DNA of 64,000 nucleotides from Chitinophagaceae bacterium (GTDB lineage: Bacteria; Bacteroidota; Bacteroidia; Chitinophagales; Chitinophagaceae): assembly GCA_013140985.1 (NCBI GenBank), contig JABFRU010000023.1, positions 124,001 through 188,000 on the forward strand. Reading direction: 5' to 3'. A program made the translations under genes and the position numbers. The notes beneath the pieces were generated by a model that saw only the letters and a list, made by a program, of their open reading frames with translations, was not told the DNA's origin and searched no databases. This document shows positions 1 through 64,000 of this stretch, in pieces (within the stretch, counting starts at the first letter, position 1; each line of letters opens with the position of its first letter).

Positions 1-329
1 ATTCCTTTCATACCTACATCCGGTTTTACAATAAACGGAAAGGTGAAACCAGCTTCATCTATTTTCTTTTTTACTTCTTCGTAGGGCCAGTCATGCATCA
101 CAAATTTGGTGCGGGGAACCAAATGCGGCGGCAACTGGTCATACATTTCCTTTTTTCCTTCGCCATGAAAACCGCCGAATGTTATGGTGGGATTGGATGA
201 ACTGAAATACCAGATGGACCAGCTGCGGATGCAGTACCATGCCCACACCGGGAAAAGCGGGGAATAGAGTACATAAAAATTCCAGAGTTCCCAGTTCGTT
301 AACCGTTGAAAAATTTTTTTGATCCTCAT
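1..329 (-). CDS. ATP-grasp enzyme, D-Ala-D-Ala ligase-like (5' part only)
   Basis: The first 109 codons of a minus-strand gene that runs off the left edge. Translation starts at the ATG complementary to 327-329 (M-R-I-K-K-I-F-Q). It shows an aromatic-rich, possibly membrane-associated stretch (residues about 15-45), the motif TFGGFHGEGKKEMYD, and then FPFIVKPDVGMKG at the edge, which resembles the beginning of an ATP-grasp nucleotide-binding domain. Bacteroidota proteins with this N-terminus are usually labelled D-alanine-D-alanine ligase-like or simply ATP-grasp; substrate is unknown. The catalytic part is outside the window, so function cannot be confirmed. It is divergent from the next gene, sharing an 86-nt spacer. 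Confidence 0.7.
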   Translation of the reverse strand, partial: MRIKKIFQRLTNWELWNFYVLYSPLFPVWAWYCIRSWSIWYFSSSNPTITFGGFHGEGKKEMYDQLPPHLVPRTKFVMHDWPYEEVKKKIDEAGFTFPFIVKPDVGMKG

Positions 330-359
330 CAGAAATGCTAAGATAAAAGTTACAGCATA

Positions 360-367
360 TAATTTTG
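360..367 (+). promoter_or_regulatory. Putative -7 element TAATTTTG
   Basis: Matches the Bacteroidota -7 consensus TAnnTTTG. It would start transcription about 40 nt before the ATG at 416. No TTTG -33 box is found at the expected spacing, so support is partial. Confidence 0.35.
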
Positions 368-415
368 CAAATTAATATATAAAGGTTTAGATTTAATCCA
401 ACTAATACCATAGAA

Positions 416-934
416 ATGCTTAAACAGTTCTCTCTGTTTTTTACCGTGTTTTGTATGGCAACATCATTTACTGCCTATGCAACTCCGGTAGTCAACCCGG
501 TTGAAAAAATAACTCCGCAACAAATCCTTCTTAAGAAGATAACTGATCTTAAAATAAAAGACCTGCAGAAACTAACAGGCAGAAAGTTTACACTGAAAGA
601 AAAGATCGGTTTTGGAATATTGAAACTTAAGCTAAAGCAACAGCTTAAACATACACCTGCAGATGGATCAAAAAAAGGAGAAACAGCCTTGATCTTCGGC
701 ATTGGATCATTGGCCATACTTTTCCTGGCTACCGTTGTTCCTGGTGCCCTCTTTGCCTCTTTTATAGCAGCTATCATTGCCATCATACTTGGCGGCTCTG
801 CCAGAAAAAAAGATCCTTCTGATAAAAAAGCCAAAACGGCAAAGCTATTGGGATGGATCACTCTGGGATTGATCGCTGCCCTGATGATTGTTATCTTTAT
901 AGCCCTTTCTAATTGGTCGTGGGGATGGGGATAA
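416..934 (+). CDS. Small inner-membrane protein with signal peptide, unknown function
   Basis: 172 residues. Residues 1-22 look like a signal peptide ending near YATP. Residues about 23-80 are lysine-rich and probably helical (repeated K-I-x-D-L and LKLKLKQQLK). Then come two long hydrophobic segments (about 88-125, and 142-166) separated by a charged ARKKDPSDKKAK loop, and the protein ends in NWSWGWG. The architecture recalls small DUF4190-like membrane proteins, but no family can be assigned from the sequence alone. It starts at the ATG at 416, 86 nt from the divergent ATP-grasp gene and 22 nt before the Fe-S protein gene, with which it may be co-transcribed. Confidence 0.75.
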   Translation: MLKQFSLFFTVFCMATSFTAYATPVVNPVEKITPQQILLKKITDLKIKDLQKLTGRKFTLKEKIGFGILKLKLKQQLKHTPADGSKKGETALIFGIGSLAILFLATVVPGALFASFIAAIIAIILGGSARKKDPSDKKAKTAKLLGWITLGLIAALMIVIFIALSNWSWGWG

Positions 935-956
935 ATGATGTGTTTTCACTAATATT

Positions 957-1757
957 GTGGCGGATCAACTATTAACGGATATGCATGTTCCAACCGTAGC
1001 TGAACTGGTTGCCAATGGTCAAAGTCCTGAAGTATTATTCTGGGTAGGTTGCGCCGGCAGTTTTGATCAGCGGGCACAAAAAATAACCAAAGCCTTTGCA
1101 ACGATCTTACATAAAGTTGGTATCAACTATGCCATTTTGGGCAAAGAAGAGATGTGCACCGGCGACCCGGTACGGAGAGCCGGCAATGAATTCATGTTCC
1201 AGATGATGGCGTACCAGAATATTCAAACGCTGAACAATTATGGTATCAAAAAGATAGTAACGGCCTGCCCTCATTGTTTTAATATCATTAAAAATGAATA
1301 TGCTGAGTTAGGCGGAAAGTATGAGGTCATTCATCACACTACATTTTTACAACAACTGATCAATGAAGGAAAAATAAAATTGAAAGAAGGCGGAAGTTTT
1401 AAAGGAAAGAAGATCACCTATCATGACAGTTGCTATCTCGGCCGGGCCAATGATATTTATGAAGCGCCAAGAAAAGTGCTGGAAGCTTTGGATGCAGAGT
1501 TAGTGGAAATGAAACGTTGCCGCAGCAATGGTCTTTGTTGCGGTGCCGGCGGCGCACAGATGTTCAAGGAAGAAGAAAAGGGTACAATAAGAGTGAATGC
1601 AGAACGCAGTAATGAGGCCATTGAAACAGGCAGTAATATTATCGCAGCCGCCTGTCCTTTTTGCAATACGATGCTGACGGATGGAGTAAAGCTGGCGGAG
1701 AAAGAAGAATCCGTTAAAGTGCTGGATATAGCAGAGCTTATTGCGCAGTCGATTTGA
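957..1757 (+). CDS. (Fe-S)-binding protein with two CCG domains (heterodisulfide reductase HdrB/LutA type)
   Basis: 266 residues from a GTG start at 957; an in-frame ATG at 981 would remove eight residues. Two cysteine-rich CCG-type modules are visible: the first has GCAGSFD (about residue 33), EEMCTGD and ACPHC; the second has DSCYLGR, GLCCGAGG and AACPFC. Proteins of this family (PF02754) bind [4Fe-4S] clusters and pass electrons between a dehydrogenase and a quinone or thiol partner. In many Bacteroidota the gene follows a second 4Fe-4S dicluster gene; no such partner lies upstream here, so the redox partner is unknown. Cytoplasmic: no signal peptide or membrane segment is evident. Confidence 0.85.
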   Translation: MADQLLTDMHVPTVAELVANGQSPEVLFWVGCAGSFDQRAQKITKAFATILHKVGINYAILGKEEMCTGDPVRRAGNEFMFQMMAYQNIQTLNNYGIKKIVTACPHCFNIIKNEYAELGGKYEVIHHTTFLQQLINEGKIKLKEGGSFKGKKITYHDSCYLGRANDIYEAPRKVLEALDAELVEMKRCRSNGLCCGAGGAQMFKEEEKGTIRVNAERSNEAIETGSNIIAAACPFCNTMLTDGVKLAEKEESVKVLDIAELIAQSI

Positions 1758-1855
1758 GATAAAAACTAAAAGATAATAACTAATAGTTCTTCAAGTCCGG
1801 AGTTTTCACTTGTAAACGACCCTCACTTTTATCTGTTAGTTTTTATCTATTATCT
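1758..1855. repeat. Intergenic long hairpin with word-repeat arms (AGATAA/ACTAA)
   Basis: The left arm (1758-1786) is built of the short words AGATAA, AAACTAA and ATAACTAA. The right arm (about 1826-1855) carries their reverse complements. The block AGATAAAAACTAA plus a following AGATAA pairs over about 20 bp with one mismatch. It begins directly at the stop of the Fe-S gene. The 3' end contains TACCTTTG (1855-1862), a -7 match only 5 nt before the next ATG, so the following gene could have an almost leaderless transcript. Confidence 0.7.
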
Positions 1856-1866
1856 ACCTTTGCTTC

Positions 1867-2376
1867 ATGAGTTTCGAATACAAACATCTTCTCGACAATA
1901 ATTTTCATCCCGGTTCAAGAGTGTGGGTCTATCAATGCAGCCGTTTATTTTCTTTGAACGAAGCACTGGAAATTGAAGAAATGCTGAATGAATTCACACA
2001 GCAATGGAAAAGTCATGGCACACCGGTAAAAGGAGCTGCTTATTTATTCTTTGGGCAGTTCATTATTTTACTGGCTGATGAAACAGCAACCGGTGTCAGC
2101 GGATGCAGCACTGATAGTTCTGTACGATTGATAAAAGATATTGAGCAAAAATTTGCTGTCAATATGTTTGACAGAACAACACTGGCTTTTATTGTAAAAG
2201 ATAAAGTCCAGTTGCTTCCCCTCTCCCAATTGCAATATGCAGTTGATAATGGTTTCATTGATGCGGATACAGCATACTTTAATAATTTGGTGGAGACAAA
2301 AGATGAATTAGAACGAAAATGGCTGATCCCTTTAAAAAATAGCTGGTTGCAATCAAGAGTTAAAACTCTTTCTTAA
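1867..2376 (+). CDS. Conserved hypothetical protein (Bacteroidota; often mislabelled ABC transporter ATPase)
   Basis: 169 residues, soluble. The N-terminus contains GSRVWVYQCSRLFSLNEALEI; the middle has FFGQFIILLADETATGVSGCSTDSSVRLIK, and the end is charged with many aromatic residues. Close relatives are widespread in Bacteroidota and are frequently annotated as ABC transporter ATPase, but there is no Walker A, Walker B or signature motif here, so that label is not supported. The conserved GCSTDSSV segment is the best candidate functional site. It stands alone between a hairpin repeat and tRNA-Gly. Confidence 0.8.
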   Translation: MSFEYKHLLDNNFHPGSRVWVYQCSRLFSLNEALEIEEMLNEFTQQWKSHGTPVKGAAYLFFGQFIILLADETATGVSGCSTDSSVRLIKDIEQKFAVNMFDRTTLAFIVKDKVQLLPLSQLQYAVDNGFIDADTAYFNNLVETKDELERKWLIPLKNSWLQSRVKTLS

Positions 2377-2383
2377 TGATGTG

Positions 2384-2456
2384 AGCGGCAAAAGGGATTC
2401 GAACCCTCGGCCCTTAGCTTGGGAAGCTAATGCTCTACCAACTGAGCTACTGCCGC
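2384..2456 (-). tRNA. tRNA-Gly (anticodon CCC)
   Basis: A full 73-nt cloverleaf on the minus strand. Acceptor GCGGCA pairs with TGCCGC, the D arm contains AGCTCAGTTGGTAGAGC, the anticodon stem is TTAGC/GCTAA with loop TTCCCAA (anticodon CCC), and the T arm contains GGTTCGAATCC. The 3' CCA is not encoded. Confidence 0.96.
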
Positions 2457-2514
2457 TTTTGTCTTTCTAATTTACGAAAGTGGCTTTGACTCCAAAATTT
2501 TATTTGTAAATCAA

Positions 2515-4917
2515 TTATTTCTTAACAGGTGCCGGCGTTTTCTTTTTCGCCGTCTTGGTAAAATTATACCCCACACTCAACCGGAAATTCCTTGTCTGTG
2601 CAGTACTGAAACTTTGCAATGTAAAGTTCGTTCCGTAAGTAAAATTCTTTGTTTCCTGCAGGAATGGATCAATGATATTAAGCGTTACAATTAATTTTTT
2701 ATCGAGGAATTTTCTTTGAACACCAACATTCATGCTCCAGTTCCAGCGGGCAAATCCCTGTGGGTTGGCAAAACGATTGAATGTAAAACTACCGGTGAAA
2801 TTCAACACATCTTTTGGCGTATAGGTTGAATTCATATTGGAAGTAAAAGATCCGCCATTGCGATAACGGTTCACTGTTTTATCAAAATCGCTGTACACAT
2901 TATAAGTATAACTGGCGCTGAGATTTACTTTTATTTTCTTGTTGATGGTTACTCCGCCCCATGTGCTCATCTCGTATTCTTTGCGGCCGCTGATATTCTC
3001 CCAGGTGATCTGCGTTTTTTCTCCCGGTATCAATGTCCGCACCGGGCTGAAGATATCTTCAACGATATTATACCCTAAGCCAAGATTCACATAGTACAAC
3101 TGTTTTGTTCTTCCTATTACAAAATCGAAATTATGCGCTGTAGATGCCATTAATTTTTCATTACCGAAACGAACATTGTAAGGATCGCCAAAATCAATGG
3201 TCGGGTTTAACTCATTGATACCCGGGCGGCGAATACTGCGGCGGTATGCAAGAGTAAGGTTCAGTTTATCTTTCCAGCTTCTGTTGATATTCGCAAATGG
3301 CAACGCTGTCCAGTAATTATTCTTTGCGTCACGGTTGTCTTTATATAATTCAAAAAAAACAGCAGTGTTCTCAACAGAAATACCAGCCGTGACACTGAAA
3401 TTCTCTTTGATCAATTGTCTTACAGACCCACGGAAATTGGTAATGCCCTGGTGAAAACGGAAGTGATTGCTCAACAGATCCGATTTCTGGAAAACTTCTT
3501 CCGGCTTTTTCAGGTAACTCGCATCCACTTCAATATGACTGTTGCTGCGATTATAAAATGTTCCGAAAGACAGGAATGTTTTTTTATTCGGCAATGGCTT
3601 ATCATAGTTGACCCTGATACTATAACCATTGCTTTTATTGTCGGTAAATTGTTTTTGGGTAGAATCAAGTCCATTAAAAGAATGATCGGGATTGAAATAC
3701 TGCTGGTAAAAATTTCTCAGGCTTGTGTTGAATGAAAAATTAGCGCCGGTAATGATCTTCAACGACTCTCCTGCCACTTTCCCTTTCCTTGTATAAGATA
3801 AATTGAGATTGGGGCTGTAACTATCGCCTTCGCTGCGGATCGTTCTTTCACTTAACCTGTAAATATCCCCGAAACGATCGATATTGGTGTACTCTGTAGT
3901 ATTGCGGTTCCAGTAATCGTTCTGGTTATACTGCAAAACAAAATTCAATGATTGCCTTTTATCAATATCATAATCCATGTTCAACCTGAAATTCGGTCTT
4001 GCATTTTCATTATTGTACCTGCTTTTGGTATTGAAAAAATTAGAAGAGTCTGTATAAAAATTATTTCTTTCAGAATGGCTGCTGCCCTGTAAATAATTAT
4101 ATCCTGCGCCTGCATTGATACTTAATGCAAATCCTTGTTTACGATAACTGAAATTGCCGCTGATGCCAAAATCTCCTCTTGTGCCTGCAGATATATTTAA
4201 CCTGCCGCTTCTTCCTACTTTTCCTTTTTTAGTTACAATATTGATAACACCGCCCTGTTCATTGGCATATTGAGGCGGCGGATTCGTCATCACTTCTATT
4301 TTTTCAATAGAACTGCCTGGCAAAGATTCTAACAGGTCCTGTAATTGCTGAAGATTCAGTTCAACCGGTTTATCATCAATTAATATCTTGGGCTCTTTTC
4401 CTCTTACTGTTATTTTTCCATTCGGATCTTTTGAAACTAATGGGACATTATTCAACAGATCACTTGCATTACTTCCGGCCGCCAGTGCAGATTCTCCGGC
4501 ATTGAAAGTGATATTGCCGTCTTTGGATTGTATCAATGGCTTTTCTGCATACACAATTATTTCATCAAGGTTCTCTGTACTTTTTGGTTTTAATGTGATG
4601 TCAGACAGATTAAAATCATATCGTTCTGTTCTGAAATTGATGCTGTCAAGGGTCAGCACCTGCATACCTACATAACTGATACGAAGCTTATAATAACCAA
4701 AGCCGATATTGCTGAAAGCAAAATCACCGTCTTTACCGGTTCGCTTTGCTTCTTTATTTAATGTGTCTTTTAACGGGATAAGTTCAACGGTCGCATCCTG
4801 CAGCGCCTTTTTCTTATCATCCATCACATTACCGGCAAGGATACCTGGATTGCTGCCCTGGGAAAAGCAATTCAGCATAAATAAGAAAAATGATATAACA
4901 AGAGTCAGCTTCTTCAA
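2515..4917 (-). CDS. TonB-dependent receptor-like outer-membrane beta-barrel protein
   Basis: 800 residues; signal peptide 1-19 (cut near CFSQ). A carboxypeptidase-regulatory-like beta-sandwich lies at about 25-105 (LAGNVMDDKKKALQDATVEL), followed by a plug domain at about 120-235 (ASDLLNNVPLVSKDPNGKITVRGKEPKILIDDKPVEL, here given as two motifs in sequence: ASDLLNNVPLV and RGKEPKILIDDKP) and an OMP_b-brl_3 type barrel to the C-terminus. A lysine-rich tail (KKKTPAPVKK) follows the last strand. The start is TTG in the context TTGAAGAAGCTG; no in-frame ATG fits. A -7 match lies just upstream. No SusD partner gene is adjacent, so the ligand is unknown; this is probably a stand-alone receptor rather than a glycan utilisation locus. 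Confidence 0.9.
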   Translation of the reverse strand: MKKLTLVISFFLFMLNCFSQGSNPGILAGNVMDDKKKALQDATVELIPLKDTLNKEAKRTGKDGDFAFSNIGFGYYKLRISYVGMQVLTLDSINFRTERYDFNLSDITLKPKSTENLDEIIVYAEKPLIQSKDGNITFNAGESALAAGSNASDLLNNVPLVSKDPNGKITVRGKEPKILIDDKPVELNLQQLQDLLESLPGSSIEKIEVMTNPPPQYANEQGGVINIVTKKGKVGRSGRLNISAGTRGDFGISGNFSYRKQGFALSINAGAGYNYLQGSSHSERNNFYTDSSNFFNTKSRYNNENARPNFRLNMDYDIDKRQSLNFVLQYNQNDYWNRNTTEYTNIDRFGDIYRLSERTIRSEGDSYSPNLNLSYTRKGKVAGESLKIITGANFSFNTSLRNFYQQYFNPDHSFNGLDSTQKQFTDNKSNGYSIRVNYDKPLPNKKTFLSFGTFYNRSNSHIEVDASYLKKPEEVFQKSDLLSNHFRFHQGITNFRGSVRQLIKENFSVTAGISVENTAVFFELYKDNRDAKNNYWTALPFANINRSWKDKLNLTLAYRRSIRRPGINELNPTIDFGDPYNVRFGNEKLMASTAHNFDFVIGRTKQLYYVNLGLGYNIVEDIFSPVRTLIPGEKTQITWENISGRKEYEMSTWGGVTINKKIKVNLSASYTYNVYSDFDKTVNRYRNGGSFTSNMNSTYTPKDVLNFTGSFTFNRFANPQGFARWNWSMNVGVQRKFLDKKLIVTLNIIDPFLQETKNFTYGTNFTLQSFSTAQTRNFRLSVGYNFTKTAKKKTPAPVKK

Positions 4918-4934
4918 ATCACAACTTTAGACGG

Positions 4935-4942
4935 CAAAAATA
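4935..4942 (-). promoter_or_regulatory. Putative -7 element TATTTTTG for the receptor gene
   Basis: Matches TAnnTTTG on the minus strand, placing a start about 10 nt before the TTG codon at 4917. No good -33 box is seen. Confidence 0.4.
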
Positions 4943-5022
4943 CTTCATCCTTGCCTGAATCGGGATGAAAAAAAATCAATCTGCAACGAAATGGATAAGC
5001 GATCGCAGCTATTGATAAATGT

Positions 5023-5047
5023 CACAGTTACATTTCGAATAACTGTG
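5023..5047. promoter_or_regulatory. Inverted repeat CACAGTTA-N9-TAACTGTG
   Basis: A perfect 8-bp inverted repeat in the divergent spacer between the receptor (minus) and the TPR/beta-barrel gene (plus), 47 nt before the latter's ATG. It could be an operator or a leader hairpin; no regulator gene is adjacent. Confidence 0.35.
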
Positions 5048-5093
5048 GTTACACAATACGTAGCCTTCGAATATTCATTTAAAAAATACGGCC

Positions 5094-6329
5094 ATGTATA
5101 GTAAACCAGTTATCATCCTGCTTTTTTGTTTGACCACAATCAATTCCACTGCGCAAAATAACCTTGCCGCAGCAGCATCACTGGCCCGTGAGGGAAAGTT
5201 CAATGAGGCAATAAAAGCCTACTCGGAAATATTGATTAGCGATCAAACCCACATAGCTGCCAGGCTGGGACGGGGTTTTACCTACTCATGGAAGCATGAC
5301 TTTGTAAATGCGAGAGCCGATTTTAATACAGTTCTTGTGGCAGACCCTGCTAATACTGAAGCACAAAAAGGCCTTGCCTACACTGACTTGTGGAGCGGTG
5401 ACTATAAAAACGCCATCCGGTCTTTTGATAAACTGATTGAAATATCCCCGGGTGTAAAGGAGTATTATATTGCCCGGGGTCAAGCGCAAATGAACGATGG
5501 TTTGCTCAAAGATGCCAGGCTATCATTTCAAAAAGCTGAACAACTTGCCCCCAACGATGCTGAGTCCAAACAACTGCTTACTGCTGTAAAAACTAAACCC
5601 ACCATTCTTGATGTTGATATTATCGGCGGGCTATCATCAGCAGATGGAATATCAAAAACCGGCTTACGTTATGTGCAGGTAAGCTCACAGGTTTCCAAAC
5701 AACTTCAGCTTGCTGCAAAATATGACAACAGTTTATCGATGGATAACCTGGGACTCATTACAATAAATAAATCAATACCCTATTATGCCGGATCGCTTTT
5801 TTATAAATGGTCTAACAAAACAGCCAGCAAAATTGAAGGAGGGTTCAGAAACTTTTCAGATGCAAAGGCTGGTGAAGCATCTTCTGAATCACAGTTTACG
5901 CTGGAACAAATTTTTTTCTTGAAAAAAGGAAGATCCCTGAAAGCCGGTGCAGCATTTATTTCTCCTGATGCCGGATCAGGCGCATCACTTTTTTTTGCCG
6001 GATATCATCAGCCGGTAAGCAAAAAAACTGCAGCGGGTATTACCTGGTTCTATGCCGGCAGGAATGTATTCAACACAACAGAAAACCGGTTTCTACTTGA
6101 TGCAGATTTTTATCTCAGTAAAGGCAATATGCTGAATGCTGGCTTTTATTATGGAAGATCCAATAGTGACAATAGATTGTTTGAAGGGAATACCTATGGG
6201 GGGTTTTTGAAAGCCTTTTTTCCTGTTTCAAATTCTGTGGGTATTCATCTTGGCATATCTGCCGAAAACAATTTTATCCAAAACCTGTTTAATGCCAATG
6301 CCGGCGTCCGCTTCAGGCTTGAAAAATAA
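5094..6329 (+). CDS. TPR protein fused to C-terminal outer-membrane beta-barrel (YaiO/PgaA-like)
   Basis: 411 residues; signal peptide 1-20 (cut near NSTAQ). Residues about 22-165 form four TPR-like helical pairs (ASLAREGKFNEAIKAYSEIL; ARADFNTVLVADPANTEAQ; AIRSFDKLIEISPG; ARLSFQKAEQLAPND). From about 172 to the end, alternating aromatic/polar segments (RYVQVSSQVSKQLQLAAKYD, GGFLKAFFPVSNSVGIHLGI) end in ANAGVRFRLEK, as in an outer-membrane barrel. This layout, with the glycosyltransferase 7 nt downstream, matches periplasmic-scaffold plus outer-membrane-port proteins of synthase-dependent exopolysaccharide systems. Its role as the exit channel is inferred. Confidence 0.8.
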   Translation: MYSKPVIILLFCLTTINSTAQNNLAAAASLAREGKFNEAIKAYSEILISDQTHIAARLGRGFTYSWKHDFVNARADFNTVLVADPANTEAQKGLAYTDLWSGDYKNAIRSFDKLIEISPGVKEYYIARGQAQMNDGLLKDARLSFQKAEQLAPNDAESKQLLTAVKTKPTILDVDIIGGLSSADGISKTGLRYVQVSSQVSKQLQLAAKYDNSLSMDNLGLITINKSIPYYAGSLFYKWSNKTASKIEGGFRNFSDAKAGEASSESQFTLEQIFFLKKGRSLKAGAAFISPDAGSGASLFFAGYHQPVSKKTAAGITWFYAGRNVFNTTENRFLLDADFYLSKGNMLNAGFYYGRSNSDNRLFEGNTYGGFLKAFFPVSNSVGIHLGISAENNFIQNLFNANAGVRFRLEK

Positions 6330-6336
6330 TTACAAC

Positions 6337-8196
6337 ATGAGAAATTTTTTAAGCCTTCGGGCTACCATACCTGTCCCGCATAACGAAAAACTGCTCAGGC
6401 ACTCAAAAAAAATTTCGATCAGCGAAAACCCGGTGAAAGTGCAGCGGCCGAAAGCAAGCATGTATGCCTTCATTTTTTTGACATGGGTTGCAGCCCTCAT
6501 CTGGTTTGAACCAAGGTTGATTCAACTGCTCAGCATTGCGACCAATCCGCTTGAGTACTTCTCCCTGATCGTTTTTATAATATTTATTGATTTCGCATGG
6601 TTGTATGGTATTTATAATATAGGCATAGTGGCATTTGCCATCCACTATAAAATAGCAAGAAAGAAAGGAGGAACAATGCCTGTGCCTGTAATCACTTCTT
6701 TTCCTCCTGTTGCAATTCTTTACACAACCTGCAATGATTTTGTAGAAGCCAGCGCAATATCCTGCCTGCAACAGGATTACCCAAACTATAAACTTTACCT
6801 GTTGGATGACAGCACCGACCAGGCATATAAAAAAATGGTTGATGAGTTTGCCGCGCAGGACAAAGAAAGAATAGTAGTGGTAAGAAGACCTGACCGAAAG
6901 GCATTCAAAGCAGGTAATCTGAATTATGCGCTCACAAATATCGCAAACAACGAAAAATATTTTGCTATTGCAGATGCAGATGAAATCTTGCCCTCAAATT
7001 TTTTGCGCAGGCTGGTGCCAGTAATGGAAGCTGATCCAAAATGCGGTTTTGTTCAGGCCAATCATGAAGCCAATCCAAATACTGCTACCCGCATACAGCA
7101 GGATATGGGTGTAGGCATCAATACTCATTGGAAATGGCACCAGCCTTTGCGCAACCAATATGGCTTTGTTATGTTCCTCGGTCACGGGGCATTGCTGAGA
7201 TATGACTGCTGGAAAATGATCGGAGGCTTTCCTGATATTGTAAGTGAGGACCTGGGATATGCAATTGCCGTAAGAGAAAAAGGATACCGTGGCCGTTTTG
7301 AAGAAGATGTAACCTGCTATGAGGATTTTCCTGATACAGTCCGCTCCTTCCGCATCCGCCACATGAAGTGGACAAGGGGAACCTGTGAATTTTTGCACAA
7401 GAAAATGTGGTGGTTGCTGAAAGCCAAAAATATAAGCTGGGTGGAAAAAGCTGATATACTCTTCCCTACGCTCAATTTACCACTGACCCTTGTCTTCTTT
7501 TTGTTCATGATTAACTCCAATCTGCTGATGCCTGCATTATTCGGACATAACAGGGAAATGACATGGGTTATTTCAGGCAGCGAGTGGGTGATCCCGGTTA
7601 CCGAACTTGATGGAGGTTTTTCAATAATTTATTCCTGGGATTTTTTCCTCATCACCCTACTCACTTTCTTCTCCCCGGTATTATGCTTTATCATCGCCAT
7701 GCGAAAAACTCCACTAAAATTGATTCGCTTCCTGAGTTTCAGTACGGCACTGTATGCTGCACTAAGTATTCTTTCATCCATTGGGGTGATAGCTTACCTG
7801 CTTTCAGGAAAAGCAATATTCCTGGTCACTGGTGACAAAAAACAACAGGCTGAAAAGTATATTGGCCTGAGAAAAAATTTCTTTGCCTCTATAAAGGACA
7901 AATACCGGCAGTTGATTAACAAAAGCCATCCCGACTCATATATTGTTCAAACTCTTGAAGTAGTGTTGGGCGTCATTTTCCTGATAGCCGGCCTTAAAAC
8001 GATGCAGATTTCCTTTTTCGGATTATGTTTCGCTTTCATGCTTTTGCCAGTGCTTCACTATTTCGGATGGGATAAAAGGATAAGCCGGGTTCTGGTACAC
8101 ATACCTTTTTTGCTCATACTTCTTGGTGTGCTTATCAGCGGTCTGAGCATTTTTGGGATGCAGTCTGTTTTTTTTGGATATGGGTTTCATTTCTGA
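6337..8196 (+). CDS. Family 2 membrane glycosyltransferase (cellulose synthase-like processive synthase)
   Basis: 619 residues from ATG 6337; the longer reading from 6250 would overlap the previous gene by 80 nt and is unlikely. Two N-terminal membrane segments (about 42-61, 74-101) precede a GT-A domain with LLDDS (157-159), DAD (213-215) and SED (304-305), then about five membrane segments. The family product-binding motif QxxRW is replaced by RHMKW (341-345). Such enzymes polymerise a UDP- or GDP-sugar and extrude the chain through their membrane domain. With the TPR/beta-barrel gene 7 nt upstream it forms a likely synthase/exporter pair. No PilZ domain is visible, and the polymer is unknown. 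Confidence 0.88.
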   Translation: MRNFLSLRATIPVPHNEKLLRHSKKISISENPVKVQRPKASMYAFIFLTWVAALIWFEPRLIQLLSIATNPLEYFSLIVFIIFIDFAWLYGIYNIGIVAFAIHYKIARKKGGTMPVPVITSFPPVAILYTTCNDFVEASAISCLQQDYPNYKLYLLDDSTDQAYKKMVDEFAAQDKERIVVVRRPDRKAFKAGNLNYALTNIANNEKYFAIADADEILPSNFLRRLVPVMEADPKCGFVQANHEANPNTATRIQQDMGVGINTHWKWHQPLRNQYGFVMFLGHGALLRYDCWKMIGGFPDIVSEDLGYAIAVREKGYRGRFEEDVTCYEDFPDTVRSFRIRHMKWTRGTCEFLHKKMWWLLKAKNISWVEKADILFPTLNLPLTLVFFLFMINSNLLMPALFGHNREMTWVISGSEWVIPVTELDGGFSIIYSWDFFLITLLTFFSPVLCFIIAMRKTPLKLIRFLSFSTALYAALSILSSIGVIAYLLSGKAIFLVTGDKKQQAEKYIGLRKNFFASIKDKYRQLINKSHPDSYIVQTLEVVLGVIFLIAGLKTMQISFFGLCFAFMLLPVLHYFGWDKRISRVLVHIPFLLILLGVLISGLSIFGMQSVFFGYGFHF

Positions 8197-8316
8197 TTAT
8201 CCATTCATATTTTTGGTATCCCAGCCCGCAATAAAAGTTTATTCGTAATTTCATAGCAGCCGCAAAAACTTGCAGCTCATCTTTAAAACAGTCTGCATAA
8301 TAGTAATCACTTATCA

Positions 8317-8808
8317 ATGAAATTTACCAACAGTAAGAAGATACTTGCGTTGTTAAGCTTTGTAACGCTGATCACCGCTTTTGTTTTATACAGGGCAGGT
8401 GTTTTTGATAAATATTTAACCAGCAATTCTTATTCTATACAATCAAGCCCGAATGGCGGAGCACTGAATAACAAAACAGACACATTGCCCCCAAAAAAAG
8501 ATACGACTAAAAAGACACCAATAATGTTTAGCGGCTCAAAATCCGGCCCTATCGTTACATCTGAAGATTTCAAGGCAATACTTACAGATAGTACACTGCG
8601 TTTGGATTCATTGCAGCGCAAAAAGATCGACTCGATCATGAGATCACAGAAAAAAATACCAGTTATAATGCCCAGTTCTAAATCGGGTCCTGTTTTTACT
8701 CCGGAAAAAACTAAAGACAATGAGTTGGTCAGGCTAATAAAATTATACCAGGGTGATTCAGCCGGCTTGCGGAGAGCATTGGAAAGATATTTCATCGGAA
8801 GAAACTGA
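8317..8808 (+). CDS. Single-pass secreted or membrane protein with repeated SKSGP motif, unknown function
   Basis: 163 residues: one N-terminal hydrophobic segment (about 9-26), a Ser/Thr/Lys/Pro-rich linker, then two copies of a short motif, IMFSGSKSGPIVTSE (about 69-83) and IMPSSKSGPVFTPE (about 117-130). The two copies differ strongly at DNA level, so the peptide motif seems to be conserved by selection. The C-terminus is a charged helix (LIKLYQGDSAGLRRALERY). One base separates its TGA from the ATG of the hydroxylase gene, so the two are almost certainly one transcript. No known family was recognised. Confidence 0.75.
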   Translation: MKFTNSKKILALLSFVTLITAFVLYRAGVFDKYLTSNSYSIQSSPNGGALNNKTDTLPPKKDTTKKTPIMFSGSKSGPIVTSEDFKAILTDSTLRLDSLQRKKIDSIMRSQKKIPVIMPSSKSGPVFTPEKTKDNELVRLIKLYQGDSAGLRRALERYFIGRN

Positions 8809-8809
8809 T

Positions 8810-9631
8810 ATGAACCTTCTCAACCTCATACTCGCCACCGGAGCCAGCCTTCTTTTTTTGGCGATCGTTTTTATTCCCATGGAAAAAATGTTCCCTGCGA
8901 AAAAAGGTCAAAAAATACTTCGCAAGAACTGGTTCCTTGATCTCTGCTTTTTCCTTGGTCAATATTTTCTCTGGAGTGGTTTGGTATTATGGCTGCTTAT
9001 ACAATTCAGCGGATGGCTCAGCGGCATCATCCCGCAAAACTTCAGAAATACGATAGCTGCCCAACCGGTTTGGTTACAAGCTATCGAAGTATTGTTCTTC
9101 AGCGATCTTCTTATTTATTGGGGACATCGCCTGCAACATAAAGTTGATTTTTTATGGCGCTTTCATAAAGTACATCATACCGTCGAACAGATGGATTGGC
9201 TGGCGGCTCACCGTGAACATCCTCTTGATTCAATCTATACCATCGGCATCATCAACCTCCCGGCATTTATTATGGGTTTTGAATTGGAAGCATTGACAGC
9301 GTTGGTTGCCTTTAGAGGTATCTGGGCTATTTATATTCATTCCAATGTTCGTTTGCCGATCGGGCCGTTAAAAATTCTTATCGGTTCACCGGAATTGCAT
9401 CACTGGCATCATGATGTAGAAAGAGACCGGGGCAATTATGCAAACCTCTCCCCGTTGATGGATAAGATCTTCGGAACTTATACCTGCCCGCCGAATGAAC
9501 CGGAAAAATTCGGGATCAAAGAACCAATGCCCAACAACTATGTAAGACAAATGATCGATCCGATGCTGCCCGGGTCTGTTCTTAAAGGTTCAAACAAAGA
9601 AGAGAGTACGGAAACTCTTCAAACTACCTAA
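8810..9631 (+). CDS. Sterol desaturase / fatty acid hydroxylase family membrane protein
   Basis: 273 residues from ATG 8810, which follows the previous stop by one base; the longer reading from 8753 overlaps that gene. Several membrane segments lie in the first half. The di-iron histidine clusters typical of the family (PF04116) are present: HRLQHK with [16 protein letters not shown], and [18 protein letters not shown]. Members hydroxylate or desaturate sterols, sphingolipids, carotenoids or fatty acids using O2. The substrate cannot be read from sequence; a membrane-lipid modification is most likely in this phylum. Confidence 0.9.
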
Positions 9632-9666
9632 TTCCTGACATCCTGTCCGAAACGGGGTTATTTGCT

Positions 9667-9674
9667 TATATTTG
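9667..9674 (+). promoter_or_regulatory. Putative -7 element TATATTTG for miaB
   Basis: Exact TAnnTTTG match 20 nt before the miaB ATG at 9694. The -33 position (CTGT) is a poor TTTG. Confidence 0.45.
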
Positions 9675-9693
9675 TCCTCCAAATTTTTGTAGA

Positions 9694-11130
9694 ATGCTTG
9701 ACTATGTGTCAGATAAGGTACAGGATGAAACCCGGCAGGGAGAGGCATTTGCTCCTTTTGCTAATGACCCGAATCAATATAAAAAGAGGTTCTACATTGA
9801 GAGCTATGGCTGCCAGATGAACTTTGCGGACAGCGAGATCGTTGCTTCTATATTGAATAAGGAAGGCTTTGGTGCTACCCGCAATGTGGAAGAAGCCGAT
9901 CTTATTTTCATCAATACCTGCTCTATCCGGGAAAAAGCAGAACAAACAGTCCGGAAAAGACTGACAGAGTTTCGTAGGCTCAAAAAGCAAAAGCAAGGAA
10001 TGCTGGTGGGTGTGCTGGGCTGTATGGCTGAAAGGTTGAAAGCAAAATTCCTGGAAGAAGAAAAATTGGTTGATATCGTTGTTGGGCCGGATGCGTATCG
10101 TTCATTGCCCGGGCTGGTGACTGAAGCTGAAGGAGGACAGAAAGCAGTGAATGTTTTATTGAGCCGTGAAGAAACCTATGCTGATATATCCCCGGTGAGA
10201 TTGGACAGCAATGGTGTTTCTGCATTTGTAAGTATTATGAGAGGATGCAACAATATGTGTTCATTCTGCGTGGTGCCTTTTACAAGAGGAAGAGAAAGAA
10301 GCCGGGATGCCGAAAGTATCATCAATGAATGCAACGAATTATTTGAGAAAGGATATAAAGAAGTGACGTTGTTAGGACAGAATGTAGATAGTTATTATTA
10401 CACAGTCGGGAGTCAGGAGTCGGGAGTCGGGAGCCAGAACATCACATTCGCAATGCTCCTTGAAATGGTGGCGAACATATCCCCGGAGTTAAGAGTTCGT
10501 TTCTCTACATCTCATCCTAAAGATATTACAGACGAAGTGCTGCATACGATGGCGAAGTATGAGAATATCTGCAACTACATTCATTTGCCGGTACAGAGTG
10601 GTTCGACAAGAATATTACAATTGATGAACCGGACCTATACAAGAGAATGGTATATGGCAAAAATTGACCGTATCCGGGAGATAATTCCTGGTTGCGGTAT
10701 CTCATCTGATTTTATTACTGGTTTTTGCACTGAAACAGAAGAGGATCATAAAGAAACACTCAGCATCATGGAGTATTCAAAGTATGACTACTCTTATATG
10801 TTCTTTTATTCTGAAAGACCCGGCACACTGGCAGAAAGAAGATATGATGATGATATCCCATTAGAAATAAAAAAAAGAAGGCTGCATGAAATAGTACAGG
10901 TACAGAACCGGCTCTCATTTGAGAGTAATAAAAGAGATATCGGCAAAACATTCACAATACTGATCGAAGGCGACAGCAAGAAAAGTGACCAGGACTGGAT
11001 GGGAAGAAGTTCGGAAGGAAAAGTATTTGTATTTCCTAAAGAGAGTTATGAACTAAAGAAGGGAGATTATGTTATGGTAAAAGTGGAGAACTGTACACAA
11101 GGAACACTATTAGGAAAAATTATTAATTAA
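9694..11130 (+). CDS. miaB: tRNA-2-methylthio-N6-dimethylallyladenosine synthase
   Basis: 478 residues. N-terminal methylthiotransferase domain with three cluster cysteines ([27 protein letters not shown]), a radical-SAM core with [13 protein letters not shown], and a C-terminal TRAM domain. It adds a methylthio group to i6A37 of tRNAs reading UNN codons, using two [4Fe-4S] clusters and SAM. All catalytic cysteines are present. A stretch of four 7-bp tandem repeats adds a [11 protein letters not shown] segment just after the radical-SAM LLGQNVDSY motif; this insertion is unusual for the family. The gene heads the miaB, sigma-54 activator, lptE, secG run. Confidence 0.97.
10405..10432 (+). repeat. 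Four tandem 7-bp units (GTCGGGA) inside miaB
   Basis: GTCGGGA, GTCAGGA, GTCGGGA, GTCGGGA, followed by a decayed GCCAGAA. It is read in frame. Because seven is not a multiple of three, a change of one unit would frameshift the gene. Confidence 0.9.
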
Positions 11131-11141
11131 CAAATCTAAGT

Positions 11142-11155
11142 TCCCCTTTAGGGGA
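11142..11155. repeat. Short GC palindrome TCCCCTTTAGGGGA
   Basis: 5-bp arms around TTTA in the 32-nt gap between miaB and the sigma-54 activator, ending 8 nt before the ATG. It looks like one of the dispersed GC palindromes of this genome; it could also affect translation of the downstream gene. Confidence 0.5.
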
Positions 11156-11162
11156 CAGAGGT

Positions 11163-12416
11163 ATGGACATTCAAAGTATAAAAAATCGTTTTGGCATCAT
11201 CGGCAATTCGCCGGCATTGAATTACGCTTTGCAGGTGGCAGTGCAGGTGGCTAACACCGATCTTACTGTTCTGATAAACGGTGAAAGTGGTGTAGGTAAA
11301 GAAGTATTCTCACACATCATTCATACATTATCTGCCAGAAAACATAATCCTTTCATTGCAGTGAACTGTGGCGCTATTCCTGAAGGAACGATTGATTCCG
11401 AATTATTCGGTCATGAGAAAGGTTCTTTTACAGGAGCAGCAGATGCAAGAAAAGGATACTTTGAAACAGTGAATGGCGGAACTATATTCCTCGATGAAAT
11501 CGGAGAATTGCCTTTAGGCACCCAGGCAAGATTGCTGCGGGTCTTGGAAAGCGGAGAATTTATACGGGTCGGTTCTTCCAAAACACAAAAGACAGATGTG
11601 AGAGTGATCGCTGCTACAAACAAGGATCTTCTTCAACTGGTGCAGTCCGGAAGATTCAGGGAAGATCTTTATTATCGTTTGAGCACTGTTCCCATCCGTG
11701 TGCCTTCATTGCATGACAGGCCGGAAGACATTCATTTGCTTTTCAGAAAATTTGCTGCTGATTTTGCGAACAAATACAAAACAGCATCGGTACAACTCGA
11801 TGAGGAAGCGAAAAACCTGTTAATAAATTATCCATGGCCGGGCAATGTGCGGGAATTGAAGAATATTGCAGAGCAAATATCAGTTCTTTCACAGGATAAA
11901 CAGATCGGGGCAAAAGATCTGAATAAATTTCTTCAGCCCTATTCAAACAACCGGATGCCTGTACTGGCACATACCAATGGAACAGCAAATGATTTTGCCA
12001 ATGAAAGGGATATTTTATACCGGCTTTTCTTTGACATGAAGAAAGATGTGACTGAATTGAAGAAAATGTTCCTGGAGATTTTGCAAAACCCGAATATGGT
12101 GGCTCATAGCCAGTCATTCATCAATGAGTTGAAAGAATTAAAAGGACATGAAGGGATACAATCAATGCCGGTCACTCCCCTGACAATTGGCGGCATTCAG
12201 CCGGCAGTTCAATCTAACCAACCGGTTATAATGAATAGCGATATACAGGATCATGTGGAAGTAGAAGAAAGTTTGAATATCATTGACAAAGAAAAAGAGC
12301 TGATCATTAAAGCGCTGAAGAAACATAAGAGTAAAAGAAAAGATGCTGCGCTCGATCTTGGCATCAGCGAAAGAACTTTATACAGGAAACTGAAAGAATA
12401 TAATATTGAAGAATAA
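11163..12416 (+). CDS. Sigma-54-dependent transcriptional activator (AAA+ and Fis HTH, no sensor domain)
   Basis: 417 residues. The AAA+ domain starts almost at the N-terminus: Walker A GESGVGKE (40-47), sigma-54 contact loop GSFTGA (87-92, a variant of GAFTGA), Walker B GGTIFLDE (105-112) and an arginine-finger region GRFREDLYYRL. A Fis-type helix-turn-helix closes the protein (ALKKHKSKRKDAALDLGISE, then RTLYRKLKEY). There is no receiver, GAF or PAS domain, so control must come from partner proteins or from expression level. Such factors remodel sigma-54 RNA polymerase. Its place between miaB and lptE is consistent with the synteny I recall for related genomes (from memory, unchecked); targets are unknown. 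Confidence 0.92.
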   Translation: MDIQSIKNRFGIIGNSPALNYALQVAVQVANTDLTVLINGESGVGKEVFSHIIHTLSARKHNPFIAVNCGAIPEGTIDSELFGHEKGSFTGAADARKGYFETVNGGTIFLDEIGELPLGTQARLLRVLESGEFIRVGSSKTQKTDVRVIAATNKDLLQLVQSGRFREDLYYRLSTVPIRVPSLHDRPEDIHLLFRKFAADFANKYKTASVQLDEEAKNLLINYPWPGNVRELKNIAEQISVLSQDKQIGAKDLNKFLQPYSNNRMPVLAHTNGTANDFANERDILYRLFFDMKKDVTELKKMFLEILQNPNMVAHSQSFINELKELKGHEGIQSMPVTPLTIGGIQPAVQSNQPVIMNSDIQDHVEVEESLNIIDKEKELIIKALKKHKSKRKDAALDLGISERTLYRKLKEYNIEE

Positions 12417-12417
12417 C

Positions 12418-12981
12418 ATGAATAAAAGGCACAGGGCACAAGGCACAAGAAGGAAAGTATTACCAGCGTTGATTGCTGTCTTACTTGTGCCTTGCGTCTT
12501 GTTCCTTGTATCTTCCACTGGTGGTTGTAAAGTGCACTATGGTTTTAAAGACAAAGTAGGGATTCCCGATACGATCAAAACGGTAAAAATAATTCAGCTT
12601 TTGAATAATGCCCGGTATGTTAATCCTCAATTAAGTCAGCGGCTTACCGATAAGCTCCGGCAAAAAATAGTTAGCCAGACAAAGCTTACACAAACCAATG
12701 GCGATAACCCGGACTGGGAGATCAATGGAACGATCACTGATTATTCATTCAGTACTTCAGCCATTTCAGGTCAGCAGGTTGTAAATAACAGGCTCACCGT
12801 AGCCATTCATATTACTATCATTAAACATAAAGACCAGGGAAAAATCGAAGACTATGATGTGAGCCGGAGTTTTGAATTCAAAGGCGACCTTTCTTTTCAG
12901 CAGGCCGAAGCTGCCCTGGGAGATGAAATGATCCGGACATTGGCCGATGAAATATTCAATAAGCTTTTTTCCAATTGGTGA
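12418..12981 (+). CDS. lptE: LptE-family LPS-assembly lipoprotein
   Basis: 187 residues from ATG 12418, one base after the previous stop; an ATG at 12406 would overlap it. Residues 1-30 form a basic then hydrophobic signal sequence; a lipobox-like STGGC precedes the mature protein. Mature part: TIKTVKIIQLLNNARYVNPQ, then LSQRLTDKLRQKI, a DWEINGTITDYSFS segment and a C-terminal IFNKLFSNW, typical of Bacteroidota LptE. LptE plugs the LptD barrel that inserts lipopolysaccharide in the outer membrane. The first codons (RHRAQGTRR) and the hydrophobic core lie within an inverted repeat, so the signal peptide seems to have been rebuilt from repeat DNA. Confidence 0.88.
   Translation: MNKRHRAQGTRRKVLPALIAVLLVPCVLFLVSSTGGCKVHYGFKDKVGIPDTIKTVKIIQLLNNARYVNPQLSQRLTDKLRQKIVSQTKLTQTNGDNPDWEINGTITDYSFSTSAISGQQVVNNRLTVAIHITIIKHKDQGKIEDYDVSRSFEFKGDLSFQQAEAALGDEMIRTLADEIFNKLFSNW
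12425..12515 (+). repeat. Inverted repeat of GGCACAAG words inside the lptE signal-peptide codons
   Basis: The left arm (about 12425-12450) repeats GGCACAGG/GGCACAAG. The right arm (about 12484-12513) contains CTTGTGCCTTG and CTTGTTCCTTG. The block CAAGGCACAAG pairs perfectly over 11 bp. The same construction is seen in intergenic hairpins elsewhere in the window, but here it is translated. Confidence 0.75.
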
Positions 12982-13001
12982 GTTCAACTTATCTTGTCAC
13001 T

Positions 13002-13805
13002 ATGAATGCGCAGATCAATCAACTGGTAAGATCATTATTACAAAAAGATTCCATTGAACAATGCAGTGTACAGGAATTGCAGCAATATGCTGAAAGGCAT
13101 CCCTATTTTGGCGCAGCCCAGTTATTATTGACCAAGAAACTACAAACAGAAAATGCAGAGCAATATAATGAGCAACTGCAAAAGACATTATTATATTTTC
13201 ATAATCCTTTATGGGTAGAGCAATTGCTGAATGATACAGGAACGGCAATCATCAGCAAACCGGAAGAAGCTGTGGTTGAAATAAAAGATATTCCTCAAAC
13301 AGTTGAAACAAAAAAGGAAGCTGAGATAATTCTTACAGGAGAACCAGCAATAGTTGGTATAGCCGTTGAAGAAACTCCGGTTGAACTACCCACAACAGAA
13401 ATTGAAAAGCCAGGTCCTGAAAAAAAAGAAGAGTTGCTTTTTGAACCTTTTCACACTGTTGATTATTTCGCCTCGCAGGGTATCAAATTCAAAGAAGAGG
13501 AAAAGCCCAAAGACAAATTCGGGCAGCAATTAAAAAGTTTTACAGATTGGCTGAAAGCAATGAAAAGATTGCCGGTAGCTGAAATAACTACTGTAGTAGA
13601 AAGCAAGTCAGCGCAAAAAGTGGAACAGCTGGCTGAAACTTCATTAAAAGAAAGAGAAGTGGTAACAGAAACAATGGCCGAAGTGTGGGAAAAACAGGGA
13701 AATGCCGAAAAAGCCATCGGGATATATAGCAAATTAAGTTTGCTTGAACCCTCTAAAAGCACTTATTTTGCAGCGAAAATTGAGGAGTTAAAGAAAAAAA
13801 ATTGA
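13002..13805 (+). CDS. Hypothetical protein with TPR-like C-terminus, between lptE and secG
   Basis: 267 residues from ATG 13002; the TTG at 12975 overlaps lptE and is less likely. The N-terminal about 75 residues are helical (INQLVRSLLQKDSIEQCSV, YAERHPYFGAAQLLLTKKLQ), followed by a long acidic, proline/valine/glutamate-rich linker (about 85-150), a conserved-looking FHTVDYFASQGIKF segment and a final helical pair (AEVWEKQGNAEKAIGIYSKL) that resembles one TPR. No signal peptide or membrane segment. It ends one base before secG, so it is probably co-expressed with it; function unknown. Confidence 0.8.
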   Translation: MNAQINQLVRSLLQKDSIEQCSVQELQQYAERHPYFGAAQLLLTKKLQTENAEQYNEQLQKTLLYFHNPLWVEQLLNDTGTAIISKPEEAVVEIKDIPQTVETKKEAEIILTGEPAIVGIAVEETPVELPTTEIEKPGPEKKEELLFEPFHTVDYFASQGIKFKEEEKPKDKFGQQLKSFTDWLKAMKRLPVAEITTVVESKSAQKVEQLAETSLKEREVVTETMAEVWEKQGNAEKAIGIYSKLSLLEPSKSTYFAAKIEELKKKN

Positions 13806-13806
13806 T

Positions 13807-14145
13807 ATGACTATTTTATTCATCATTTTGATCATAGTTGCTTCGGCGGTACTGGGTTTGATCGTATTGGTTCAGAACCCAAAAGGTGGCGGTTTGGCTG
13901 GTAATATTGCCGGTTTCAGCAGCCAGTTCATGGGTGTAAAACAGACTACTGATGTGCTGGAAAAAGGCACCTGGATATTTGCCGCCATTATCGGCGTTTT
14001 ATGTCTTTTATCAAGCTTTTTTATTTCCGGAAAAAGCAGCACCACTGAAACAAAAGATGCAACTTTACCAGCTACGCAGCAACCGGGAACCAACAATTCA
14101 CCGTTGACACCTGTCGGGCCGCCGGCTGCCAATCCACCGAGATAA
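13807..14145 (+). CDS. secG: Preprotein translocase subunit SecG
   Basis: 112 residues with two membrane segments (about 3-20 and 54-72) and the family core VLIVLVQNPKGGGLAGNIAG-like pattern (here LIVLVQNPKGGGLAG) followed by FMGVKQTTDVLEKGTW. SecG assists SecYE during protein export. The C-terminal 30 residues are Pro/Thr/Asn-rich, as usual in Bacteroidota. A terminator follows directly, which ends the transcript begun upstream. Confidence 0.93.
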   Translation: MTILFIILIIVASAVLGLIVLVQNPKGGGLAGNIAGFSSQFMGVKQTTDVLEKGTWIFAAIIGVLCLLSSFFISGKSSTTETKDATLPATQQPGTNNSPLTPVGPPAANPPR

Positions 14146-14162
14146 AAACAATAACAATATTG

Positions 14163-14196
14163 AAAGCCCTGGCTCCAAAGGATGTCAGGGTTTTTT
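14163..14196 (+). terminator. Rho-independent terminator after secG
   Basis: CCCTG (14167-14171) pairs with CAGGG (14186-14190), extended by flanking A/T pairs, and is followed by TTTTTTCTTT. Confidence 0.7.
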
Positions 14197-14251
14197 CTTT
14201 GTCGGCCGAAGCAGTTAAATTGCAAAGGCTGATATTTAATTTGAACATCAC

Positions 14252-15292
14252 ATGAAGAAAAAAATAATTGGATTCATTATCCTCCTTCTACTGACGGCAG
14301 GTGGATTTGTTGCCTGGAAAATATTCGGGTCATCCGTTTCGACCCCAGGTGGTGAATTTTTCTATATCAAAACCGGTTCCACCTATGCAGATGTAAAACA
14401 AGAACTGGTTTCAAAAAAATATATCCGGAACAGTACCTGGTTTGACTGGACATCGAAAATATTGCGCTATAAAAAAATAAAACCGGGCCGGTACAAGATC
14501 ACAAAAGGGATGAGTCTTTGGAAATTAGTACGAATGTTTCGGGCAGGCGATCAATCACAACTCAATTTTGTTATTACCAAAATAAGAACGAGAGAAGACT
14601 TTGCCAGAAAGACAGGCAGCCTGTTTGAATTTGATTCTCTGCAAATGATCAGCTTCCTGAATAATATTGATTCTTTAAAAAACTATGGGCTCGATACAAA
14701 TACAGTGACCGCAGCCATCCTGCCTCTCACCTACACATTGAACTGGAACAGCACACCCGAAAAAGTTTTCGAAAATTGTTTTTTGGCCTATAAAAAATTT
14801 TGGAACAAAGAAAGATTGACAAAAGCTGATAGCCTTCACCTAGATCGTATAGAAGTAACAACAATAGCTTCTATTGTAGAAGAAGAAACATTGAAAAAAA
14901 CAGACAAACCACTTATTGCAAGTGTATATCTTAATCGCATCCGGATAGGAATGCCATTACAGGCCGATCCGACTGTAAAATTCGCCATGAAGGATTTTGC
15001 ATTAAAAAGAATCCGGGGTACTCATTTAAAATTTGAATCGCCGTATAATACTTATCTCAATAGAGGAATACCACCCGGCCCCATTTGCACTCCTTCGGCT
15101 GAATCTATAGATGCTGTTTTGAATGCGCCTAAAACGGAATATATATTCTTCGTAGCAAGCAGTAAATTTGATGGCAGCAGCGTATTTACTACTAATCTTT
15201 CTGATCACAGTAATTATGCAAGATTATACCAGCAGGAACTAACAAGAAGAATGGATTCGTCTGCTAAAGCTAAAGCCAACGTCAACAAATAA
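14252..15292 (+). CDS. mltG: Endolytic murein transglycosylase MltG (YceG-like)
   Basis: 346 residues: an N-terminal membrane anchor (about 5-24), a LysM-like subdomain (SVSTPGGEFFYIKTGSTYAD region) and the YceG catalytic domain with SIVEEET (catalytic Glu near 210), RIRIGMPLQADPTV and RGIPPGPICTPSAESIDA. MltG cuts nascent glycan strands inside the periplasm and limits their length. Length and motifs are normal for the family. Its TAA overlaps the ATG of the next gene by one base (TAATG), indicating translational coupling. Confidence 0.95.
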   Translation: MKKKIIGFIILLLLTAGGFVAWKIFGSSVSTPGGEFFYIKTGSTYADVKQELVSKKYIRNSTWFDWTSKILRYKKIKPGRYKITKGMSLWKLVRMFRAGDQSQLNFVITKIRTREDFARKTGSLFEFDSLQMISFLNNIDSLKNYGLDTNTVTAAILPLTYTLNWNSTPEKVFENCFLAYKKFWNKERLTKADSLHLDRIEVTTIASIVEEETLKKTDKPLIASVYLNRIRIGMPLQADPTVKFAMKDFALKRIRGTHLKFESPYNTYLNRGIPPGPICTPSAESIDAVLNAPKTEYIFFVASSKFDGSSVFTTNLSDHSNYARLYQQELTRRMDSSAKAKANVNK

Positions 15293-16248
15293 TGCCGCTA
15301 TTTTCAAAAATAGGTTCCAGGATCGTTTCTTCAAGACCGGTAAAATTTATTGTTGACCGGAGTAAAAACACTTCCCTGCCAGGCTTCAAAGGCATTCCGG
15401 TATTTGATGTAATAAAGTTTTTCTTCAGCCAGGTAAAAACGGTAGGAATACAGGAAAGAGCTTCTGCTATTGCCTTCAACCTGATCATGGCTATTCCACC
15501 GGCAATTATTTTCTTGTTTACCCTGATCCCTTTCTTTCCTATTTCCAAAACATTTGAAGAAAACCTGTATGGCCTGATAAGAGATGTTGTACCCGGTGAA
15601 AAAAATCATTCGGTGCTGATAGGCTTTTTAAAAGATTTTATCAATAAACCACGAACCGGGTTATTATCATTAGGTTTTGTCTTATCTCTATTTTTTTCTT
15701 CCAATGCCATGATGGGGATTATGCGTTCTTTCAATAAGAATTATCATGGCCTGAAAAGAAGAACGGAATTGCAAAAAAGAGGAGCAGCACTGAAGATCAC
15801 ATTTGTTTTGTTCGGTGTAGTTCTTGCCTCTCTCTTGTTGTTGGGAGGTCAGAATGCTGTTTTAAAATGGCTTGGTATTGGGAACCCCTCTGTCAGGGGC
15901 ATCATTGTGAATGCCCGCTGGGTCGTCATTGTCTTACTTTTCTTTTCTTGTATTTCTTATATCTACCGTCATGCCCCGGCTGTTCACAAAAAGTGGAACC
16001 TGATCAATCCAGGTTCTATCCTTGCCACCGTTCTCATGCTAATTCTTACTCTCGCCTTTTCATGGTGGGTTGGGCGCTTCGACAGTTACAATGAAGTTTT
16101 TGGCTCTATTGGAACCGTGTTGATCCTCATGCTACTTATCTTTTTCAATTCAATTATTCTATTAATAGGTTTTGAGCTGAATGTTAGTATCTCTTCCCTG
16201 AAAAAAATAGCCGATGAGCGGAAAGATAATCCCGCAGACGGCATCTGA
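15292..16248 (+). CDS. YihY/BrkB-family inner-membrane protein
   Basis: 318 residues with about six membrane segments. Family features: VKTVGIQERASAIAFNLIMA near residue 45 and the FSWWVGRFDSYNEVFGSIGT segment near 255-275, matching the YihY/BrkB (PF03631) signature Y-G-x-[IL]-G. Family members are polytopic proteins of uncertain function, once mislabelled RNase BN. The start overlaps the mltG stop, so the two genes are likely co-translated. Confidence 0.9.
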   Translation: MPLFSKIGSRIVSSRPVKFIVDRSKNTSLPGFKGIPVFDVIKFFFSQVKTVGIQERASAIAFNLIMAIPPAIIFLFTLIPFFPISKTFEENLYGLIRDVVPGEKNHSVLIGFLKDFINKPRTGLLSLGFVLSLFFSSNAMMGIMRSFNKNYHGLKRRTELQKRGAALKITFVLFGVVLASLLLLGGQNAVLKWLGIGNPSVRGIIVNARWVVIVLLFFSCISYIYRHAPAVHKKWNLINPGSILATVLMLILTLAFSWWVGRFDSYNEVFGSIGTVLILMLLIFFNSIILLIGFELNVSISSLKKIADERKDNPADGI

Positions 16249-16393
16249 TAATTGAAAATAAAGTCCGAAATTTGGTATCTAAAATTTATTGGCATGAAAT
16301 GAGTCATAAAAAATTATCGGGCATCTTACTGAAAAGCGATGATAATTTTTATGATGAATTCCATGTGACCCACAAAAAATAAAAACTAAACAC

Positions 16394-17002
16394 ATGAAAA
16401 AGATATTATTTGCCGCATTGCCCGTTGCCGCCATTGCAATGCTAACTTTAAAACCCATTAATGATCCACTTCCGCTTGGCTCAGCTATTCCCAGCCCTGA
16501 AGTGAAGATGAAAGATGTTTCCGGTAAAGAAGTGTCATTGAATGATGCAAAAACAAATAAAGGTTTGCTGGTAATGTTCAGTTGCAATACCTGCCCTTAT
16601 GTAATAAAAAACCAGGAAAGGACCAATGAGGTCTGCAAACATGCACAGGATAATGGCATTGGCGTTGCAATACTTAACTCCAACGAAGCCAAAAGAGACG
16701 ATGATGATTCTTATAACGACATGATAGCTTATGCAAAAGACCAGGGCTATAACTGGTATTACCTCGTAGATAATAATTCAGCTTTGGCTGATGCATTTGG
16801 CGCTAATAAAACACCTGAATGCTTCCTTTTCAATGCTGAAGGCAAATTGGTTTATCATGGTGCCATTGATGATAATCCTTCAGATGCCGGGGCGGTTAGC
16901 CGTAAGCACCTGATCCAGGCGATAACGGAAATGCTGGGCGGAAAAGATATTTCAGTAAAAGAGTCCAGATCCGTAGGCTGTACAATTAAGAGACTTAAAT
17001 AG
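16394..17002 (+). CDS. Exported thioredoxin-like protein (redoxin/AhpC-TSA fold)
   Basis: 202 residues; N-terminal signal or anchor (1-20), then a redoxin fold: PLGSAIPSPEVKMKDVSGKE, the active site FSCNTCPYV (C64-x-x-C67), and NKTPECFLFNAEGKL with the cis-proline loop. The C-terminus ends in SRSVGCTIKR, a third conserved cysteine as in a Bacteroidota family of single-domain redoxins. It probably reduces or monitors thiols in the periplasm; partner unknown. A palindromic repeat and a terminator follow. Confidence 0.88.
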   Translation: MKKILFAALPVAAIAMLTLKPINDPLPLGSAIPSPEVKMKDVSGKEVSLNDAKTNKGLLVMFSCNTCPYVIKNQERTNEVCKHAQDNGIGVAILNSNEAKRDDDDSYNDMIAYAKDQGYNWYYLVDNNSALADAFGANKTPECFLFNAEGKLVYHGAIDDNPSDAGAVSRKHLIQAITEMLGGKDISVKESRSVGCTIKRLK

Positions 17003-17005
17003 GAG

Positions 17006-17027
17006 TTGTCTGACGGTCTCCGTCTGA
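17006..17027. repeat. Dispersed imperfect palindrome, copy 1
   Basis: TTGTCTGACGG TCT CCGTCTGA. Identical over 22 bp to the copy at 17076-17097; the GACGG/CCGTC core is palindromic. The two copies bracket a terminator. Confidence 0.85.
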
Positions 17028-17046
17028 AAAAGATATTTTAAACAAG

Positions 17047-17077
17047 TCCCCTTCTTTAACAGGAAGGGGATTTTTTT
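17047..17077 (+). terminator. Rho-independent terminator
   Basis: CCCCTTC (17048-17054) pairs with GAAGGGG (17063-17069) and is followed by seven T. It ends the thioredoxin-like transcript. Confidence 0.85.
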
Positions 17078-17097
17078 GTCTGACGGTCTCCGTCTGA
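17076..17097. repeat. Dispersed imperfect palindrome, copy 2
   Basis: Direct repeat of 17006-17027, starting inside the T-tract of the terminator. Confidence 0.85.
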
Positions 17098-17210
17098 CAA
17101 TTTATTTTAAAAATAATTTATGGAATGTTTTTGAGCAGGCATCTCTGCCAATAAGTAACTTGATCGTTCACCCGGTCATTGCTCCCCGCAAGACCGCAAA
17201 AAACCGGCTT

Positions 17211-17411
17211 ATGATCTCAAAAACATTCTTCAACCGACTTATTATTTTAGGCTTTATGGCTTTGGTTGGCTTTTGCCTTGCAAAAGCTATCAATAGCGGC
17301 AGTGTGATGGGTATCATCCTTGCATTGGTAAGCCTCGGGGCAGGTATTTATTTTTTGTACATGGTAGTAAAGGCCAAACAGGAATTGGAAGCTGAAGAAG
17401 CCACTCAATGA
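17211..17411 (+). CDS. Small two-helix membrane protein
   Basis: 66 residues from ATG 17211. Two hydrophobic helices (about 8-25 and 31-51) and a charged tail KAKQELEAEEATQ. The open frame extends upstream to a TTG inside a palindromic repeat, which is an unlikely start. Function unknown; small proteins of this shape are common in the phylum. Its 3' end overlaps the convergent tlpA-like gene by 7 nt. Confidence 0.6.
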   Translation: MISKTFFNRLIILGFMALVGFCLAKAINSGSVMGIILALVSLGAGIYFLYMVVKAKQELEAEEATQ

Positions 17412-17896
17412 GTTTCAAGTAAAGCCATGATCTCTTTCTTCAGCTCTTCATGTGATACCTGTTCTTCAACAAATTTCCGGTAGCCCGTTTTATTATTGAT
17501 AAAAAGGGTTGCCGGAATTGCTCCCGACCATTTAGGATCTATTTTGGGGCAGAAATAATCCGCATTGAGTTCATCCAACCAGAGTGTCGGATGTTTGAGA
17601 TCTCTTTTCTCCATGAACGTTTTCATTTTATCCGGGTAGGATTCTTTAAAATCAAGACTCACCAATAATAGTTGAAGGCTATCCTTACGGTGTTCCTTTG
17701 CTTCTTTTATAAAATCAGGCAGCTCCTCCACGCAAGGCACACACCAGGTAGCCCACATATTAACGATCAGCGGTGTTTTACTTTCAGCAATGATCTTTTC
17801 CACTTCAGTGATCTTCACTTTCTTTATCTCCTGGGCAGAGACACTCATTGCTGCAAAAAAACAAAAACAAACAATTAAAGACTTTGTAATTTTCAT
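17405..17896 (-). CDS. TlpA-like periplasmic thioredoxin
   Basis: 163 residues; signal peptide 1-21 (cut near SVSAQ). Thioredoxin fold with active site WATWCVPC (C52, C55), an insertion SLDFKESYPDKMKTF, and the cis-proline loop GAIPATLFIN. Proteins of this type reduce disulfides outside the cytoplasm, for example in cytochrome c maturation. The start ATG lies 12 nt after the trmH stop, so both are probably one minus-strand transcript. Confidence 0.92.
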   Translation of the reverse strand: MKITKSLIVCFCFFAAMSVSAQEIKKVKITEVEKIIAESKTPLIVNMWATWCVPCVEELPDFIKEAKEHRKDSLQLLLVSLDFKESYPDKMKTFMEKRDLKHPTLWLDELNADYFCPKIDPKWSGAIPATLFINNKTGYRKFVEEQVSHEELKKEIMALLETH

Positions 17897-17908
17897 GAAC
17901 CTTAAGCT

Positions 17909-18499
17909 TTAAACATCTTCCTTAAATCCCCATTCATCCAGCAACGACTTATACCTGACGCTATCCAACCCTGGCTGGTTGTAATGACCTACATTCATTT
18001 TTTGTCGGAAGGCTTCATACAAAGTAACGGCGCAAGCCACACTTATGTTCAACGAACGGATGATACCTACCTGCGGAATGATAAAATTTCCATCGGCCAA
18101 TGCTCTTATCTCATCACTTACCCCGCTGTGCTCATTGCCAAATACCAACGCAATACTTTGGGTAAAATCAATACTGTGTAAACTTATGGCATCACTGCTT
18201 AAGTGGGTAGTTAAAATGGTTGAATAGCATTTTCTCAGTGATGAAAAACATTCCTCCGCATTTTCAAACTGGTGAACCGTTAACCATTTGGCTGCGCTGG
18301 AAGAACTTTTGGCTCCCCATTTTTTATGTCTTGGTATTTTGGTGTTGAGAATATAAATATCCTGAATCCCTATTGCATCAGCCGTTCGCATCACTGCTGA
18401 AATATTATGCGGATCAGAAACATTTTCCAGCACAATGGTAATGTTTGCCTGTCGTTTATCAAGTACTGAAGTGAGACGTTGTTTTCTTTCCGGGGTCAT
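17909..18499 (-). CDS. trmH: tRNA (guanosine(18)-2'-O)-methyltransferase
   Basis: 196 residues, a SPOUT (SpoU) methyltransferase. The three family motifs are present: ENVSDPHNISAVMRTADAIG (about 25-44), ALVFGNEHSGVSDEI (about 130-144) and IPQVGIIRSLNISVACAVTL (about 152-171), which together make the knotted SAM site. The ATHLS-like motif TTHLSSDAISLHSID and the overall layout match E. coli TrmH, which methylates G18 in the D-loop of tRNAs. It is the upstream gene of the trmH, tlpA-like pair. Confidence 0.92.
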   Translation of the reverse strand: MTPERKQRLTSVLDKRQANITIVLENVSDPHNISAVMRTADAIGIQDIYILNTKIPRHKKWGAKSSSSAAKWLTVHQFENAEECFSSLRKCYSTILTTHLSSDAISLHSIDFTQSIALVFGNEHSGVSDEIRALADGNFIIPQVGIIRSLNISVACAVTLYEAFRQKMNVGHYNQPGLDSVRYKSLLDEWGFKEDV

Positions 18500-18575
18500 T
18501 GAATGATAGGGCTTTATAGCTTGTAAAACTCGTTAAATTAAGTATATTTATAGTTGGCTTTAAAAAATAAATATA

Positions 18576-18724
18576 GTCCCGCAGGGACGCCATATTAGTA
18601 GAAATGTTTTCAGTAAAAGGGTCAGAGCTCCGCAGGAGCGATATATAATTAAAAATATGTCACCCCTACGGGGTTATTTCCTTGTTTTAATTTTTTTCCT
18701 ACTGATATTTCGCTCCTACGGAGC
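18576..18724. repeat. Cluster of four 13-bp GC palindromes (CCGCAGG / CCTACGG type)
   Basis: GTCCCGCAGGGAC (18576-18588), GCTCCGCAGGAGC (18627-18639), ACCCCTACGGGGT (18662-18674) and GCTCCTACGGAGC (18712-18724), separated by A/T-rich spacers containing ATAT and TTTTAATT. The first two read GCAG, the last two read CTAC, so the cluster as a whole is an inverted arrangement. It fills most of the 249-nt gap between the divergent trmH and mmsA genes; the last copy ends 24 nt before the mmsA ATG. Confidence 0.85.
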
Positions 18725-18748
18725 TATGATTAAAATGAAATTTATATT

Positions 18749-20206
18749 ATGAAATACGCTCCCGTTCAGAATTATATCGGCGGAAAATTTGTGAATGCAA
18801 GTTCCGCCCGGACCATCCCCGTTATCTCACCAATCGATGGAAATCATTTGTCAGATGTACCGATGTCAACGGGTAAGGATCTGGATAATGCAGTGAAGGC
18901 TGCCAAAGCCGCTTTCCCCGCATGGAGCAAGATGCCGATCAAAGAAAGAGTGCAGGTCTTTTTCCGTTATAAAACTTTACTGGAAAAACATTTGAAAGAA
19001 CTGGCTGAACTCTGCAGCGAAGAAAATGGAAAGACTTATGGTGAATCAGTTGCTGAAATTGAAAAATGTATTGAGCTGACAGAATTCGCTACTTCATTAC
19101 CACAATTAGTAACGGGAGAAATACTGGAAGTAAGTAAAGGTGTTGAATGCAGAACAGAACATGTGCCGCTGGGGGTTGTGGCGAGCATCGTTCCATTTAA
19201 TTTTCCGGCAATGGTTCCCAACTGGACCATACCGAACGCCATTGCATTAGGAAATTGTATGATCTTAAAACCTTCGGAAAAAGTTCCGCTGTGTTCAGGG
19301 AGATTGGCCGAATTATTAAAAGAAGCCGGCCTGCCGGATGGTGTATTGAATATCGTTCATGGTGATGTGGAAATAGTAGAAGCTATCTGCGATCATCCCG
19401 GCATTGAAGCCGTTTCATTTGTCGGTTCTACCAAAGTGGCTAAGATCGTTTATCAAAGAGCAACAAAAACCTTTAAAAGAGCATTGGCTCTTGGTGGTGC
19501 TAAAAATCATTTGATGGTATTACCGGATGCTATCCCCGGAATGACGGCACAGAATGTGGCTGCATCCATGAGCGGTTGTGCGGGTCAGCGTTGTATGGCT
19601 GCATCGGCCATGATCGGTGTAGGAAATGTTGACAGCATCGTTGCTAAAATATGTGAAGAGGCAAGAAAAATTATTCCCGGAGAAAATCTCGGCGCTGTGA
19701 TCAGCCAGGAAAGTAAAGAGAGAATTGAAAGATATATTGGCGAAGCAGAAAGAGATGGTGCAAAGATCTTAGTGGATGGCCGCAATGCAAAAGTGAAAGG
19801 AAAAGAGAACGGCACTTATGTTGGTCCAACAGTTATTGATTATGTAACACCTGACATGAGTGTGGCTACCGAAGAAATTTTCGGGCCCGTTATTTCTATT
19901 ATGCGAACCGACACAGTTGATGAAGCGTTAGCGATTGAAAATGCAAATCCTTACGGCAATGCGGCTGCTGTATTTACACAGAATGGCGGCATGGCCCGTT
20001 ATATCATTGACAAAGCCAGCGCTGGTATGATCGGAGTGAATGTGGGTGTGCCGGTACCAAGAGAACCTTTTTCTTTCGGCGGATGGAATGAAAGTAAGTT
20101 TGGTGTAGGTGATATTACGGGAAAAAGTTCAATTGAATTCTGGACAAAGTTGAAGAAGAGTACGACAAAGTGGAATGCAGAGGCGGGGGTGAACTGGATG
20201 AGTTAG
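18749..20206 (+). CDS. mmsA: CoA-acylating (methyl)malonate-semialdehyde dehydrogenase
   Basis: 485 residues, aldehyde dehydrogenase fold: NAD-binding region PFNFPAMVPNWTIPNAIALG, GSTKV, catalytic Cys282 in SGCAGQRCMAAS. The general-base Glu of ordinary aldehyde dehydrogenases is replaced by Asn in LGGAKNHLMV, the mark of CoA-acylating MMSDH. It converts malonate semialdehyde to acetyl-CoA, or methylmalonate semialdehyde to propionyl-CoA, with NAD. This is the terminal step of the pyrimidine pathway encoded downstream. The last 36 nt (WNAEAGVNWMS) recur in altered form at 20986-21021. Confidence 0.95.
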   Translation: MKYAPVQNYIGGKFVNASSARTIPVISPIDGNHLSDVPMSTGKDLDNAVKAAKAAFPAWSKMPIKERVQVFFRYKTLLEKHLKELAELCSEENGKTYGESVAEIEKCIELTEFATSLPQLVTGEILEVSKGVECRTEHVPLGVVASIVPFNFPAMVPNWTIPNAIALGNCMILKPSEKVPLCSGRLAELLKEAGLPDGVLNIVHGDVEIVEAICDHPGIEAVSFVGSTKVAKIVYQRATKTFKRALALGGAKNHLMVLPDAIPGMTAQNVAASMSGCAGQRCMAASAMIGVGNVDSIVAKICEEARKIIPGENLGAVISQESKERIERYIGEAERDGAKILVDGRNAKVKGKENGTYVGPTVIDYVTPDMSVATEEIFGPVISIMRTDTVDEALAIENANPYGNAAAVFTQNGGMARYIIDKASAGMIGVNVGVPVPREPFSFGGWNESKFGVGDITGKSSIEFWTKLKKSTTKWNAEAGVNWMS

Positions 20207-20239
20207 AGGCCTCCCCAAACCCCTCGGCTGGAGGGACTT
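20207..20239. repeat. Dispersed GC-rich repeat GGCCTCCCCAAACCCCTC, copy 1
   Basis: Begins directly after the mmsA stop. It contains CCCCTCGGCTGGAGGG, a degenerate hairpin. It is an inverted copy of the repeat at 21761-21793 inside the aminotransferase gene; a third relative is at 33836-33872. Confidence 0.8.
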
Positions 20240-20252
20240 AGAAGGGTCGTCT

Positions 20253-20383
20253 AAGGTCACAAATTGTGACCTTGAACAGAAATGCAGGCTTTAAGGTTGC
20301 AATCTGAAACCTTAAACAAAAATTATGCAGTCACAAATTGTGACCGCATAACGGAAATCTCTAAGGCCGCAAATTGCGACCTT
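20253..20383. repeat. Array of four 21-bp palindromes upstream of the ORF6N gene
   Basis: Units at 20253-20273, 20293-20313, 20327-20347 and 20363-20383 (start-to-start 40, 34 and 36 nt). Unit 1 is a perfect inverted repeat with 10-bp arm AAGGTCACAA. Unit 3 keeps TCACAAATTGTGA; unit 4 has CCGCAAATTGCGA; unit 2 has GTTGCAATCTGAAAC. The AAGG/CCTT outer arms and AAATT centre are mostly constant, while the inner four bases vary, partly in a compensatory way. All lie within the 190 nt between the mmsA stop and the ORF6N ATG (20396). Confidence 0.9.
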
Positions 20384-20395
20384 AAAAAAATAAAT

Positions 20396-20980
20396 ATGAG
20401 AATAATCAAGAGTATCCAAAACAGGATTTATGAGGTCAGAGGTGAAAAAGTTATGCTTGACAGGGACTTAGCAACCTTGTACGAAATTGAAGTAAAGATT
20501 TTAAACCAGGCAGTCAAGAGAAATATCAAGCGATTTCCTAAAGACTTTATGTTTCAACTTTCGAAAGAAGAATTTGAAGAACTGAGGTTTCAAATTGAAA
20601 CCTCAGAAAATGACAAATCTTCAAGGTCACAAATTGCGACCATGAAAACAGGAAGAGGAAGTAATATAAAATACCTTCCCTTTGTTTTTACCGAACAGGG
20701 TGTTGCCATGCTAAGCGGAATCCTGAACTCAGATAAAGCCATAGCTATGAACATCGCCATCATGCGGGCATTTGTAGAAATAAGAAGGGTGCTAATACAG
20801 GAGAATGATCTGCGGGAGCAATTAAAACAAATAAAAGAAAGAATTGGTGAGCATGATGTACAGTTGAACCAGTTGTATGATGCAATGGAAAATTTATTGG
20901 ATGAAAAGGTAGCCCAGAAGAAATGGGAGGACAGAGAAAGGATAGGGTTCAAGGCCAAAAAAGTGGTTGAAGGGAAGTAA
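20396..20980 (+). CDS. ORF6N-domain DNA-binding protein
   Basis: 194 residues from ATG 20396; the frame is open back to 20282 but that part encodes the palindromes. The ORF6N domain (about 8-125) shows YEVRGEKVMLDRDLATLYEI, VKRNIKRFPKDFMFQLSKEE and FTEQGVAMLSGILNSDKAI, a phage-type DNA-binding module related to KilA-N. The C-terminal about 60 residues form a coiled coil (LREQLKQIKERIGEHDVQLN). Two palindromes of the upstream type are embedded in frame, encoding RFQIET and RSQIAT. ORF6N proteins are common in Bacteroidota mobile regions; role unknown. It interrupts the pyrimidine catabolic operon. Confidence 0.9.
   Translation: MRIIKSIQNRIYEVRGEKVMLDRDLATLYEIEVKILNQAVKRNIKRFPKDFMFQLSKEEFEELRFQIETSENDKSSRSQIATMKTGRGSNIKYLPFVFTEQGVAMLSGILNSDKAIAMNIAIMRAFVEIRRVLIQENDLREQLKQIKERIGEHDVQLNQLYDAMENLLDEKVAQKKWEDRERIGFKAKKVVEGK
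20582..20643. repeat. Two palindromes inside the ORF6N reading frame
   Basis: 20582-20606 is a perfect inverted repeat with 12-bp arm CTGAGGTTTCAA. 20623-20643 has AAGGTCACAAATTGCGACC. Their spacing (39 nt, 13 codons) matches the upstream array. Confidence 0.9.
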
Positions 20981-20985
20981 ACGAA

Positions 20986-21021
20986 TGGAATCCGGAAGCG
21001 GGAGTGAATTGGATGAGTTGA
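20986..21021 (+). pseudogene. Remnant: second, diverged copy of the mmsA 3' end
   Basis: 36 nt encoding WNPEAGVNWMS and a TGA stop, against WNAEAGVNWMS and TAG at 20171-20206. 29 of 36 bases agree; four of the seven differences are synonymous or in the stop codon and two change one Ala to Pro. It starts 5 nt after the ORF6N stop, so the ORF6N cassette is bracketed by two mmsA tails. Confidence 0.8.
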
Positions 21022-21042
21022 TCTAAAATTTACATTATTTAT

Positions 21043-21717
21043 ATGAGTACTAACTCAGATTTAAATAAATTAACGGATGCTATCTCAACCCTTAGAGATA
21101 AACCAATACAGATTATTAACAGCAATAAAAACAAAAGAAATTATTTTGCAATTATCACAACCTCAATTGCGATTATTTCAACAACACTAGTTATTATAGA
21201 TAGAGTTCAAAAGCCAAAAGTATTCGGAAAAATCATTAGCATCACACAATGGGATAGTGCATCATCATTCATTTATAGGGGCTATGATAACATCCTTAGA
21301 ACCATACAAGGTCAAAGATTTCTCGTTAAGATATCCTTAGCAGTTTCTAAAAAAGATTTATATTTCAAAGATGCAAATATTGTAGCGATATTCAATGACA
21401 ACAAAAGATATAGAGGTGAAATATACAAGGCACCTCATGAAACCATATTCTCTAAAGGCGAAAGATATATTGTCAACATCCCTCCTAGTGAATTTCTAAC
21501 CTACAATAGTTTTATTGAGAAAGGCAAAGTTTTATTCTTCTATTTAAGTTTTATTATCCCAAATAAGAACGACAAAGAGGTTTTTAAAAAACTTGAACTA
21601 GAACTTATTAGGCCTAATGGCAAAAGCCCAAAAACCCATTTAGAAGTTATTGATGCAAAACAAGTTCTCTTTGACGAAGGTTTAATTCAAGAAGAAGGCA
21701 AATCAACTGAAAAATGA
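21043..21717 (+). CDS. Hypothetical single-pass membrane protein, A/T-rich accessory gene
   Basis: 224 residues. Residues 1-30 are polar, one membrane segment lies at about 33-52 (YFAIITTSIAIISTTLVII), and the remainder is a probable beta-rich extracytoplasmic domain with KPKVFGKIISITQWDSASSF and ERYIVNIPPSEFLTYNS. Codon use is more A/T-rich than in the catabolic genes on either side, suggesting recent acquisition together with the ORF6N cassette. No family recognised. It ends 7 nt before the aminotransferase ATG. Confidence 0.75.
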   Translation: MSTNSDLNKLTDAISTLRDKPIQIINSNKNKRNYFAIITTSIAIISTTLVIIDRVQKPKVFGKIISITQWDSASSFIYRGYDNILRTIQGQRFLVKISLAVSKKDLYFKDANIVAIFNDNKRYRGEIYKAPHETIFSKGERYIVNIPPSEFLTYNSFIEKGKVLFFYLSFIIPNKNDKEVFKKLELELIRPNGKSPKTHLEVIDAKQVLFDEGLIQEEGKSTEK

Positions 21718-21724
21718 AATAATT

Positions 21725-23104
21725 ATGAATACAAAAACAATTTCCAAATTATCAGAGACTAAAACCCCTCCTGCGGAGGGGCTTGGGGAGGCCGTTATCC
21801 AGGATAATCTCGACTACACCCTATTCTCCTGGAGCAAACAAAAAGGCATTGCTCCTATCGCCGTGCAAAGAGCCGAAGGGGTTTATCTCTACGATTATGA
21901 TGGCAAACGTTATATTGATTTTTCATCGGGGCTGATGAATGTGAATATCGGTCATGGCAATCAGAGAGTGACGGATGCAGTTGTAAAACAAATGCAGGAA
22001 GTGGCTTATGTAACTCCCAGTTGTGTTACAAAAGTGAGAGGCGAGCTGGGAAAGAAATTAGCAGAGATCTGTCCCGGTGATCTGAACAAGGCTTTCTTTA
22101 CATTATGCGGCGCAACTTCTATTGAAAATGGGATCAAGCTGGCGAGACTATATACCGGCCGTCATAAAATTTTGACCCGTTACCAATCTTATCATGGCGC
22201 TTCTTATGGTGCGATGAGTGCAAGTGGTGATCCCAGGAGAATTCCTATGGATAGTCAACAAGCTCCCAACTTTGTTCATTTCGATCTTCCTTATTTATAT
22301 CGCTGGGAATATGGCGAAGAGAATTTATTGAAAGAAGCTGTGGCTTCTCTCGAAAGAGTGATCGCCTATGAAGGCCCGGCTACTATTGCCGCTATTTTAC
22401 TGGAAGGAGAATCCGGTTCATCAGGCTGTTTAAAATATCCTGTTGGTTATTTAAAAGCAGTAAGAGAAATATGTAATAAACATGGCATCTTATTAATAAT
22501 GGATGAAGTCATGAGTGGTTTCGGAAGGACCGGTAAATGGTTTGGCTTTATGAATCATGGTATCATCCCGGACATGATCGCTATGGCAAAAGGATTGACC
22601 TGTGGTTATCTTCCTTTTGGTTGTTTGATGGTAAGCGACAAGATCGCTGCAAAATATGATGATACTGTTTTAGCATTAGGTCTCACCTACTCTGCTCATC
22701 CTGTTAGTTGCGCTGCTGCATTGGAAACATTGAAAATTTATGAAGATGAGGAACTCATTGAGAATTGTGTGGCAATGAGCCAATATGTAAATGAGCAGGT
22801 AGAAAAATTAAAACAAAAACATCCGAGCATCGGTGATTTCAGGAATACAGGATTGTTGGGTTGCATCGAATTAGTGAAGAACAGGAAAACAAAAGAACCG
22901 ATGGCGCCTTTCAATGCAAAACCGGATGAAATGACGGTGATGAATAAAGTCGCAGCAAAGATCAAAGAATTAGGCATGTACACATTCGTACGCTGGAGCT
23001 ATATTTTTATTGCACCACCATTGTGTGTAACGAAAGAACAAATTGATGAAGGATTAGCGATCATCAGCAAGGCGATAAAGATCGCAGATGAGAATATTAT
23101 TTGA
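21725..23104 (+). CDS. Class III omega-aminotransferase, likely beta-alanine / 3-aminoisobutyrate transaminase
   Basis: 459 residues, PLP fold type I. GRHKILTRYQSYHGAS, the E-x-x-x-G loop LLEGESGSSG, LLIMDEVMSGFGRTG (Asp260) and PLP lysine K289 in DMIAMAKGLTCGY. In this operon the likely reaction is transfer of the amino group of beta-alanine (from uracil) or 3-aminoisobutyrate (from thymine) to pyruvate or 2-oxoglutarate, giving the semialdehyde used by MmsA. The substrate is inferred from context. Residues 12-23 (TKTPPAEGLGEA) are encoded by a dispersed palindromic repeat and lie before the first conserved segment, so they may be tolerated. Confidence 0.9.
   Translation: MNTKTISKLSETKTPPAEGLGEAVIQDNLDYTLFSWSKQKGIAPIAVQRAEGVYLYDYDGKRYIDFSSGLMNVNIGHGNQRVTDAVVKQMQEVAYVTPSCVTKVRGELGKKLAEICPGDLNKAFFTLCGATSIENGIKLARLYTGRHKILTRYQSYHGASYGAMSASGDPRRIPMDSQQAPNFVHFDLPYLYRWEYGEENLLKEAVASLERVIAYEGPATIAAILLEGESGSSGCLKYPVGYLKAVREICNKHGILLIMDEVMSGFGRTGKWFGFMNHGIIPDMIAMAKGLTCGYLPFGCLMVSDKIAAKYDDTVLALGLTYSAHPVSCAAALETLKIYEDEELIENCVAMSQYVNEQVEKLKQKHPSIGDFRNTGLLGCIELVKNRKTKEPMAPFNAKPDEMTVMNKVAAKIKELGMYTFVRWSYIFIAPPLCVTKEQIDEGLAIISKAIKIADENII
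21761..21793. repeat. Dispersed GC-rich repeat, copy 2, inside the aminotransferase 5' codons
   Basis: Contains the perfect hairpin CCCCTCCTGCGGAGGGG followed by CTTGGGGAGGCC. Inverted relative to the copy at 20207-20239, so the two bracket the ORF6N and 21043 genes. Confidence 0.85.
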
Positions 23105-23176
23105 TTTGAAAATTTGAAGATTTGAAGATGGACTCACCTCATCATCTCCAAATCTTCAAATCATCTAATCTTCAAA
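23105..23176. repeat. Intergenic hairpin with TTTGAAGA word-repeat arms
   Basis: Left arm 23105-23130 is built of AATTTGAAGATTTGAAGATG; right arm about 23143-23176 carries its reverse complement (18 of 20 bases match in the inner pair). It fills the whole gap between the aminotransferase stop and the permease ATG. Confidence 0.8.
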
Positions 23177-23179
23177 TTA

Positions 23180-24643
23180 ATGAGCAACCAAAACATAACC
23201 GATTCTTCTCTCATCAACGAAGACCTTGCTCCTATTCCGCAAGAAAAAAGAAAATGGGGAACATGGAACTATGCAGCTCTATGGATCAGCATGAGTCTTT
23301 GTATTCCTTCTTACCAGCTGGCCAGCGGAATGATAGCAAAAGGAATGAACTGGTGGCAGGCGATCATGACCATGCTTCTCGGTAATTTGATCGTATTAGT
23401 TCCAATGATATTGAATGGACATGCAGGAGCAAAATATGGGATACCCTTTCCAGTTTTTGTAAGAGCAAGTTTTGGGACAAAGGGCGCCAACATTCCTGCC
23501 ATGCTGAGAGCAATCGTTGCCTGCGGCTGGTTTGGCATCCAGACATGGATCGGTGGCAAATCATTATATCGTTTATTACAGGTTTGGATACCTGATCTGC
23601 CTGAACTAACTATCAATGGGATGTTTCCTGATCTGTTACCGTTACTTTGCTTTTTAGTTTTCTGGTTGCTCAACATGTATGTTATATATCTCGGCGTTGA
23701 CAGTATAAAAAAACTACTGGTCTTTAAAGCATTTTTTCTTCCTGTTGCAGCAGTGGCACTATTATGCTGGGCATTTTGGGTGATGCAGGACCGTGGTGGT
23801 ATTGCACAGGTCTTTAGTGTTCCTTCAAAATTCCAGGACTCCGCTTCGTTCTATAATTATTTTATACCGGCGTTGACCGGTGTAGTAGGATTCTGGGCAA
23901 CATTATCATTGAACATACCGGACTTTACAAGATATGCAAAGAGTCAAAAAGCGCAACGAAGAGGCCAGGCATTGGGATTACCAACATCAATGACCTTCAT
24001 AGCAATTGTTGCTGTTGTAGTTTCACTGGCAACTGCTTTTGTTTTTAAAGATACTATTTGGGAACCCGAAGCATTGGTAGGAAGATTCGACAATAAGATC
24101 ATTGTAAGTTTTGCACTGATCGCTGTCATCATTGCAACGCTGGCGACAAATATTGCAGCCAATATTGTAAGTCCCGCTAATGATTTCTCTAATCTCAATC
24201 CGAAGAAAATAAATTTCAGGATGGGAGGATATATCACCGGTATCATCGGCATACTCATCTTCCCCTGGAAATTAGTGGAAGACCCTACCGGCTATATTTA
24301 TAGCTGGCTTGTTGGTTATTCGGCATTACTGGGGCCTGTCGGCGGCATCATGATCGCAGATTATTATTTTATACGGAAACAGAAATTAGAGACAGGTGAA
24401 TTGTACAGTCATACAGGAAGATATGGTTATGGAAATGGATTTAATATGATCGCCATATTTGCATTATTGACCGGCATACTTCCCAATATACCCGGCTTCT
24501 TATTGCAGGTGCAGGTTGTTTCATCAACTGCCTTCCCTGTATGGATATCGGAGCTGTATCATTTTGCATGGTTTGTTGGCTTTTTCCTTAGCGGTTTTGT
24601 ATATTGGATATTGATGAAGAATCGCAGATCAGTTTTGCTATAA
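23180..24643 (+). CDS. NCS1-family nucleobase:cation symporter
   Basis: 487 residues with about 12 membrane segments. Family (PF02133) features: NYAALWISMSLCIPSYQLAS, GIPFPVFVRASFGTKGANIP, a substrate-loop segment CGWFGIQTWIGG, SLNIPDFTRYAKSQKAQ and GPVGGIMIADYYFIRKQKL. NCS1 carriers take up uracil, allantoin, hydantoin or thiamine with H+ or Na+. Embedded in a reductive pyrimidine operon, uptake of uracil or thymine is the likely role. 11 nt separate it from the dihydropyrimidinase gene. Confidence 0.93.
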   Translation: MSNQNITDSSLINEDLAPIPQEKRKWGTWNYAALWISMSLCIPSYQLASGMIAKGMNWWQAIMTMLLGNLIVLVPMILNGHAGAKYGIPFPVFVRASFGTKGANIPAMLRAIVACGWFGIQTWIGGKSLYRLLQVWIPDLPELTINGMFPDLLPLLCFLVFWLLNMYVIYLGVDSIKKLLVFKAFFLPVAAVALLCWAFWVMQDRGGIAQVFSVPSKFQDSASFYNYFIPALTGVVGFWATLSLNIPDFTRYAKSQKAQRRGQALGLPTSMTFIAIVAVVVSLATAFVFKDTIWEPEALVGRFDNKIIVSFALIAVIIATLATNIAANIVSPANDFSNLNPKKINFRMGGYITGIIGILIFPWKLVEDPTGYIYSWLVGYSALLGPVGGIMIADYYFIRKQKLETGELYSHTGRYGYGNGFNMIAIFALLTGILPNIPGFLLQVQVVSSTAFPVWISELYHFAWFVGFFLSGFVYWILMKNRRSVLL

Positions 24644-24653
24644 ATGTTTTCTT

Positions 24654-26033
24654 ATGAGTATTCTTATTAAGAATGGAAGGATCGTTACTGCTACCGATGA
24701 TTATATAGCAGATATTTTTATCGAAGGAGAAACAGTAAAGACCATCGGCAAAAACTTATCAGTTAAAGCCGATAAAGAAATAGATGCTTCTGGTAAATTG
24801 GTTTTTCCCGGTGGCATTGACCCGCATGTACATCTCGATATGCCGTTCATGGGAACATTCTCTTCTGATAATTATGAAACGGGGACAAGAGCAGCATTAT
24901 ATGGCGGCACGACGATGGTAATTGATTTCATTTTACAAAAACAAGGCAACTCATTACAAGCCGCACTGGATGAATGGAGAGGCAGGAGTAATAATAATTG
25001 TGTGGGTGATTATAGTTTCCATATGGCGGTGACTGATTTTAATGATGATACAAAAAAAGAGATACAGGGATTGATCGAAAATGAAGGGATCGTTTCTTTC
25101 AAAACATTCATGGCATATAAAGGAGCATTGATGATCGATGACCGGCAGATGATCGGCTTAATGGAAGAAGTAAAGAAACATGGTGGTTTGATCAACGTTC
25201 ATGCCACCAATGGTGACATGATCGATTATTTGATCGCCAAACACAGAGCAGAAGGTAAACTATCCCCTTTATATCATTATTTGTCCCAGCCTGAAATAAC
25301 TGAAGCTGAAGCCAGCGAACGTTTTGTTGACATGGCGAGCTATACAGGCTGCCCTGGCTATATCGTTCATCTTACCTGCGAGGGAGCATTGAATGCAGTA
25401 AGAAATGCAACAAGAAGAAATCAAAAGATGTTTGTAGAGACCTGCATCCAGTATTTGATCATCGATGCATCATTATATGAAAAAGGAGATGGAGCTAAAT
25501 GGGTGATGAGTCCTCCCCTGCGGGAAAAGAAAGACCAGGCGACATTGTGGGCGGGCATTAACCAGGGACTTGTACAAGTTGTCGCAACCGATCATTGTCC
25601 ATTCAAATGGGAACAGAAATTAATGGGTAAAGATGATTTTTCTAAAATACCTAATGGGCATCCTGCCATTGAAAACAGGATGGAGTTATTGTACAGCGAA
25701 GGCGTTCACAAAGGAAAGATCACATTAAACAAATATGTTGAAGTCGCTTGTACCAATCCTGCAAAGATCTTCGGTATGTTTCCAAGAAAAGGGACGATCG
25801 CTGTAGGAAGCGATGCCGATATTGTAATTTTTGATCCAAAAGAAAAACATAAGATATCAGCTAAAACACATCACATGAATGTTGACTATAGCAGCTATGA
25901 AGGCTGGGAAGTTACAGGCAAAGTGAAAACTGTTTTACTACGGGGCAAAGTGGCAATTGAAAACAATCATTGCCATGTTGACAAAGGATATGGTAAATTT
26001 ATAAAGAGGAATAAAGTGAGCCAGATAATTTAG
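24654..26033 (+). CDS. hydA: Dihydropyrimidinase
   Basis: 459 residues, cyclic amidohydrolase fold. Metal ligands are all visible: H58-x-H60 in GGIDPHVHLD, the carboxylated lysine K150 in VSFKTFMAYKG, H183 in NVHATNG, H239 in YIVHLTCEG and D313 in VATDHCPF. It opens the ring of dihydrouracil or dihydrothymine to N-carbamoyl-beta-amino acids, step two of reductive pyrimidine degradation. A hydantoinase with other specificity is possible, but the neighbours fit dihydropyrimidinase. Confidence 0.94.
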   Translation: MSILIKNGRIVTATDDYIADIFIEGETVKTIGKNLSVKADKEIDASGKLVFPGGIDPHVHLDMPFMGTFSSDNYETGTRAALYGGTTMVIDFILQKQGNSLQAALDEWRGRSNNNCVGDYSFHMAVTDFNDDTKKEIQGLIENEGIVSFKTFMAYKGALMIDDRQMIGLMEEVKKHGGLINVHATNGDMIDYLIAKHRAEGKLSPLYHYLSQPEITEAEASERFVDMASYTGCPGYIVHLTCEGALNAVRNATRRNQKMFVETCIQYLIIDASLYEKGDGAKWVMSPPLREKKDQATLWAGINQGLVQVVATDHCPFKWEQKLMGKDDFSKIPNGHPAIENRMELLYSEGVHKGKITLNKYVEVACTNPAKIFGMFPRKGTIAVGSDADIVIFDPKEKHKISAKTHHMNVDYSSYEGWEVTGKVKTVLLRGKVAIENNHCHVDKGYGKFIKRNKVSQII

Positions 26034-26039
26034 TAAGTA

Positions 26040-26120
26040 AGTCTGAAAGACCGAAAGTCCGGAAGACAAGCGTTGATATAAAAAGCCTTCCGGACTTTCC
26101 GATTTTCGGTCTTCCGGACT
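26040..26120. repeat. Intergenic hairpin with GTCCGGAAGAC / GACCGAAAGTC arms
   Basis: Left arm 26040-26067 and right arm 26086-26120 pair through AGTCYGRAAGACCGAAA and AGTCCGGAAG; the loop is about 18 nt and A/T-rich. It occupies the dihydropyrimidinase to beta-ureidopropionase gap. Confidence 0.8.
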
Positions 26121-26136
26121 CATAAAAATCAATATT

Positions 26137-27003
26137 ATGCCCAGAAACATTAAATCAGGATTAATTCAACTTTCATTGCCAAAAACAGAAGGTGAAGGAA
26201 CCATTGCAGAGATAAAAGAAGCAATGGTGCAAAAACATATTCCGCTGATCGAAGAAGCGGGAAAAAAAGGGGTACAGATACTTTGCTTCCAGGAAATTTT
26301 TAATACGCCTTATTTCTGTCCCGGCCAGGACAAAGCATGGTATGAAAGTGCAGAGACAGTCCCGGGTGTTACAACTGAACGGATGCAGGAATATGCTAAG
26401 AAATATAATATGGTCATTATTGTTCCGATGTATGAGAAGGAACAGGCCGGTGTTTTATACAATACAGCGGCGGTGATAGATGCAGACGGAACTTATTTAG
26501 GAAAGTATCGCAAGAATCATATTCCGCATACATCTGGTTTCTGGGAAAAATTTTTCTTTAAGCCAGGCAACTTAGGCTATCCTGTTTTTCAAACAAAGTA
26601 TGCAAAGGTTGGGGTATATATATGTTATGATCGTCATTTTCCTGATGGCGCAAGATGTTTGGGATTGAATGGAGCAGAGATCGTTTATAATCCTTCAGCA
26701 ACTGTTGCAGGCTTATCACAATATTTATGGAAACTGGAACAACCGGCACATGCTGCTGCGAACGGATATTTTATGGGTTGTATCAATAGAGTTGGATATG
26801 AAAAGCCATGGAACCTTGGCAAATTTTATGGCAGTTCTTATTTCGTTGACCCAAGAGGACAAATATTTGCACAGGCAAGTGAGGACAATGATGAACTGTT
26901 AATTGCCGATTTTGATCTTGATATGATCGAACAGGTAAGATCAACATGGCAATTCTTCAGGGACAGGAGACCAGAAACGTATGGGAAATTGGTTGAATTA
27001 TAA
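26137..27003 (+). CDS. N-carbamoyl-beta-alanine amidohydrolase (beta-ureidopropionase), nitrilase superfamily
   Basis: 288 residues. The nitrilase catalytic triad is clear: E53 in LCFQEIFNTPYF, K126 in YRKNHIPH and C163 in VGVYICYDRHFPDGAR. NPSATVAGLSQYLW and NRVGYEKPWNLGKFYGSSY fit the beta-ureidopropionase branch. It hydrolyses N-carbamoyl-beta-alanine (or the methyl homologue) to the beta-amino acid, CO2 and NH3, the third step of the pathway. Confidence 0.92.
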   Translation: MPRNIKSGLIQLSLPKTEGEGTIAEIKEAMVQKHIPLIEEAGKKGVQILCFQEIFNTPYFCPGQDKAWYESAETVPGVTTERMQEYAKKYNMVIIVPMYEKEQAGVLYNTAAVIDADGTYLGKYRKNHIPHTSGFWEKFFFKPGNLGYPVFQTKYAKVGVYICYDRHFPDGARCLGLNGAEIVYNPSATVAGLSQYLWKLEQPAHAAANGYFMGCINRVGYEKPWNLGKFYGSSYFVDPRGQIFAQASEDNDELLIADFDLDMIEQVRSTWQFFRDRRPETYGKLVEL

Positions 27004-27005
27004 TT

Positions 27006-27103
27006 CGAATGTGAAAATGTGGAGATGTGATAAATGTGAGAATAATCCAATACATCACGTATCATTTCCACACTTCCACATTCATAACATTTACACATTT
27101 CGT
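27006..27103. repeat. Intergenic hairpin with AATGTGGA / ATGTGATA word-repeat arms
   Basis: Left arm about 27006-27041 contains AATGTGAAAATGTGGAGATG; right arm about 27058-27103 contains TTCCACACTTCCACATTC and CATTTACACATTTCG. Pairing is imperfect but spans more than 20 bp. It fills the gap before preT. Confidence 0.7.
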
Positions 27104-27105
27104 AT

Positions 27106-28458
27106 ATGGCCATCACAAATAACAAGCTAACCAAAGAGCAATACGAACAGAATTTTGCCGACATCCATCCGCCGTTCGAAAATAAAACTGCGGCGCAGGT
27201 GGAAGCCAACCGTTGTTTGTATTGTTATGATGCTCCCTGCACCAAGAGCTGTCCTACCGGCATTAATGTTCCTAAGTTCATCAAACAAATTGCCAGCGAC
27301 AATGTAAAAGGATCGGCCCATACTATTTTTGTTTCTAATATCATGGGAGCCGGTTGCAGTAAAGTTTGCCCCGTAGAAAAATTATGTGAAGGTGCCTGCG
27401 TTTATAATTTATTGGAGGAAGAGCCTATTCATATTGCAAAGCTGCAGCGTTACTCCACGGAGAAAGCAATGGATAATAACTGGCAGTTATTTGAAAGAAA
27501 ACCATCAACAGGAAAAAAAGTGGCGATCGTTGGTGCAGGCCCTGCCGGATTAAGTTGCGCCCATGTTTTATCAAGAGAAGGTATTGATATAACCATTTAT
27601 GAAAAAGAAAGTAAAGGTGGTGGATTGATGACCTATGGTATTGCTGCCTATAAAGTAACACCGCAGTTCTGTGAGGATGAAGTGAATTATATAACAGCTA
27701 TTGGTGGTATTGAAATAAAATACAACCGGGAACTCGGCAAAGACATCACCCTTTCACAATTGAAAAAAGAATTTGATGCGGTTTATCTTGGCATAGGCGT
27801 TGGCGTAGCCCGGCAATTGGATATCCCGGGAGAAAAATTAGAAGGTGTAGTGGATGCCATTCAGTTCATTTATGATTTACGTTCCAAAGGGTATCCGGCG
27901 ATTCCTGTCGGTGATAAGGTAGCTGTAATTGGTATGGGCATGACAGCCATTGACGCAGCTACACAAGCCAAACGTCTCGGTGCAAAAGAAGTGACAATGG
28001 TTTACCGCAGAACAGAAGCAGAAAAACCATGCACCCAGGCGGAATTGGATATTGCAATGCTCGATGGCTGTGAGATCATATGGCTTGCAGCGCCAAAAAA
28101 ACTAAAAGGTTCACAGGGAAAAGTAAAACAACTTGTATGCAGTAAAATGAAACTCGGTGAACCCGATGCAAGTGGAAGAAGAAGTCCTGTGGACACAGGA
28201 GAAACATTTACATTGGATGTTGACATGGTTATCAAAGCAGCGGGACAAGTACCGTTTGAAAAATTAGTGAAGAAATATAAACTGGATAATAAAAACGGCA
28301 AGTTGGTCATTGATAAAAATTGTGCAACAAATATCAAAGGCGTTTTCGCCGGGGGTGATGCAGTGAATGGTGGTAAAGAAGTGGTGGATGCTGTGCAGGC
28401 AGGGAAAGATGGAGCGGCATCCATATTATCGTATCTGGGAATAAAAAATAAGGAATGA
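27106..28458 (+). CDS. preT: Dihydropyrimidine dehydrogenase subunit PreT (NAD(P)H:flavin subunit)
   Basis: 450 residues, related to the glutamate synthase small subunit. N-terminal Fe-S domain with RCLYCYDAPCTKSCPTG and GCSKVCPVEKLCEGACV; FAD-binding VAIVGAGPAGLSCAHVL (about 130-147); a second Rossmann motif VAVIGMGMTAIDAA (about 270-283); C-terminal GVFAGGDAVNGG. PreT passes electrons from NAD(P)H to PreA for reduction of uracil or thymine. The preA gene follows 124 nt downstream after a hairpin. Confidence 0.93.
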   Translation: MAITNNKLTKEQYEQNFADIHPPFENKTAAQVEANRCLYCYDAPCTKSCPTGINVPKFIKQIASDNVKGSAHTIFVSNIMGAGCSKVCPVEKLCEGACVYNLLEEEPIHIAKLQRYSTEKAMDNNWQLFERKPSTGKKVAIVGAGPAGLSCAHVLSREGIDITIYEKESKGGGLMTYGIAAYKVTPQFCEDEVNYITAIGGIEIKYNRELGKDITLSQLKKEFDAVYLGIGVGVARQLDIPGEKLEGVVDAIQFIYDLRSKGYPAIPVGDKVAVIGMGMTAIDAATQAKRLGAKEVTMVYRRTEAEKPCTQAELDIAMLDGCEIIWLAAPKKLKGSQGKVKQLVCSKMKLGEPDASGRRSPVDTGETFTLDVDMVIKAAGQVPFEKLVKKYKLDNKNGKLVIDKNCATNIKGVFAGGDAVNGGKEVVDAVQAGKDGAASILSYLGIKNKE

Positions 28459-28556
28459 ATAATAAGAAATGAAAAAGTGAGTTAAAAAGGAAAAGGCCAT
28501 ATCAGAAACAATGTTCCCTACGAAGCTTATTTATTCATTTTTTATTCCTTATTATT
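28447..28556. repeat. Intergenic hairpin with AATAAGGAATGAA word-repeat arms
   Basis: The left arm begins in the last codons of preT (AATAAGGAATGAATAATAAG) and the right arm (28525-28556) reads CTTATTTATTCATT and ATTCCTTATTATT. It lies between preT and preA. Confidence 0.75.
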
Positions 28557-28582
28557 AATTAAACAATATTAACAGACTTCGT

Positions 28583-29851
28583 ATGGCAGATATATCATCA
28601 AATTTTTTAGGAATCAAATCTCCCAATCCATTCTGGTTGGCGAGTGCCCCTCCTACCGATAAAAAATACAATGTGCTCCGGGCTTTTGAAGCCGGCTGGG
28701 GCGGTGTGGTTTGGAAAACATTGGGCAGCCAGGTAAAGAATGTTTCCTCAAGATATTCTGCTGTTGATTATGGCGGGCAAAGAGTGATGGGATTCAATAA
28801 TATTGAATTGATCTCTGACAGACCCTTAGAAATAAATCTGAAAGAAATTGAAGAGTGTGTAAAATTATTTCCCGACAGGGCGATGATCGTTTCGCTGATG
28901 GCGGATAACGATAAAAAAAGCTGGTCTGAATTAATAAAAAAAGTTGAAGACACCGGCGCACATGGATTCGAATTGAACTTTGGTTGCCCGCATGGAATGA
29001 CAGAAAGAGGAATGGGTGCAGCCGTAGGACAAGACCCCGAGATCGCCTGCATGGTAGTGGAATGGGTGATGGAAGCGGCAACAATTCCTGTTATCACAAA
29101 ACTTACCCCGAATGTACATTCAGTCGTACCGACAGGCCGTTCAGTTGTAAAAGCAGGAACGAATGCGTTATCATTAATAAATACGATACAATCAGTGACG
29201 GGTGTTGACCTGGATACATTGGTTCCTAATCCTTATGTAGCTGGTAAATCAGTATTTGGCGGTTATTGTGGTCCTGCGGTAAAACCTATCGCCTTAAAAA
29301 TGCTGACCACTATTGCGCAGGATGAGTTGACGAGCAAAGTTCCTATCTCAGGTATTGGTGGAGTTAGTAATTGGAAAGATGCTGTTGAATTTATGTTGTT
29401 AGGTGCCAGCAATGTGCAGGTTTGTACCGCTGCGATGAAATATGGATTCAGGATCGTGGAAGACATGATCGAAGGACTGAACAACTGGATGGATGAAAAA
29501 GGATTTAAAATATTAGATGATTTTATTGGAAAATCAGTTGATACCATTACACATTGGGAAGATCTCGATATCAATTATCATCATATTGCAAAGATCAACC
29601 AGGATAAATGTATTCATTGCGGTCTTTGTTATATCGCCTGCGAGGATACATCGCATCAATCCATCAACCTTGCTTACGGCAAACCCTATAACACATATAC
29701 TGTAAAAGAAGAAGAATGCGTTGGCTGCAACTTATGTATGCTTGTTTGCCCGGTTGATAAATGTATTACCATGGAGGAACATCGTGTGGCGCCGGAGTAT
29801 GTGAATTGGGTGGAATGGCAAAAAAGAGGGTTGCCGTTGAACGATCACTGA
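28583..29851 (+). CDS. preA: Dihydropyrimidine dehydrogenase subunit PreA
   Basis: 422 residues. A dihydroorotate-dehydrogenase-like FMN barrel (ISSNFLGIKSPNPFWLASAP, GFELNFGCPHGMTERGMG, VPISGIGGVSNWKDAVEF) is followed by a ferredoxin domain with two [4Fe-4S] sites, CIHCGLCYIACEDTSH and CVGCNLCMLVCPVDKC. It reduces uracil or thymine to the dihydro form as a heteromer with PreT, the first step of the pathway. It is the last gene of the operon; no obvious terminator is seen downstream. Confidence 0.94.
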   Translation: MADISSNFLGIKSPNPFWLASAPPTDKKYNVLRAFEAGWGGVVWKTLGSQVKNVSSRYSAVDYGGQRVMGFNNIELISDRPLEINLKEIEECVKLFPDRAMIVSLMADNDKKSWSELIKKVEDTGAHGFELNFGCPHGMTERGMGAAVGQDPEIACMVVEWVMEAATIPVITKLTPNVHSVVPTGRSVVKAGTNALSLINTIQSVTGVDLDTLVPNPYVAGKSVFGGYCGPAVKPIALKMLTTIAQDELTSKVPISGIGGVSNWKDAVEFMLLGASNVQVCTAAMKYGFRIVEDMIEGLNNWMDEKGFKILDDFIGKSVDTITHWEDLDINYHHIAKINQDKCIHCGLCYIACEDTSHQSINLAYGKPYNTYTVKEEECVGCNLCMLVCPVDKCITMEEHRVAPEYVNWVEWQKRGLPLNDH

Positions 29852-29938
29852 GTTTTGAGTTAAGAGTTCAGAATTATGGGTAGCCCATTAACCCCGGTTA
29901 TGAGAGAAAAGAAATAAATAAAGAGAGCCTGCCTGAAT

Positions 29939-30340
29939 TTACAGGGCTTTCATTTTATTATTCTTCGCATCATGGGTGAGCTCTGCCAGTCCTAATGCTT
30001 CCATCAGCGGCGGCACATATACACCAAACCTTCCCCTGAAACCTTTCTTTAGGCCATACCATCCGCTCACGGGGTTTTTTGGCGAACGACCCCATGCTTC
30101 CACGGTGCCTTCTTTGACTGGCTTTTGTTCATCAGCACCGCCAAGGTCTATCCAGTCGCCATGCTTTTTAAGCATTGTATGCAGGTCATCAATACAGCGC
30201 CACTGGTAGTGCAGCGTGGTACTGCCCACTTTGCATACCAATATGTCATCCTCCTTGTACATAATGTAAGCAGATGAACCCGGTGGGGTTTTCAGTTCCC
30301 ATGGACTATCTTTTGTGCCCTTGCCTTTTGCTTTTGCCAT
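29939..30340 (-). CDS. Conserved hypothetical protein, probably DUF6855 family
   Basis: 133 residues, soluble. Conserved-looking blocks: DSPWELKTPPGSSAYIMY, LHYQWRCIDDLHTMLKKHGD, EGTVEAWGRSPKNPVSGWYG and RGRFGVYVPPLMEALGLAEL. The pattern fits a widespread small family I associate with DUF6855, from memory. Function is unknown. The AKAKGKGTK start is basic. The stop region overlaps a weak hairpin (AGCC/GGCT with CCTG/CAGG) that may terminate the minus transcript. Convergent with preA. Confidence 0.75.
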   Translation of the reverse strand: MAKAKGKGTKDSPWELKTPPGSSAYIMYKEDDILVCKVGSTTLHYQWRCIDDLHTMLKKHGDWIDLGGADEQKPVKEGTVEAWGRSPKNPVSGWYGLKKGFRGRFGVYVPPLMEALGLAELTHDAKNNKMKAL

Positions 30341-30405
30341 GATGCTAGTTTAAAGTGTATTAAAGATAGAAATATTTGCAAGCCAGGCAAGCAGGGCATG
30401 TTTTG

Positions 30406-30413
30406 TATGTTTG
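30406..30413 (+). promoter_or_regulatory. Putative -7 element TATGTTTG for the cyclase gene
   Basis: TAnnTTTG match 20 nt before the ATG at 30433; the -33 box is not recognisable. Confidence 0.4.
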
Positions 30414-30432
30414 ACAAATAAAGTAAACCGGT

Positions 30433-31521
30433 ATGACACAAAGTTTGCGGTTAAAACTCACCAAGCTGCTTATTATTATCATTTGCTGGGCTATCATGGG
30501 TTTCCTCATTGGCTGTTACGATTACTTTGTGCTGCGTTCAGAATTATCTGCCGGGATGTCTGCTAAATTTTCACTTTCTCAACATCTTTTCTTCAGTATC
30601 ATGACAGGCCTGATGGGAGCTGTTATGGGTGGCAGCTTCCTGGTTTTTTATGTAAATGAAAAATACAGGGACAGACCCTATGGGTTTACTGTTATGGCCG
30701 TGGTGCTTTCATTTATTATAGTAGTAACGGTAATTGCGGTGGTATTAGCTGCTGTGGTGGCGCCGCTGCAAACCGGTAAATCTTTTGCACACCCGGAAAC
30801 GCAAAAGGTTTTTAGAAATGCTCTTTTTGACCCCATTCATTTAAAGAACATCACTATCTGGTCGCTGGTGGTAGCGGTAACACAAATATTGCTGCAGTTC
30901 AATACCAAGTTTGGTGAGGGCAACCTGTGGAATATGGTACGGGGCAAGTATCAAACCCCTAAAGAAGAACAGCGCATTTTCATGTTTGTAGATATTAATG
31001 GCTCTACCAGCATTGCAGAAAAACTGGGCGATGAAAAATACCACCAATTACTCAAAGATTATTTTGCTGATCTTACTAACCCAATACTGGATAATAAGGG
31101 TGAGATATACCAGTATGTGGGCGATGAAATAATCATTTCCTGGAAATATAAAGAAGGTTATGCTGATAGTAATTGTTTTGATTGCTTTTTTGATATGAAA
31201 AAAGAAATAAAGAAGCGCAGCGTCTTTTATTCTGAGAAATACGGCCTGGTACCGGGCTTTAAAGCAGGGCTGCATTTTGGTCGTGTAATGGCCGGCGAGG
31301 TGGGCATCATAAAGCGGGACATTACCTTTTCCGGAGATGTACTGAACACCACCAGCCGAATACAGGGCAAGTGCAAAGAATTGAATGCAGAGATTATTGC
31401 ATCCGGCGATCTTATCAATGCCATACCGCTAAACGGAAAATATAAAGTGGTGCAGTTGGGCAGCATACAACTGCGGGGAAAAGAAAAGGAAGTCGGGCTG
31501 TGTACGGTGGTGCAAGTGTAA
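30433..31521 (+). CDS. Membrane-anchored class III adenylate/guanylate cyclase
   Basis: 362 residues. Four membrane segments in the first 155 residues (about 10-32, 48-74, 84-112, 139-156), then a class III cyclase domain: metal Asp187 in FMFVDINGST, Asp231 in YQYVGDEIIISW, and the transition-state segment DITFSGDVLNTTSRIQG with Asn and Arg present. Both catalytic metal ligands are kept, so it is probably active. The nucleotide (cAMP or cGMP) cannot be decided from these motifs. No cyclic-nucleotide receptor gene is adjacent. Confidence 0.9.
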   Translation: MTQSLRLKLTKLLIIIICWAIMGFLIGCYDYFVLRSELSAGMSAKFSLSQHLFFSIMTGLMGAVMGGSFLVFYVNEKYRDRPYGFTVMAVVLSFIIVVTVIAVVLAAVVAPLQTGKSFAHPETQKVFRNALFDPIHLKNITIWSLVVAVTQILLQFNTKFGEGNLWNMVRGKYQTPKEEQRIFMFVDINGSTSIAEKLGDEKYHQLLKDYFADLTNPILDNKGEIYQYVGDEIIISWKYKEGYADSNCFDCFFDMKKEIKKRSVFYSEKYGLVPGFKAGLHFGRVMAGEVGIIKRDITFSGDVLNTTSRIQGKCKELNAEIIASGDLINAIPLNGKYKVVQLGSIQLRGKEKEVGLCTVVQV

Positions 31522-31694
31522 CCTCACATCCTTTGTCTGCTTTCTCAGCCTTGGATCGGGGCGTTGGGTTTTCATTTCAGTCCGGTATCCTGTTAAGCTT
31601 TGCAAACGCAGTCCGGCCGGTTAATTAATTTTTTTAGCCGATCCATTACATTTGAAAACGGGCATATACATTTAAGAAACCACCACTGCACTAT

Positions 31695-31768
31695 ATGTTA
31701 AACAATTCTCCAACGAAGCTCAAAAGAACCGCTTTGAGACCTTTGTAGATGCCATACTCGCCATCATC
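31695..31768 (+). other. Out-of-frame N-terminal codons of the TMEM175-like gene
   Basis: From ATG 31695 the sequence reads M-L-N-N-S-P-T-K-L-K-R-T and then stops at a TAG. One extra A in the AAAA run at 31722-31725 would continue as K-N-R-F-E-T-F-V-D-A-I-L-A-I, the conserved first helix, and join the long frame that follows. Confidence 0.6.
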
Positions 31769-32302
31769 ATGACCATCCTGGTACTGGAATTCAAAGTACC
31801 TGAAGAAGCTTTTCATTCAGATGGAAATATCAAATCATTCCTGCACCACCTGTTGCCATCAATATTCAGCTATTTTATTTCGTTCTCCACCATTGTCATA
31901 TTATGGATGGATCATCATAACCTGTTCCGGTTGCTGAAAAGAGCAGACCCGCCATTAGTGTTCCTTAATTTTTTATTTATACTTTTTCTGTCGGCCACAC
32001 CCTTTACCACTTCACTTGCCGGAAGAAATTATGAAAGCCCCTTTGCAGTCTCTCTTGTTGGTATCAACTATTTGCTGATGAACCTGGCCTTCTCCTCTAT
32101 CTGGGTATATGCATTAAAAAATAAGATGATCTCCGAACAAGCACAACAACAGTTGTCAACAAAAAAGGAAAACATGATTATTGCTGCCGGCATTGTGCTC
32201 AGCCTGGCAGGTATTCCTTTGGCCTATGTCAGCACTTATATCACTTTTAGCCTGTTCTTTATTATTCTTATAATTCATATGATAAGATTATGGCGGCATT
32301 AA
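31769..32302 (+). CDS. TMEM175-family (DUF1211) potassium-channel-like protein, frameshifted 5' end
   Basis: 177 residues in the intact frame, with about six hydrophobic segments: TILVLEFKVPE, then YFISFSTIVILWMDHHNLF, FLNFLFILFLSATPFTTSLA, the MNLAFSSIWVYALK segment and two C-terminal helices. Family TMEM175 proteins carry an RxxxFSD motif in helix 1; the related RFETFVD lies just upstream in the same frame, but no start codon serves it. The ATG at 31769 would cut helix 1 in half. A one-base deletion in an A run at 31722-31725 is the simplest explanation, so this is either a pseudogene or a sequence error. Confidence 0.75.
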   Translation: MTILVLEFKVPEEAFHSDGNIKSFLHHLLPSIFSYFISFSTIVILWMDHHNLFRLLKRADPPLVFLNFLFILFLSATPFTTSLAGRNYESPFAVSLVGINYLLMNLAFSSIWVYALKNKMISEQAQQQLSTKKENMIIAAGIVLSLAGIPLAYVSTYITFSLFFIILIIHMIRLWRH

Positions 32303-32414
32303 CTGTTACGATTGGATATCAGCCGTAGGCCATCGTTTTTTCTTTAGTAACTCTACCCTCAAACAATGAGTGTCCTGAGCTGCCAAATCTCAGAAGAACC
32401 ATTTATGAATAACA

Positions 32415-32440
32415 AAACCTCCCGAAGAATCGGGAGGTTT
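32415..32440. terminator. Hairpin terminator between TMEM175-like gene and rpmE2
   Basis: AAACCTCCCGA and TCGGGAGGTTT pair as a near-perfect hairpin. It can end transcripts from either side; it lies 63 nt past the rpmE2 stop. Confidence 0.65.
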
Positions 32441-32502
32441 CAAAGTATAGCCATGAAAAACAAAACTCGAAGCTTGCGCCTCAAGCTCTGCACAATTTAA
32501 TA

Positions 32503-32757
32503 TTATTCTGCTTTTTTGGCGTATTTCTTTTTAAACTTATCAATACGGCCGGCTGTATCTACGAGCATGTTCTTACCCGTAAAGAAAGGATGAGATGTAT
32601 TAGATATCTCCAGCTTTACCAAAGGGTATTCGTTACCATCTTCCCATTGAACCTTCTCTTTAGACTCAGCTGTAGAGCGGCTTAAGAAACTATGACCATT
32701 ACTCATGTCCTTGAAAACAACTAACCGATACTTATCGGGGTGGATTCCTTTTTTCAT
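32503..32757 (-). CDS. rpmE2: 50S ribosomal protein L31, type B
   Basis: 84 residues from the ATG at 32757-32755 ([17 protein letters not shown]); the longer open frame upstream is leader sequence. Family features: [20 protein letters not shown] and [20 protein letters not shown]. It lacks the four zinc cysteines of classic L31, as in type B (zinc-independent) proteins. A consensus promoter and a leader hairpin precede it. Confidence 0.95.
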
Positions 32758-32777
32758 AACTTGATGATTTTTAAAGG

Positions 32778-32799
32778 CTACACGGATTTTGCCGTATAG
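32778..32799 (-). promoter_or_regulatory. Leader hairpin in the rpmE2 5' UTR
   Basis: On the minus strand CTATACGG-CAAAAT-CCGTGTAG, 8-bp arms with one mismatch, between the promoter and the ATG. Ribosomal-protein leaders often bind their own product; this role is an inference. Confidence 0.45.
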
Positions 32800-32822
32800 A
32801 TGAATAGATAATTTTAGGGCGG

Positions 32823-32854
32823 CAAAGATAATTGTGGGATGGCTTTCAGCCAAA
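32823..32854 (-). promoter_or_regulatory. Consensus Bacteroidota promoter for rpmE2
   Basis: TTTG (32854-32851), 20-nt spacer, TATCTTTG (32830-32823). The start should fall near 32816, giving a leader of about 58 nt. Confidence 0.7.
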
Positions 32855-32908
32855 TCTTATTAACTGGGGTTATGCAACTTTAAAATAGCCTGTAAGACGG
32901 CAATTCGG

Positions 32909-33149
32909 AAAAAAAATTGATCTTAATCTTATCGTCTTCCCCTTTTTCCGGCAATATTGAACAAGTCCTAAAAGATGAAAGCACCAAGTATTTTCCTTCC
33001 GGCTTGCGCCTTCTGTACTCTTACCCGATGCTTTCGTGGAGTAACTTTCACCGTTTGACGGGCTTCCGTTTCTCCGTGGAGAACATCGATCTTTTAAGGG
33101 ATTCCTGTTTCTCCGGCACTTAATTTTATTGCTAAAATTCCGTGCAGTT
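32909..33149 (-). ncRNA. Putative structured non-coding RNA, family not recognised
   Basis: A segment without a credible reading frame, with its own promoter (33156-33188). Reading the minus strand: CCTTAAAAGAT pairs at long range with ATCTTTTAGG (one bulge). Inside it are TTCTC-CACG-GAGAA, ACGG-AAGC-CCGT, and GAAAGCA pairing with TGCTTTC, which encloses GGC-GCAA-GCC with a GNRA loop. It ends in a run of eight T (32916-32909). GTGAAA and GGTAAGAG faintly recall RNase P RNA, but the universally conserved RNase P segments are absent, and tmRNA and SRP signatures are also missing. An antisense 68-codon frame over it looks spurious. Extent is approximate. Confidence 0.5.
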
Positions 33150-33155
33150 GTAATT

Positions 33156-33188
33156 CAAATATAGTTTACGACTCTATCCGTTTCCAAA
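33156..33188 (-). promoter_or_regulatory. Promoter of the putative ncRNA
   Basis: TTTG (33188-33185), 21-nt spacer, TATATTTG (33163-33156). Start expected near 33149. The next gene on this strand, rpmE2, has its own promoter, so this one should serve a separate transcript. Confidence 0.6.
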
Positions 33189-33268
33189 TTTTTTGCCCCA
33201 TTGATATACACTGCTTACGCACATTTTTATCCCCACAAACAAATGCCCGTTCGTAGTTTATGAACTCA

Positions 33269-33760
33269 TCAGTTTCTCATATTCACATATTGTAAAGGAA
33301 TTCCAAGGTTGGCTCCCTTGCAGAGTTGAATCACTTCCTGCAGATCGTCAATTTTTTTCCCGGTTACTCTCACGAGGTCATCATTTATGGATGCCTGCAC
33401 TTTCATTCCTGAGTCTTTGATCAGCTTAACGATCTTCTTTGCATCTTCCTGCGCCAATCCATTCCTCACTTTCACCTCTTTCTTCCACACTTTTCCGCTC
33501 TGTGCTCCTTCTTTGGATGCATCAAATGCTTCCGGTGCGATACCCTGCTTATGCGCCCTGCTGATCAATACATCGATCAGTTGCCGCATCTTCATATCAT
33601 CTTCCGTTTCTAATTTAATAATGAAATCTTTTTTATCAAGATCAATCACTACATGACTTCCCTTAAAGTCAAACCGGTTGGTGATCTCTTTGCTGGTAAC
33701 ATTTACAGCATTATCGAGGGCTTGTGCTTCTACTTTGCTTACAATATCAAATGAAGGCAT
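33269..33760 (-). CDS. yajQ: YajQ-family cyclic di-GMP/nucleotide-binding protein
   Basis: 163 residues, normal length. Two ferredoxin-like repeats with family motifs: MPSFDIVSKVE, ALDNAVNVTSKEITNRFDFK, KKEVKVRNGLAQEDAKKIVK and KVQASINDDLVRVTGKKIDD. YajQ proteins (PF04461) bind nucleotides; c-di-GMP binding has been shown for Xanthomonas relatives. Whether that holds here is unknown. It stands alone, transcribed away from a dispersed repeat. Confidence 0.95.
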   Translation of the reverse strand: MPSFDIVSKVEAQALDNAVNVTSKEITNRFDFKGSHVVIDLDKKDFIIKLETEDDMKMRQLIDVLISRAHKQGIAPEAFDASKEGAQSGKVWKKEVKVRNGLAQEDAKKIVKLIKDSGMKVQASINDDLVRVTGKKIDDLQEVIQLCKGANLGIPLQYVNMRN

Positions 33761-33835
33761 AAGAATGGTTTTGGTATCCTGACAAATATAGAATAGTTCA
33801 CAGCCTTAAAAAAACCAGGCATCGCTGGGTCTTCA

Positions 33836-33872
33836 AAGTCCCTCTCCCTGGAGAGGGGTTTAGGGAGAGGCC
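33836..33872. repeat. Dispersed GC-rich repeat, copy 3
   Basis: CCCTCTCCCTGGAGAGGGG followed by TTTAGGGAGAGGCC, same family and orientation as the repeat at 21761-21793, here in an intergenic spacer. Confidence 0.75.
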
Positions 33873-33877
33873 AAATA

Positions 33878-33908
33878 TAAAAAAGTCTCCCGTAGAAAAC
33901 GGGAGACT
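33878..33908 (-). terminator. Rho-independent terminator of receptor gene 33939-36410
   Basis: On the minus strand AGTCTCCCG pairs with CGGGAGACT and is followed by TTTTTT. Confidence 0.85.
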
Positions 33909-33938
33909 GCTGAAACTATCTCTGAAATATGAGACTTA

Positions 33939-36410
33939 TTATTGACCACCCTGGCCTACCCTGTTCTGTTCATCCTGGGAACTACCAGCACGGCGGCGTG
34001 GTTGATTTTGTTGGGTGCTCTTTCCAAATCTCCATGTAAAGGTTGCAGTTACTTGCCTTACATCAGGCCTTGAAAGGAACTTCCCTTCGATCAGTCCATA
34101 TTGATTAAGACCTTCAAATTTTTGCCAAGCAAAAGGATCTCTTACATTCAATCTTACAGTTCCTTTTCCTTTCATGATCTGTTTTTGCAATCCAAAGCCG
34201 ACCTGGTAGATAGGTTCCATCCTGGATAAATTATTGATTGCTTTATGGCGATAAAAGCCGGTTAATTCGGCTGTAAATCCTTTGCCCAGAGTGAAGTTGT
34301 TTGTAATATTCACCAGGAATGAAGTAAAGGCCATGTCAATCGCAATGGTATCATAAGTTCCTTTATACCGGTTATTATATACATTGGTAAAGAAATTTGC
34401 ATTCCACCATTTTGTAAAACTAACCGGTGCAGTGATGGAGATACCCATATTACGGAACTGGGCCACATTATCCACTGTTGAAAACCTTATTTTACTATTA
34501 GGCTCCTGCTTGATGATCTGCGAGATCACATCATCGGTGAAATTATAATTAATAGTGGTGATGAATTTATCCCGGAAAGCATGAGTGACCTCGATATTGT
34601 GAGTGTATTGAGGCCTCAGGTAAATATTTCCCTGCCTGTATGATAAAGTGTCCAAAAAATAAACAAACGGATTTAAGTCCTGGTAATTTGGTCTTTGAAT
34701 ACGACGGCCATAGGAAAGAGTCAGGCTATTCTTCTCGTTGATATTGCGCCTTACGAACGCAGTCGGAAACAAGCTTGTGTTATTTCTTTTAAATGAGATA
34801 TTAGACACAACCTGGTCTCCTGTCGCATTGGTGTTCTCTATTCTTAATCCCGCCTGGAAACTCCATTTTTTAAGCTCTTTACTATAACTCACATAAGCTG
34901 CATTGATATTCTCATCATAAATAAAATGATTGGATCTTATTTTATCCACTTCCCAATTGTCATTGATCAATTTTTCATAATTGACCAGGTTATCATTTTT
35001 TACAAAACTGAATTTTACCCCGGCTTCAAAACGTCCGCCTTTGAAAGGATGCAGGTAATCAGATTTGAAAGTATAGATATCAATATTGGCCGGTAAATGA
35101 CCCCGCAGGTATGAAGTGCCTGTTAATTGCAACAGGCTGTTGTAATAATCTGTTTCGAGTAACATATCAGACACATTGCCATAGACCACATAATCAAAAT
35201 CCGCAGTGAGTTCTTTACCGGTTGAATCAAATACATGTTTCCAGTTAAGGTTGGCGGAGAAATTTTTGAATTTGATCCTGTTATCTGTAGAAGAATTAAG
35301 CCTGTTTTGAATATTGTGATGCTCATCCTGTAATTCGGCCACAGTTGTTGGTGTAGGATGACCGCTGAAAGCAAAACCCTGCAATACTACTCCCCAGGTA
35401 TTCTTTTTATCCGCATAGATATCCAGGCCCAGCTTCAGCGTATGATTGTTATTGCCAAATTTGAACCGGGTTTCTGTTTCGTTATACCCGATAATATTTT
35501 TATTGTCGTCAAAGAACTTATTCGTAAAATTCATGGTATTCTGACCCCGGAAAAAGTTTGGATTATAATTACCGAAGAAATTTATTTTTCCCTTCCGGTA
35601 GTTAAAATTGACACTGTTCTGCGATTTAGGTATCAAATAAACAGCATTTCTTGGCTTGTAAATACTTGTGGTTGCACCCACCATTATACTTCCATTGAAG
35701 CCGGCATTCTTTCCTTTCTTAGTTTTAATATTAAGAACACCTGAATTACCAGTAGCATCATACTTAGCTGAAGGATTGGTCATGATCTCGATCTGGTCCA
35801 ATGCAGATGCCGGTGTATTCTTTAAAAGATTAGCAAGATCTGTTGGAGAAAGATAAGTAGGCTTTCCGTCCATCAACACAATAACACCCTGCTTTCCTTT
35901 CAGGCTGATGTTACCGTCATTATCTACTGTTACTCCCGGAGATTTTTCCAAAATCTCCAATGCAGTAGCACCTGCACTGGTCGGTGATGCATCCACATTG
36001 ACGATCGTTTTATCGATCCTGGTCTCTATAAAAGGTTTTTTGGAAGTAACTGTTACTGCTGTCAATCCTTTTGACACTTCTGTCAATTGCATAGCAGGAA
36101 CTGAAACTGTATTATTAGCAGCGCTGACAGAAACACGGCTGAAATTTTTTTCATGCCCTACTGCAGATGCGGATATAATATAGTCTCCATCATTTATGTT
36201 GGCAAACTCGTATTTTCCATCCTTGCCGCTTACAACCATCTTTACAACAGATGAATCAGCAGCTTTTAATAATGAAACCGAAATTGACTGAAGAGGTTTG
36301 TTTGTTGCATCCGATACTGTACCGGATATTTTTCCTGTACCGCTCTGCGCAAACAATTGCGAAAAGCTCATAAGGAGGACTACTGTGATGATTTTTTTTC
36401 TCATATTCAT
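33939..36410 (-). CDS. TonB-dependent receptor-like outer-membrane beta-barrel protein, tandem paralog A
   Basis: 823 residues. Signal peptide 1-21 (cut near LFAQS), carboxypeptidase-regulatory-like domain about 25-110 (GKISGTVSDATNKPLQSISV), plug about 125-235 (ALEILEKSPGVTVDNDGNIS, KGKQGVIVLMDGKPTYLSP, LDQIEIMTNPSAKYDATGNS) and an OMP_b-brl_3 barrel to the end. The C-terminus after the last strand is basic and Gln/Arg-rich (QNQPRRRAGSSQDEQNRVGQ). It is a clear paralog of the next gene, with the same plug motifs. No SusD gene is adjacent; ligand unknown. Confidence 0.92.
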   Translation of the reverse strand: MNMRKKIITVVLLMSFSQLFAQSGTGKISGTVSDATNKPLQSISVSLLKAADSSVVKMVVSGKDGKYEFANINDGDYIISASAVGHEKNFSRVSVSAANNTVSVPAMQLTEVSKGLTAVTVTSKKPFIETRIDKTIVNVDASPTSAGATALEILEKSPGVTVDNDGNISLKGKQGVIVLMDGKPTYLSPTDLANLLKNTPASALDQIEIMTNPSAKYDATGNSGVLNIKTKKGKNAGFNGSIMVGATTSIYKPRNAVYLIPKSQNSVNFNYRKGKINFFGNYNPNFFRGQNTMNFTNKFFDDNKNIIGYNETETRFKFGNNNHTLKLGLDIYADKKNTWGVVLQGFAFSGHPTPTTVAELQDEHHNIQNRLNSSTDNRIKFKNFSANLNWKHVFDSTGKELTADFDYVVYGNVSDMLLETDYYNSLLQLTGTSYLRGHLPANIDIYTFKSDYLHPFKGGRFEAGVKFSFVKNDNLVNYEKLINDNWEVDKIRSNHFIYDENINAAYVSYSKELKKWSFQAGLRIENTNATGDQVVSNISFKRNNTSLFPTAFVRRNINEKNSLTLSYGRRIQRPNYQDLNPFVYFLDTLSYRQGNIYLRPQYTHNIEVTHAFRDKFITTINYNFTDDVISQIIKQEPNSKIRFSTVDNVAQFRNMGISITAPVSFTKWWNANFFTNVYNNRYKGTYDTIAIDMAFTSFLVNITNNFTLGKGFTAELTGFYRHKAINNLSRMEPIYQVGFGLQKQIMKGKGTVRLNVRDPFAWQKFEGLNQYGLIEGKFLSRPDVRQVTATFTWRFGKSTQQNQPRRRAGSSQDEQNRVGQGGQ

Positions 36411-36587
36411 GGCTATGGTTAGTGAATAATGAATGTAAAAATGCTACTGAAAAACATAGGATTGGACAGAAATATGACAAATTTCGTAGATGGAGTGACG
36501 AAGGGTAAATAATCAGGTATCACTACATCAGCGGTAAAAAAACAGTTTGTATAACACTGCGTGTTAAAAGAGCATTAACACCAGTAT

Positions 36588-36625
36588 TAAAAGATGAATC
36601 CTCTCATCGTATGAGAGGATTCATC
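36588..36625 (-). terminator. Rho-independent terminator of receptor gene 36656-39106
   Basis: Perfect 15-bp arms, GATGAATCCTCTCAT (36593-36607) and its complement at 36611-36625, followed by TTTTAAT on the minus strand. Confidence 0.85.
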
Positions 36626-36655
36626 CAGTTCATGACTATACTATTATTAGTTTTA

Positions 36656-39106
36656 TTAGTTACCGGTGTTCACTCTCTGTTGCTCATCAGTTGCGCCCCC
36701 TTCCTTTTTACCTCCACTGGCTTTCAGTTTTCCTTTATTAAATCTCCAGGTAAATGAAAGACTGGCTGAACGGCTATCATTGATATTTGTAAATTGTGCA
36801 TCTACATTACTATACTTACTATATCCCCTGTACACACCGCCGGCAAATATGTCACGGAAATTGAAACGAAGACTTCCCTTGCCTTTCATTATTTGTTTGC
36901 TAAAACCAATATTCAATTGTTTGATGGGCTTGATGAATATCACACCTTCCAATCCTTTGCCCCTGTAAAATCCGCTTAATTCAGCTCCCCAGCCCTTTCC
37001 CCATTTGAACTGCTGCTGCATCTGCACCATTGCCATTACTAAACCAGTCGAGATGTATTCATTGTTTACAATGCCTTTGAAACGATTATCAGAAACGTTC
37101 ACATATATATTGCCACTCCACCATTTATTTATTTCTTTATAAGCGCTTACTGCAATACCAACCTGGTTGCGGGAAGCAATATTCGCCTTCTTTACAAATG
37201 TTTCATTGGTCAGCTCATACTGCTCGATCACCTGCTGAATGATATCGGTTGTTTTGCTATAATTCAATGTAGTAGTTAAGAAACCGCCGTAAGTATGACT
37301 CAATTCAATGTTATGGCTGAACTGTGGTTTCAAATTTGGATTGCCCTGCTCGAATGTATAACGATCCAAAAAATGAATGAAGGGATTCAGATCTTCATAA
37401 TCAGGCCGGTTGATCCTTCTGCCATAATTGATCACAAAAGAGTTCTTTTCATTAGCAGTGTACTGCAGGTAAACAGTTGGAAAAAGTTGCGTATAATTTC
37501 TTTTGAACTGAACTCCTGTTGTTAACTGGTTACCTTTAGCATTGGTATTCTCCATGCGAAGACCAAACTGGCCACTCCATTTTTTTCCCAATGGCCTGCT
37601 ATAATTCACATATGCTGCATTTACGTTTTCTTCATACACAAAATGATTGCTGCGATTGAAATCATGATATTGCTGTCCATTTCTTAAACTATCATAGTTT
37701 GCATCATTATCTGTCTTAACATAACTTGTTTTTATACCCGCTTCAAATTTTGCTCCTTTCTTTAATGGCAATGTGTAATCAACTTTACCGCTATAGATAG
37801 TAATATCCTGCGGAAGAGTACCCATCAATGTATCCGGCGCCTTCGTCAGGTTACCCATGTTATCATAATAAGAAGCATAAAGCGGTTGTTCGCTGGTTGA
37901 CCTGTACATGATGTAATCAAGATCAGCTGCTATTTCCTGCCCGTTGGAATCCAAAGTAGAACGCAAATTTAGATTGCCACTGAAATTTTTCCATTTCTCA
38001 ATATTCTGCGTAAAGCTTTTTGCCTGGCTTGTCAGCACATAATTTGGGCTATATATATTCGTACCCGTAATACTTGTCCATGTACTGGGGTTATAAAAAC
38101 CACTTGCAACAAATCCTAATGTTGTTCTTTTGCTTGCAGAATAATCCAACCCAACCTTAGCGCTGTAAAAATGTCTTTCATTTTCCATTTCTGAATTCTG
38201 GTCGAATATGGAGATAACATCTTTCGTATTTATATCCCTGAAGTTTCTTGTAATAAGCAGGTCCTCTCCCCTATGGTTACGGTTATAACTCAAATTGGTG
38301 AACAGGTTTATTTTGCCATTCCGATAATTAAAATTTCCGCTTTCATTGAATCTTGCGTATTGTCCTTGTGTATAACCTGTCGTTAAGCTTCCATTGTAAC
38401 CAAACTGCTTATTCTTTTTTGTTTTAATATTAATGATACCTGAATTACCGGCTGCATCATACTTGGCAGGTGGATTGGTCATGATTTCGATCTGGTCAAG
38501 CTGGCTTGCATTCATACTTCTCAGCATATTGGCAAGATCAGCGCCGCTTAAATAACTTGGGCGGCCATCAATCATTACAATAACACCTTGTTTTCCTTTC
38601 AGGCTAATGTTACCGTCTTTATCAACAGTAATGCCCGGAGATTTTTCCAGCACTTCCAATGCTGAATTACCAACGTTGGTAACCGATGCCTCTACATTTA
38701 CGATAGTCCTGTCCAGTTTTTGTTCTATCAAAGGTCTTTTAGCAGTAACTGTTACAGCACCCATTGATTTAGCAACAGGCACCAACTCGATCGTCTTTAA
38801 TGTAACAGAAGGATTTGAGGAGTTAATATCAAAGGCCTCGGAAAATCCTTTAGTATGACCTACCACAGATATTGAAACAACATAGCGTCCTTCAGCAACG
38901 CCATCGAATTCAAATTTTCCTGTTTTATCAGCCACACTCATTTTAGCCACCGATGAGTCTTTTACTCTAAGTAAAGTAATGGTGGCTGACTCAATGGTTT
39001 TCGTATTTCCATCGATCACAGTCCCGCTTACTTTCCCGTCTTTCATTTGCGCCTGGCTCAGAAGAGTTATTGTCAGAACAGTCAGCAGGGTTAATAGCTT
39101 TCTCAT
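36656..39106 (-). CDS. TonB-dependent receptor-like outer-membrane beta-barrel protein, tandem paralog B
   Basis: 816 residues, same layout as paralog A: signal peptide 1-19 (cut near LLSQA), regulatory-like domain (GKVSGTVIDGNTKTIESATI), plug (ALEVLEKSPGITVDKDGNIS, KGKQGVIVMIDGRPSYLSG, LDQIEIMTNPPAKYDAAGNS) and barrel. The tail is Lys/Gly/Glu-rich (KASGGKKEGGATDEQQRVNT). A tandem duplication is likely. A -7 box and AAGTAC repeats precede it, and its own terminator separates it from paralog A, so the two appear independently transcribed. The LytS/LytR-type pair upstream is a candidate regulator. Confidence 0.92.
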   Translation of the reverse strand: MRKLLTLLTVLTITLLSQAQMKDGKVSGTVIDGNTKTIESATITLLRVKDSSVAKMSVADKTGKFEFDGVAEGRYVVSISVVGHTKGFSEAFDINSSNPSVTLKTIELVPVAKSMGAVTVTAKRPLIEQKLDRTIVNVEASVTNVGNSALEVLEKSPGITVDKDGNISLKGKQGVIVMIDGRPSYLSGADLANMLRSMNASQLDQIEIMTNPPAKYDAAGNSGIINIKTKKNKQFGYNGSLTTGYTQGQYARFNESGNFNYRNGKINLFTNLSYNRNHRGEDLLITRNFRDINTKDVISIFDQNSEMENERHFYSAKVGLDYSASKRTTLGFVASGFYNPSTWTSITGTNIYSPNYVLTSQAKSFTQNIEKWKNFSGNLNLRSTLDSNGQEIAADLDYIMYRSTSEQPLYASYYDNMGNLTKAPDTLMGTLPQDITIYSGKVDYTLPLKKGAKFEAGIKTSYVKTDNDANYDSLRNGQQYHDFNRSNHFVYEENVNAAYVNYSRPLGKKWSGQFGLRMENTNAKGNQLTTGVQFKRNYTQLFPTVYLQYTANEKNSFVINYGRRINRPDYEDLNPFIHFLDRYTFEQGNPNLKPQFSHNIELSHTYGGFLTTTLNYSKTTDIIQQVIEQYELTNETFVKKANIASRNQVGIAVSAYKEINKWWSGNIYVNVSDNRFKGIVNNEYISTGLVMAMVQMQQQFKWGKGWGAELSGFYRGKGLEGVIFIKPIKQLNIGFSKQIMKGKGSLRFNFRDIFAGGVYRGYSKYSNVDAQFTNINDSRSASLSFTWRFNKGKLKASGGKKEGGATDEQQRVNTGN

Positions 39107-39153
39107 TTTTCGTTTATTTTGTTTTTATGTACTTGTTTTTAAATATTACAGTT

Positions 39154-39183
39154 CAAAAGTAAGTACTATGCAATATCAAGTAC
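39154..39183 (-). promoter_or_regulatory. -7 element TACTTTTG with overlapping AAGTAC repeats
   Basis: TACTTTTG (39161-39154, minus) matches TAnnTTTG. AAGTAC occurs at 39161-39166 and 39178-39183 (17 nt apart), and its complement GTACTT at 39129-39134. The repeats cover the spacer and the -33 zone of paralog B's promoter, as operator sites would. Confidence 0.5.
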
Positions 39184-39335
39184 ATTGTTTTAAATTAAAC
39201 GGCCAATTTTAGTGATGTGTGGCCGTTATTCGTGACATGGATATGACGCAGAAGGGGAAATTGGGTTACAGTTCAGCCTAAATCTGGGATGAATGGCCTT
39301 TAAATTTGATAAAAGGCTTCTGGTAAGCAGATGCT

Positions 39336-40100
39336 CTAAAGCCCGAATTCAGCCTTTATGGCCTCATTATAGGTCCGGCCGGAGCTGATCTTAGTGACGT
39401 TCTTGTCATCCATGGTAAAAAGAAAGCGGCCGTTGAAATGTTTATGCATCTCTTTTATCCTCTCCTTATTGATGATATATGACTTTTGAACCCGGTAAAA
39501 TTGTGCCGGGAGCTTTTCCTCCAGGGACATTAATGATTGATCGGTAAGATGTTTTTGTCCATCAATAGTATAAATAAAAACATATTTATCATGTGCCTCC
39601 AGGTAGCTTATATTCTCGAATTTTAGCAGGTTGATCTTGTCGCCTGTTTTTATGGGGAGAGCAGTTGCTTTTTGCGGCGTCCTTAATTGCTGAATGATCT
39701 GTTGAAGTTCAGATATATCAATACCGGCATTCAGCTTCCCAAATTTTTTCAATTTGGCAATGCTTTGCTCCAGTCTTTCTTCTTTGATCGGCTTTAGTAA
39801 ATAATCAATGGAGAATGTTTCAAAAGCTTTGATGGCATATTGCTCGTATGCTGTTGTAAAAATGATATCAGGTTGATGATTCAATTGCTCGATCACTTCA
39901 AAACCTGTTAAATCAGGCATTTGTATATCCAGAAAAATAAGATCTGGTAACTGGCTATCAATTTTTCCCAATGCCTCTCTCCCGTTAGAAGCTTCTCCTA
40001 TTACTTCCACCACATCTTTGTGCTGCTGCAACAGGCTTTTCATCAACCGGCGGGCTGCCGGTTCATCATCAATTATTATTGCTTTAAACAACCTGTTCAT
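39336..40100 (-). CDS. LytTR-family response regulator
   Basis: 254 residues. Receiver domain 1-120 with acidic pocket D11/D12, phosphoacceptor D58 in LIFLDIQMPDL and Lys in LLKPIKEERL. A LytTR DNA-binding domain follows at about 150-250 (KINLLKFENISYLEAHDKYV, RVQKSYIINKERIKEMHKHF). It overlaps the kinase gene by 17 nt, so the pair is translationally coupled. Targets are not known; the nearest downstream genes on the same strand are the two outer-membrane receptors. Confidence 0.95.
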   Translation of the reverse strand: MNRLFKAIIIDDEPAARRLMKSLLQQHKDVVEVIGEASNGREALGKIDSQLPDLIFLDIQMPDLTGFEVIEQLNHQPDIIFTTAYEQYAIKAFETFSIDYLLKPIKEERLEQSIAKLKKFGKLNAGIDISELQQIIQQLRTPQKATALPIKTGDKINLLKFENISYLEAHDKYVFIYTIDGQKHLTDQSLMSLEEKLPAQFYRVQKSYIINKERIKEMHKHFNGRFLFTMDDKNVTKISSGRTYNEAIKAEFGL

Positions 40101-41256
40101 CTTTCATCAGTTTTTGAATATGAATGGTTACCTGTTTTCTTGGTTCATTGGAAAAATGTACTTCGTAACGGCCGGGGAATAATAATTCCAGTTTGTCAAA
40201 CATACTCTTCACCCCATAACCCGGTGAAAGCTCTGCCGGGAACAATGGTCCGTTATCGGCAACGATCAACTCAATCCCATTATCATTTCTTTTTACCTCT
40301 ACCAGTATCTCTGTCATCTTCCCTGTTACTTTCAATCCATGCTTCACTGCATTTTCCACCACAGGTTGCAATACAAATCTTGGAACGAGATAATGTTTCA
40401 GCTCGTTGTCCACATTCAAAGAATAAGTGAGTTTATCTTCAAATCTTATCTTCTCAATCTGCAAATAAACCTCTGCCATTTCCACTTCATCCTTTATCGA
40501 AGAATAATTATGATCATTATAATTAATGCTATAGCGAAAAAGATCGGCCAACGCTACTGTCATTTTCCTTGCCTTTTTTCCATCTGTTATCGATAGATCA
40601 GCGATCGAGTTAAGTGCATTGTATAAAAAATGAGGATTGATCTTGGAATGCAAGGCATCCAGTTCTGCTTTGGTCTTTAATTCACGGAGACGGCTCAGTT
40701 CCAATTCCTTTTCATCGAATTTTCTTTTTCTTGCAATATCAAGATAGTTGGTAAGTCCATATACGATTCCCGCTGCTGCAGCCAGGTAAGCGCTGTTGCT
40801 GACCGAATATTTAATGTATCGTTTTGCTTCTTCTTCGTGATACATCCAGTGAGCTATAGGAATATTGACCGCCAGGGTCACTATTACCAGGGTGATCACT
40901 ACCAGCGAACTGTGTTTGATAATAGAAAGTTTTTTTAAACGACGGTTCTCTGCCACCACTCTCGCCAGGTTGTAAATGATCAGGGTGCATATAGTTGCTG
41001 AAATAAAATGGCTCCCTATTGCCCACCCCCATCCATATCTTTCCAGCAGGTAAAAAAAACCGCCGCTCATTGGCACCATTGCGATCGAAAGGCAAAGAAT
41101 GATCAGCCAGGCTGCAATATTCTTCCGGAGCAATTCATTTGTAACAACCCTTTTGAAAAGGTTTCTGAAATTACCGAGCATATATATTCCGCCCACTGCA
41201 AAAAACAGGCTGACCAGGATCAGCAGTGTATATTGAATAATGCTTGGCTCGTTCAT
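40084..41256 (-). CDS. LytS/YpdA-type sensor histidine kinase
   Basis: 390 residues with six N-terminal membrane segments (about 8-27, 45-70, 75-97, 113-133 and two more to about 170), a short coiled coil, then the His_kinase (PF06580) motif SKINPHFLYNALNSIADLS with the phosphoacceptor His, and an HATPase domain with PVVENAVKHGLKV (N box) and LIVADNGPLFP. It has no separate periplasmic sensor domain, so the signal is probably sensed in the membrane. Its partner is the LytTR regulator overlapping its 3' end. Confidence 0.94.
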   Translation of the reverse strand: MNEPSIIQYTLLILVSLFFAVGGIYMLGNFRNLFKRVVTNELLRKNIAAWLIILCLSIAMVPMSGGFFYLLERYGWGWAIGSHFISATICTLIIYNLARVVAENRRLKKLSIIKHSSLVVITLVIVTLAVNIPIAHWMYHEEEAKRYIKYSVSNSAYLAAAAGIVYGLTNYLDIARKRKFDEKELELSRLRELKTKAELDALHSKINPHFLYNALNSIADLSITDGKKARKMTVALADLFRYSINYNDHNYSSIKDEVEMAEVYLQIEKIRFEDKLTYSLNVDNELKHYLVPRFVLQPVVENAVKHGLKVTGKMTEILVEVKRNDNGIELIVADNGPLFPAELSPGYGVKSMFDKLELLFPGRYEVHFSNEPRKQVTIHIQKLMKDEQVV

Positions 41257-41357
41257 AAAGTTGCCAAGTTAACAATAGAAACGGCAACCCGTATAATAGC
41301 CTTCGCCAACTGTTTAAATTGAGGAGTGAACGAAGTATATTGCAGGAAAATAAGAGG

Positions 41358-42374
41358 ATGATAATTGATTTCAGATCTGATACAGTAACAAAGCCCACCC
41401 CCGGCATGATGGAAGCGATGATGAAAGCAAAAGTGGGTGATGATGTATTTGGCGAAGACCCTTCGATCAATGAACTGGAAACATTAACGGCAACAATGTT
41501 TAAAATGGAAGCTGCTTTATTCTGTCCTTCCGGCACCATGACCAACCAGATCGCTATAAAATGTCACACACAACCCGGCGATGAAGTGATCTGCGATGAG
41601 TCCTCGCATATTTATCAATATGAAGGCGGGGGCATTGCTTTTAATTCAGGAGCATCCGTAAGATTATTACAAGGCGATAAAGGAAGGATCTCTGCCGAGC
41701 AAGTAGTAGCTGCTATTCAGCCCGATGATGCACACCGGCCGCATTCAAGTTTGGTAAGTTTGGAAAATACCAGCAACCGTGGCGGCGGAAGTTGTTATGA
41801 TTTTGAAGAAATAAAAAAGATAAAAGCCGTTTGCACAGAAAAGAAACTGGCATTCCATCTTGATGGTGCAAGATTATGGAATGCCCTGGTAGCAAAGAAG
41901 GAAACTCCCGAACAATATGGCGAAACGTTTGACAGCATATCTGTTTGCCTCAGCAAAAGCCTGGGATGCCCGGTGGGCAGTTTGCTTTTGGGTAAAAAAG
42001 ATTTTATAAAAAAAGCGAGGCGCATAAGAAAAGTTTTTGGAGGAGGAATGCGGCAAGCAGGATTTTTAGCGGCAGCCGGCATCTATGCATTGCAAAATAA
42101 TATTGAACGATTAAGTGAAGACCATAATCATGCAAGGCAGATCGCCGATAAGATCGCCTATAAAAAATTTGTAAGGATGGTACTGCCTGTAGAAACTAAT
42201 ATCATCATCTTTGAACTGGATGATTCAATTTCAGCCCCGGCCCTTGTTGCAAAACTGAAAGAACATAACATTCTTGGGTATGCCATTTCTCCTAACCGTA
42301 TAAGACTTGTTGTTCATCTAGATATCAGCCCGGAAATGACCACAAGAACTATAAAAGTGTTTGAACAACTATAG
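41358..42374 (+). CDS. ltaE: Low-specificity L-threonine aldolase
   Basis: 338 residues from ATG 41358; a TTG at 41319 extends the frame but is a poor start. Fold type I PLP enzyme: MIIDFRSDTVTKPTPGM, GDDVFGEDPSINELE, FCPSGTMTNQIAIK, HLDGARLWNAL and the PLP lysine in VCLSKSLGCPVGS. It cleaves threonine or allo-threonine to glycine and acetaldehyde. Divergent from the kinase gene and followed after 12 nt by pgi. Confidence 0.93.
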   Translation: MIIDFRSDTVTKPTPGMMEAMMKAKVGDDVFGEDPSINELETLTATMFKMEAALFCPSGTMTNQIAIKCHTQPGDEVICDESSHIYQYEGGGIAFNSGASVRLLQGDKGRISAEQVVAAIQPDDAHRPHSSLVSLENTSNRGGGSCYDFEEIKKIKAVCTEKKLAFHLDGARLWNALVAKKETPEQYGETFDSISVCLSKSLGCPVGSLLLGKKDFIKKARRIRKVFGGGMRQAGFLAAAGIYALQNNIERLSEDHNHARQIADKIAYKKFVRMVLPVETNIIIFELDDSISAPALVAKLKEHNILGYAISPNRIRLVVHLDISPEMTTRTIKVFEQL

Positions 42375-42386
42375 TATCTTCAGCAT

Positions 42387-44039
42387 ATGTTACCCAGGAT
42401 CAACCCAACAATTACAAAAGCATGGCAGCAATTACTACAACATGCTGCGGAAATGAAGGATGTTCATATGCGGGACCTGTTCAAGAACGATCCTGGCCGT
42501 TTCAGAAAATTCTCTCTGTGCATTGACGAGATGGCTTTTGATTACTCCAAAAATATTATTACTGAGAAAACCATTCAACTTCTTTTACAATTAGCAAATG
42601 AATGTAAGCTGAAAGATGCAATAACAGCTATGTTCAATGGCGATCTTATCAATGAAACAGAACATCGTTCTGTTCTGCATCCCGCCCTGCGCAATTTTTC
42701 CGGCGAACCCGTTTTTACAGAAGGTGTTGACATGATGCCCGGTGTAAAAAAAGTGCTTCGCCAAATGAAAAATTTTTGCCAGTCTGTTCATAATGGAAGA
42801 AAGAGAGGCTATACCGGTAAAAAAATAAAATACATTGTAAACATAGGTATCGGCGGCAGCGATCTTGGGCCATTGATGGTAACAGAAGCATTAAAGCCAT
42901 ACAAGGTCGCCCAAATCGAAACTTTTTTCGTTTCCAATATTGATGGAACACATATCACTGAAACATTAAATAAAATTGATCCTGAAAGAACATTGTTCCT
43001 GGTCGCTTCCAAAACTTTTACCACACAAGAGACCATGACCAATGCACATACAGCAAGAGAATGGTTTTTGAATAAAGCAAAAAAAGAGAAACATATTGCC
43101 CGGCATTTCGTCGCTTTATCAACCAACGAAGCAGAAGTTGTGAAGTTTGGGATCGATAAAGCAAATATGTTTGAATTCTGGGATTGGGTGGGCGGCCGTT
43201 ATTCACTCTGGAGTGCCATCGGTTTGTCCATAGCATTAACGATCGGCTATAAAAATTTTGAACAGCTGCTGAAAGGAGCACATACCACCGATAATCATTT
43301 CAGAAACACTTCATTTGAAAAAAACATTCCTGTGCTAATGGGATTGATCGGAATATGGTACTGCAACTTTTTTGGGGCACAGTCCGAAGCGGTCCTTCCG
43401 TATGATCAATACCTGCATCGCTTTGCAGCATATTTACAGCAAGCCAGCATGGAAAGCAATGGCAAAAGTATCGACAGGAATGGCGAAGCAGTTGAATATT
43501 CAACAGGCCCCGTTATTTGGGGTGAGCCGGGAACAAATGGGCAGCATGCTTTCTACCAGTTGATCCACCAGGGTACGTCTATCATTCCCTGTGATTTCAT
43601 TGCCCCGGCTCAAAGTCATAATGCTGTCGGAGATCATCATATAAAACTGTTGAGCAATTTTTTTGCACAAACAGAAGCGCTGATGAGCGGCAAGACAGAA
43701 GAAGAAGCAAAGGCTGAACTGGAAGAACAGGGCTTATCGGCAATACAAATAAGTAAGCTTCTCCCCCATAAAATTTTTGATGGCAACAAACCTACTAATT
43801 CCTTTCTTATAAAAAAGATCACTCCTTACTCACTTGGAGAACTGATCGCCCTGTACGAACACAAAATATTTGTACAGGGTATCATCTGGAATATTTTTTG
43901 TTTTGACCAATGGGGAGTGGAACTGGGTAAACAACTCGCCAATAAAATATTACCTGAGCTTGAAAATGATGACCCGGTAACAGGTCATGATTCATCTACC
44001 AATGGTCTTATCAATGCCTGGAAGCAAATGAAAAAATAA
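42387..44039 (+). CDS. pgi: Glucose-6-phosphate isomerase
   Basis: 550 residues, normal length. Signatures: [19 protein letters not shown]-type motif (here [12 protein letters not shown]), [45 protein letters not shown] and the active-site His region [14 protein letters not shown]. It interconverts glucose 6-phosphate and fructose 6-phosphate in glycolysis. Only 12 nt separate it from ltaE, so they share a transcript; a strong bidirectional terminator follows. Confidence 0.97.
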
Positions 44040-44114
44040 CGAACCCGCAAAAAAATGAAATTAACCGGGGTTCTTTGATTCAACAACCTATTTTCATTGG
44101 GTTTCTTACAAAAA

Positions 44115-44145
44115 AAAGCCGTCTCGTTTTAAACGAGACGGCTTT
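44115..44145. terminator. Bidirectional rho-independent terminator
   Basis: Perfect hairpin with arm AAAGCCGTCTCGTTT and its complement, flanked by A and T runs, in the convergent gap between pgi (plus) and the T9SS protein (minus). Confidence 0.92.
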
Positions 44146-44166
44146 GAATATTGATAGACCTGTTTG

Positions 44167-47100
44167 TTATTGAGAAACAACAAACAATCCTGAAACTGTA
44201 TTTCCTGAATTCAAACCTGTAACCTTAGCTGCATAAGTTCCGGCAGCCAGTCTTGGAAGTTCAAATTTCATTTGCAGGTAAGAAGGAGATCCCTGTACAA
44301 GGTCAAACTCTTTCTGAGCAACAAGCTGACCCTGTGCATTGTAAATACGAATCCTTCTTCTTTCAGCGGCATTGCCATCAAAGAACAACCTGATCTCGAA
44401 ATTACCATTGTTTGGATTTGGATATATCCAGAGACGATCAGATGGTTCTGCACCAATTGTCAGCAGGTTAGACTTGTTAGTACAACCAGTACCTGTAGCA
44501 GTTGCTGTTGCCTGGTATGTACCTAATCCATTAATACCAACTGAGATGCTTGGTCCAGTTGATGGTGGATTTGGCGGAGGAGGTACAACATTACCATTCA
44601 GTGTCCATGACCATCCGGTTGGAGTTCCGGCCGGAACGCTGGTGCCTGTGATAGTTGTTGTTTGTCCAGGAGTGATCGCCAGGTCAGCAGATGTAATAGT
44701 TACAACTGGTAATGGATTCACTGTAAGGATAACACCGGTAGAAGGTGTAGAAGTAACCGTAGTAGCACAAGGCGGTACGCTAACTACAACTCTATACCTG
44801 TAATTATTCATCAGCAAATTAGCAGTAAAGCTATAAGTAGCCGATGTAGCTGCACCTGGTGCAGTTGTCCATGTAATACCACCATCAACACTTTGCTGCC
44901 ATAGATAAGTAACCGTACCTACAGTCGTTGAAGCAACAACACTGAATGTAGCTGTTTTGCCATCACAAACTGTAACGTTAGCAGGTTGTGTTGTAATTGT
45001 AGGAGGAACATTTACCTGTAATGTAGCTAAACCATTACTGGTTATAGGCTGTGGCGGACATTGACCGCCTATGATCACACGGAAACGATATCCGTTCATA
45101 CCTGCTGTAACAGGGTTAACTGTAAGCGTTGCTGTTGCTCCGCCAGAATAAGGAGCTCCTGTTGCTGGATTCCATGTAGCACCACCATTGCTGCTAAACT
45201 CCCATGCGTAAGTAGTACTGGAAACAGCAGGTGTAGCAGTCACTGTGAATGTAGCGCTACCGCCTGCACAAACTGTTGTGTTTGCAGGCTGAGCAGTAAT
45301 CGCAGGTGGCTGTATTACTGTTACTGTTGCGCTGCCTGTATTGCCGATACCAGGACATCCATTCGCTCCTATTACAGAAACAACCGTGTAGGTAGTTGTT
45401 GCACTTGGAGAAACCTGGATAGGTGTACCGCTGGTGTAACCGGGATAACTGGTCTGTGTAGTTCCATTTGTATAAACAAGTGTATATGGAGCCACACCAC
45501 CTGTTATGTTTACAGATAAAGTAGAAACAGTATTAGGACACCATCCCGGTAAAGGACGGGCTATAAGAACATCATCAACTCCGATAAAGTTAGAGTTAAA
45601 GCCTGCAGGACCACCATTTTCTACAAAATAACGGAATGCCATGCGTCCGGTTCCGGCAACGAATGGAGCTATACCTGTAATCGGAACTTTATAGAGTGTC
45701 CATGCTGATGAATAACCATTAAGTAGATAAGTTGGATTAATATCCATCCACACGTTGGAGAAGTCGCCAACACTTGTAGCAGTAGCACCAACATTGGTGC
45801 TTGCCCCGTTTCCACTCCATCTTACCTGCAGCCTGTCAGGGAATCCCGGAGGCGCAGCAAAAGACCAGAATGTAAGTGTATCACCAACCTGTGTGGTTAC
45901 CACCGGAGATATCAACCAGTTACTGAGTGTAGATACGCCAGATCCTGAAAGGAAAGCACATCCCCTGAAATCGGCACCTGAATGAGGGCCACCAACTCCA
46001 CCGGTAGTACCCTGCCACCAACCAACAAATGGGCCGGGTGCGCCAATAGGGTTACTTAAATTATTCTCTGACCATCCGGCAGGTAATGGTGCTGTATCAA
46101 AACCTTCACTTAAAATAATTTGCTGTGGCGGAGCCGCTGTGATTACAGATGCTGTTGAAATTCCTTTTACAGGAACAGTAGCTGTGTTAGAACAACCATT
46201 GGCTCCATAGCTAAGAACAGTGTATGTCTGATCAGATGATGGAGTAGCAATTACAGAAGAACCTGTTGTTGCATTTAAACCAGTACCCGGTGTCCATGTA
46301 TATGCAATACCGCCTGTAGCAGTAAGCGTAACAGGAGCACAACCTCCGGGGTTTGGCGTAATAACAATATTAGGCCTTGGGAGAACTGTAACAGTTACAT
46401 TTTGAGTTGGAGCACAAGCACCTCCTGAGAAGGTAGCAGTATAAGTGCTGGTTGTGCCAGGGGTAACCCATATAGCATCTGTACAAGAACCGGCAACATA
46501 AGGTGTTGTGGCCTGAGGATTAGTAAACATCGTACCTGCGGGACCGCTCCATGTTGCTGTCGGAACAATTCTGAAAGTAATGCTCCAGCTTGTAATTGAT
46601 CCGGCATCAGGCGCAGCATCATCGAGTACTAATAATGACCAGTTTCCATTCGGATTAAGGCTGCTGCTGAAAGATGCAAGTGTTGGGCTATTAGGATTGA
46701 TCGGGGCTGTAGCAGGTGCAGGGAAGTTATCCGGTTCTACACCGAATGTTCCGACTGAATTTGTAGGTCTCCATGTACCATTGGAAATAGGAACTGGAAT
46801 AGGACCCGCAGCCTGATCACTAAGAACAATGTTTCTGCCGGAAACTCCGTTTGCCCCAGCATCACCAATATCCGACATCAGGATCACAGTTTGGTTTCCC
46901 GGGGATTTAAGAGCAATATCAATATCGCCGGGCCATGTGTGTGTAATACCGTTTATAGCAACCGACTGTACATATACACCACATGTTGGTAATCCGGCAA
47001 CAGCAATATTATTCGGATAAGGCGAACCATTTCCTGAAGCAGGAATAGTGACCCCACCAGCACTGGTGAATGTTTGCGTTGTTGCACCTGTAGGTGTTAC

Positions 47101-48201
47101 TGTTAATTGTTGAATAGACCCTGCACATATTGTTGCCACATCAGGTGTTAAACAAGTACAAGGTGTTACTGTAACTGTCTGCTGACCGCAAGGGCCGGGA
47201 GAAGGGGCACAACCACCTTCGCCTCTAACAGAATATGTTGTAGTAACTCCGGGGCTCACAGTTATAGACGAGCCAGTTCCTATTGATGCGCCTCCGCAAC
47301 TTCCGCCTGAGTACCATACCCAGTTAGCAGCTCCGTTCAACGTTCCGCTGATTACACTAAGGGTAATTGGAGAACCGGCACAAGTATTAGAAGGAACAGA
47401 AGATATGATTGGTTGAGTTGCATTTGTTGGAATACAAATTGCCTGGTCAAATGTTATACTTCCAATGAAAGCTCTTGGGTTATTAGCTGGAGTTCCGGGA
47501 ATTGCCGGGCCACCCCATCCGCTGCCACCGCCAACAAAAATGCTGCATCCGCCATTTGTAAAAGTAGCGCCGGCAGCAGTTGAGTTCATGTAACCAAGAT
47601 TTGCTGTACCGGTACCAATAATAATTCCATAAGTAGCACCGGCAGGTATATTCAATGTCAAACCCGTTAAGCAGGTGGTAAGTACAGGAACGGCTGTAGG
47701 AAAAATATTGTAAGTAGGAGCAGCTATATTAGCAGAACCAAATAAAGTCCATCCATTACCGGCAGTGGCCGGTCCCGGATTACCAACGATAGCTCCCGGC
47801 TTATAATATGCAGAGAAACTAACTGGAACAGGGGCACCTGCGCCAAGATCTGCTAAAGCAGTAGCGATTGACTGAATGATAACTGCAAAGCCATTGGTAT
47901 TGGTGAAATTAAAACTGATCTGCGCATTACCATTGTTCATATTGCCCGGGGCACTTATAACAGTTGGCGCATTCACCCTTTGAACTAATACTCCTGAAGG
48001 AATTGTCTTCATAGGTAGTATTGGCTCGGCCGTCACAGTTGTCGGAGGATTGTAATAGGCATCTGGGCGGCTTCCGGGATTGCGCATTTCTTCCGTCTTC
48101 TGCCCAAAAGAGACTTGAGTTGATACGAGAAAGACCAATGCAATAGCAATGATTCTCGTCAACACATTTCCCTTTGTGTTAAGCGTAAATTTTGGTTGCA
48201 T
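44167..48201 (-). CDS. Giant secreted adhesin-like protein with T9SS type A sorting domain
   Basis: 1344 residues from the ATG at 48201-48199 (MQPKFTLNTKGNVLTR); an earlier start adds 12 residues. Signal peptide ends near VSFGQ. In order: an unassigned N-terminal region, an Ig-like segment about 275-345, a proprotein-convertase P-like domain about 375-520 (DIDIALKSPGNQTVILMSDI, GNWSLLVLDDAAPDAGSITS), Ig-like repeats, a cleaved-adhesin-like jelly roll about 690-890 (WLISPVVTTQVGDTLTFWSF), two or more Ig-like domains about 985-1170 (PANTTVCAGGSATFTVTA), and a C-terminal T9SS tail of about 80 residues (IYPNPNNGNFEIRL). It is exported by the Por system and probably surface-bound or released; the ligand is unknown. 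Confidence 0.9.
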   Translation of the reverse strand: MQPKFTLNTKGNVLTRIIAIALVFLVSTQVSFGQKTEEMRNPGSRPDAYYNPPTTVTAEPILPMKTIPSGVLVQRVNAPTVISAPGNMNNGNAQISFNFTNTNGFAVIIQSIATALADLGAGAPVPVSFSAYYKPGAIVGNPGPATAGNGWTLFGSANIAAPTYNIFPTAVPVLTTCLTGLTLNIPAGATYGIIIGTGTANLGYMNSTAAGATFTNGGCSIFVGGGSGWGGPAIPGTPANNPRAFIGSITFDQAICIPTNATQPIISSVPSNTCAGSPITLSVISGTLNGAANWVWYSGGSCGGASIGTGSSITVSPGVTTTYSVRGEGGCAPSPGPCGQQTVTVTPCTCLTPDVATICAGSIQQLTVTPTGATTQTFTSAGGVTIPASGNGSPYPNNIAVAGLPTCGVYVQSVAINGITHTWPGDIDIALKSPGNQTVILMSDIGDAGANGVSGRNIVLSDQAAGPIPVPISNGTWRPTNSVGTFGVEPDNFPAPATAPINPNSPTLASFSSSLNPNGNWSLLVLDDAAPDAGSITSWSITFRIVPTATWSGPAGTMFTNPQATTPYVAGSCTDAIWVTPGTTSTYTATFSGGACAPTQNVTVTVLPRPNIVITPNPGGCAPVTLTATGGIAYTWTPGTGLNATTGSSVIATPSSDQTYTVLSYGANGCSNTATVPVKGISTASVITAAPPQQIILSEGFDTAPLPAGWSENNLSNPIGAPGPFVGWWQGTTGGVGGPHSGADFRGCAFLSGSGVSTLSNWLISPVVTTQVGDTLTFWSFAAPPGFPDRLQVRWSGNGASTNVGATATSVGDFSNVWMDINPTYLLNGYSSAWTLYKVPITGIAPFVAGTGRMAFRYFVENGGPAGFNSNFIGVDDVLIARPLPGWCPNTVSTLSVNITGGVAPYTLVYTNGTTQTSYPGYTSGTPIQVSPSATTTYTVVSVIGANGCPGIGNTGSATVTVIQPPAITAQPANTTVCAGGSATFTVTATPAVSSTTYAWEFSSNGGATWNPATGAPYSGGATATLTVNPVTAGMNGYRFRVIIGGQCPPQPITSNGLATLQVNVPPTITTQPANVTVCDGKTATFSVVASTTVGTVTYLWQQSVDGGITWTTAPGAATSATYSFTANLLMNNYRYRVVVSVPPCATTVTSTPSTGVILTVNPLPVVTITSADLAITPGQTTTITGTSVPAGTPTGWSWTLNGNVVPPPPNPPSTGPSISVGINGLGTYQATATATGTGCTNKSNLLTIGAEPSDRLWIYPNPNNGNFEIRLFFDGNAAERRRIRIYNAQGQLVAQKEFDLVQGSPSYLQMKFELPRLAAGTYAAKVTGLNSGNTVSGLFVVSQ

Positions 48202-48389
48202 AATAGATATTTTAATTGATGAATTACATCCCGCCATAGCAGTTATGGCGTAATCGGGCTGTAAGGTAATTTTTTTTGGGATATTTAAAAAAAATAATCC
48301 GGATGATAAATAATTAAGACTGTATCAGTTAAAGGCGGCACCGGGTTGCCTCCTCCAAAACCAAGACAGGACTGGTTTCAGGTGAAAAC

Positions 48390-48818
48390 TCACCATTTAT
48401 CCACATCCTCGGCAGCCTTATTTTCCACAGATGATTCTTCAGCAACCGGATCAGACTCTACAGGTTTCTCCTCCGCTGATACCTGGTCAGCGGCTACGGC
48501 TTCATGATTGTTTGTTTCTTCTGAAACTTCATCATGATTAAATGCATCGAAATTAAAATCAGGCATCAATTCTGTTTTTACATAATCAACCGCTTCTCCC
48601 AATGCTTTTATGAACTTATTGAAGTCCTCTTTATATAAAAATATTTTGTGCCTGTCGTACCCGTTATCATCAAACCGTTTGCGGCTTTCGGTGATGGTCA
48701 GATAATAATCATTTCCCCGGGTAGCTCTTACATCGAAAAAGTAGGTTCTTCTTTTTCCTGCACGGATGCGTTTGCTGTAAATGCTTTCTATTTTCTTGTC
48801 ATTGTTCTCGTACGCCAC
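48390..48818 (-). CDS. PUR-domain DNA/RNA-binding protein (DUF3276)
   Basis: 142 residues. A PUR-alpha-like fold in the first about 90 residues: IYSKRIRAGKRRTYFFDVRA, NDYYLTITESRKRF, HKIFLYKEDFNKFIKALGEA. The last about 50 residues are acidic and low-complexity (EEKPVESDPVAEESSVENKA). Bacteroidota and spirochaete members bind single-stranded nucleic acid; the best-studied relative is Borrelia EbfC-adjacent Pur protein SpoVG/BpuR-type, by family analogy. A textbook promoter lies 49 nt upstream. Confidence 0.9.
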   Translation of the reverse strand: MAYENNDKKIESIYSKRIRAGKRRTYFFDVRATRGNDYYLTITESRKRFDDNGYDRHKIFLYKEDFNKFIKALGEAVDYVKTELMPDFNFDAFNHDEVSEETNNHEAVAADQVSAEEKPVESDPVAEESSVENKAAEDVDKW

Positions 48819-48866
48819 GTTAAAAGATTTTAGCAGTTAAAAAATAGCTTTGGTTGTTGGAGTTCA

Positions 48867-48897
48867 CAAATATATAGATGTTTTCGAAACGGCCAAA
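48867..48897 (-). promoter_or_regulatory. Consensus Bacteroidota promoter of the PUR-domain gene
   Basis: TTTG (48897-48894), 19-nt spacer, TATATTTG (48874-48867): an exact consensus match with ideal spacing. Confidence 0.8.
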
Positions 48898-48903
48898 TCG
48901 GTC

Positions 48904-49039
48904 TTGGTATTGGGTAATGTCTCATTATGAAAAAAGACATCCCACAAAGACACAAAGTAGTTAAGATCAATGTGCCTTTTTTGTGTTCTTAGTGTCTTTG
49001 TGGGAAACAAAATTGAAACAGATACACTACTTGGTATTG
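48904..49039. mobile_element. MITE copy A with 9-bp target-site duplication
   Basis: Element 48913-49030 (118 bp) flanked by direct repeats TTGGTATTG at 48904-48912 and 49031-49039. Ends GGTAATGTCTC and, as complement, GTAGTGTATC form imperfect terminal repeats. Inside, CCCACAAAGACAC pairs with GTGTCTTTGTGGG. There is no reading frame for a transposase. A second copy lies inverted at 52242-52369. Terminal GGTRRTGT and a 9-bp duplication recall the IS1 family, but that assignment is an inference. Confidence 0.85.
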
Positions 49040-49097
49040 CAGAATTTAGTCTGCCTTTATTGACAAGCAATATGGCTTTGGTGATACCCGTTAAAGA

Positions 49098-50930
49098 CTA
49101 AGACTCCCTGCTGGTCTCCTGCTCCCGCTGACGTGCATACAGATCAGCATAGTACCCTTTCATTTCTAAAAGCTGGCTATGTGTACCCTGTTCTATGATC
49201 TTTCCATCTTCAAGAACGACGATCTTATTAAAATTGAAAAGGGAAAATATCCGGTGAGTAATGATAATAGCAGTTTTATCGCTTAAATATTCATTCAGGT
49301 TATTGATGATCTCCTGTTCTGTCTTAGCATCCACTGCACTCAGGCAGTCATCAAAGAGTACAAGTTCAGGATCTTTTATCAATGCCCTGGCAATAGATAT
49401 TCTTTGCTTCTGACCACCACTCAAAGTAACTCCCCTCTCCCCGATCATGGTTTCATACTGGTGAGCAAACCCGGCCACTTCTTTATCAACGCTTGCTTGC
49501 ACAGCTGCTTTTTCAACCGATGATCTTTCTGCTGATTGCAAACCAAACCGGATATTATTCTCCACTGTATCGCTAAATAAAAAAACATCCTGCGGTACAT
49601 AACTGATCTGTTCCCGCAGGTTTTTAAGATCAAGCGAACGGATATCATTATTATCATAATAAACAGTACCGCTGCTGACATCATACATCCTTAATAATAA
49701 TTGGGCAATGGTTGATTTACCACAACCGGTTCTGCCTACAATAGCAACCTTCTCTCCTTTTTTTATTTCAAGATCAAAATCTTTTATTGCATGGATGCCT
49801 GTGTGAGGATAAATAAAATTCACATTGGAGAAACGGATGCTGCCTTCCAATACCTGCATCAAAGCTTTTACATCATTTGATATGGCCGGTTTGGTATGCA
49901 AAAACTCATTGATCCTTTTTTGTGATGCTGCTGCCCGTTGTATCATGCTTGCGGTAAGGCCGATGGCGCTGACAGGGAATGTGAGCATATTGATATACAT
50001 CACAAACTCAACAATGGTATTTAACTGCATACCATGACTGCCGTTTATATAATACAATCCGCCGATCATGATCGTAAATAAAGTGCTCAGGCCGATCAAA
50101 AAAGTGATCGACGGAAAATAGATCGCTTCTACTTTGGCCAGGCTCACTGCATTCTTCTTGTATTCTTCACTATTCTTTGTAAAAAAACCCTGCATTGCTT
50201 TTTCCTGCACAAATGATTTGATCACCCGAATGCCTGAATACGATTCCTGTGCATTGGTTGTAAGATCGGAAAGAGATTCCTGTATCCTTTCACTCTTTTT
50301 ATTGATCGTATTATTGACATAATAAATGGTGATGGCCAGAACAGGCAACGGGATTAATACATACATCGTTAATTCCGCATCTCTCTTCAGCATAAAAAAA
50401 ACGCTGAGTGAAATGATAGCAACAAGATTAGCAAGGTACATAATGGCAGGACCGGTAAAAATTCTTACACGGCTTATATCTTCTGCAATACGGTTCATCA
50501 GGTCGCCGGTGCTGTGTGTTTTATAAAAAGCAGTATCTAATTTTTGATAATGATCAAATACTTCATTCTTCTGATCATATTCAATATGACGACTCATTAC
50601 AATAACAGCCTGCCTCATTAAAAAAAGAAAGAAACCCCGCAGTAATGCAAGGATGAGAATAACAATACCACAAAGTGCCACCACTTTTATCCAGCTATAA
50701 TCGGGGGAAGATAACCAACCGGTAACCTTTGTTACCAATGCATCATACCGGGGCGGACGATCAGGCGTTTTATAACCAGGTAATTTTTGCTGCACAAAAT
50801 CAGTAACAAACCCGGTGACCTGCGGCGCCAGAACGTTGAAATAGTTGGACAGGAAAACAAAAGCAAGTCCAATACCTAACCGAACCCGATATTTCCAGAA
50901 ATATTTATTGAGGGCTTTAAGATGCTTCAA
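49098..50930 (-). CDS. ABC-type exporter, fused permease and ATP-binding half-transporter
   Basis: 610 residues from TTG (TTGAAGCATCTTAAAGCC); no in-frame ATG fits better. Six membrane segments in the first about 330 residues, then the nucleotide-binding domain: Walker A VGRTGCGKSTI (about 395), signature TLSGGQKQRISIARAL, Walker B ELVLFDDCLSAVD and the His switch IIITHRI. The catalytic Glu after Walker B is Asp (FDD), as in MdlA/YheH-like exporters, many of which work as heterodimers. Substrate unknown; no second half-transporter is nearby. Confidence 0.93.
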   Translation of the reverse strand: MKHLKALNKYFWKYRVRLGIGLAFVFLSNYFNVLAPQVTGFVTDFVQQKLPGYKTPDRPPRYDALVTKVTGWLSSPDYSWIKVVALCGIVILILALLRGFFLFLMRQAVIVMSRHIEYDQKNEVFDHYQKLDTAFYKTHSTGDLMNRIAEDISRVRIFTGPAIMYLANLVAIISLSVFFMLKRDAELTMYVLIPLPVLAITIYYVNNTINKKSERIQESLSDLTTNAQESYSGIRVIKSFVQEKAMQGFFTKNSEEYKKNAVSLAKVEAIYFPSITFLIGLSTLFTIMIGGLYYINGSHGMQLNTIVEFVMYINMLTFPVSAIGLTASMIQRAAASQKRINEFLHTKPAISNDVKALMQVLEGSIRFSNVNFIYPHTGIHAIKDFDLEIKKGEKVAIVGRTGCGKSTIAQLLLRMYDVSSGTVYYDNNDIRSLDLKNLREQISYVPQDVFLFSDTVENNIRFGLQSAERSSVEKAAVQASVDKEVAGFAHQYETMIGERGVTLSGGQKQRISIARALIKDPELVLFDDCLSAVDAKTEQEIINNLNEYLSDKTAIIITHRIFSLFNFNKIVVLEDGKIIEQGTHSQLLEMKGYYADLYARQREQETSRES

Positions 50931-51006
50931 GAAAAAACTTTGATGCGAAATTAAATGAAGGTGCTAACTATACTGGTCCCGTTTGTAAATAAAATTCATA
51001 AATGAT

Positions 51007-51037
51007 TTTGCCTTAAACGTTGCTGCTCGTACATTTG
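51007..51037 (+). promoter_or_regulatory. Consensus Bacteroidota promoter of tRNA-Ser
   Basis: TTTG (51007-51010), 19-nt spacer, TACATTTG (51030-51037), directly before the tRNA at 51042. It is the strongest promoter match in the window. Confidence 0.85.
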
Positions 51038-51041
51038 CGCC

Positions 51042-51125
51042 GGAGAGATGGCAGAGCGGTCTAATGCGGCGGTCTTGAAAACCGTTGACCCAAAAGGTCC
51101 GGGGGTTCGAATCCCTCTCTCTCCG
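51042..51125 (+). tRNA. tRNA-Ser (anticodon TGA)
   Basis: 84 nt with acceptor GGAGAGA/TCTCTCC, anticodon loop CTTGAAA in stem GCGGT/ACCGT, a long variable arm (TTGACCCAAAAGGTCC) typical of serine tRNAs, and T arm GGGGGTTCGAATCCCTC. CCA is not encoded. Confidence 0.97.
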
Positions 51126-51164
51126 CTTTTTATGCAGCATTTAAGCTGCATTTTTTATTCCAGG

Positions 51165-52181
51165 TTAAATATTCACCACCACTTTACTTTCCAATATCAC
51201 TTTGTGAGGAATGGTTTTATCCAGGCCTTTTGAATGGATCAAACGCAATAAAATATCCGTTGCTCTTTCAGCCTGCTGGTAAGGGAATTGTTCCACTGAC
51301 GCTATAGGGGGTTCGTCAAGATAATTGGTGACCGGGAGATTCGCATAACTGACAAATGAAATGTCTTTGTTGATCTTTAATCCCTGCGACCGGGAATACC
51401 GGATAGCATCCAGCGCCACATAATCATTAAAAGCAATTATTGCTGTCGGGGGATTTTTCAACGCCAATAATTTTTGCATGGCATCCTCTGTTTTTTTGCG
51501 ACTAAGATCTGTTGATACAACTAATGAAGCTTCCCCTTTTAAATTATTTTTCTTCAATCCCTCATGATAGCCGTTAAGCCGTTGTTTAGAATGTATAAGC
51601 GTATCAGGTCCTTTTATAAAACCGATCTGTTTATGGCCTTTGCTTACCAGCCAATCCACCAGGTCAATAGAACTGTTTTCCAAATTACAGGAAACAGTAT
51701 AAGCGCCGTCAAGCTGATCAGGCACTCTGTCAAAGAACACTACCGGTATCTTGAATTTTTCCAACTGCTTAAAATGTTCGAAGGATTTAGTTGTCTTTGC
51801 TAATGAAACGATCAAACCATCCACCCGGTGACGGCGCATCGTATCTGCTATTTGCTCTTCTCTTTCCACATCATCATGCGATTGACCGATCAAAACAGTG
51901 TAACTATTTTTTGTGGCTACATCCTCAATTCCATTAATCGCAATAGAAAAATATTCTTCACCAAGATTAGGAAGGATCACTCCCAATGTCATTGTTCGCC
52001 CCTGCTTAAAAGAAATAGCAGCCTGGTTTGGCTCATAATTAAGCTCCTTGGCTATTTTCCGTACCTGCTGTTTGGTCTTCACCCCAATACTGGGATGATC
52101 ATGCAATGCTCTCGACACGGTAGAAACAGAAACACTCAGCCGTTTGGCTATTTCTTTTATGGTAGCTGGTTTTTGATCCAT
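51165..52181 (-). CDS. LacI-family transcriptional regulator
   Basis: 338 residues. N-terminal helix-turn-helix TIKEIAKRLSVSVSTVSRAL and hinge helix (YEPNQAAISFKQGRT), then a periplasmic-binding-protein-like effector domain (LGVILPNLGEEYFSIAINGI, VDGLIVSLAK, FFDRVPDQL, AIIAFNDYVALDAIRYSRSQ). It is a sugar-type repressor or activator; no sugar uptake gene lies next to it, so its regulon is elsewhere. A palindrome of LacI-operator type is present at 53817-53828, 1.6 kb away. The start is 60 nt from MITE copy B. Confidence 0.93.
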   Translation of the reverse strand: MDQKPATIKEIAKRLSVSVSTVSRALHDHPSIGVKTKQQVRKIAKELNYEPNQAAISFKQGRTMTLGVILPNLGEEYFSIAINGIEDVATKNSYTVLIGQSHDDVEREEQIADTMRRHRVDGLIVSLAKTTKSFEHFKQLEKFKIPVVFFDRVPDQLDGAYTVSCNLENSSIDLVDWLVSKGHKQIGFIKGPDTLIHSKQRLNGYHEGLKKNNLKGEASLVVSTDLSRKKTEDAMQKLLALKNPPTAIIAFNDYVALDAIRYSRSQGLKINKDISFVSYANLPVTNYLDEPPIASVEQFPYQQAERATDILLRLIHSKGLDKTIPHKVILESKVVVNI

Positions 52182-52232
52182 ATATCAACATCGGAAAGGT
52201 AAATTATTTTTATGACGGATGTTTAATAACTT

Positions 52233-52378
52233 GATGAGTGAATAGTGTATCTGTTTCAATTTTGTTTCCCACAAAGACACTAAGAACACAAAAAAGGCAC
52301 ATTGATCTTAACTACTTTGTGGTTCTTGTGTCTTTGTGGGATGCCTTTTTTTCATAATGAGACACTACCGATGAGTGA
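52233..52378. mobile_element. MITE copy B with 9-bp target-site duplication
   Basis: Element 52242-52369 (128 bp), inverted relative to copy A and nearly identical to it apart from about 8-10 additional bases in one hairpin arm. It is flanked by GATGAGTGA at 52233-52241 and 52370-52378. It lies in the 346-nt gap between the divergent LacI and CBS genes; in the rest of that gap (52379-52527) I see no gene and only a near-match to a -7 box (TAGTTTTTG). Confidence 0.88.
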
Positions 52379-52527
52379 GATCGGCACTACCCTCTTGGCT
52401 ATTCCAGTAGTAATAATGACCTGCCCGTTCATTACTCAAAGACTTATCACCAATAAACAGGACATTGATAAATAGTTTTTGAACAGGTTGGTTCTTTTTG
52501 TAAATTTCATGCAGAAACTTACCGGCA

Positions 52528-52956
52528 ATGAACAATGTTTCTTCTCTCCTTGCAAGGAAAAACAGACCTGTTGTTTCCATTTCTCCCAATACTTCTGTTG
52601 TTGATGCATTAACAGTAATGGCTGAAAAAAATATTGGCTGTATAGTAGTATTGGAAGGCAATAAATATCTCGGCATTTTTACGGAAAGGGATTATTCAAG
52701 AAAAGTTGTATTAAAAGGAAAGAATTCATCCACTACTGCTGTAGCAGAGATCATGACAACAGATCTTGCTTCTGCAAAACCCGGTGACAGCATCGAGTAT
52801 TGTATGGAAACAATGACATCAAAAAATATCCGTTACATGCCAGTATTTGAAAATGATCAATTAACGGGTATTGTTTCGATGAGTGATGTGGTGAAAGAAA
52901 CCATTCTTACACAAAAAGAAACAATTGATCAATTACAGAACTATATTCAAAGCTGA
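52528..52956 (+). CDS. CBS-domain pair protein
   Basis: 142 residues, two CBS motifs (about 12-62: SPNTSVVDALTVMAEKNIGC, GIFTERDYSRKVVLK; and about 75-128: DLASAKPGDSIEYCMETMTS, GIVSMSDVV). Stand-alone CBS pairs bind adenosine nucleotides or SAM and regulate partner proteins. The partner is unknown. A strong terminator lies 22 nt after the stop. Confidence 0.92.
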   Translation: MNNVSSLLARKNRPVVSISPNTSVVDALTVMAEKNIGCIVVLEGNKYLGIFTERDYSRKVVLKGKNSSTTAVAEIMTTDLASAKPGDSIEYCMETMTSKNIRYMPVFENDQLTGIVSMSDVVKETILTQKETIDQLQNYIQS

Positions 52957-52978
52957 CTTACACACTCCTTAAATACCT

Positions 52979-53008
52979 GCGAAGCCCTGTAAGGCTTCGC
53001 TTTTTTTT
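52979..53008 (+). terminator. Rho-independent terminator of the CBS gene
   Basis: Perfect 8-bp stem GCGAAGCC / GGCTTCGC with loop CTGTAA, followed by eight T. Confidence 0.95.
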
Positions 53009-53028
53009 CATATATCTGTTAATGTGCT

Positions 53029-53106
53029 ATGAAAAAAGCAATAATACAAGCCCTTACCAAACTAATGGTCCGGCATCATCGTAAATTGCAGGAAATTTAC
53101 AAATGA
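53029..53106 (+). CDS. Possible 25-residue leader peptide coupled to msrA
   Basis: Small open frame starting MKKAIIQALTKL and rich in Lys, Arg and His; its TGA overlaps the msrA start as ATGA. The predicted peptide is a cationic amphipathic helix. The coupling and the position right after a terminator support translation, but so short a frame may be chance. Confidence 0.35.
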   Translation: MKKAIIQALTKLMVRHHRKLQEIYK

Positions 53107-53750
53107 ACCGGAAGAAGAATCTCATAAACGTTTTGATGATCTTAGCTGCAAGCTTTGCCGGTTCATTTATGCATGCTCAACCATCAATAAAAACTACTAT
53201 GACGAATACTATACAAACAGATACGGCCACATTTGCCAACGGATGCTTCTGGTGCACCGAAGCGATCTTTGAACAATTAGATGGTGTTATCAGCGCTACA
53301 TCAGGCTATACCGGTGGGCAAAAAGAAAACCCAACCTATAAAGAAGTGTGCGGCGGCCAGACAGGTCATGCGGAATGTCTGCAAATTGTTTATGATCCAT
53401 CCAAAATCAGTTTTGATGAATTGCTGGAAGTTTTTTGGGAAACACATGATCCCACTACCTTGAATCGCCAGGGCGCTGATGTAGGCACACAATACAGAAG
53501 CGGTATTTTTTATCATAACAATGAACAAAAGGAAAAAGCAGAAAAATATAAAGCAGCATTGGACAAGAGCGGTGCATTTGATAACCCTATCGTAACTGAA
53601 ATAACTCCTTTCACTAAATTCTATACTGCCGAAGATTATCACCAGCAGTATTTTGAAAATAATGAGAATAACAATCCTTATTGCAAGATCGTCATCAGGC
53701 CCAAGATGGACAAGTTCAGAAAAGTTTTTAAAGACAAACTGAAGAATTGA
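53103..53750 (+). CDS. msrA: Peptide-methionine (S)-S-oxide reductase MsrA, exported form
   Basis: 215 residues. Residues 1-25 look like a signal peptide (cut near FMHAQ). The MsrA core has the catalytic motif FANGCFWC (nucleophile C48, C51), SGYTGG, CGGQTGHAECLQIVYD and FWETHDPTTLNRQGADVGTQ. It reduces methionine-S-sulfoxide in proteins, here probably in the periplasm or outer membrane. The usual C-terminal resolving cysteines are not evident apart from NPYCKI. Confidence 0.95.
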   Translation: MNRKKNLINVLMILAASFAGSFMHAQPSIKTTMTNTIQTDTATFANGCFWCTEAIFEQLDGVISATSGYTGGQKENPTYKEVCGGQTGHAECLQIVYDPSKISFDELLEVFWETHDPTTLNRQGADVGTQYRSGIFYHNNEQKEKAEKYKAALDKSGAFDNPIVTEITPFTKFYTAEDYHQQYFENNENNNPYCKIVIRPKMDKFRKVFKDKLKN

Positions 53751-53816
53751 TCTGCATTTCTTTTATTTTTTTTAACACTATAATGTTTGAAAAAAATGAA
53801 ATAATTCTACTTTTAC

Positions 53817-53828
53817 GCAAACGTTTGC
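53817..53828. promoter_or_regulatory. Perfect palindrome GCAAACGTTTGC, LacI/PurR-type operator
   Basis: Central CG with AAAC/GTTT arms as in LacI-family operators (PurR box ACGCAAACGTTTGCGT; here 14 of 16 match including flanks). It ends two bases before the ATG at 53831, so binding would block initiation. Confidence 0.45.
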
Positions 53829-53830
53829 TT

Positions 53831-54490
53831 ATGACAAGGATCATTACCAGTGCCGCCCTCCTATTGCTGCTTTCAATCGCTGCCATAGCACAAAACAAAA
53901 CTCTACCCCTTAGTGAGAATAAGTACAGGATCAACCTTCCTGATTATTGGGGACATGGCAATAAAGTATGGAATATACTGACTGAAAAATTGCCGCTTGT
54001 TTCCGAAGAGTTGAAGGATAAAGAAGTTTGTGGTGACGATTGCCATCCAAAATACAGCATTGATTTTTATATCACCGAACCTGAATTGACAGGTTATACG
54101 AGATATAAAAAACCAAAGGCAGTCTCAACCAGTACAAGAGCATTGGTGAATAAAATACCGGGCACTGTGCTGGTCCCGGGGAGTTATTCACCCCAGCTTC
54201 CGGCCGGTTATTATAACCAGGCGGCCAATAATCAACCCGAACAATGGCAAATGACTGCTGAATATGTTTTTCAATGTTTCCTGTTATTAAAAGATGATAC
54301 CGGCAGGATCATTACAAAATTTATACTGGTAGATACAAATGAAGTATGGTCATCGGCTTTCAAAGGCAGCAATACCGAATATTCTTCCCCGCAGAACCCG
54401 GATGTATTCTTTGAAACTTATAAAGAGAAATTCACACCGGATAAATTTGAATTGCTGGCCATTGTAGATAAAAAAATATTGGCGCTGTAA
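53831..54490 (+). CDS. Secreted hypothetical protein
   Basis: 219 residues from ATG 53831; the frame is open from 53747 but the extra codons are A/T-rich and precede a good signal peptide (TRIITSAALLLLLSIAAIAQ). The mature part has INLPDYWGHGNKVWNILTEK, a likely disulfide pair in EVCGDDCHPKYSIDFYI, and C-terminal NPDVFFETYKEKFTPDKFEL. No family recognised. An operator-like palindrome touches its start. Confidence 0.75.
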   Translation: MTRIITSAALLLLLSIAAIAQNKTLPLSENKYRINLPDYWGHGNKVWNILTEKLPLVSEELKDKEVCGDDCHPKYSIDFYITEPELTGYTRYKKPKAVSTSTRALVNKIPGTVLVPGSYSPQLPAGYYNQAANNQPEQWQMTAEYVFQCFLLLKDDTGRIITKFILVDTNEVWSSAFKGSNTEYSSPQNPDVFFETYKEKFTPDKFELLAIVDKKILAL

Positions 54491-54493
54491 GAT

Positions 54494-56131
54494 TTAATCT
54501 AACCTGACCGTTCTTAATTCAAGCAGGTTTAGTGCATTCGGTTTAAACCCTTTTACAGCAGGCTGTACTAACCTCACTACTTTGTCATACCAAAGCGGAA
54601 CAACTGGTGCATCATTCATCACCATCTGATCAGCCTGTTGGTAAATAGTGTAACGTATCGAATCATTGTTCTCTGTTAATGCTTTTTCAAACAAAGCATC
54701 AAATGCCGGGTTTTTATAACGGGTATAATTCGGCGGCGCAGGGTTTTTAGAATAAAAAACAGCTAAATAATTTTCTGCATCAGGATAATCTGCTATCCAA
54801 CTGCCACGAAAAAAAGCCGCTTCTGAATTTGAGGTCATTTGCAGCAATAAATATTTTTGAACCACTTCTACCTGCACAGGTATGCCGGCCTCTTCCAATT
54901 GTTTGGCAATGAAATTTGCCATGTCTGCATAAATAGCAATGGTGAACAATTTTATCCCCGGCAAACCTTTGCCATCAGGATAACCGGCTTCACTTAATAA
55001 TTGTTTTGTTTTGGCCGGATCGTAATGATAACCTTTTACAATAGTTGAATCAAAAGAGGGAAGACCCATCGGGATAAAACCTGATTCCGCCGCTGTGCCT
55101 AATGAATTACGGAGATATAATACCATTTTACGCCGGTCAAATCCATAGTTGATCGCCTGCCTGATCTTACGCAACTTCATCGGGGAATTTTGTACCAGCT
55201 TATTTGTCGAATCAAATAAAATTCCGAGATATTCAATATTCAAATACGGACTTGTTTGTAAAATGATTTTCCCGTCCCATTCACTTCTCAATACTCCCCT
55301 CTTTGTAAGCACCTCATCTTTAAAAGAAGCTTCAATATCATTGATGAATTCCAACTTCTTTTGCCTGAATAAAAGGAACTCAGTGGCCTTACTGTCATAA
55401 AAAGAAACATTGATGCCATCTACATAAGGAAGCCTGTTGCCGGCGCTATCCTTTTCAAAATAATTGGGGTTCTTTTTCAAAACCAATGCCTGTCCTTCTT
55501 CCCACGCCACAAATTGAAAAGGCCCGGTGCCCACAGGATGACGGCGGAAATCAGTTCCATATTTCTCTACAGCCTCTCGGGGGACAATAGAACAATATTG
55601 CATGGACAAAATGCCGAGAATAGGATTATAAGGATGAAGCAGCTTTAACTGAAACGTTGTATCATCAATGGCTGTGAATGGTTTCAATGAATCAACTTTA
55701 TTATTGAATATCCAGGCCCCGGGGCTGGCCGTACTCTTGTTCATGATGCGGTAAAAAGTGTACTCCACGTCTTTGGCTGTAAGCCTTCTGCCCTTTGATC
55801 CTTCAAAAGCTTTATCATCATGAAAGAAAACATCATTTCTTAAATGAAAAGTGAATACCGTTCTGTCTTCCGATATATCCCAATCTTTTGCAATAGAGGG
55901 AACGATATGCAGGCTGTCATCAATTTCTACCAATGTGTTAAATAATTGATGCGCCGGCCACATAGTAGCCTGGCTTTTGGCAAAAGCAGGGTCCAGTGAA
56001 GAGATCCCATTGAATTCATTATAGTGAAATATCTTTTTGCCCGACTTGCCTGCATTATAACATGCAGCCAAACTGCCGGTAACAACCGTCATGAGGAGGA
56101 AAAACCGGTAATCACATTTTACTTTTATCAT
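54494..56131 (-). CDS. Peptide-type ABC transporter substrate-binding lipoprotein (SBP_bac_5)
   Basis: 545 residues from the ATG at 56131-56129; the TTG at 56140 adds three residues. Lipobox GSLAAC. The family 5 binding-protein fold is recognisable by LDPAFAKSQATMWPAHQLFN, DVEYTFYRIMNKSTASPGAW, HPVGTGPFQFVAWEEGQALV, RKIRQAINYGFDRRKMVLYL and SWIADYPDAENYLAVFYS. Relatives bind oligopeptides or nickel. No permease or ATPase gene is adjacent, so the transporter, if any, is elsewhere. Confidence 0.93.
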   Translation of the reverse strand: MIKVKCDYRFFLLMTVVTGSLAACYNAGKSGKKIFHYNEFNGISSLDPAFAKSQATMWPAHQLFNTLVEIDDSLHIVPSIAKDWDISEDRTVFTFHLRNDVFFHDDKAFEGSKGRRLTAKDVEYTFYRIMNKSTASPGAWIFNNKVDSLKPFTAIDDTTFQLKLLHPYNPILGILSMQYCSIVPREAVEKYGTDFRRHPVGTGPFQFVAWEEGQALVLKKNPNYFEKDSAGNRLPYVDGINVSFYDSKATEFLLFRQKKLEFINDIEASFKDEVLTKRGVLRSEWDGKIILQTSPYLNIEYLGILFDSTNKLVQNSPMKLRKIRQAINYGFDRRKMVLYLRNSLGTAAESGFIPMGLPSFDSTIVKGYHYDPAKTKQLLSEAGYPDGKGLPGIKLFTIAIYADMANFIAKQLEEAGIPVQVEVVQKYLLLQMTSNSEAAFFRGSWIADYPDAENYLAVFYSKNPAPPNYTRYKNPAFDALFEKALTENNDSIRYTIYQQADQMVMNDAPVVPLWYDKVVRLVQPAVKGFKPNALNLLELRTVRLD

Positions 56132-56172
56132 CCTATTCAAAGCTTAAATTTACAGCAACAAAAAATAGCATC

Positions 56173-57900
56173 GTGAAATACATTCGCCCATACTTATTCA
56201 TTTTTTATTTTTTATTTCTTATTACTTATTCTTCCCTGGCACAACCATTGAACCAGAAAGGAAAATTCACCCGCCAGGATTCATTAAGAGGAACTATTAA
56301 TGCCGAAAGGTCATGGTGGGATGTACTTCATTATGATATTTCCGTCACACCGGACTACAAAGCCAAAACGATCACTGGCAAAACAACCATCGGGTATAAA
56401 GTATTGCCGGGCCAGAAATCAGATTATATGCAGATCGATCTGCAACAACCACTGAAGGTTGATAGTATTTTTTATGATGGCAAGTTTTATATCAACCATC
56501 CTGCAATGCCTTATTACAATGAAGGCAATGTTTGGCATATTCCCTTGCCAAAGGCCCAGCCCGGAAGCACTCATACCATAGCGATAGTCTATCATGGCAA
56601 ACCCCGTGAAGCTATTCATCCGCCATGGGATGGTGGCTGGATATTTACAAAGGATGATAAGAACCGCCCCTGGATGACAGTTGCCTGCCAGGGACTTGGA
56701 GCCAGTGTATGGTATCCCTGCAAGGATCACCAAAGTGATGAGCCGGATAACGGTGCAACGCTTACTATAACAGTTGTTGATTCATTAGTAGCTGTTGGTA
56801 ATGGAAGATTAAAAGAAAAAAGACCGAACGGCAATGGAACCACCACATGGATATGGGAAATAAAAAATCCTATCAACAATTATAATATCGTTCCTTATAT
56901 CGGCAAGTATGTGAACTTCTCAGATAATTATATTGGCGAAACAGAAAAAAACCTTTCTCTCGATTACTGGGTGCTGGATTACAATTTGGAGAAAGCCAAA
57001 AATCAATTTGGCCGTGATGTAAAACCCATGCTGAAAGCATTTGAGCATTGGTTTGGTTCCTATCCTTTTTATGAAGACGGTTTTAAACTGGTAGAATCAT
57101 CTCATTTGGGAATGGAACACCAAAGCGCCACAGCCTATGGCAATCATTATTTGAATGGTTATCTCGGCTCTGATCTTTCCGGCAGCGGATGGGGATTGAA
57201 ATGGGATTATATCATTATTCATGAAGCAGGACATGAATGGTTTGGTAATAATATTACCACTAATGATATTGCTGATATGTGGGTGCATGAAGGTTTTACC
57301 ATGTATTCCGAAGTATTATTTGTAGAATATCATTGGGGCAAAAAAGCAGGCGATGAATATGTGCAGGGTCTCCGGTCAAATATCTCAAATGAAACACCAC
57401 TGATCGGTCACTATGGAGTGAACCAGGAAGGCAGCGGTGATATGTATAACAAAGGCGCCAATCTTTTACATACGATCAGGCAGATCATCAATGATGATGA
57501 GTTGTTCAGAAAAATATTGCGGGGATTAAATAAAGAATTCTGGCACAAGACAACTACTTCTAAAAATGTTGAAGCTTATATATCAAAAGAATCCGGAAAA
57601 GATCTCTCAAAAATTTTTGATCAATATTTAAGAACAACAAAAATTCCCGAACTCGAATTAAAAGATGCCAACGGTAACCTGTCCTATCGTTGGGCCAATT
57701 GTGTTCCTGGTTTTGCTATGCCTGTCCGGCTTAATAATGACGGTCTTTGGTTATATCCGACTTCTGAATGGAAAAAAACAGCATTTACTGCTGCTATGAA
57801 GAAAAAAGCGGTAGAGATCGATAAAAATTTTTATGTAAAAGTAAAAGTGAACGGGAGTACATTTGAAAGTGTACCCCCACCGCCGGGAGCAGGACAATAA
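56173..57900 (+). CDS. M1-family zinc metallopeptidase
   Basis: 575 residues from a GTG at 56173 (context GTGAAATACATTCGCCC). Signal peptide ends near SSLAQP. N-terminal beta-domain, then the gluzincin site H350-E351-A-G-H354 in IIIHEAGHEWFGNN with the third ligand Glu373 in MWVHEGFTMYSE; the substrate motif is GMEHQSATAYG (variant of GAMEN). Shorter than classic aminopeptidase N, lacking the long C-terminal helical domain, as in many Bacteroidota M1 enzymes. Probably a periplasmic or outer-membrane aminopeptidase. Confidence 0.94.
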   Translation: MKYIRPYLFIFYFLFLITYSSLAQPLNQKGKFTRQDSLRGTINAERSWWDVLHYDISVTPDYKAKTITGKTTIGYKVLPGQKSDYMQIDLQQPLKVDSIFYDGKFYINHPAMPYYNEGNVWHIPLPKAQPGSTHTIAIVYHGKPREAIHPPWDGGWIFTKDDKNRPWMTVACQGLGASVWYPCKDHQSDEPDNGATLTITVVDSLVAVGNGRLKEKRPNGNGTTTWIWEIKNPINNYNIVPYIGKYVNFSDNYIGETEKNLSLDYWVLDYNLEKAKNQFGRDVKPMLKAFEHWFGSYPFYEDGFKLVESSHLGMEHQSATAYGNHYLNGYLGSDLSGSGWGLKWDYIIIHEAGHEWFGNNITTNDIADMWVHEGFTMYSEVLFVEYHWGKKAGDEYVQGLRSNISNETPLIGHYGVNQEGSGDMYNKGANLLHTIRQIINDDELFRKILRGLNKEFWHKTTTSKNVEAYISKESGKDLSKIFDQYLRTTKIPELELKDANGNLSYRWANCVPGFAMPVRLNNDGLWLYPTSEWKKTAFTAAMKKKAVEIDKNFYVKVKVNGSTFESVPPPPGAGQ

Positions 57901-57932
57901 CTGATCAAATTCTACTACTTATCTTTACTGGC

Positions 57933-59441
57933 ATGAGCAGTATCCGCCGCCAGAGCATCATTTCTTCGGTTGTTATATATATCGGCTTTGCTGTTGGTTT
58001 GCTCAATACCTATTTATTTACCAAAGAAGGCAACTTTGATAAAGCCGAATATGGGCTTACCACTATTTTCATTGCCATAGCAGTACTGATGAACGGGTTG
58101 ACCACATTGGGTATGCCTGCTTATATCACAAAATTTTTCCCTTACTATAAAGACCATTTGCCGCCAAAGAAAAATGATATGCTTAGCCTGGCATTGCTGG
58201 TAAGCATAGTTGGCTTCCTGGTGATAATGACACTCGGTATCGTACTTAAAAGCCTGGTGATACAAAAATTCGGAGCCAATGCTCCTTTACTGGTGACCTA
58301 CTATTATTGGGTATTTCCATTTGGTCTTGGCCTTATCATATTCACCATACTGGAAGCTTATACATGGAATCTCGGCAAACCTGTCGTCACCAATTTTTTT
58401 AAAGAAGTAGCATGGAGACTTTTTATCACGGTGATCATTGTGTTCTTTATCATGGGAGTCATTAAAGACTTTGACACCTTCATTAAATTATTCTCCTTCA
58501 CTTTTCCTGCTATTGCGATCGGGCTGTTGTTCTATTTACTAATTACTAAAAAGATCCATTTTACTTTTAAACTAAGTAAGGTCACCCGGAGATATTCAAG
58601 AAAGATCATACTGCTTTGTTCTTTTTTCTATGGGGCCGTCCTGCTACAGGCTTTATCAAAAGTGTTTGATTCATTTGTTATTGCTTCCAAATTGGAGGAT
58701 GGCCTCGACAAAGCCGGCATCTTTGCACTGGCAACCATAGTGACCAGCATCATGCTGGCACCACAAAGAGGGATCATTACTGCATCCATGCCCCGTCTTT
58801 CAAGAGCATGGAAAGAAAAAGATATGAGCATGCTGCAAAAAGTATATCAGCGTTCCTCTATCAACCAATTATTGTTTGCCTGTGCGATCTTCCTCCTGAT
58901 CTGGCTCAATTTCACAGATGCAGTGATCACTTTTGGACTTAAACCCGACTATCTGGATGCAGCGCCGGTATTCTTTATATTGGGTATTTCTGTGATCATT
59001 GATATGGGTACAGGGGTGAACGCACAGATCATTTCCACCTCGGTCTTTTGGCGCTTTGAGTTGATCAGTGGTGTTATCCTGATCGCCATCATGCTGCCGC
59101 TTACCTATATATTGACCGTTCAGCTCGGCATTATCGGACCTGCCTATGGCACCCTGATCTCCATGGCCATTTATAATTCTATCCGCATTATTTTTCTCCG
59201 GAATAAATTCAATTTATTCCCGCTTACGATACAATCATTATACACGGTATTACTCGCTGCTGCTTGCTATGGGATCTGCTATTTCGCTTGCAGGGATATG
59301 AGCGGCATTGCCGGCATGCTGGTAAGAAGTATCGCATTCATCCTGTTGTATGGACTGGGAGCGGTATTCATGAAACTATCTCCCGACATTCAGCCGGTGT
59401 TGCAAGCGATCAAAAAAAGATTGAGGATAAAAACTAATTAG
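57933..59441 (+). CDS. Polysaccharide/lipid-linked oligosaccharide flippase (MOP superfamily)
   Basis: 502 residues, about 12-14 membrane segments spread over the whole length. Start SSIRRQSIISSVVIYIGFAV is typical of Bacteroidota lipopolysaccharide biosynthesis flippases, followed by LTTLGMPAYITKFFPYYKDH and ALATIVTSIMLAPQRGIITA. Members translocate lipid-linked sugars over the inner membrane. No glycosyltransferase gene is next to it. Its 3' end overlaps the convergent NlpC gene by 8 nt. Confidence 0.9.
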   Translation: MSSIRRQSIISSVVIYIGFAVGLLNTYLFTKEGNFDKAEYGLTTIFIAIAVLMNGLTTLGMPAYITKFFPYYKDHLPPKKNDMLSLALLVSIVGFLVIMTLGIVLKSLVIQKFGANAPLLVTYYYWVFPFGLGLIIFTILEAYTWNLGKPVVTNFFKEVAWRLFITVIIVFFIMGVIKDFDTFIKLFSFTFPAIAIGLLFYLLITKKIHFTFKLSKVTRRYSRKIILLCSFFYGAVLLQALSKVFDSFVIASKLEDGLDKAGIFALATIVTSIMLAPQRGIITASMPRLSRAWKEKDMSMLQKVYQRSSINQLLFACAIFLLIWLNFTDAVITFGLKPDYLDAAPVFFILGISVIIDMGTGVNAQIISTSVFWRFELISGVILIAIMLPLTYILTVQLGIIGPAYGTLISMAIYNSIRIIFLRNKFNLFPLTIQSLYTVLLAAACYGICYFACRDMSGIAGMLVRSIAFILLYGLGAVFMKLSPDIQPVLQAIKKRLRIKTN

Positions 59442-60198
59442 AAGAAGCTGCTATCTCTTTGTCATCTATTCTTCCGGCGCCGATAAAACGCTGCACATAA
59501 TAAGATTCAAACAGGCTGTTGACCATCACTCCCCTTGAAACAGAAGCATGAATGAATTTATTATTGCCCAGATAAACCCCTACATGCGAAACGCCTGAAC
59601 CCCTTGTACGGAAGAAAACAAGATCACCTTCCTGTAATTCAGTGATAGATATTTTGCGGCTGATCCTGTATTGTTCTCGGGAAACTCTCGGTAGCGCTAT
59701 GCCATACACAGCAGAATAAACTGCAACAGTAAAACCAGAGCAATCGACGCCTGTCTTTGTATTCCCCCCGGTGCGGTATCTTACACCATACCATTCATCT
59801 ACACTTTCCAATAATGTTTTGTTAGGCAAATATTCCACTTCAGTATTGAGCAATATAGCATACTTCAATTGCACGGCGCTTGCATTTTCTACTTCCGTAG
59901 TGCGGTTTGCAACAAGGCTGGCTTGTGGTTTGGGTTCTTCTTTTACAACAGTTGGCACCACTACTTCTGTGCTCCTGTCATGAGTAGGCGGAATTGTTTT
60001 AGGCACAAGCTTTACTTGTGTTTTATCAATAGTGCTCTGTGGCGTAATTGAAATGTCCTCTATAAATTTTGACTGGGAACTTGCGGGTGCTACAGAAGAA
60101 GCCGTTTTACGGTTATTGGATAAGTTCAGCGATTTGAACGCTGTACAACTGCTTAGGAATAGCATTACGGCTATTGCTGGTATCAACTGTTTGGCCAT
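59434..60198 (-). CDS. NlpC/P60-family peptidoglycan endopeptidase lipoprotein
   Basis: 254 residues. Lipobox FLSSC (Cys18). A long Pro/Thr/Val-rich linker spans about 30-105, then an NlpC/P60 (C40) domain: catalytic C153 in GVDCSGFTVAVYS, H205 in SHVGVYLG and H217 in FIHAS. It cleaves peptide cross-links of peptidoglycan (D-Glu to diamino acid), anchored in the outer membrane. A hairpin lies in its leader. Confidence 0.93.
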   Translation of the reverse strand: MAKQLIPAIAVMLFLSSCTAFKSLNLSNNRKTASSVAPASSQSKFIEDISITPQSTIDKTQVKLVPKTIPPTHDRSTEVVVPTVVKEEPKPQASLVANRTTEVENASAVQLKYAILLNTEVEYLPNKTLLESVDEWYGVRYRTGGNTKTGVDCSGFTVAVYSAVYGIALPRVSREQYRISRKISITELQEGDLVFFRTRGSGVSHVGVYLGNNKFIHASVSRGVMVNSLFESYYVQRFIGAGRIDDKEIAASSN

Positions 60199-60236
60199 TA
60201 CGTCTTTCTTTTTAGGATGATTTCACGGGGCTCATC

Positions 60237-60266
60237 GAAATTTTGTCTGCCAGCAGGCAAAATTTC
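60237..60266. promoter_or_regulatory. Long hairpin GAAATTTTG / CAAAATTTC in the NlpC gene leader
   Basis: Perfect 9-bp arms with inner CTG/CAG pairing, 39 nt before the ATG of the NlpC gene. A -7 match TATTTTTG (60294-60287, minus) just beyond it would place the hairpin in the 5' UTR. The remaining spacer to 60494 shows nothing else. Confidence 0.45.
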
Positions 60267-60494
60267 CCTTCATTACTGAAGGCGTGCAAAAATATAGGTT
60301 AATATCCGAAAAAAATCATATCTGTTAAACGAATTTTATGCCACAAAATTGCCACAGGACTAAATCACTGTAATAAAGTAGTTTACCTTTTATAAACAGC
60401 TGTGGATATTGACCGATATTTTGAGGGAAATCAACTTAATTTACAGAATGATCTTTTAACGTATCGAAAGTCCATCATATTTCGTCATTCTACC

Positions 60495-61709
60495 ATGCAA
60501 GCATTACTATCATTCATCAGTATTTTTCTCCTGTCAATAGGATGCAATACAGCAGACAGCAACCCTACATTCGACAAGACGAATTTAATAAATTCAATTG
60601 CTGTTGATACCCTCCCCGTTAAGAAATTAAAACACTATGATGAATTAAAATACAAAGACAAACAAGTACTCACGGCCGCATCCGGAACAAAGTCTGTCAT
60701 CTTTACTGCATCCGGCTCGAAATTATATGCGATGAATCTCGAAGGAATGAGTGTGTATGAGTTTGATCAAAAGAGTAAAAAGATCACAAGAGAATTCAAA
60801 TTCACGCCTACCCGTGGCATGGGTTGGGATTATAATAAAAGCCGTCCCATTGCTTCTTTCCAGGAAAAACCGGTGGAAGCCTGTTTCAGCCATGATGATA
60901 AAATTTTATGGGTGTCATTGCACAATGCAGAAGGCATCGTTCCTATTTGGGTAGATGATTTTTCAAAGAACAATGCGGTAACGACAAAAGAACAAAAAAC
61001 AAAACCCATCACTGTTTTGTATCCCGGCCAGTCAAAAACAGATTCATTCCGTGTGCCGCTGATCGAAACAGGAAAGACACCAAAAGTTATTTCAAGGACA
61101 GCCGACAGCAAATATTTATTAGTGAGCAACTGGCATTCCCGTAACACAAGTGTGCTGGAAATGGATAGCAATGCTTCTCCTTATGGGAAAGTGATCAGCA
61201 CTATTCCTGTATCGGCTATTCCAAGAGGAATTGCTGTGGATGATAAAAATAAAAGATCCTATATCGCTATCATGGGCGGCTCGAGCCTGAATGTGGTGAA
61301 TAATGATACATGGCAAAGTGATACGATCATGAATGTATGGAGCAGTCCCCGGCATATTGTGATGGACACAAGCGGGCATTTATTTGTTTCTTATAATAGT
61401 CTTAATACAATTGCCTGCATTGATGCAGCCTCAGGCAAACAATTATTTTCTGCTCAAACTCATGCACAACCAAGGACGATCGTATTATCAAAAAACCACA
61501 AATTTATTTTCGTCACTTGTTACACCAGCGATTATGTGGATGTGTATAAGATCAATGACGACAACTTTGAGAAAATAGCATCTTTGCCTTGTGGCGGCCA
61601 CCCGGTTGGCGTAGATATTTATGAAGATGATGAAGACCTGGAAGCATGGGTGTGCAGCTATAGCGGTTCGATAACAATTTTTACATTTAAAAAGAAAGAT
61701 AAAGACTGA
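60495..61709 (+). CDS. Beta-propeller lipoprotein (YncE/YVTN-like)
   Basis: 404 residues from ATG 60495; a GTG at 60402 extends the frame by 31 unlikely residues. Lipobox-like SIGC in LSFISIFLLSIGCNTADS. Repeated blades with propeller signatures: GKTPKVISRTADSKYLLVSN, IPRGIAVDDKNKRSYIAIMG, SSPRHIVMDTSGHLFVSYNS, QPRTIVLSKNHKFIFVTCYT, GHPVGVDIYEDDEDLEAWVC. Relatives are secreted or anchored propellers that bind proteins or nucleic acids; the role is unknown. Confidence 0.88.
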   Translation: MQALLSFISIFLLSIGCNTADSNPTFDKTNLINSIAVDTLPVKKLKHYDELKYKDKQVLTAASGTKSVIFTASGSKLYAMNLEGMSVYEFDQKSKKITREFKFTPTRGMGWDYNKSRPIASFQEKPVEACFSHDDKILWVSLHNAEGIVPIWVDDFSKNNAVTTKEQKTKPITVLYPGQSKTDSFRVPLIETGKTPKVISRTADSKYLLVSNWHSRNTSVLEMDSNASPYGKVISTIPVSAIPRGIAVDDKNKRSYIAIMGGSSLNVVNNDTWQSDTIMNVWSSPRHIVMDTSGHLFVSYNSLNTIACIDAASGKQLFSAQTHAQPRTIVLSKNHKFIFVTCYTSDYVDVYKINDDNFEKIASLPCGGHPVGVDIYEDDEDLEAWVCSYSGSITIFTFKKKDKD

Positions 61710-61719
61710 TCATGAAAAT

Positions 61720-61821
61720 AAAAAATAAGAAATGAGGAATAAGGAATGAGAAAGTCAATACAAAGACGATAACACTTTCTCATTTCTCATTTCTGATTTC
61801 TTATTCCTTATTTCTAATTCC
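61720..61821. repeat. Intergenic hairpin with AATAAGGAATGAG word-repeat arms
   Basis: Left arm about 61723-61755 repeats AATAAGAAATGAG and GAATAAGGAATGAGAAAG. The right arm 61773-61821 carries the complement; 27 of 32 positions pair in the inner stem. It ends 8 nt before the dnaE ATG. Confidence 0.85.
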
Positions 61822-61828
61822 CTTTGAA

Positions 61829-64000
61829 ATGAAATTTTCTCATCTTCACGTCCATACACAATTCTCTTTGCTTGACGGAGCAGCATCTATTCAAAATCTT
61901 TATAAGAAAGCGATAAAAGATGAAATGCCGGCGCTGGCCATCAGCGATCATGGTAATATGTTCGGCGTATTTGAATTTGTGGCCGAAGCTTATAAGAATA
62001 AAGATGAGAATGGTAAAGTAAAAGTGAAACCAATTGTGGGCTGTGAGTTTTACATTACTACAGACCGTCATCAAAAAACTTTTACGAAAGAACAAAGAGA
62101 TCCCCGCCATCATCAAATATTACTGGCAAAGAATGAAGAGGGTTACCGCAATTTGATCAAGCTGACATCACTTGGTTTCATTGAAGGGATGTACAGCAAA
62201 TATCCCCGTATAGATAAAGAATTAATTCTACGGCATCATAAAGGATTGATCGCAACAACTTGTTGCCTCGGTGCGATGGTGCCACAGGCCATTCTGAAAA
62301 AAGGAGAAGAAGAAGGCGAGAATGAATTCAAATGGTGGCTCAATGTTTTCCAGGAAGATTATTATGTAGAGCTGCAGCGGCATGGTATGCCCGAGCAGGA
62401 TAAAGTAAATGAGGTACTGGTAAGATTAGCAAAGAAATATAATGTAAAGATCATTGCCAGCAATGACTCCCATTATGTAGATATAGAAGATTACAATGCA
62501 CATGATATTTTGCTTTGTATCAATACCGGTGAAAAATTTGCTACGGAAAAACAACTGGACTTTACCGACGACGATGTTCATTCCAAGAATAAACGCTTTG
62601 CATTTCCCAACGACCAGTTCTATTTCAAAACAACAGAAGAAATGAGCAAGGTCTTCGGCGATCTGCCCGAAGCCATTGACAATACCAACGAGATCGTTGA
62701 CAAAGTAGAATTGCTCAATCTTACCCGTGATATTTTATTGCCTGCATTTCCCATTGATAAAAAATTCCAGCTGCATGATAAAGAAGAAACGATCGGCAAA
62801 TACACCGTATCGGCTGAATCAAAGAACCAGTGGGAGTATTTAAAGCATATCACTTATGAAGGGGCCAATCGCAGGTATTCAGATCTGACCAATGAAATAA
62901 AAGACAGGATAGAATTTGAATTGTTTACCATCAAGATGATGGGCTTCGCCGGTTACTTTTTGATTGTAAGTGATTTTATCAGGGCAGGCCGGGAACAAAA
63001 TGTTTATATCGGGCCGGGTCGTGGTTCGGCGGCAGGATCCGTTGTCGCATATTGTATCGGCATCACTAATATCGATCCGATCAAATACAATTTGCTGTTT
63101 GAAAGGTTTTTGAATCCTGATCGAAAATCAATGCCGGATATTGATACCGACTTTGATGATGAAGGAAGACAAAAAGTAATTGATTATGTAGTTGAAAAAT
63201 ACGGAAAGAACCAGGTAGCGCAGATCATTACCTATGGCACGATGGCTGCCAAGATGAGCATCAAAGATGTGGCGAGAGTAATGGATCTTCCATTGCCGGA
63301 ATCAAATGCATTGGCAAAATTGGTTCCTGACCGGCCGGGCATTGAATTAAGAAGAGTTTTACATGCACCGATGAAATCAAATCCTTCGGCAAGCTCAGGA
63401 GGAGAAAAATCATTAGAAGAAAAAGATGGACTGCAAAATGATGACCTCGAAAATGTAAAGAAGCTACGAGAAATTTATAAACAAACAGATACTCTCGCAG
63501 GAAAGGTTTTACATGAAGCAGAAAGACTGGAAGGTTCTGTCCGCAATACCGGCATTCATGCCGCAGGTATTATTATTGCACCGAAAGACCTGATGGAAAT
63601 GATCCCCGTGGCCATTTCTAAAGAATCCACTTTATGGTTAACGCAGATAGAAGGCAACGATATTGAGAATGCCGGTATCCTGAAGATGGATTTTTTGGGA
63701 TTAAAAACATTGACCATTTTAAAGAATGCATTGGCATTGATCAAACTGCTTCACGGAGTAGAAATTGATATTGATAAAATCCCCCTTGACGATAAGAAAA
63801 CATTTGAATTATACCAGCATGGGTCAACCATCGGTACGTTCCAGTTCGAAAGTCCGGGCATGCAAAAATATTTACGGGAATTAAAACCCGATAAGTTCGG
63901 CGATCTTATTGCGATGAATGCATTGTATCGTCCGGGCCCTATTGCTTACATTCCTGAATATATTGACCGCAAACATGGCCGCTCTGCCATTCAGTATGAT
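61829..64000 (+). CDS. dnaE: DNA polymerase III alpha subunit (5' part, runs off the window)
   Basis: The first 724 codons from ATG 61829; the gene continues past 64000. PHP domain: HLHVHTQFSLLDG, ISDHGNMFG, IIASNDSHYVD. Polymerase palm and catalytic residues: GPGRGSAAGSVVAYCIGITN, MPDIDTDFDD with two catalytic Asp, and the third Asp in LKMDFLGLKTL; also GSVRNTGIHAAGI and NALYRPGPIAYIPEYI. It is the replicative polymerase. PHP residues look intact, so proofreading or pyrophosphatase activity in the PHP site is possible. A dispersed repeat motif adds Ser/Gly-rich residues (SNPSASSGGEKS) near codon 520. Confidence 0.97.
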   Translation, partial: MKFSHLHVHTQFSLLDGAASIQNLYKKAIKDEMPALAISDHGNMFGVFEFVAEAYKNKDENGKVKVKPIVGCEFYITTDRHQKTFTKEQRDPRHHQILLAKNEEGYRNLIKLTSLGFIEGMYSKYPRIDKELILRHHKGLIATTCCLGAMVPQAILKKGEEEGENEFKWWLNVFQEDYYVELQRHGMPEQDKVNEVLVRLAKKYNVKIIASNDSHYVDIEDYNAHDILLCINTGEKFATEKQLDFTDDDVHSKNKRFAFPNDQFYFKTTEEMSKVFGDLPEAIDNTNEIVDKVELLNLTRDILLPAFPIDKKFQLHDKEETIGKYTVSAESKNQWEYLKHITYEGANRRYSDLTNEIKDRIEFELFTIKMMGFAGYFLIVSDFIRAGREQNVYIGPGRGSAAGSVVAYCIGITNIDPIKYNLLFERFLNPDRKSMPDIDTDFDDEGRQKVIDYVVEKYGKNQVAQIITYGTMAAKMSIKDVARVMDLPLPESNALAKLVPDRPGIELRRVLHAPMKSNPSASSGGEKSLEEKDGLQNDDLENVKKLREIYKQTDTLAGKVLHEAERLEGSVRNTGIHAAGIIIAPKDLMEMIPVAISKESTLWLTQIEGNDIENAGILKMDFLGLKTLTILKNALALIKLLHGVEIDIDKIPLDDKKTFELYQHGSTIGTFQFESPGMQKYLRELKPDKFGDLIAMNALYRPGPIAYIPEYIDRKHGRSAIQYD
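63383..63399. repeat. Dispersed repeat word CCTTCGGCAAGCTCAGG inside dnaE
   Basis: 17 bp identical to a word that is frequently repeated between genes in many bacteria (from memory), here read in frame as P-S-A-S-S-G. Only one copy is present in the window. Confidence 0.5.

Follow-up and report, generated by a model that had tools for sequence, protein, structure and literature searches.

Two-fold DNA sites within coding sequence are represented by lac O2 and the internal operator of gal, which are single cases that accompany promoter operators. Palindromes also lie inside open reading frames in the form of Rickettsia palindromic elements, larger mobile elements that occur in many unrelated genes. 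In REP elements with RAYT transposases, the palindromes adjoin the gene for a DNA-binding protein. The closest precedent for the locus described here is BstA. The part of the BstA study on which we draw (Owen et al. 2021, PMC8585504) describes a protein with a KilA-N-like domain and a 63-bp DNA element, aba, that overlaps the start of its gene and provides cognate self-immunity at the DNA level.

The ORF6N gene that we analyzed resembles BstA/aba, as that part of the study presents it, in that a gene for a protein with a DNA-binding domain has a short DNA element overlapping its own coding sequence. Unlike aba as described there, with its 63 bp, its location at the gene start and its terminal direct repeats (CCCGCC), the ORF6N element is a palindrome of about 27 bp inside the codons of the DNA-binding domain. 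It is present in one to three copies, sometimes also upstream, and in bacterial genomes generally. Because the sequence, the position and the type of repeat differ, we do not file the ORF6N element as aba. It differs from lac O2 and gal in that the in-gene site is found across most of the ORF6N family and in several phyla, with upstream copies being optional. Unlike Rickettsia palindromic elements, the site is associated with ORF6N and Bro-N genes, and dispersal within its own genome was not found with the patterns we used. REP/RAYT systems differ as well, since here the site is inside the gene, the protein matches no transposase family, and those same patterns found no dispersed copies. Our literature search covered titles and the beginnings of abstracts, with most subscription journals and preprints outside its scope, and found no description of palindromes in ORF6N or Bro-N genes.

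The window, meaning the whole stretch of 64,000 nucleotides under analysis, contains an ORF6N-domain gene on the forward strand (20396..20980) that codes for a protein of 194 aa with an N-terminal ORF6N domain and long C-terminal helices. A sequence-only reading of this DNA had named the gene as ORF6N, and the match of the protein to PF10543 (E=2.6e-33, 114.6 bits against a curated cut-off of 27.8) confirms that identification. Its upstream neighbor on the same strand (18749..20206) is an aldehyde dehydrogenase gene (PF00171, E=8.9e-134), presumably of the methylmalonate-semialdehyde dehydrogenase type and named mmsA. Four palindromes lie between the dehydrogenase stop and the ORF6N ATG at 20396: AAGGTCACAAATTGTGACCTT at 20253..20273 (0 mismatches), AAGGTTGCAATCTGAAACCTT at 20293..20313 (2 mismatches), GCAGTCACAAATTGTGACCGC at 20327..20347 (1 mismatch) and AAGGCCGCAAATTGCGACCTT at 20363..20383 (1 mismatch), which ends 12 nt 5' of the ATG. 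Two more are in the linker of the ORF6N domain (20561..20680, forward strand, codons 56-95). The first, GAGGTTTCAAATTGAAACCTC at 20584..20604, has 0 mismatches over 21 bp and codes for RFQIET. The second, AAGGTCACAAATTGCGACCAT at 20623..20643, has 2 mismatches and codes for RSQIAT; its counterpart in a relative (L036) is perfect over 19 nt.

All six palindromes start where the sequence-only reading had placed them, four before the ATG and two in frame. Several of its finer points needed correction. The spacing of 34-40 nt applies inside the upstream group and inside the in-gene group; from one group to the other, the starts are separated by 221 nt. The inner four bases had been said to change in pairs on both arms, yet CCGC/GCGA has one mismatch and the unit at 20293 (TTGC/GAAA) is imperfect. 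Three upstream units would indeed read RSQIVT, RLQSET and RPQIAT in the register of the gene, but the unit at 20327 would read QSQIVT. The length of 21 bp is also too short for the family as a whole, in which the symmetry reaches about 27 bp.

The 64-kb window contains 13 palindromes of 20-21 bp with no more than one mismatch, and four of the 13 are units of the ORF6N locus, clustered within 352 bases. We searched the genome of origin (3.86 Mb) with two consensus patterns. AAGGTCRCAAWTTGYGACCTT, allowing up to 3 mismatches, matched the ORF6N locus only and found 3 of the 6 units there, and GGTYNCAAWTTGNRACC, at 0 mismatches, also matched this locus only and found part of the six. Because each pattern finds only some of the units, other arm types could escape this search. 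No dispersed copies were found with the two patterns, and on this result we rejected a dispersed mobile palindrome of the REP/RAYT type. The same genome has a second, truncated ORF6N copy with two stops (L005, contig C69), and a similar palindrome, TCATCATAAATTGTGATGA, occupies the same position in that gene. A CTCCCCAAACCCCTC-like repeat occurs at window positions 20211, 21776 and 33853 with up to 2 mismatches allowed, where 0.1 would be expected by chance. No Bacteroidota-type promoter motif was matched between 20206 and 20396, a result that says little.

We collected 201 loci (L004-L204) from the window's family (147 genomes, 69 with a match), the window's phylum (198 genomes, 58 with a match) and GTDB contigs, where 351 stretches encode a relative and the best 80 of the 351 were used. 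These loci contain 226 open reading frames that match the ORF6N profile. We retained 199 at full length, 188 after identical domains were dropped, and 166 after leaving out 22 genes without recognizable linker anchors, several of which visibly bear the same palindrome motif. The 166 genes comprise 165 distinct ones, L016 and L116 being one gene counted twice. Since the loci are mostly the best-scoring matches of each search, the site frequencies hold for strong members of the family. The genes are also related, so the counts do not represent independent events; least affected by this are the synonymous control and the frame shifts described below.

A 19-nt palindrome with at most one mismatch is present in the linker of 142 of the 166 genes, between the conserved FPxDFMFQL and FTEQG blocks. 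It usually has a CAAWTTG-like center, occurs in one to three copies per gene and lies mostly around nucleotides 190-270 of the gene. Carriers include Chitinophagaceae, Flavobacterium, Niabella, Omnitrophota and Parcubacteria, as well as Melainabacteria, Acidobacteria, Desulfobacteraceae and Bdellovibrionales contigs. Among the copies examined, the in-gene site is also present in all three from plasmids and in one of two labeled as phage. Under a stricter test for a CAANTTG core, 9 of 29 Pseudomonadota loci had in-gene sites, one of them (L283) outside the linker. When scored for palindromes in general (score ≥11), 100 of the 166 genes have one inside, 24 within 400 nt upstream and 9 within 400 nt downstream, which argues that in-gene sites are the rule and upstream sites are optional. 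The association with ORF6N genes thus extends far beyond the window, as the sequence-only reading had proposed, and a check for absence of enrichment at other ORF6N genes found enrichment instead. In two loci (L029 and L232), copies of a CGGTCGCAATTTGCGACCG-like palindrome recur at 128-nt intervals ahead of an ORF6N gene that lacks a significant in-gene palindrome. In L117, L061, L110, L116 and L118, ORF6N reading frames stand in a row, up to five of them in L117.

The palindrome is conserved beyond what the codons need. For each gene, the best linker palindrome was set against those of 200 synonymous recodings that followed its codon usage and local GC content, so that the smallest P value is bounded by the number of recodings (200 for ORF6N and Pseudomonadota genes, 100 for Bro-N genes). 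The mean best score was 11.1 in the real linkers and 3.6 in the recoded ones (166 genes). In 145 of 166 genes, no more than 1 of 200 recodings equaled or exceeded the real palindrome (P≤0.005); 153 reached P≤0.05, and 13 had no palindrome significant at that level. A control stretch further along the same genes reached P≤0.05 in only 5 of 165 cases (100 recodings). Codons alone fail to explain the site, because real linkers beat their recodings and the control stretch rarely does. The recoding also covered the Pseudomonadota loci L273-L293. Among L273-L291, 14 of 19 reached P≤0.005 and 18 of 19 reached P≤0.05 with 200 recodings, and no significant palindrome was seen in L292 and L293, weak ORF6N matches that are barely related by profile.

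The palindrome also persists across reading frames. Most good in-gene sites (135 of 139) are read as R-x-Q-x-x-T, which is what one would see if the palindrome simply followed from a conserved peptide. In L087, L091, L164 and L173, however, it lies one base out of this register and reads LITNCDK, LITICDN or VVANCDH rather than RSQIVT, and the same shift in L223, L280, L281 and L282 gives LVANCDR or LVTNCDRF. The 17 spacings between good in-gene copies, from 30 to 102, are all multiples of three, as is needed inside a gene. Since some genes read the same palindrome in another frame, with NCD for RSQ, it is the nucleic acid that is conserved and not the peptide, and since frame-shifted genes keep the palindrome, the peptide motif is the translation of the site and not its cause. 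R-x-Q-x-x-T is one of at least two readings of the site, and the peptide motif looks like a by-product. A peptide origin is further opposed by the nearly identical consensus upstream, outside the gene, and we rejected it on the recoding result, which shows the palindrome being lost when the peptide is kept. We consider this explanation close to excluded.

How the protein accommodates the site is suggested by an AlphaFold2 model of the window's ORF6N protein (mean pLDDT 75.6). Confidence in the ORF6N fold is high up to roughly residue 65 and again between roughly 91 and 140; residues 72-90, between the helix 57-71 and the strand 96-99, fall below pLDDT 50. In the model, the first in-gene site is at the end of the helix and the second is in the low-confidence stretch. 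The protein thus seems, by this model, to tolerate much of what the DNA site needs, although the site is not wholly in a loop. A fold search of the PDB gave a best E value of 0.23, which we did not use, and no convincing solved relative was found by sequence or fold.

We examined the form of the site by taking every CAANTTG core, which avoids picking sites by their symmetry. In linker cores (n=179), the arms pair at 63-88% of sites over positions 4 to 13, where independent arms would give 34-67%. The 191 cores at other places in the loci pair at 21-34%, about chance. Upstream cores within 400 nt (n=70) are intermediate at 47-69% over positions 4 to 13, and downstream cores (n=45) are lower than upstream ones at 36-51%. 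The half-site consensus is TTTGAGGTCACAA-W and is nearly identical inside genes (139 good sites) and upstream of them (41 good sites), with information dropping after position 13. Good upstream sites occur in all three registers (17, 12 and 12), and there are 12 good downstream sites. A conserved two-fold DNA site in and near the gene is what an autoregulator with an internal operator would be expected to have.

The arms agree within each site to a degree that is not matched between sites. In 39 genes with at least two cores, arm agreement was 0.672 within a site, 0.454 between sites of the same gene and 0.468 between random sites, and the difference of within-site from between-site agreement was positive in 33 of the 39 (Wilcoxon P=3e-6). 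Symmetry is thus maintained in each site separately, and sites of one locus match weakly. The weak matching is seen in the set restricted to symmetric sites, where the 17 internal pairs drawn from one gene agree at 0.619 against 0.565 for random pairs, and the 12 upstream pairs drawn from one locus, some of them tandem repeats, agree at 0.734 against 0.550. Across 26 loci, own upstream and own internal units agree at 0.646, compared with 0.573 when permuted (P=0.001); for positions 4-5, the innermost ones, the values are 0.644 and 0.656, with no likeness above chance. These results, together with the pairing of arms and the recoding test, favor the earlier view that selection acts on a fold or a two-fold site and not on one sequence. 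They speak against another suggestion made with it, that the upstream units are a donor bank for gene conversion of the internal segment. A donor bank is at odds with good upstream sites in all three registers, with upstream spacings in the window (40, 34 and 36) that are not all multiples of 3, and with an upstream-internal likeness that is slight and absent at the innermost positions.

A palindrome within a transcribed region could act as DNA or as RNA. The stems pair over 13 positions, and over up to 16 upstream, with tiny loops, which would suit an mRNA hairpin that controls translation or decay, perhaps while bound by a protein. In an RNA stem under selection, G-U pairs would be tolerable and A-C pairs would not. 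On the coding strand, sites with at most 2 mismatches have 16 G-T and 22 A-C mismatches inside genes and 9 and 11 upstream (25 against 33 together), with no preference for G-U; these counts have P=7e-10 if one assumes, as we did, that 80% of mismatches in an RNA stem would be G-U. Near parity persists in sites with at most 4 mismatches (38:31 inside, 23:19 upstream). The symmetry of the arms is thus without strand bias, which counts against an RNA stem and favors duplex DNA or a process that repairs the arms on DNA. A search of Rfam with window positions 19000-22000 gave no family match, the one hit being far below the gathering score and outside the sites. Control by an mRNA hairpin, which the sequence-only reading had also offered, is disfavored on these grounds, and we regard it as very improbable.

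A process that repairs arms on DNA could be mutational. Template switching homogenizes the arms of inverted repeats in yeast coding genes, according to the portion of a published study that we cite (PMC8604942). A similar process might equalize the arms here, on top of a weaker conserved protein-binding core. This process would fit both the lack of strand bias and the finding, in 33 of 39 genes (P=3e-6), that arms agree within a site more than sites of the same gene agree with each other. Same-gene sites that are no more alike than random ones (0.454 against 0.468) tell against one fixed specificity per protein, which the sites inside genes do not support, and leave room for template switching between arms. 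Template switching would nevertheless leave unexplained why the palindrome persists in one linker across phyla, in different frames and with one 27-bp consensus, and why it is rare in the control families and stretches that we tested. As the main cause of the symmetry, we judge it unlikely.

We asked how specific the palindrome is to ORF6N genes. A pattern allowing arm variants matched in 56 of the 147 family genomes. Among 30 loci listed from this pattern, 19 have an ORF6N gene within the 1.5-kb flanks; of the other 11, 5 are not symmetric, 3 (L209, L224 and L228) look like terminators by eye and 3 (L210, L213 and L220) are unexplained. The palindromes of the three terminator-like loci are long and have the same core, with no ORF6N gene nearby. 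RhuM genes (PF13310) have an in-gene site in 0 of 30 loci. Upstream of one RhuM gene without an in-gene site (L320) are two palindromes of the Bro-N kind, one of which is GGGGTACAATTTGTACCCC.

Bro-N genes were intended as a plain negative control and failed as one, since one type has palindromes of its own. In Bro-N genes of the SIPSPKAE type, some of which are close relatives of each other, 17 of 30 have a significant palindrome (P≤0.01, 100 recodings), placed before the SIPSPKAE block except in one gene (L388). Other Bro-N entries have one in 1 of 29; this is a loose control, in that at least 6 of the 29 (L239, L250, L257, L364, L372 and L374) were read on a reading frame that is not Bro-N and in some the stretch examined may miss the domain. 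The Bro-N palindromes (L235-L264 and L362-L390) occur in two reading frames and with several arm and center types. Their arms are mostly unlike those of ORF6N sites, for example GGGGACAAATTGTCCCC and GGGTACAATTTGTACCC, with GGGG/CCCC, GGGT/ACCC and other types. The center ACAAWTTGT is common to 11 of the 17, and some have a wholly different center. By eye, without a domain alignment, the linker with the Bro-N palindrome appears to correspond to the ORF6N linker. In the families examined, the sites are tied to ORF6N genes and to one type of Bro-N gene, and the arms thus go with the protein family and not only with the host. This is the main reason for proposing the encoded protein as the reader of the site.

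The surroundings of the window's ORF6N gene suggest that it was inserted as a cassette. The 3' end of the dehydrogenase gene (20171..20204, forward strand) is repeated as a second dehydrogenase 3' end just past the ORF6N stop (20986..21019, forward strand). Over their 34 nt the two copies share 85% identity, and the differences, mostly synonymous, look as though two alleles flanked the cassette. Of 165 loci, 22 have direct repeats on either side of the gene that reach the 99% null, where about 1.7 are expected; in two of the 22 (L014 and L031), the repeats are the palindrome copies themselves. In the window, L016, L062, L108, L109 and L114, the repeat covers the end of a long upstream reading frame or lies no more than 12 nt from it. 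In L016, it is at the same dehydrogenase as in the window. In L037, L191 and L198 the repeat likewise covers that end or lies as near to it, with scores near the cut-off.

Certain neighbors recur, under names that we presume from their sequences. A dehydrogenase gene is directly upstream of ORF6N on the same strand in 13 loci, ilvD-like genes are present in 10 and a tyrosine recombinase in 12, upstream in 10 of these. Many loci were chosen by likeness to the window's gene, so that shared descent explains part of this recurrence. Among 25 dehydrogenase loci from the family, one of them cut at a contig end, ORF6N follows the dehydrogenase in 3, the window included, and 13 have an aminotransferase within about 210 bases. 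At one dehydrogenase/aminotransferase junction without ORF6N (L336), the stop of the dehydrogenase gene is closely followed by a single imperfect palindrome, GGAAATCACAATTTGTGATAACC, which may be a relic, a target or chance. Of 161 ORF6N genes, 82 start within 150 nt behind a same-strand reading frame of at least 100 codons, and 40 have a neighbor on the opposite strand.

These observations raise the idea that the palindrome forms a DNA hairpin or cruciform by which the ORF6N cassette moves or homes, much as hairpin-guided mobile elements do. What is kept is indeed the pairing within each site, and both the recurrent neighbors and the flanking direct repeats in 22 of 165 loci fit a mobile cassette. 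The main site, however, lies mid-gene instead of at the ends of the cassette, the patterns used found no dispersed copies in the genome of origin, and family profile searches matched the window's protein to no nuclease or transposase family. With the shared neighbors partly due to shared descent, we find a role in homing improbable.

A second use of such a site would be self-recognition on the model of BstA/aba, in which the ORF6N protein would act against phages or replicons and the in-gene palindrome would spare the DNA that carries it. In PADLOC, the window's protein matches the defense candidate PDC-S05 (E=2.3e-55), and at E≤0.1 its matches are to PDC-S05 models only; in PHROGs, relatives are labeled anti-repressors. 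The different arms of Bro-N and ORF6N genes fit cognate pairs, and BstA, with its KilA-N-like domain and 63-bp element, is a precedent for cognate self-immunity (PMC8585504, in the part used here). The recoding and frame evidence points, by sequence, to a DNA-level element inside the gene. Nevertheless, the portion of the source that we cite (PMC12988326) describes the PDCs, which were derived by guilt-by-embedding, as unvalidated. The ORF6N genes are almost all from bacterial genomes, with 5 matching records among 50,697 from phages and none in one scan of viral contigs, which finds close relatives only. The palindrome is mostly at nucleotides 190-270 and differs from an element at the gene start with terminal direct repeats, as aba is described. 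Self-recognition is possible in our view, if doubtful.

We favor a two-fold DNA site of about 27 bp that is bound by the gene's own ORF6N protein, most likely for negative autoregulation, and we give this reading a probability of about 0.5. The ORF6N protein would bind the site as double-stranded DNA, probably as a dimer, with the half-site TTTGAGGTCACAA around a central A/T. The main copy would lie within the coding sequence, in a variable linker that tolerates extra residues, and would be supplemented at some loci by upstream copies. With protein bound within the gene and immediately ahead of it, the gene would then be repressed, this being the most likely use, with marking of the gene as self the nearest alternative. 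Of the three functions offered in the sequence-only reading, operator sites for the ORF6N protein appear to be the best. Operators normally sit at promoters, which counts against autoregulation from within the gene. The in-frame position might be explained by transfer, since a gene that is moved comes under foreign promoters, often a short way after another gene, and would carry its own cis site with it; a gene landing behind foreign promoters would profit from an internal control site. Binding to a single specificity is also opposed by the low likeness of same-gene sites (0.454 against 0.468 for random ones), so that pairing of the arms or template-switch repair may act in addition.

More tentatively, ORF6N and Bro-N genes might be viewed as mobile genes that are self-addressed, with a DNA address inside the codons of their own DNA-binding domain. 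Protein and address would travel as a unit. The address would stay symmetric while its sequence drifts, and it might change its frame and arms while keeping its place. Such an address could help to distinguish self from non-self DNA, or could hold down expression of its own gene whichever promoter drives it.

A DNA site kept inside coding sequence across phyla and reading frames would show that a protein segment can be shaped by a DNA constraint. Public libraries list ORF6N and Bro-N proteins as anti-repressors or as untested defense candidates. The palindrome is a concrete candidate binding site for both, so that their function becomes directly testable. It also provides a comparison case for aba, the sole in-gene self-recognition element that our literature search found described. 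Together, the sequence evidence suggests that an ORF6N gene may carry its own control or self-recognition site.
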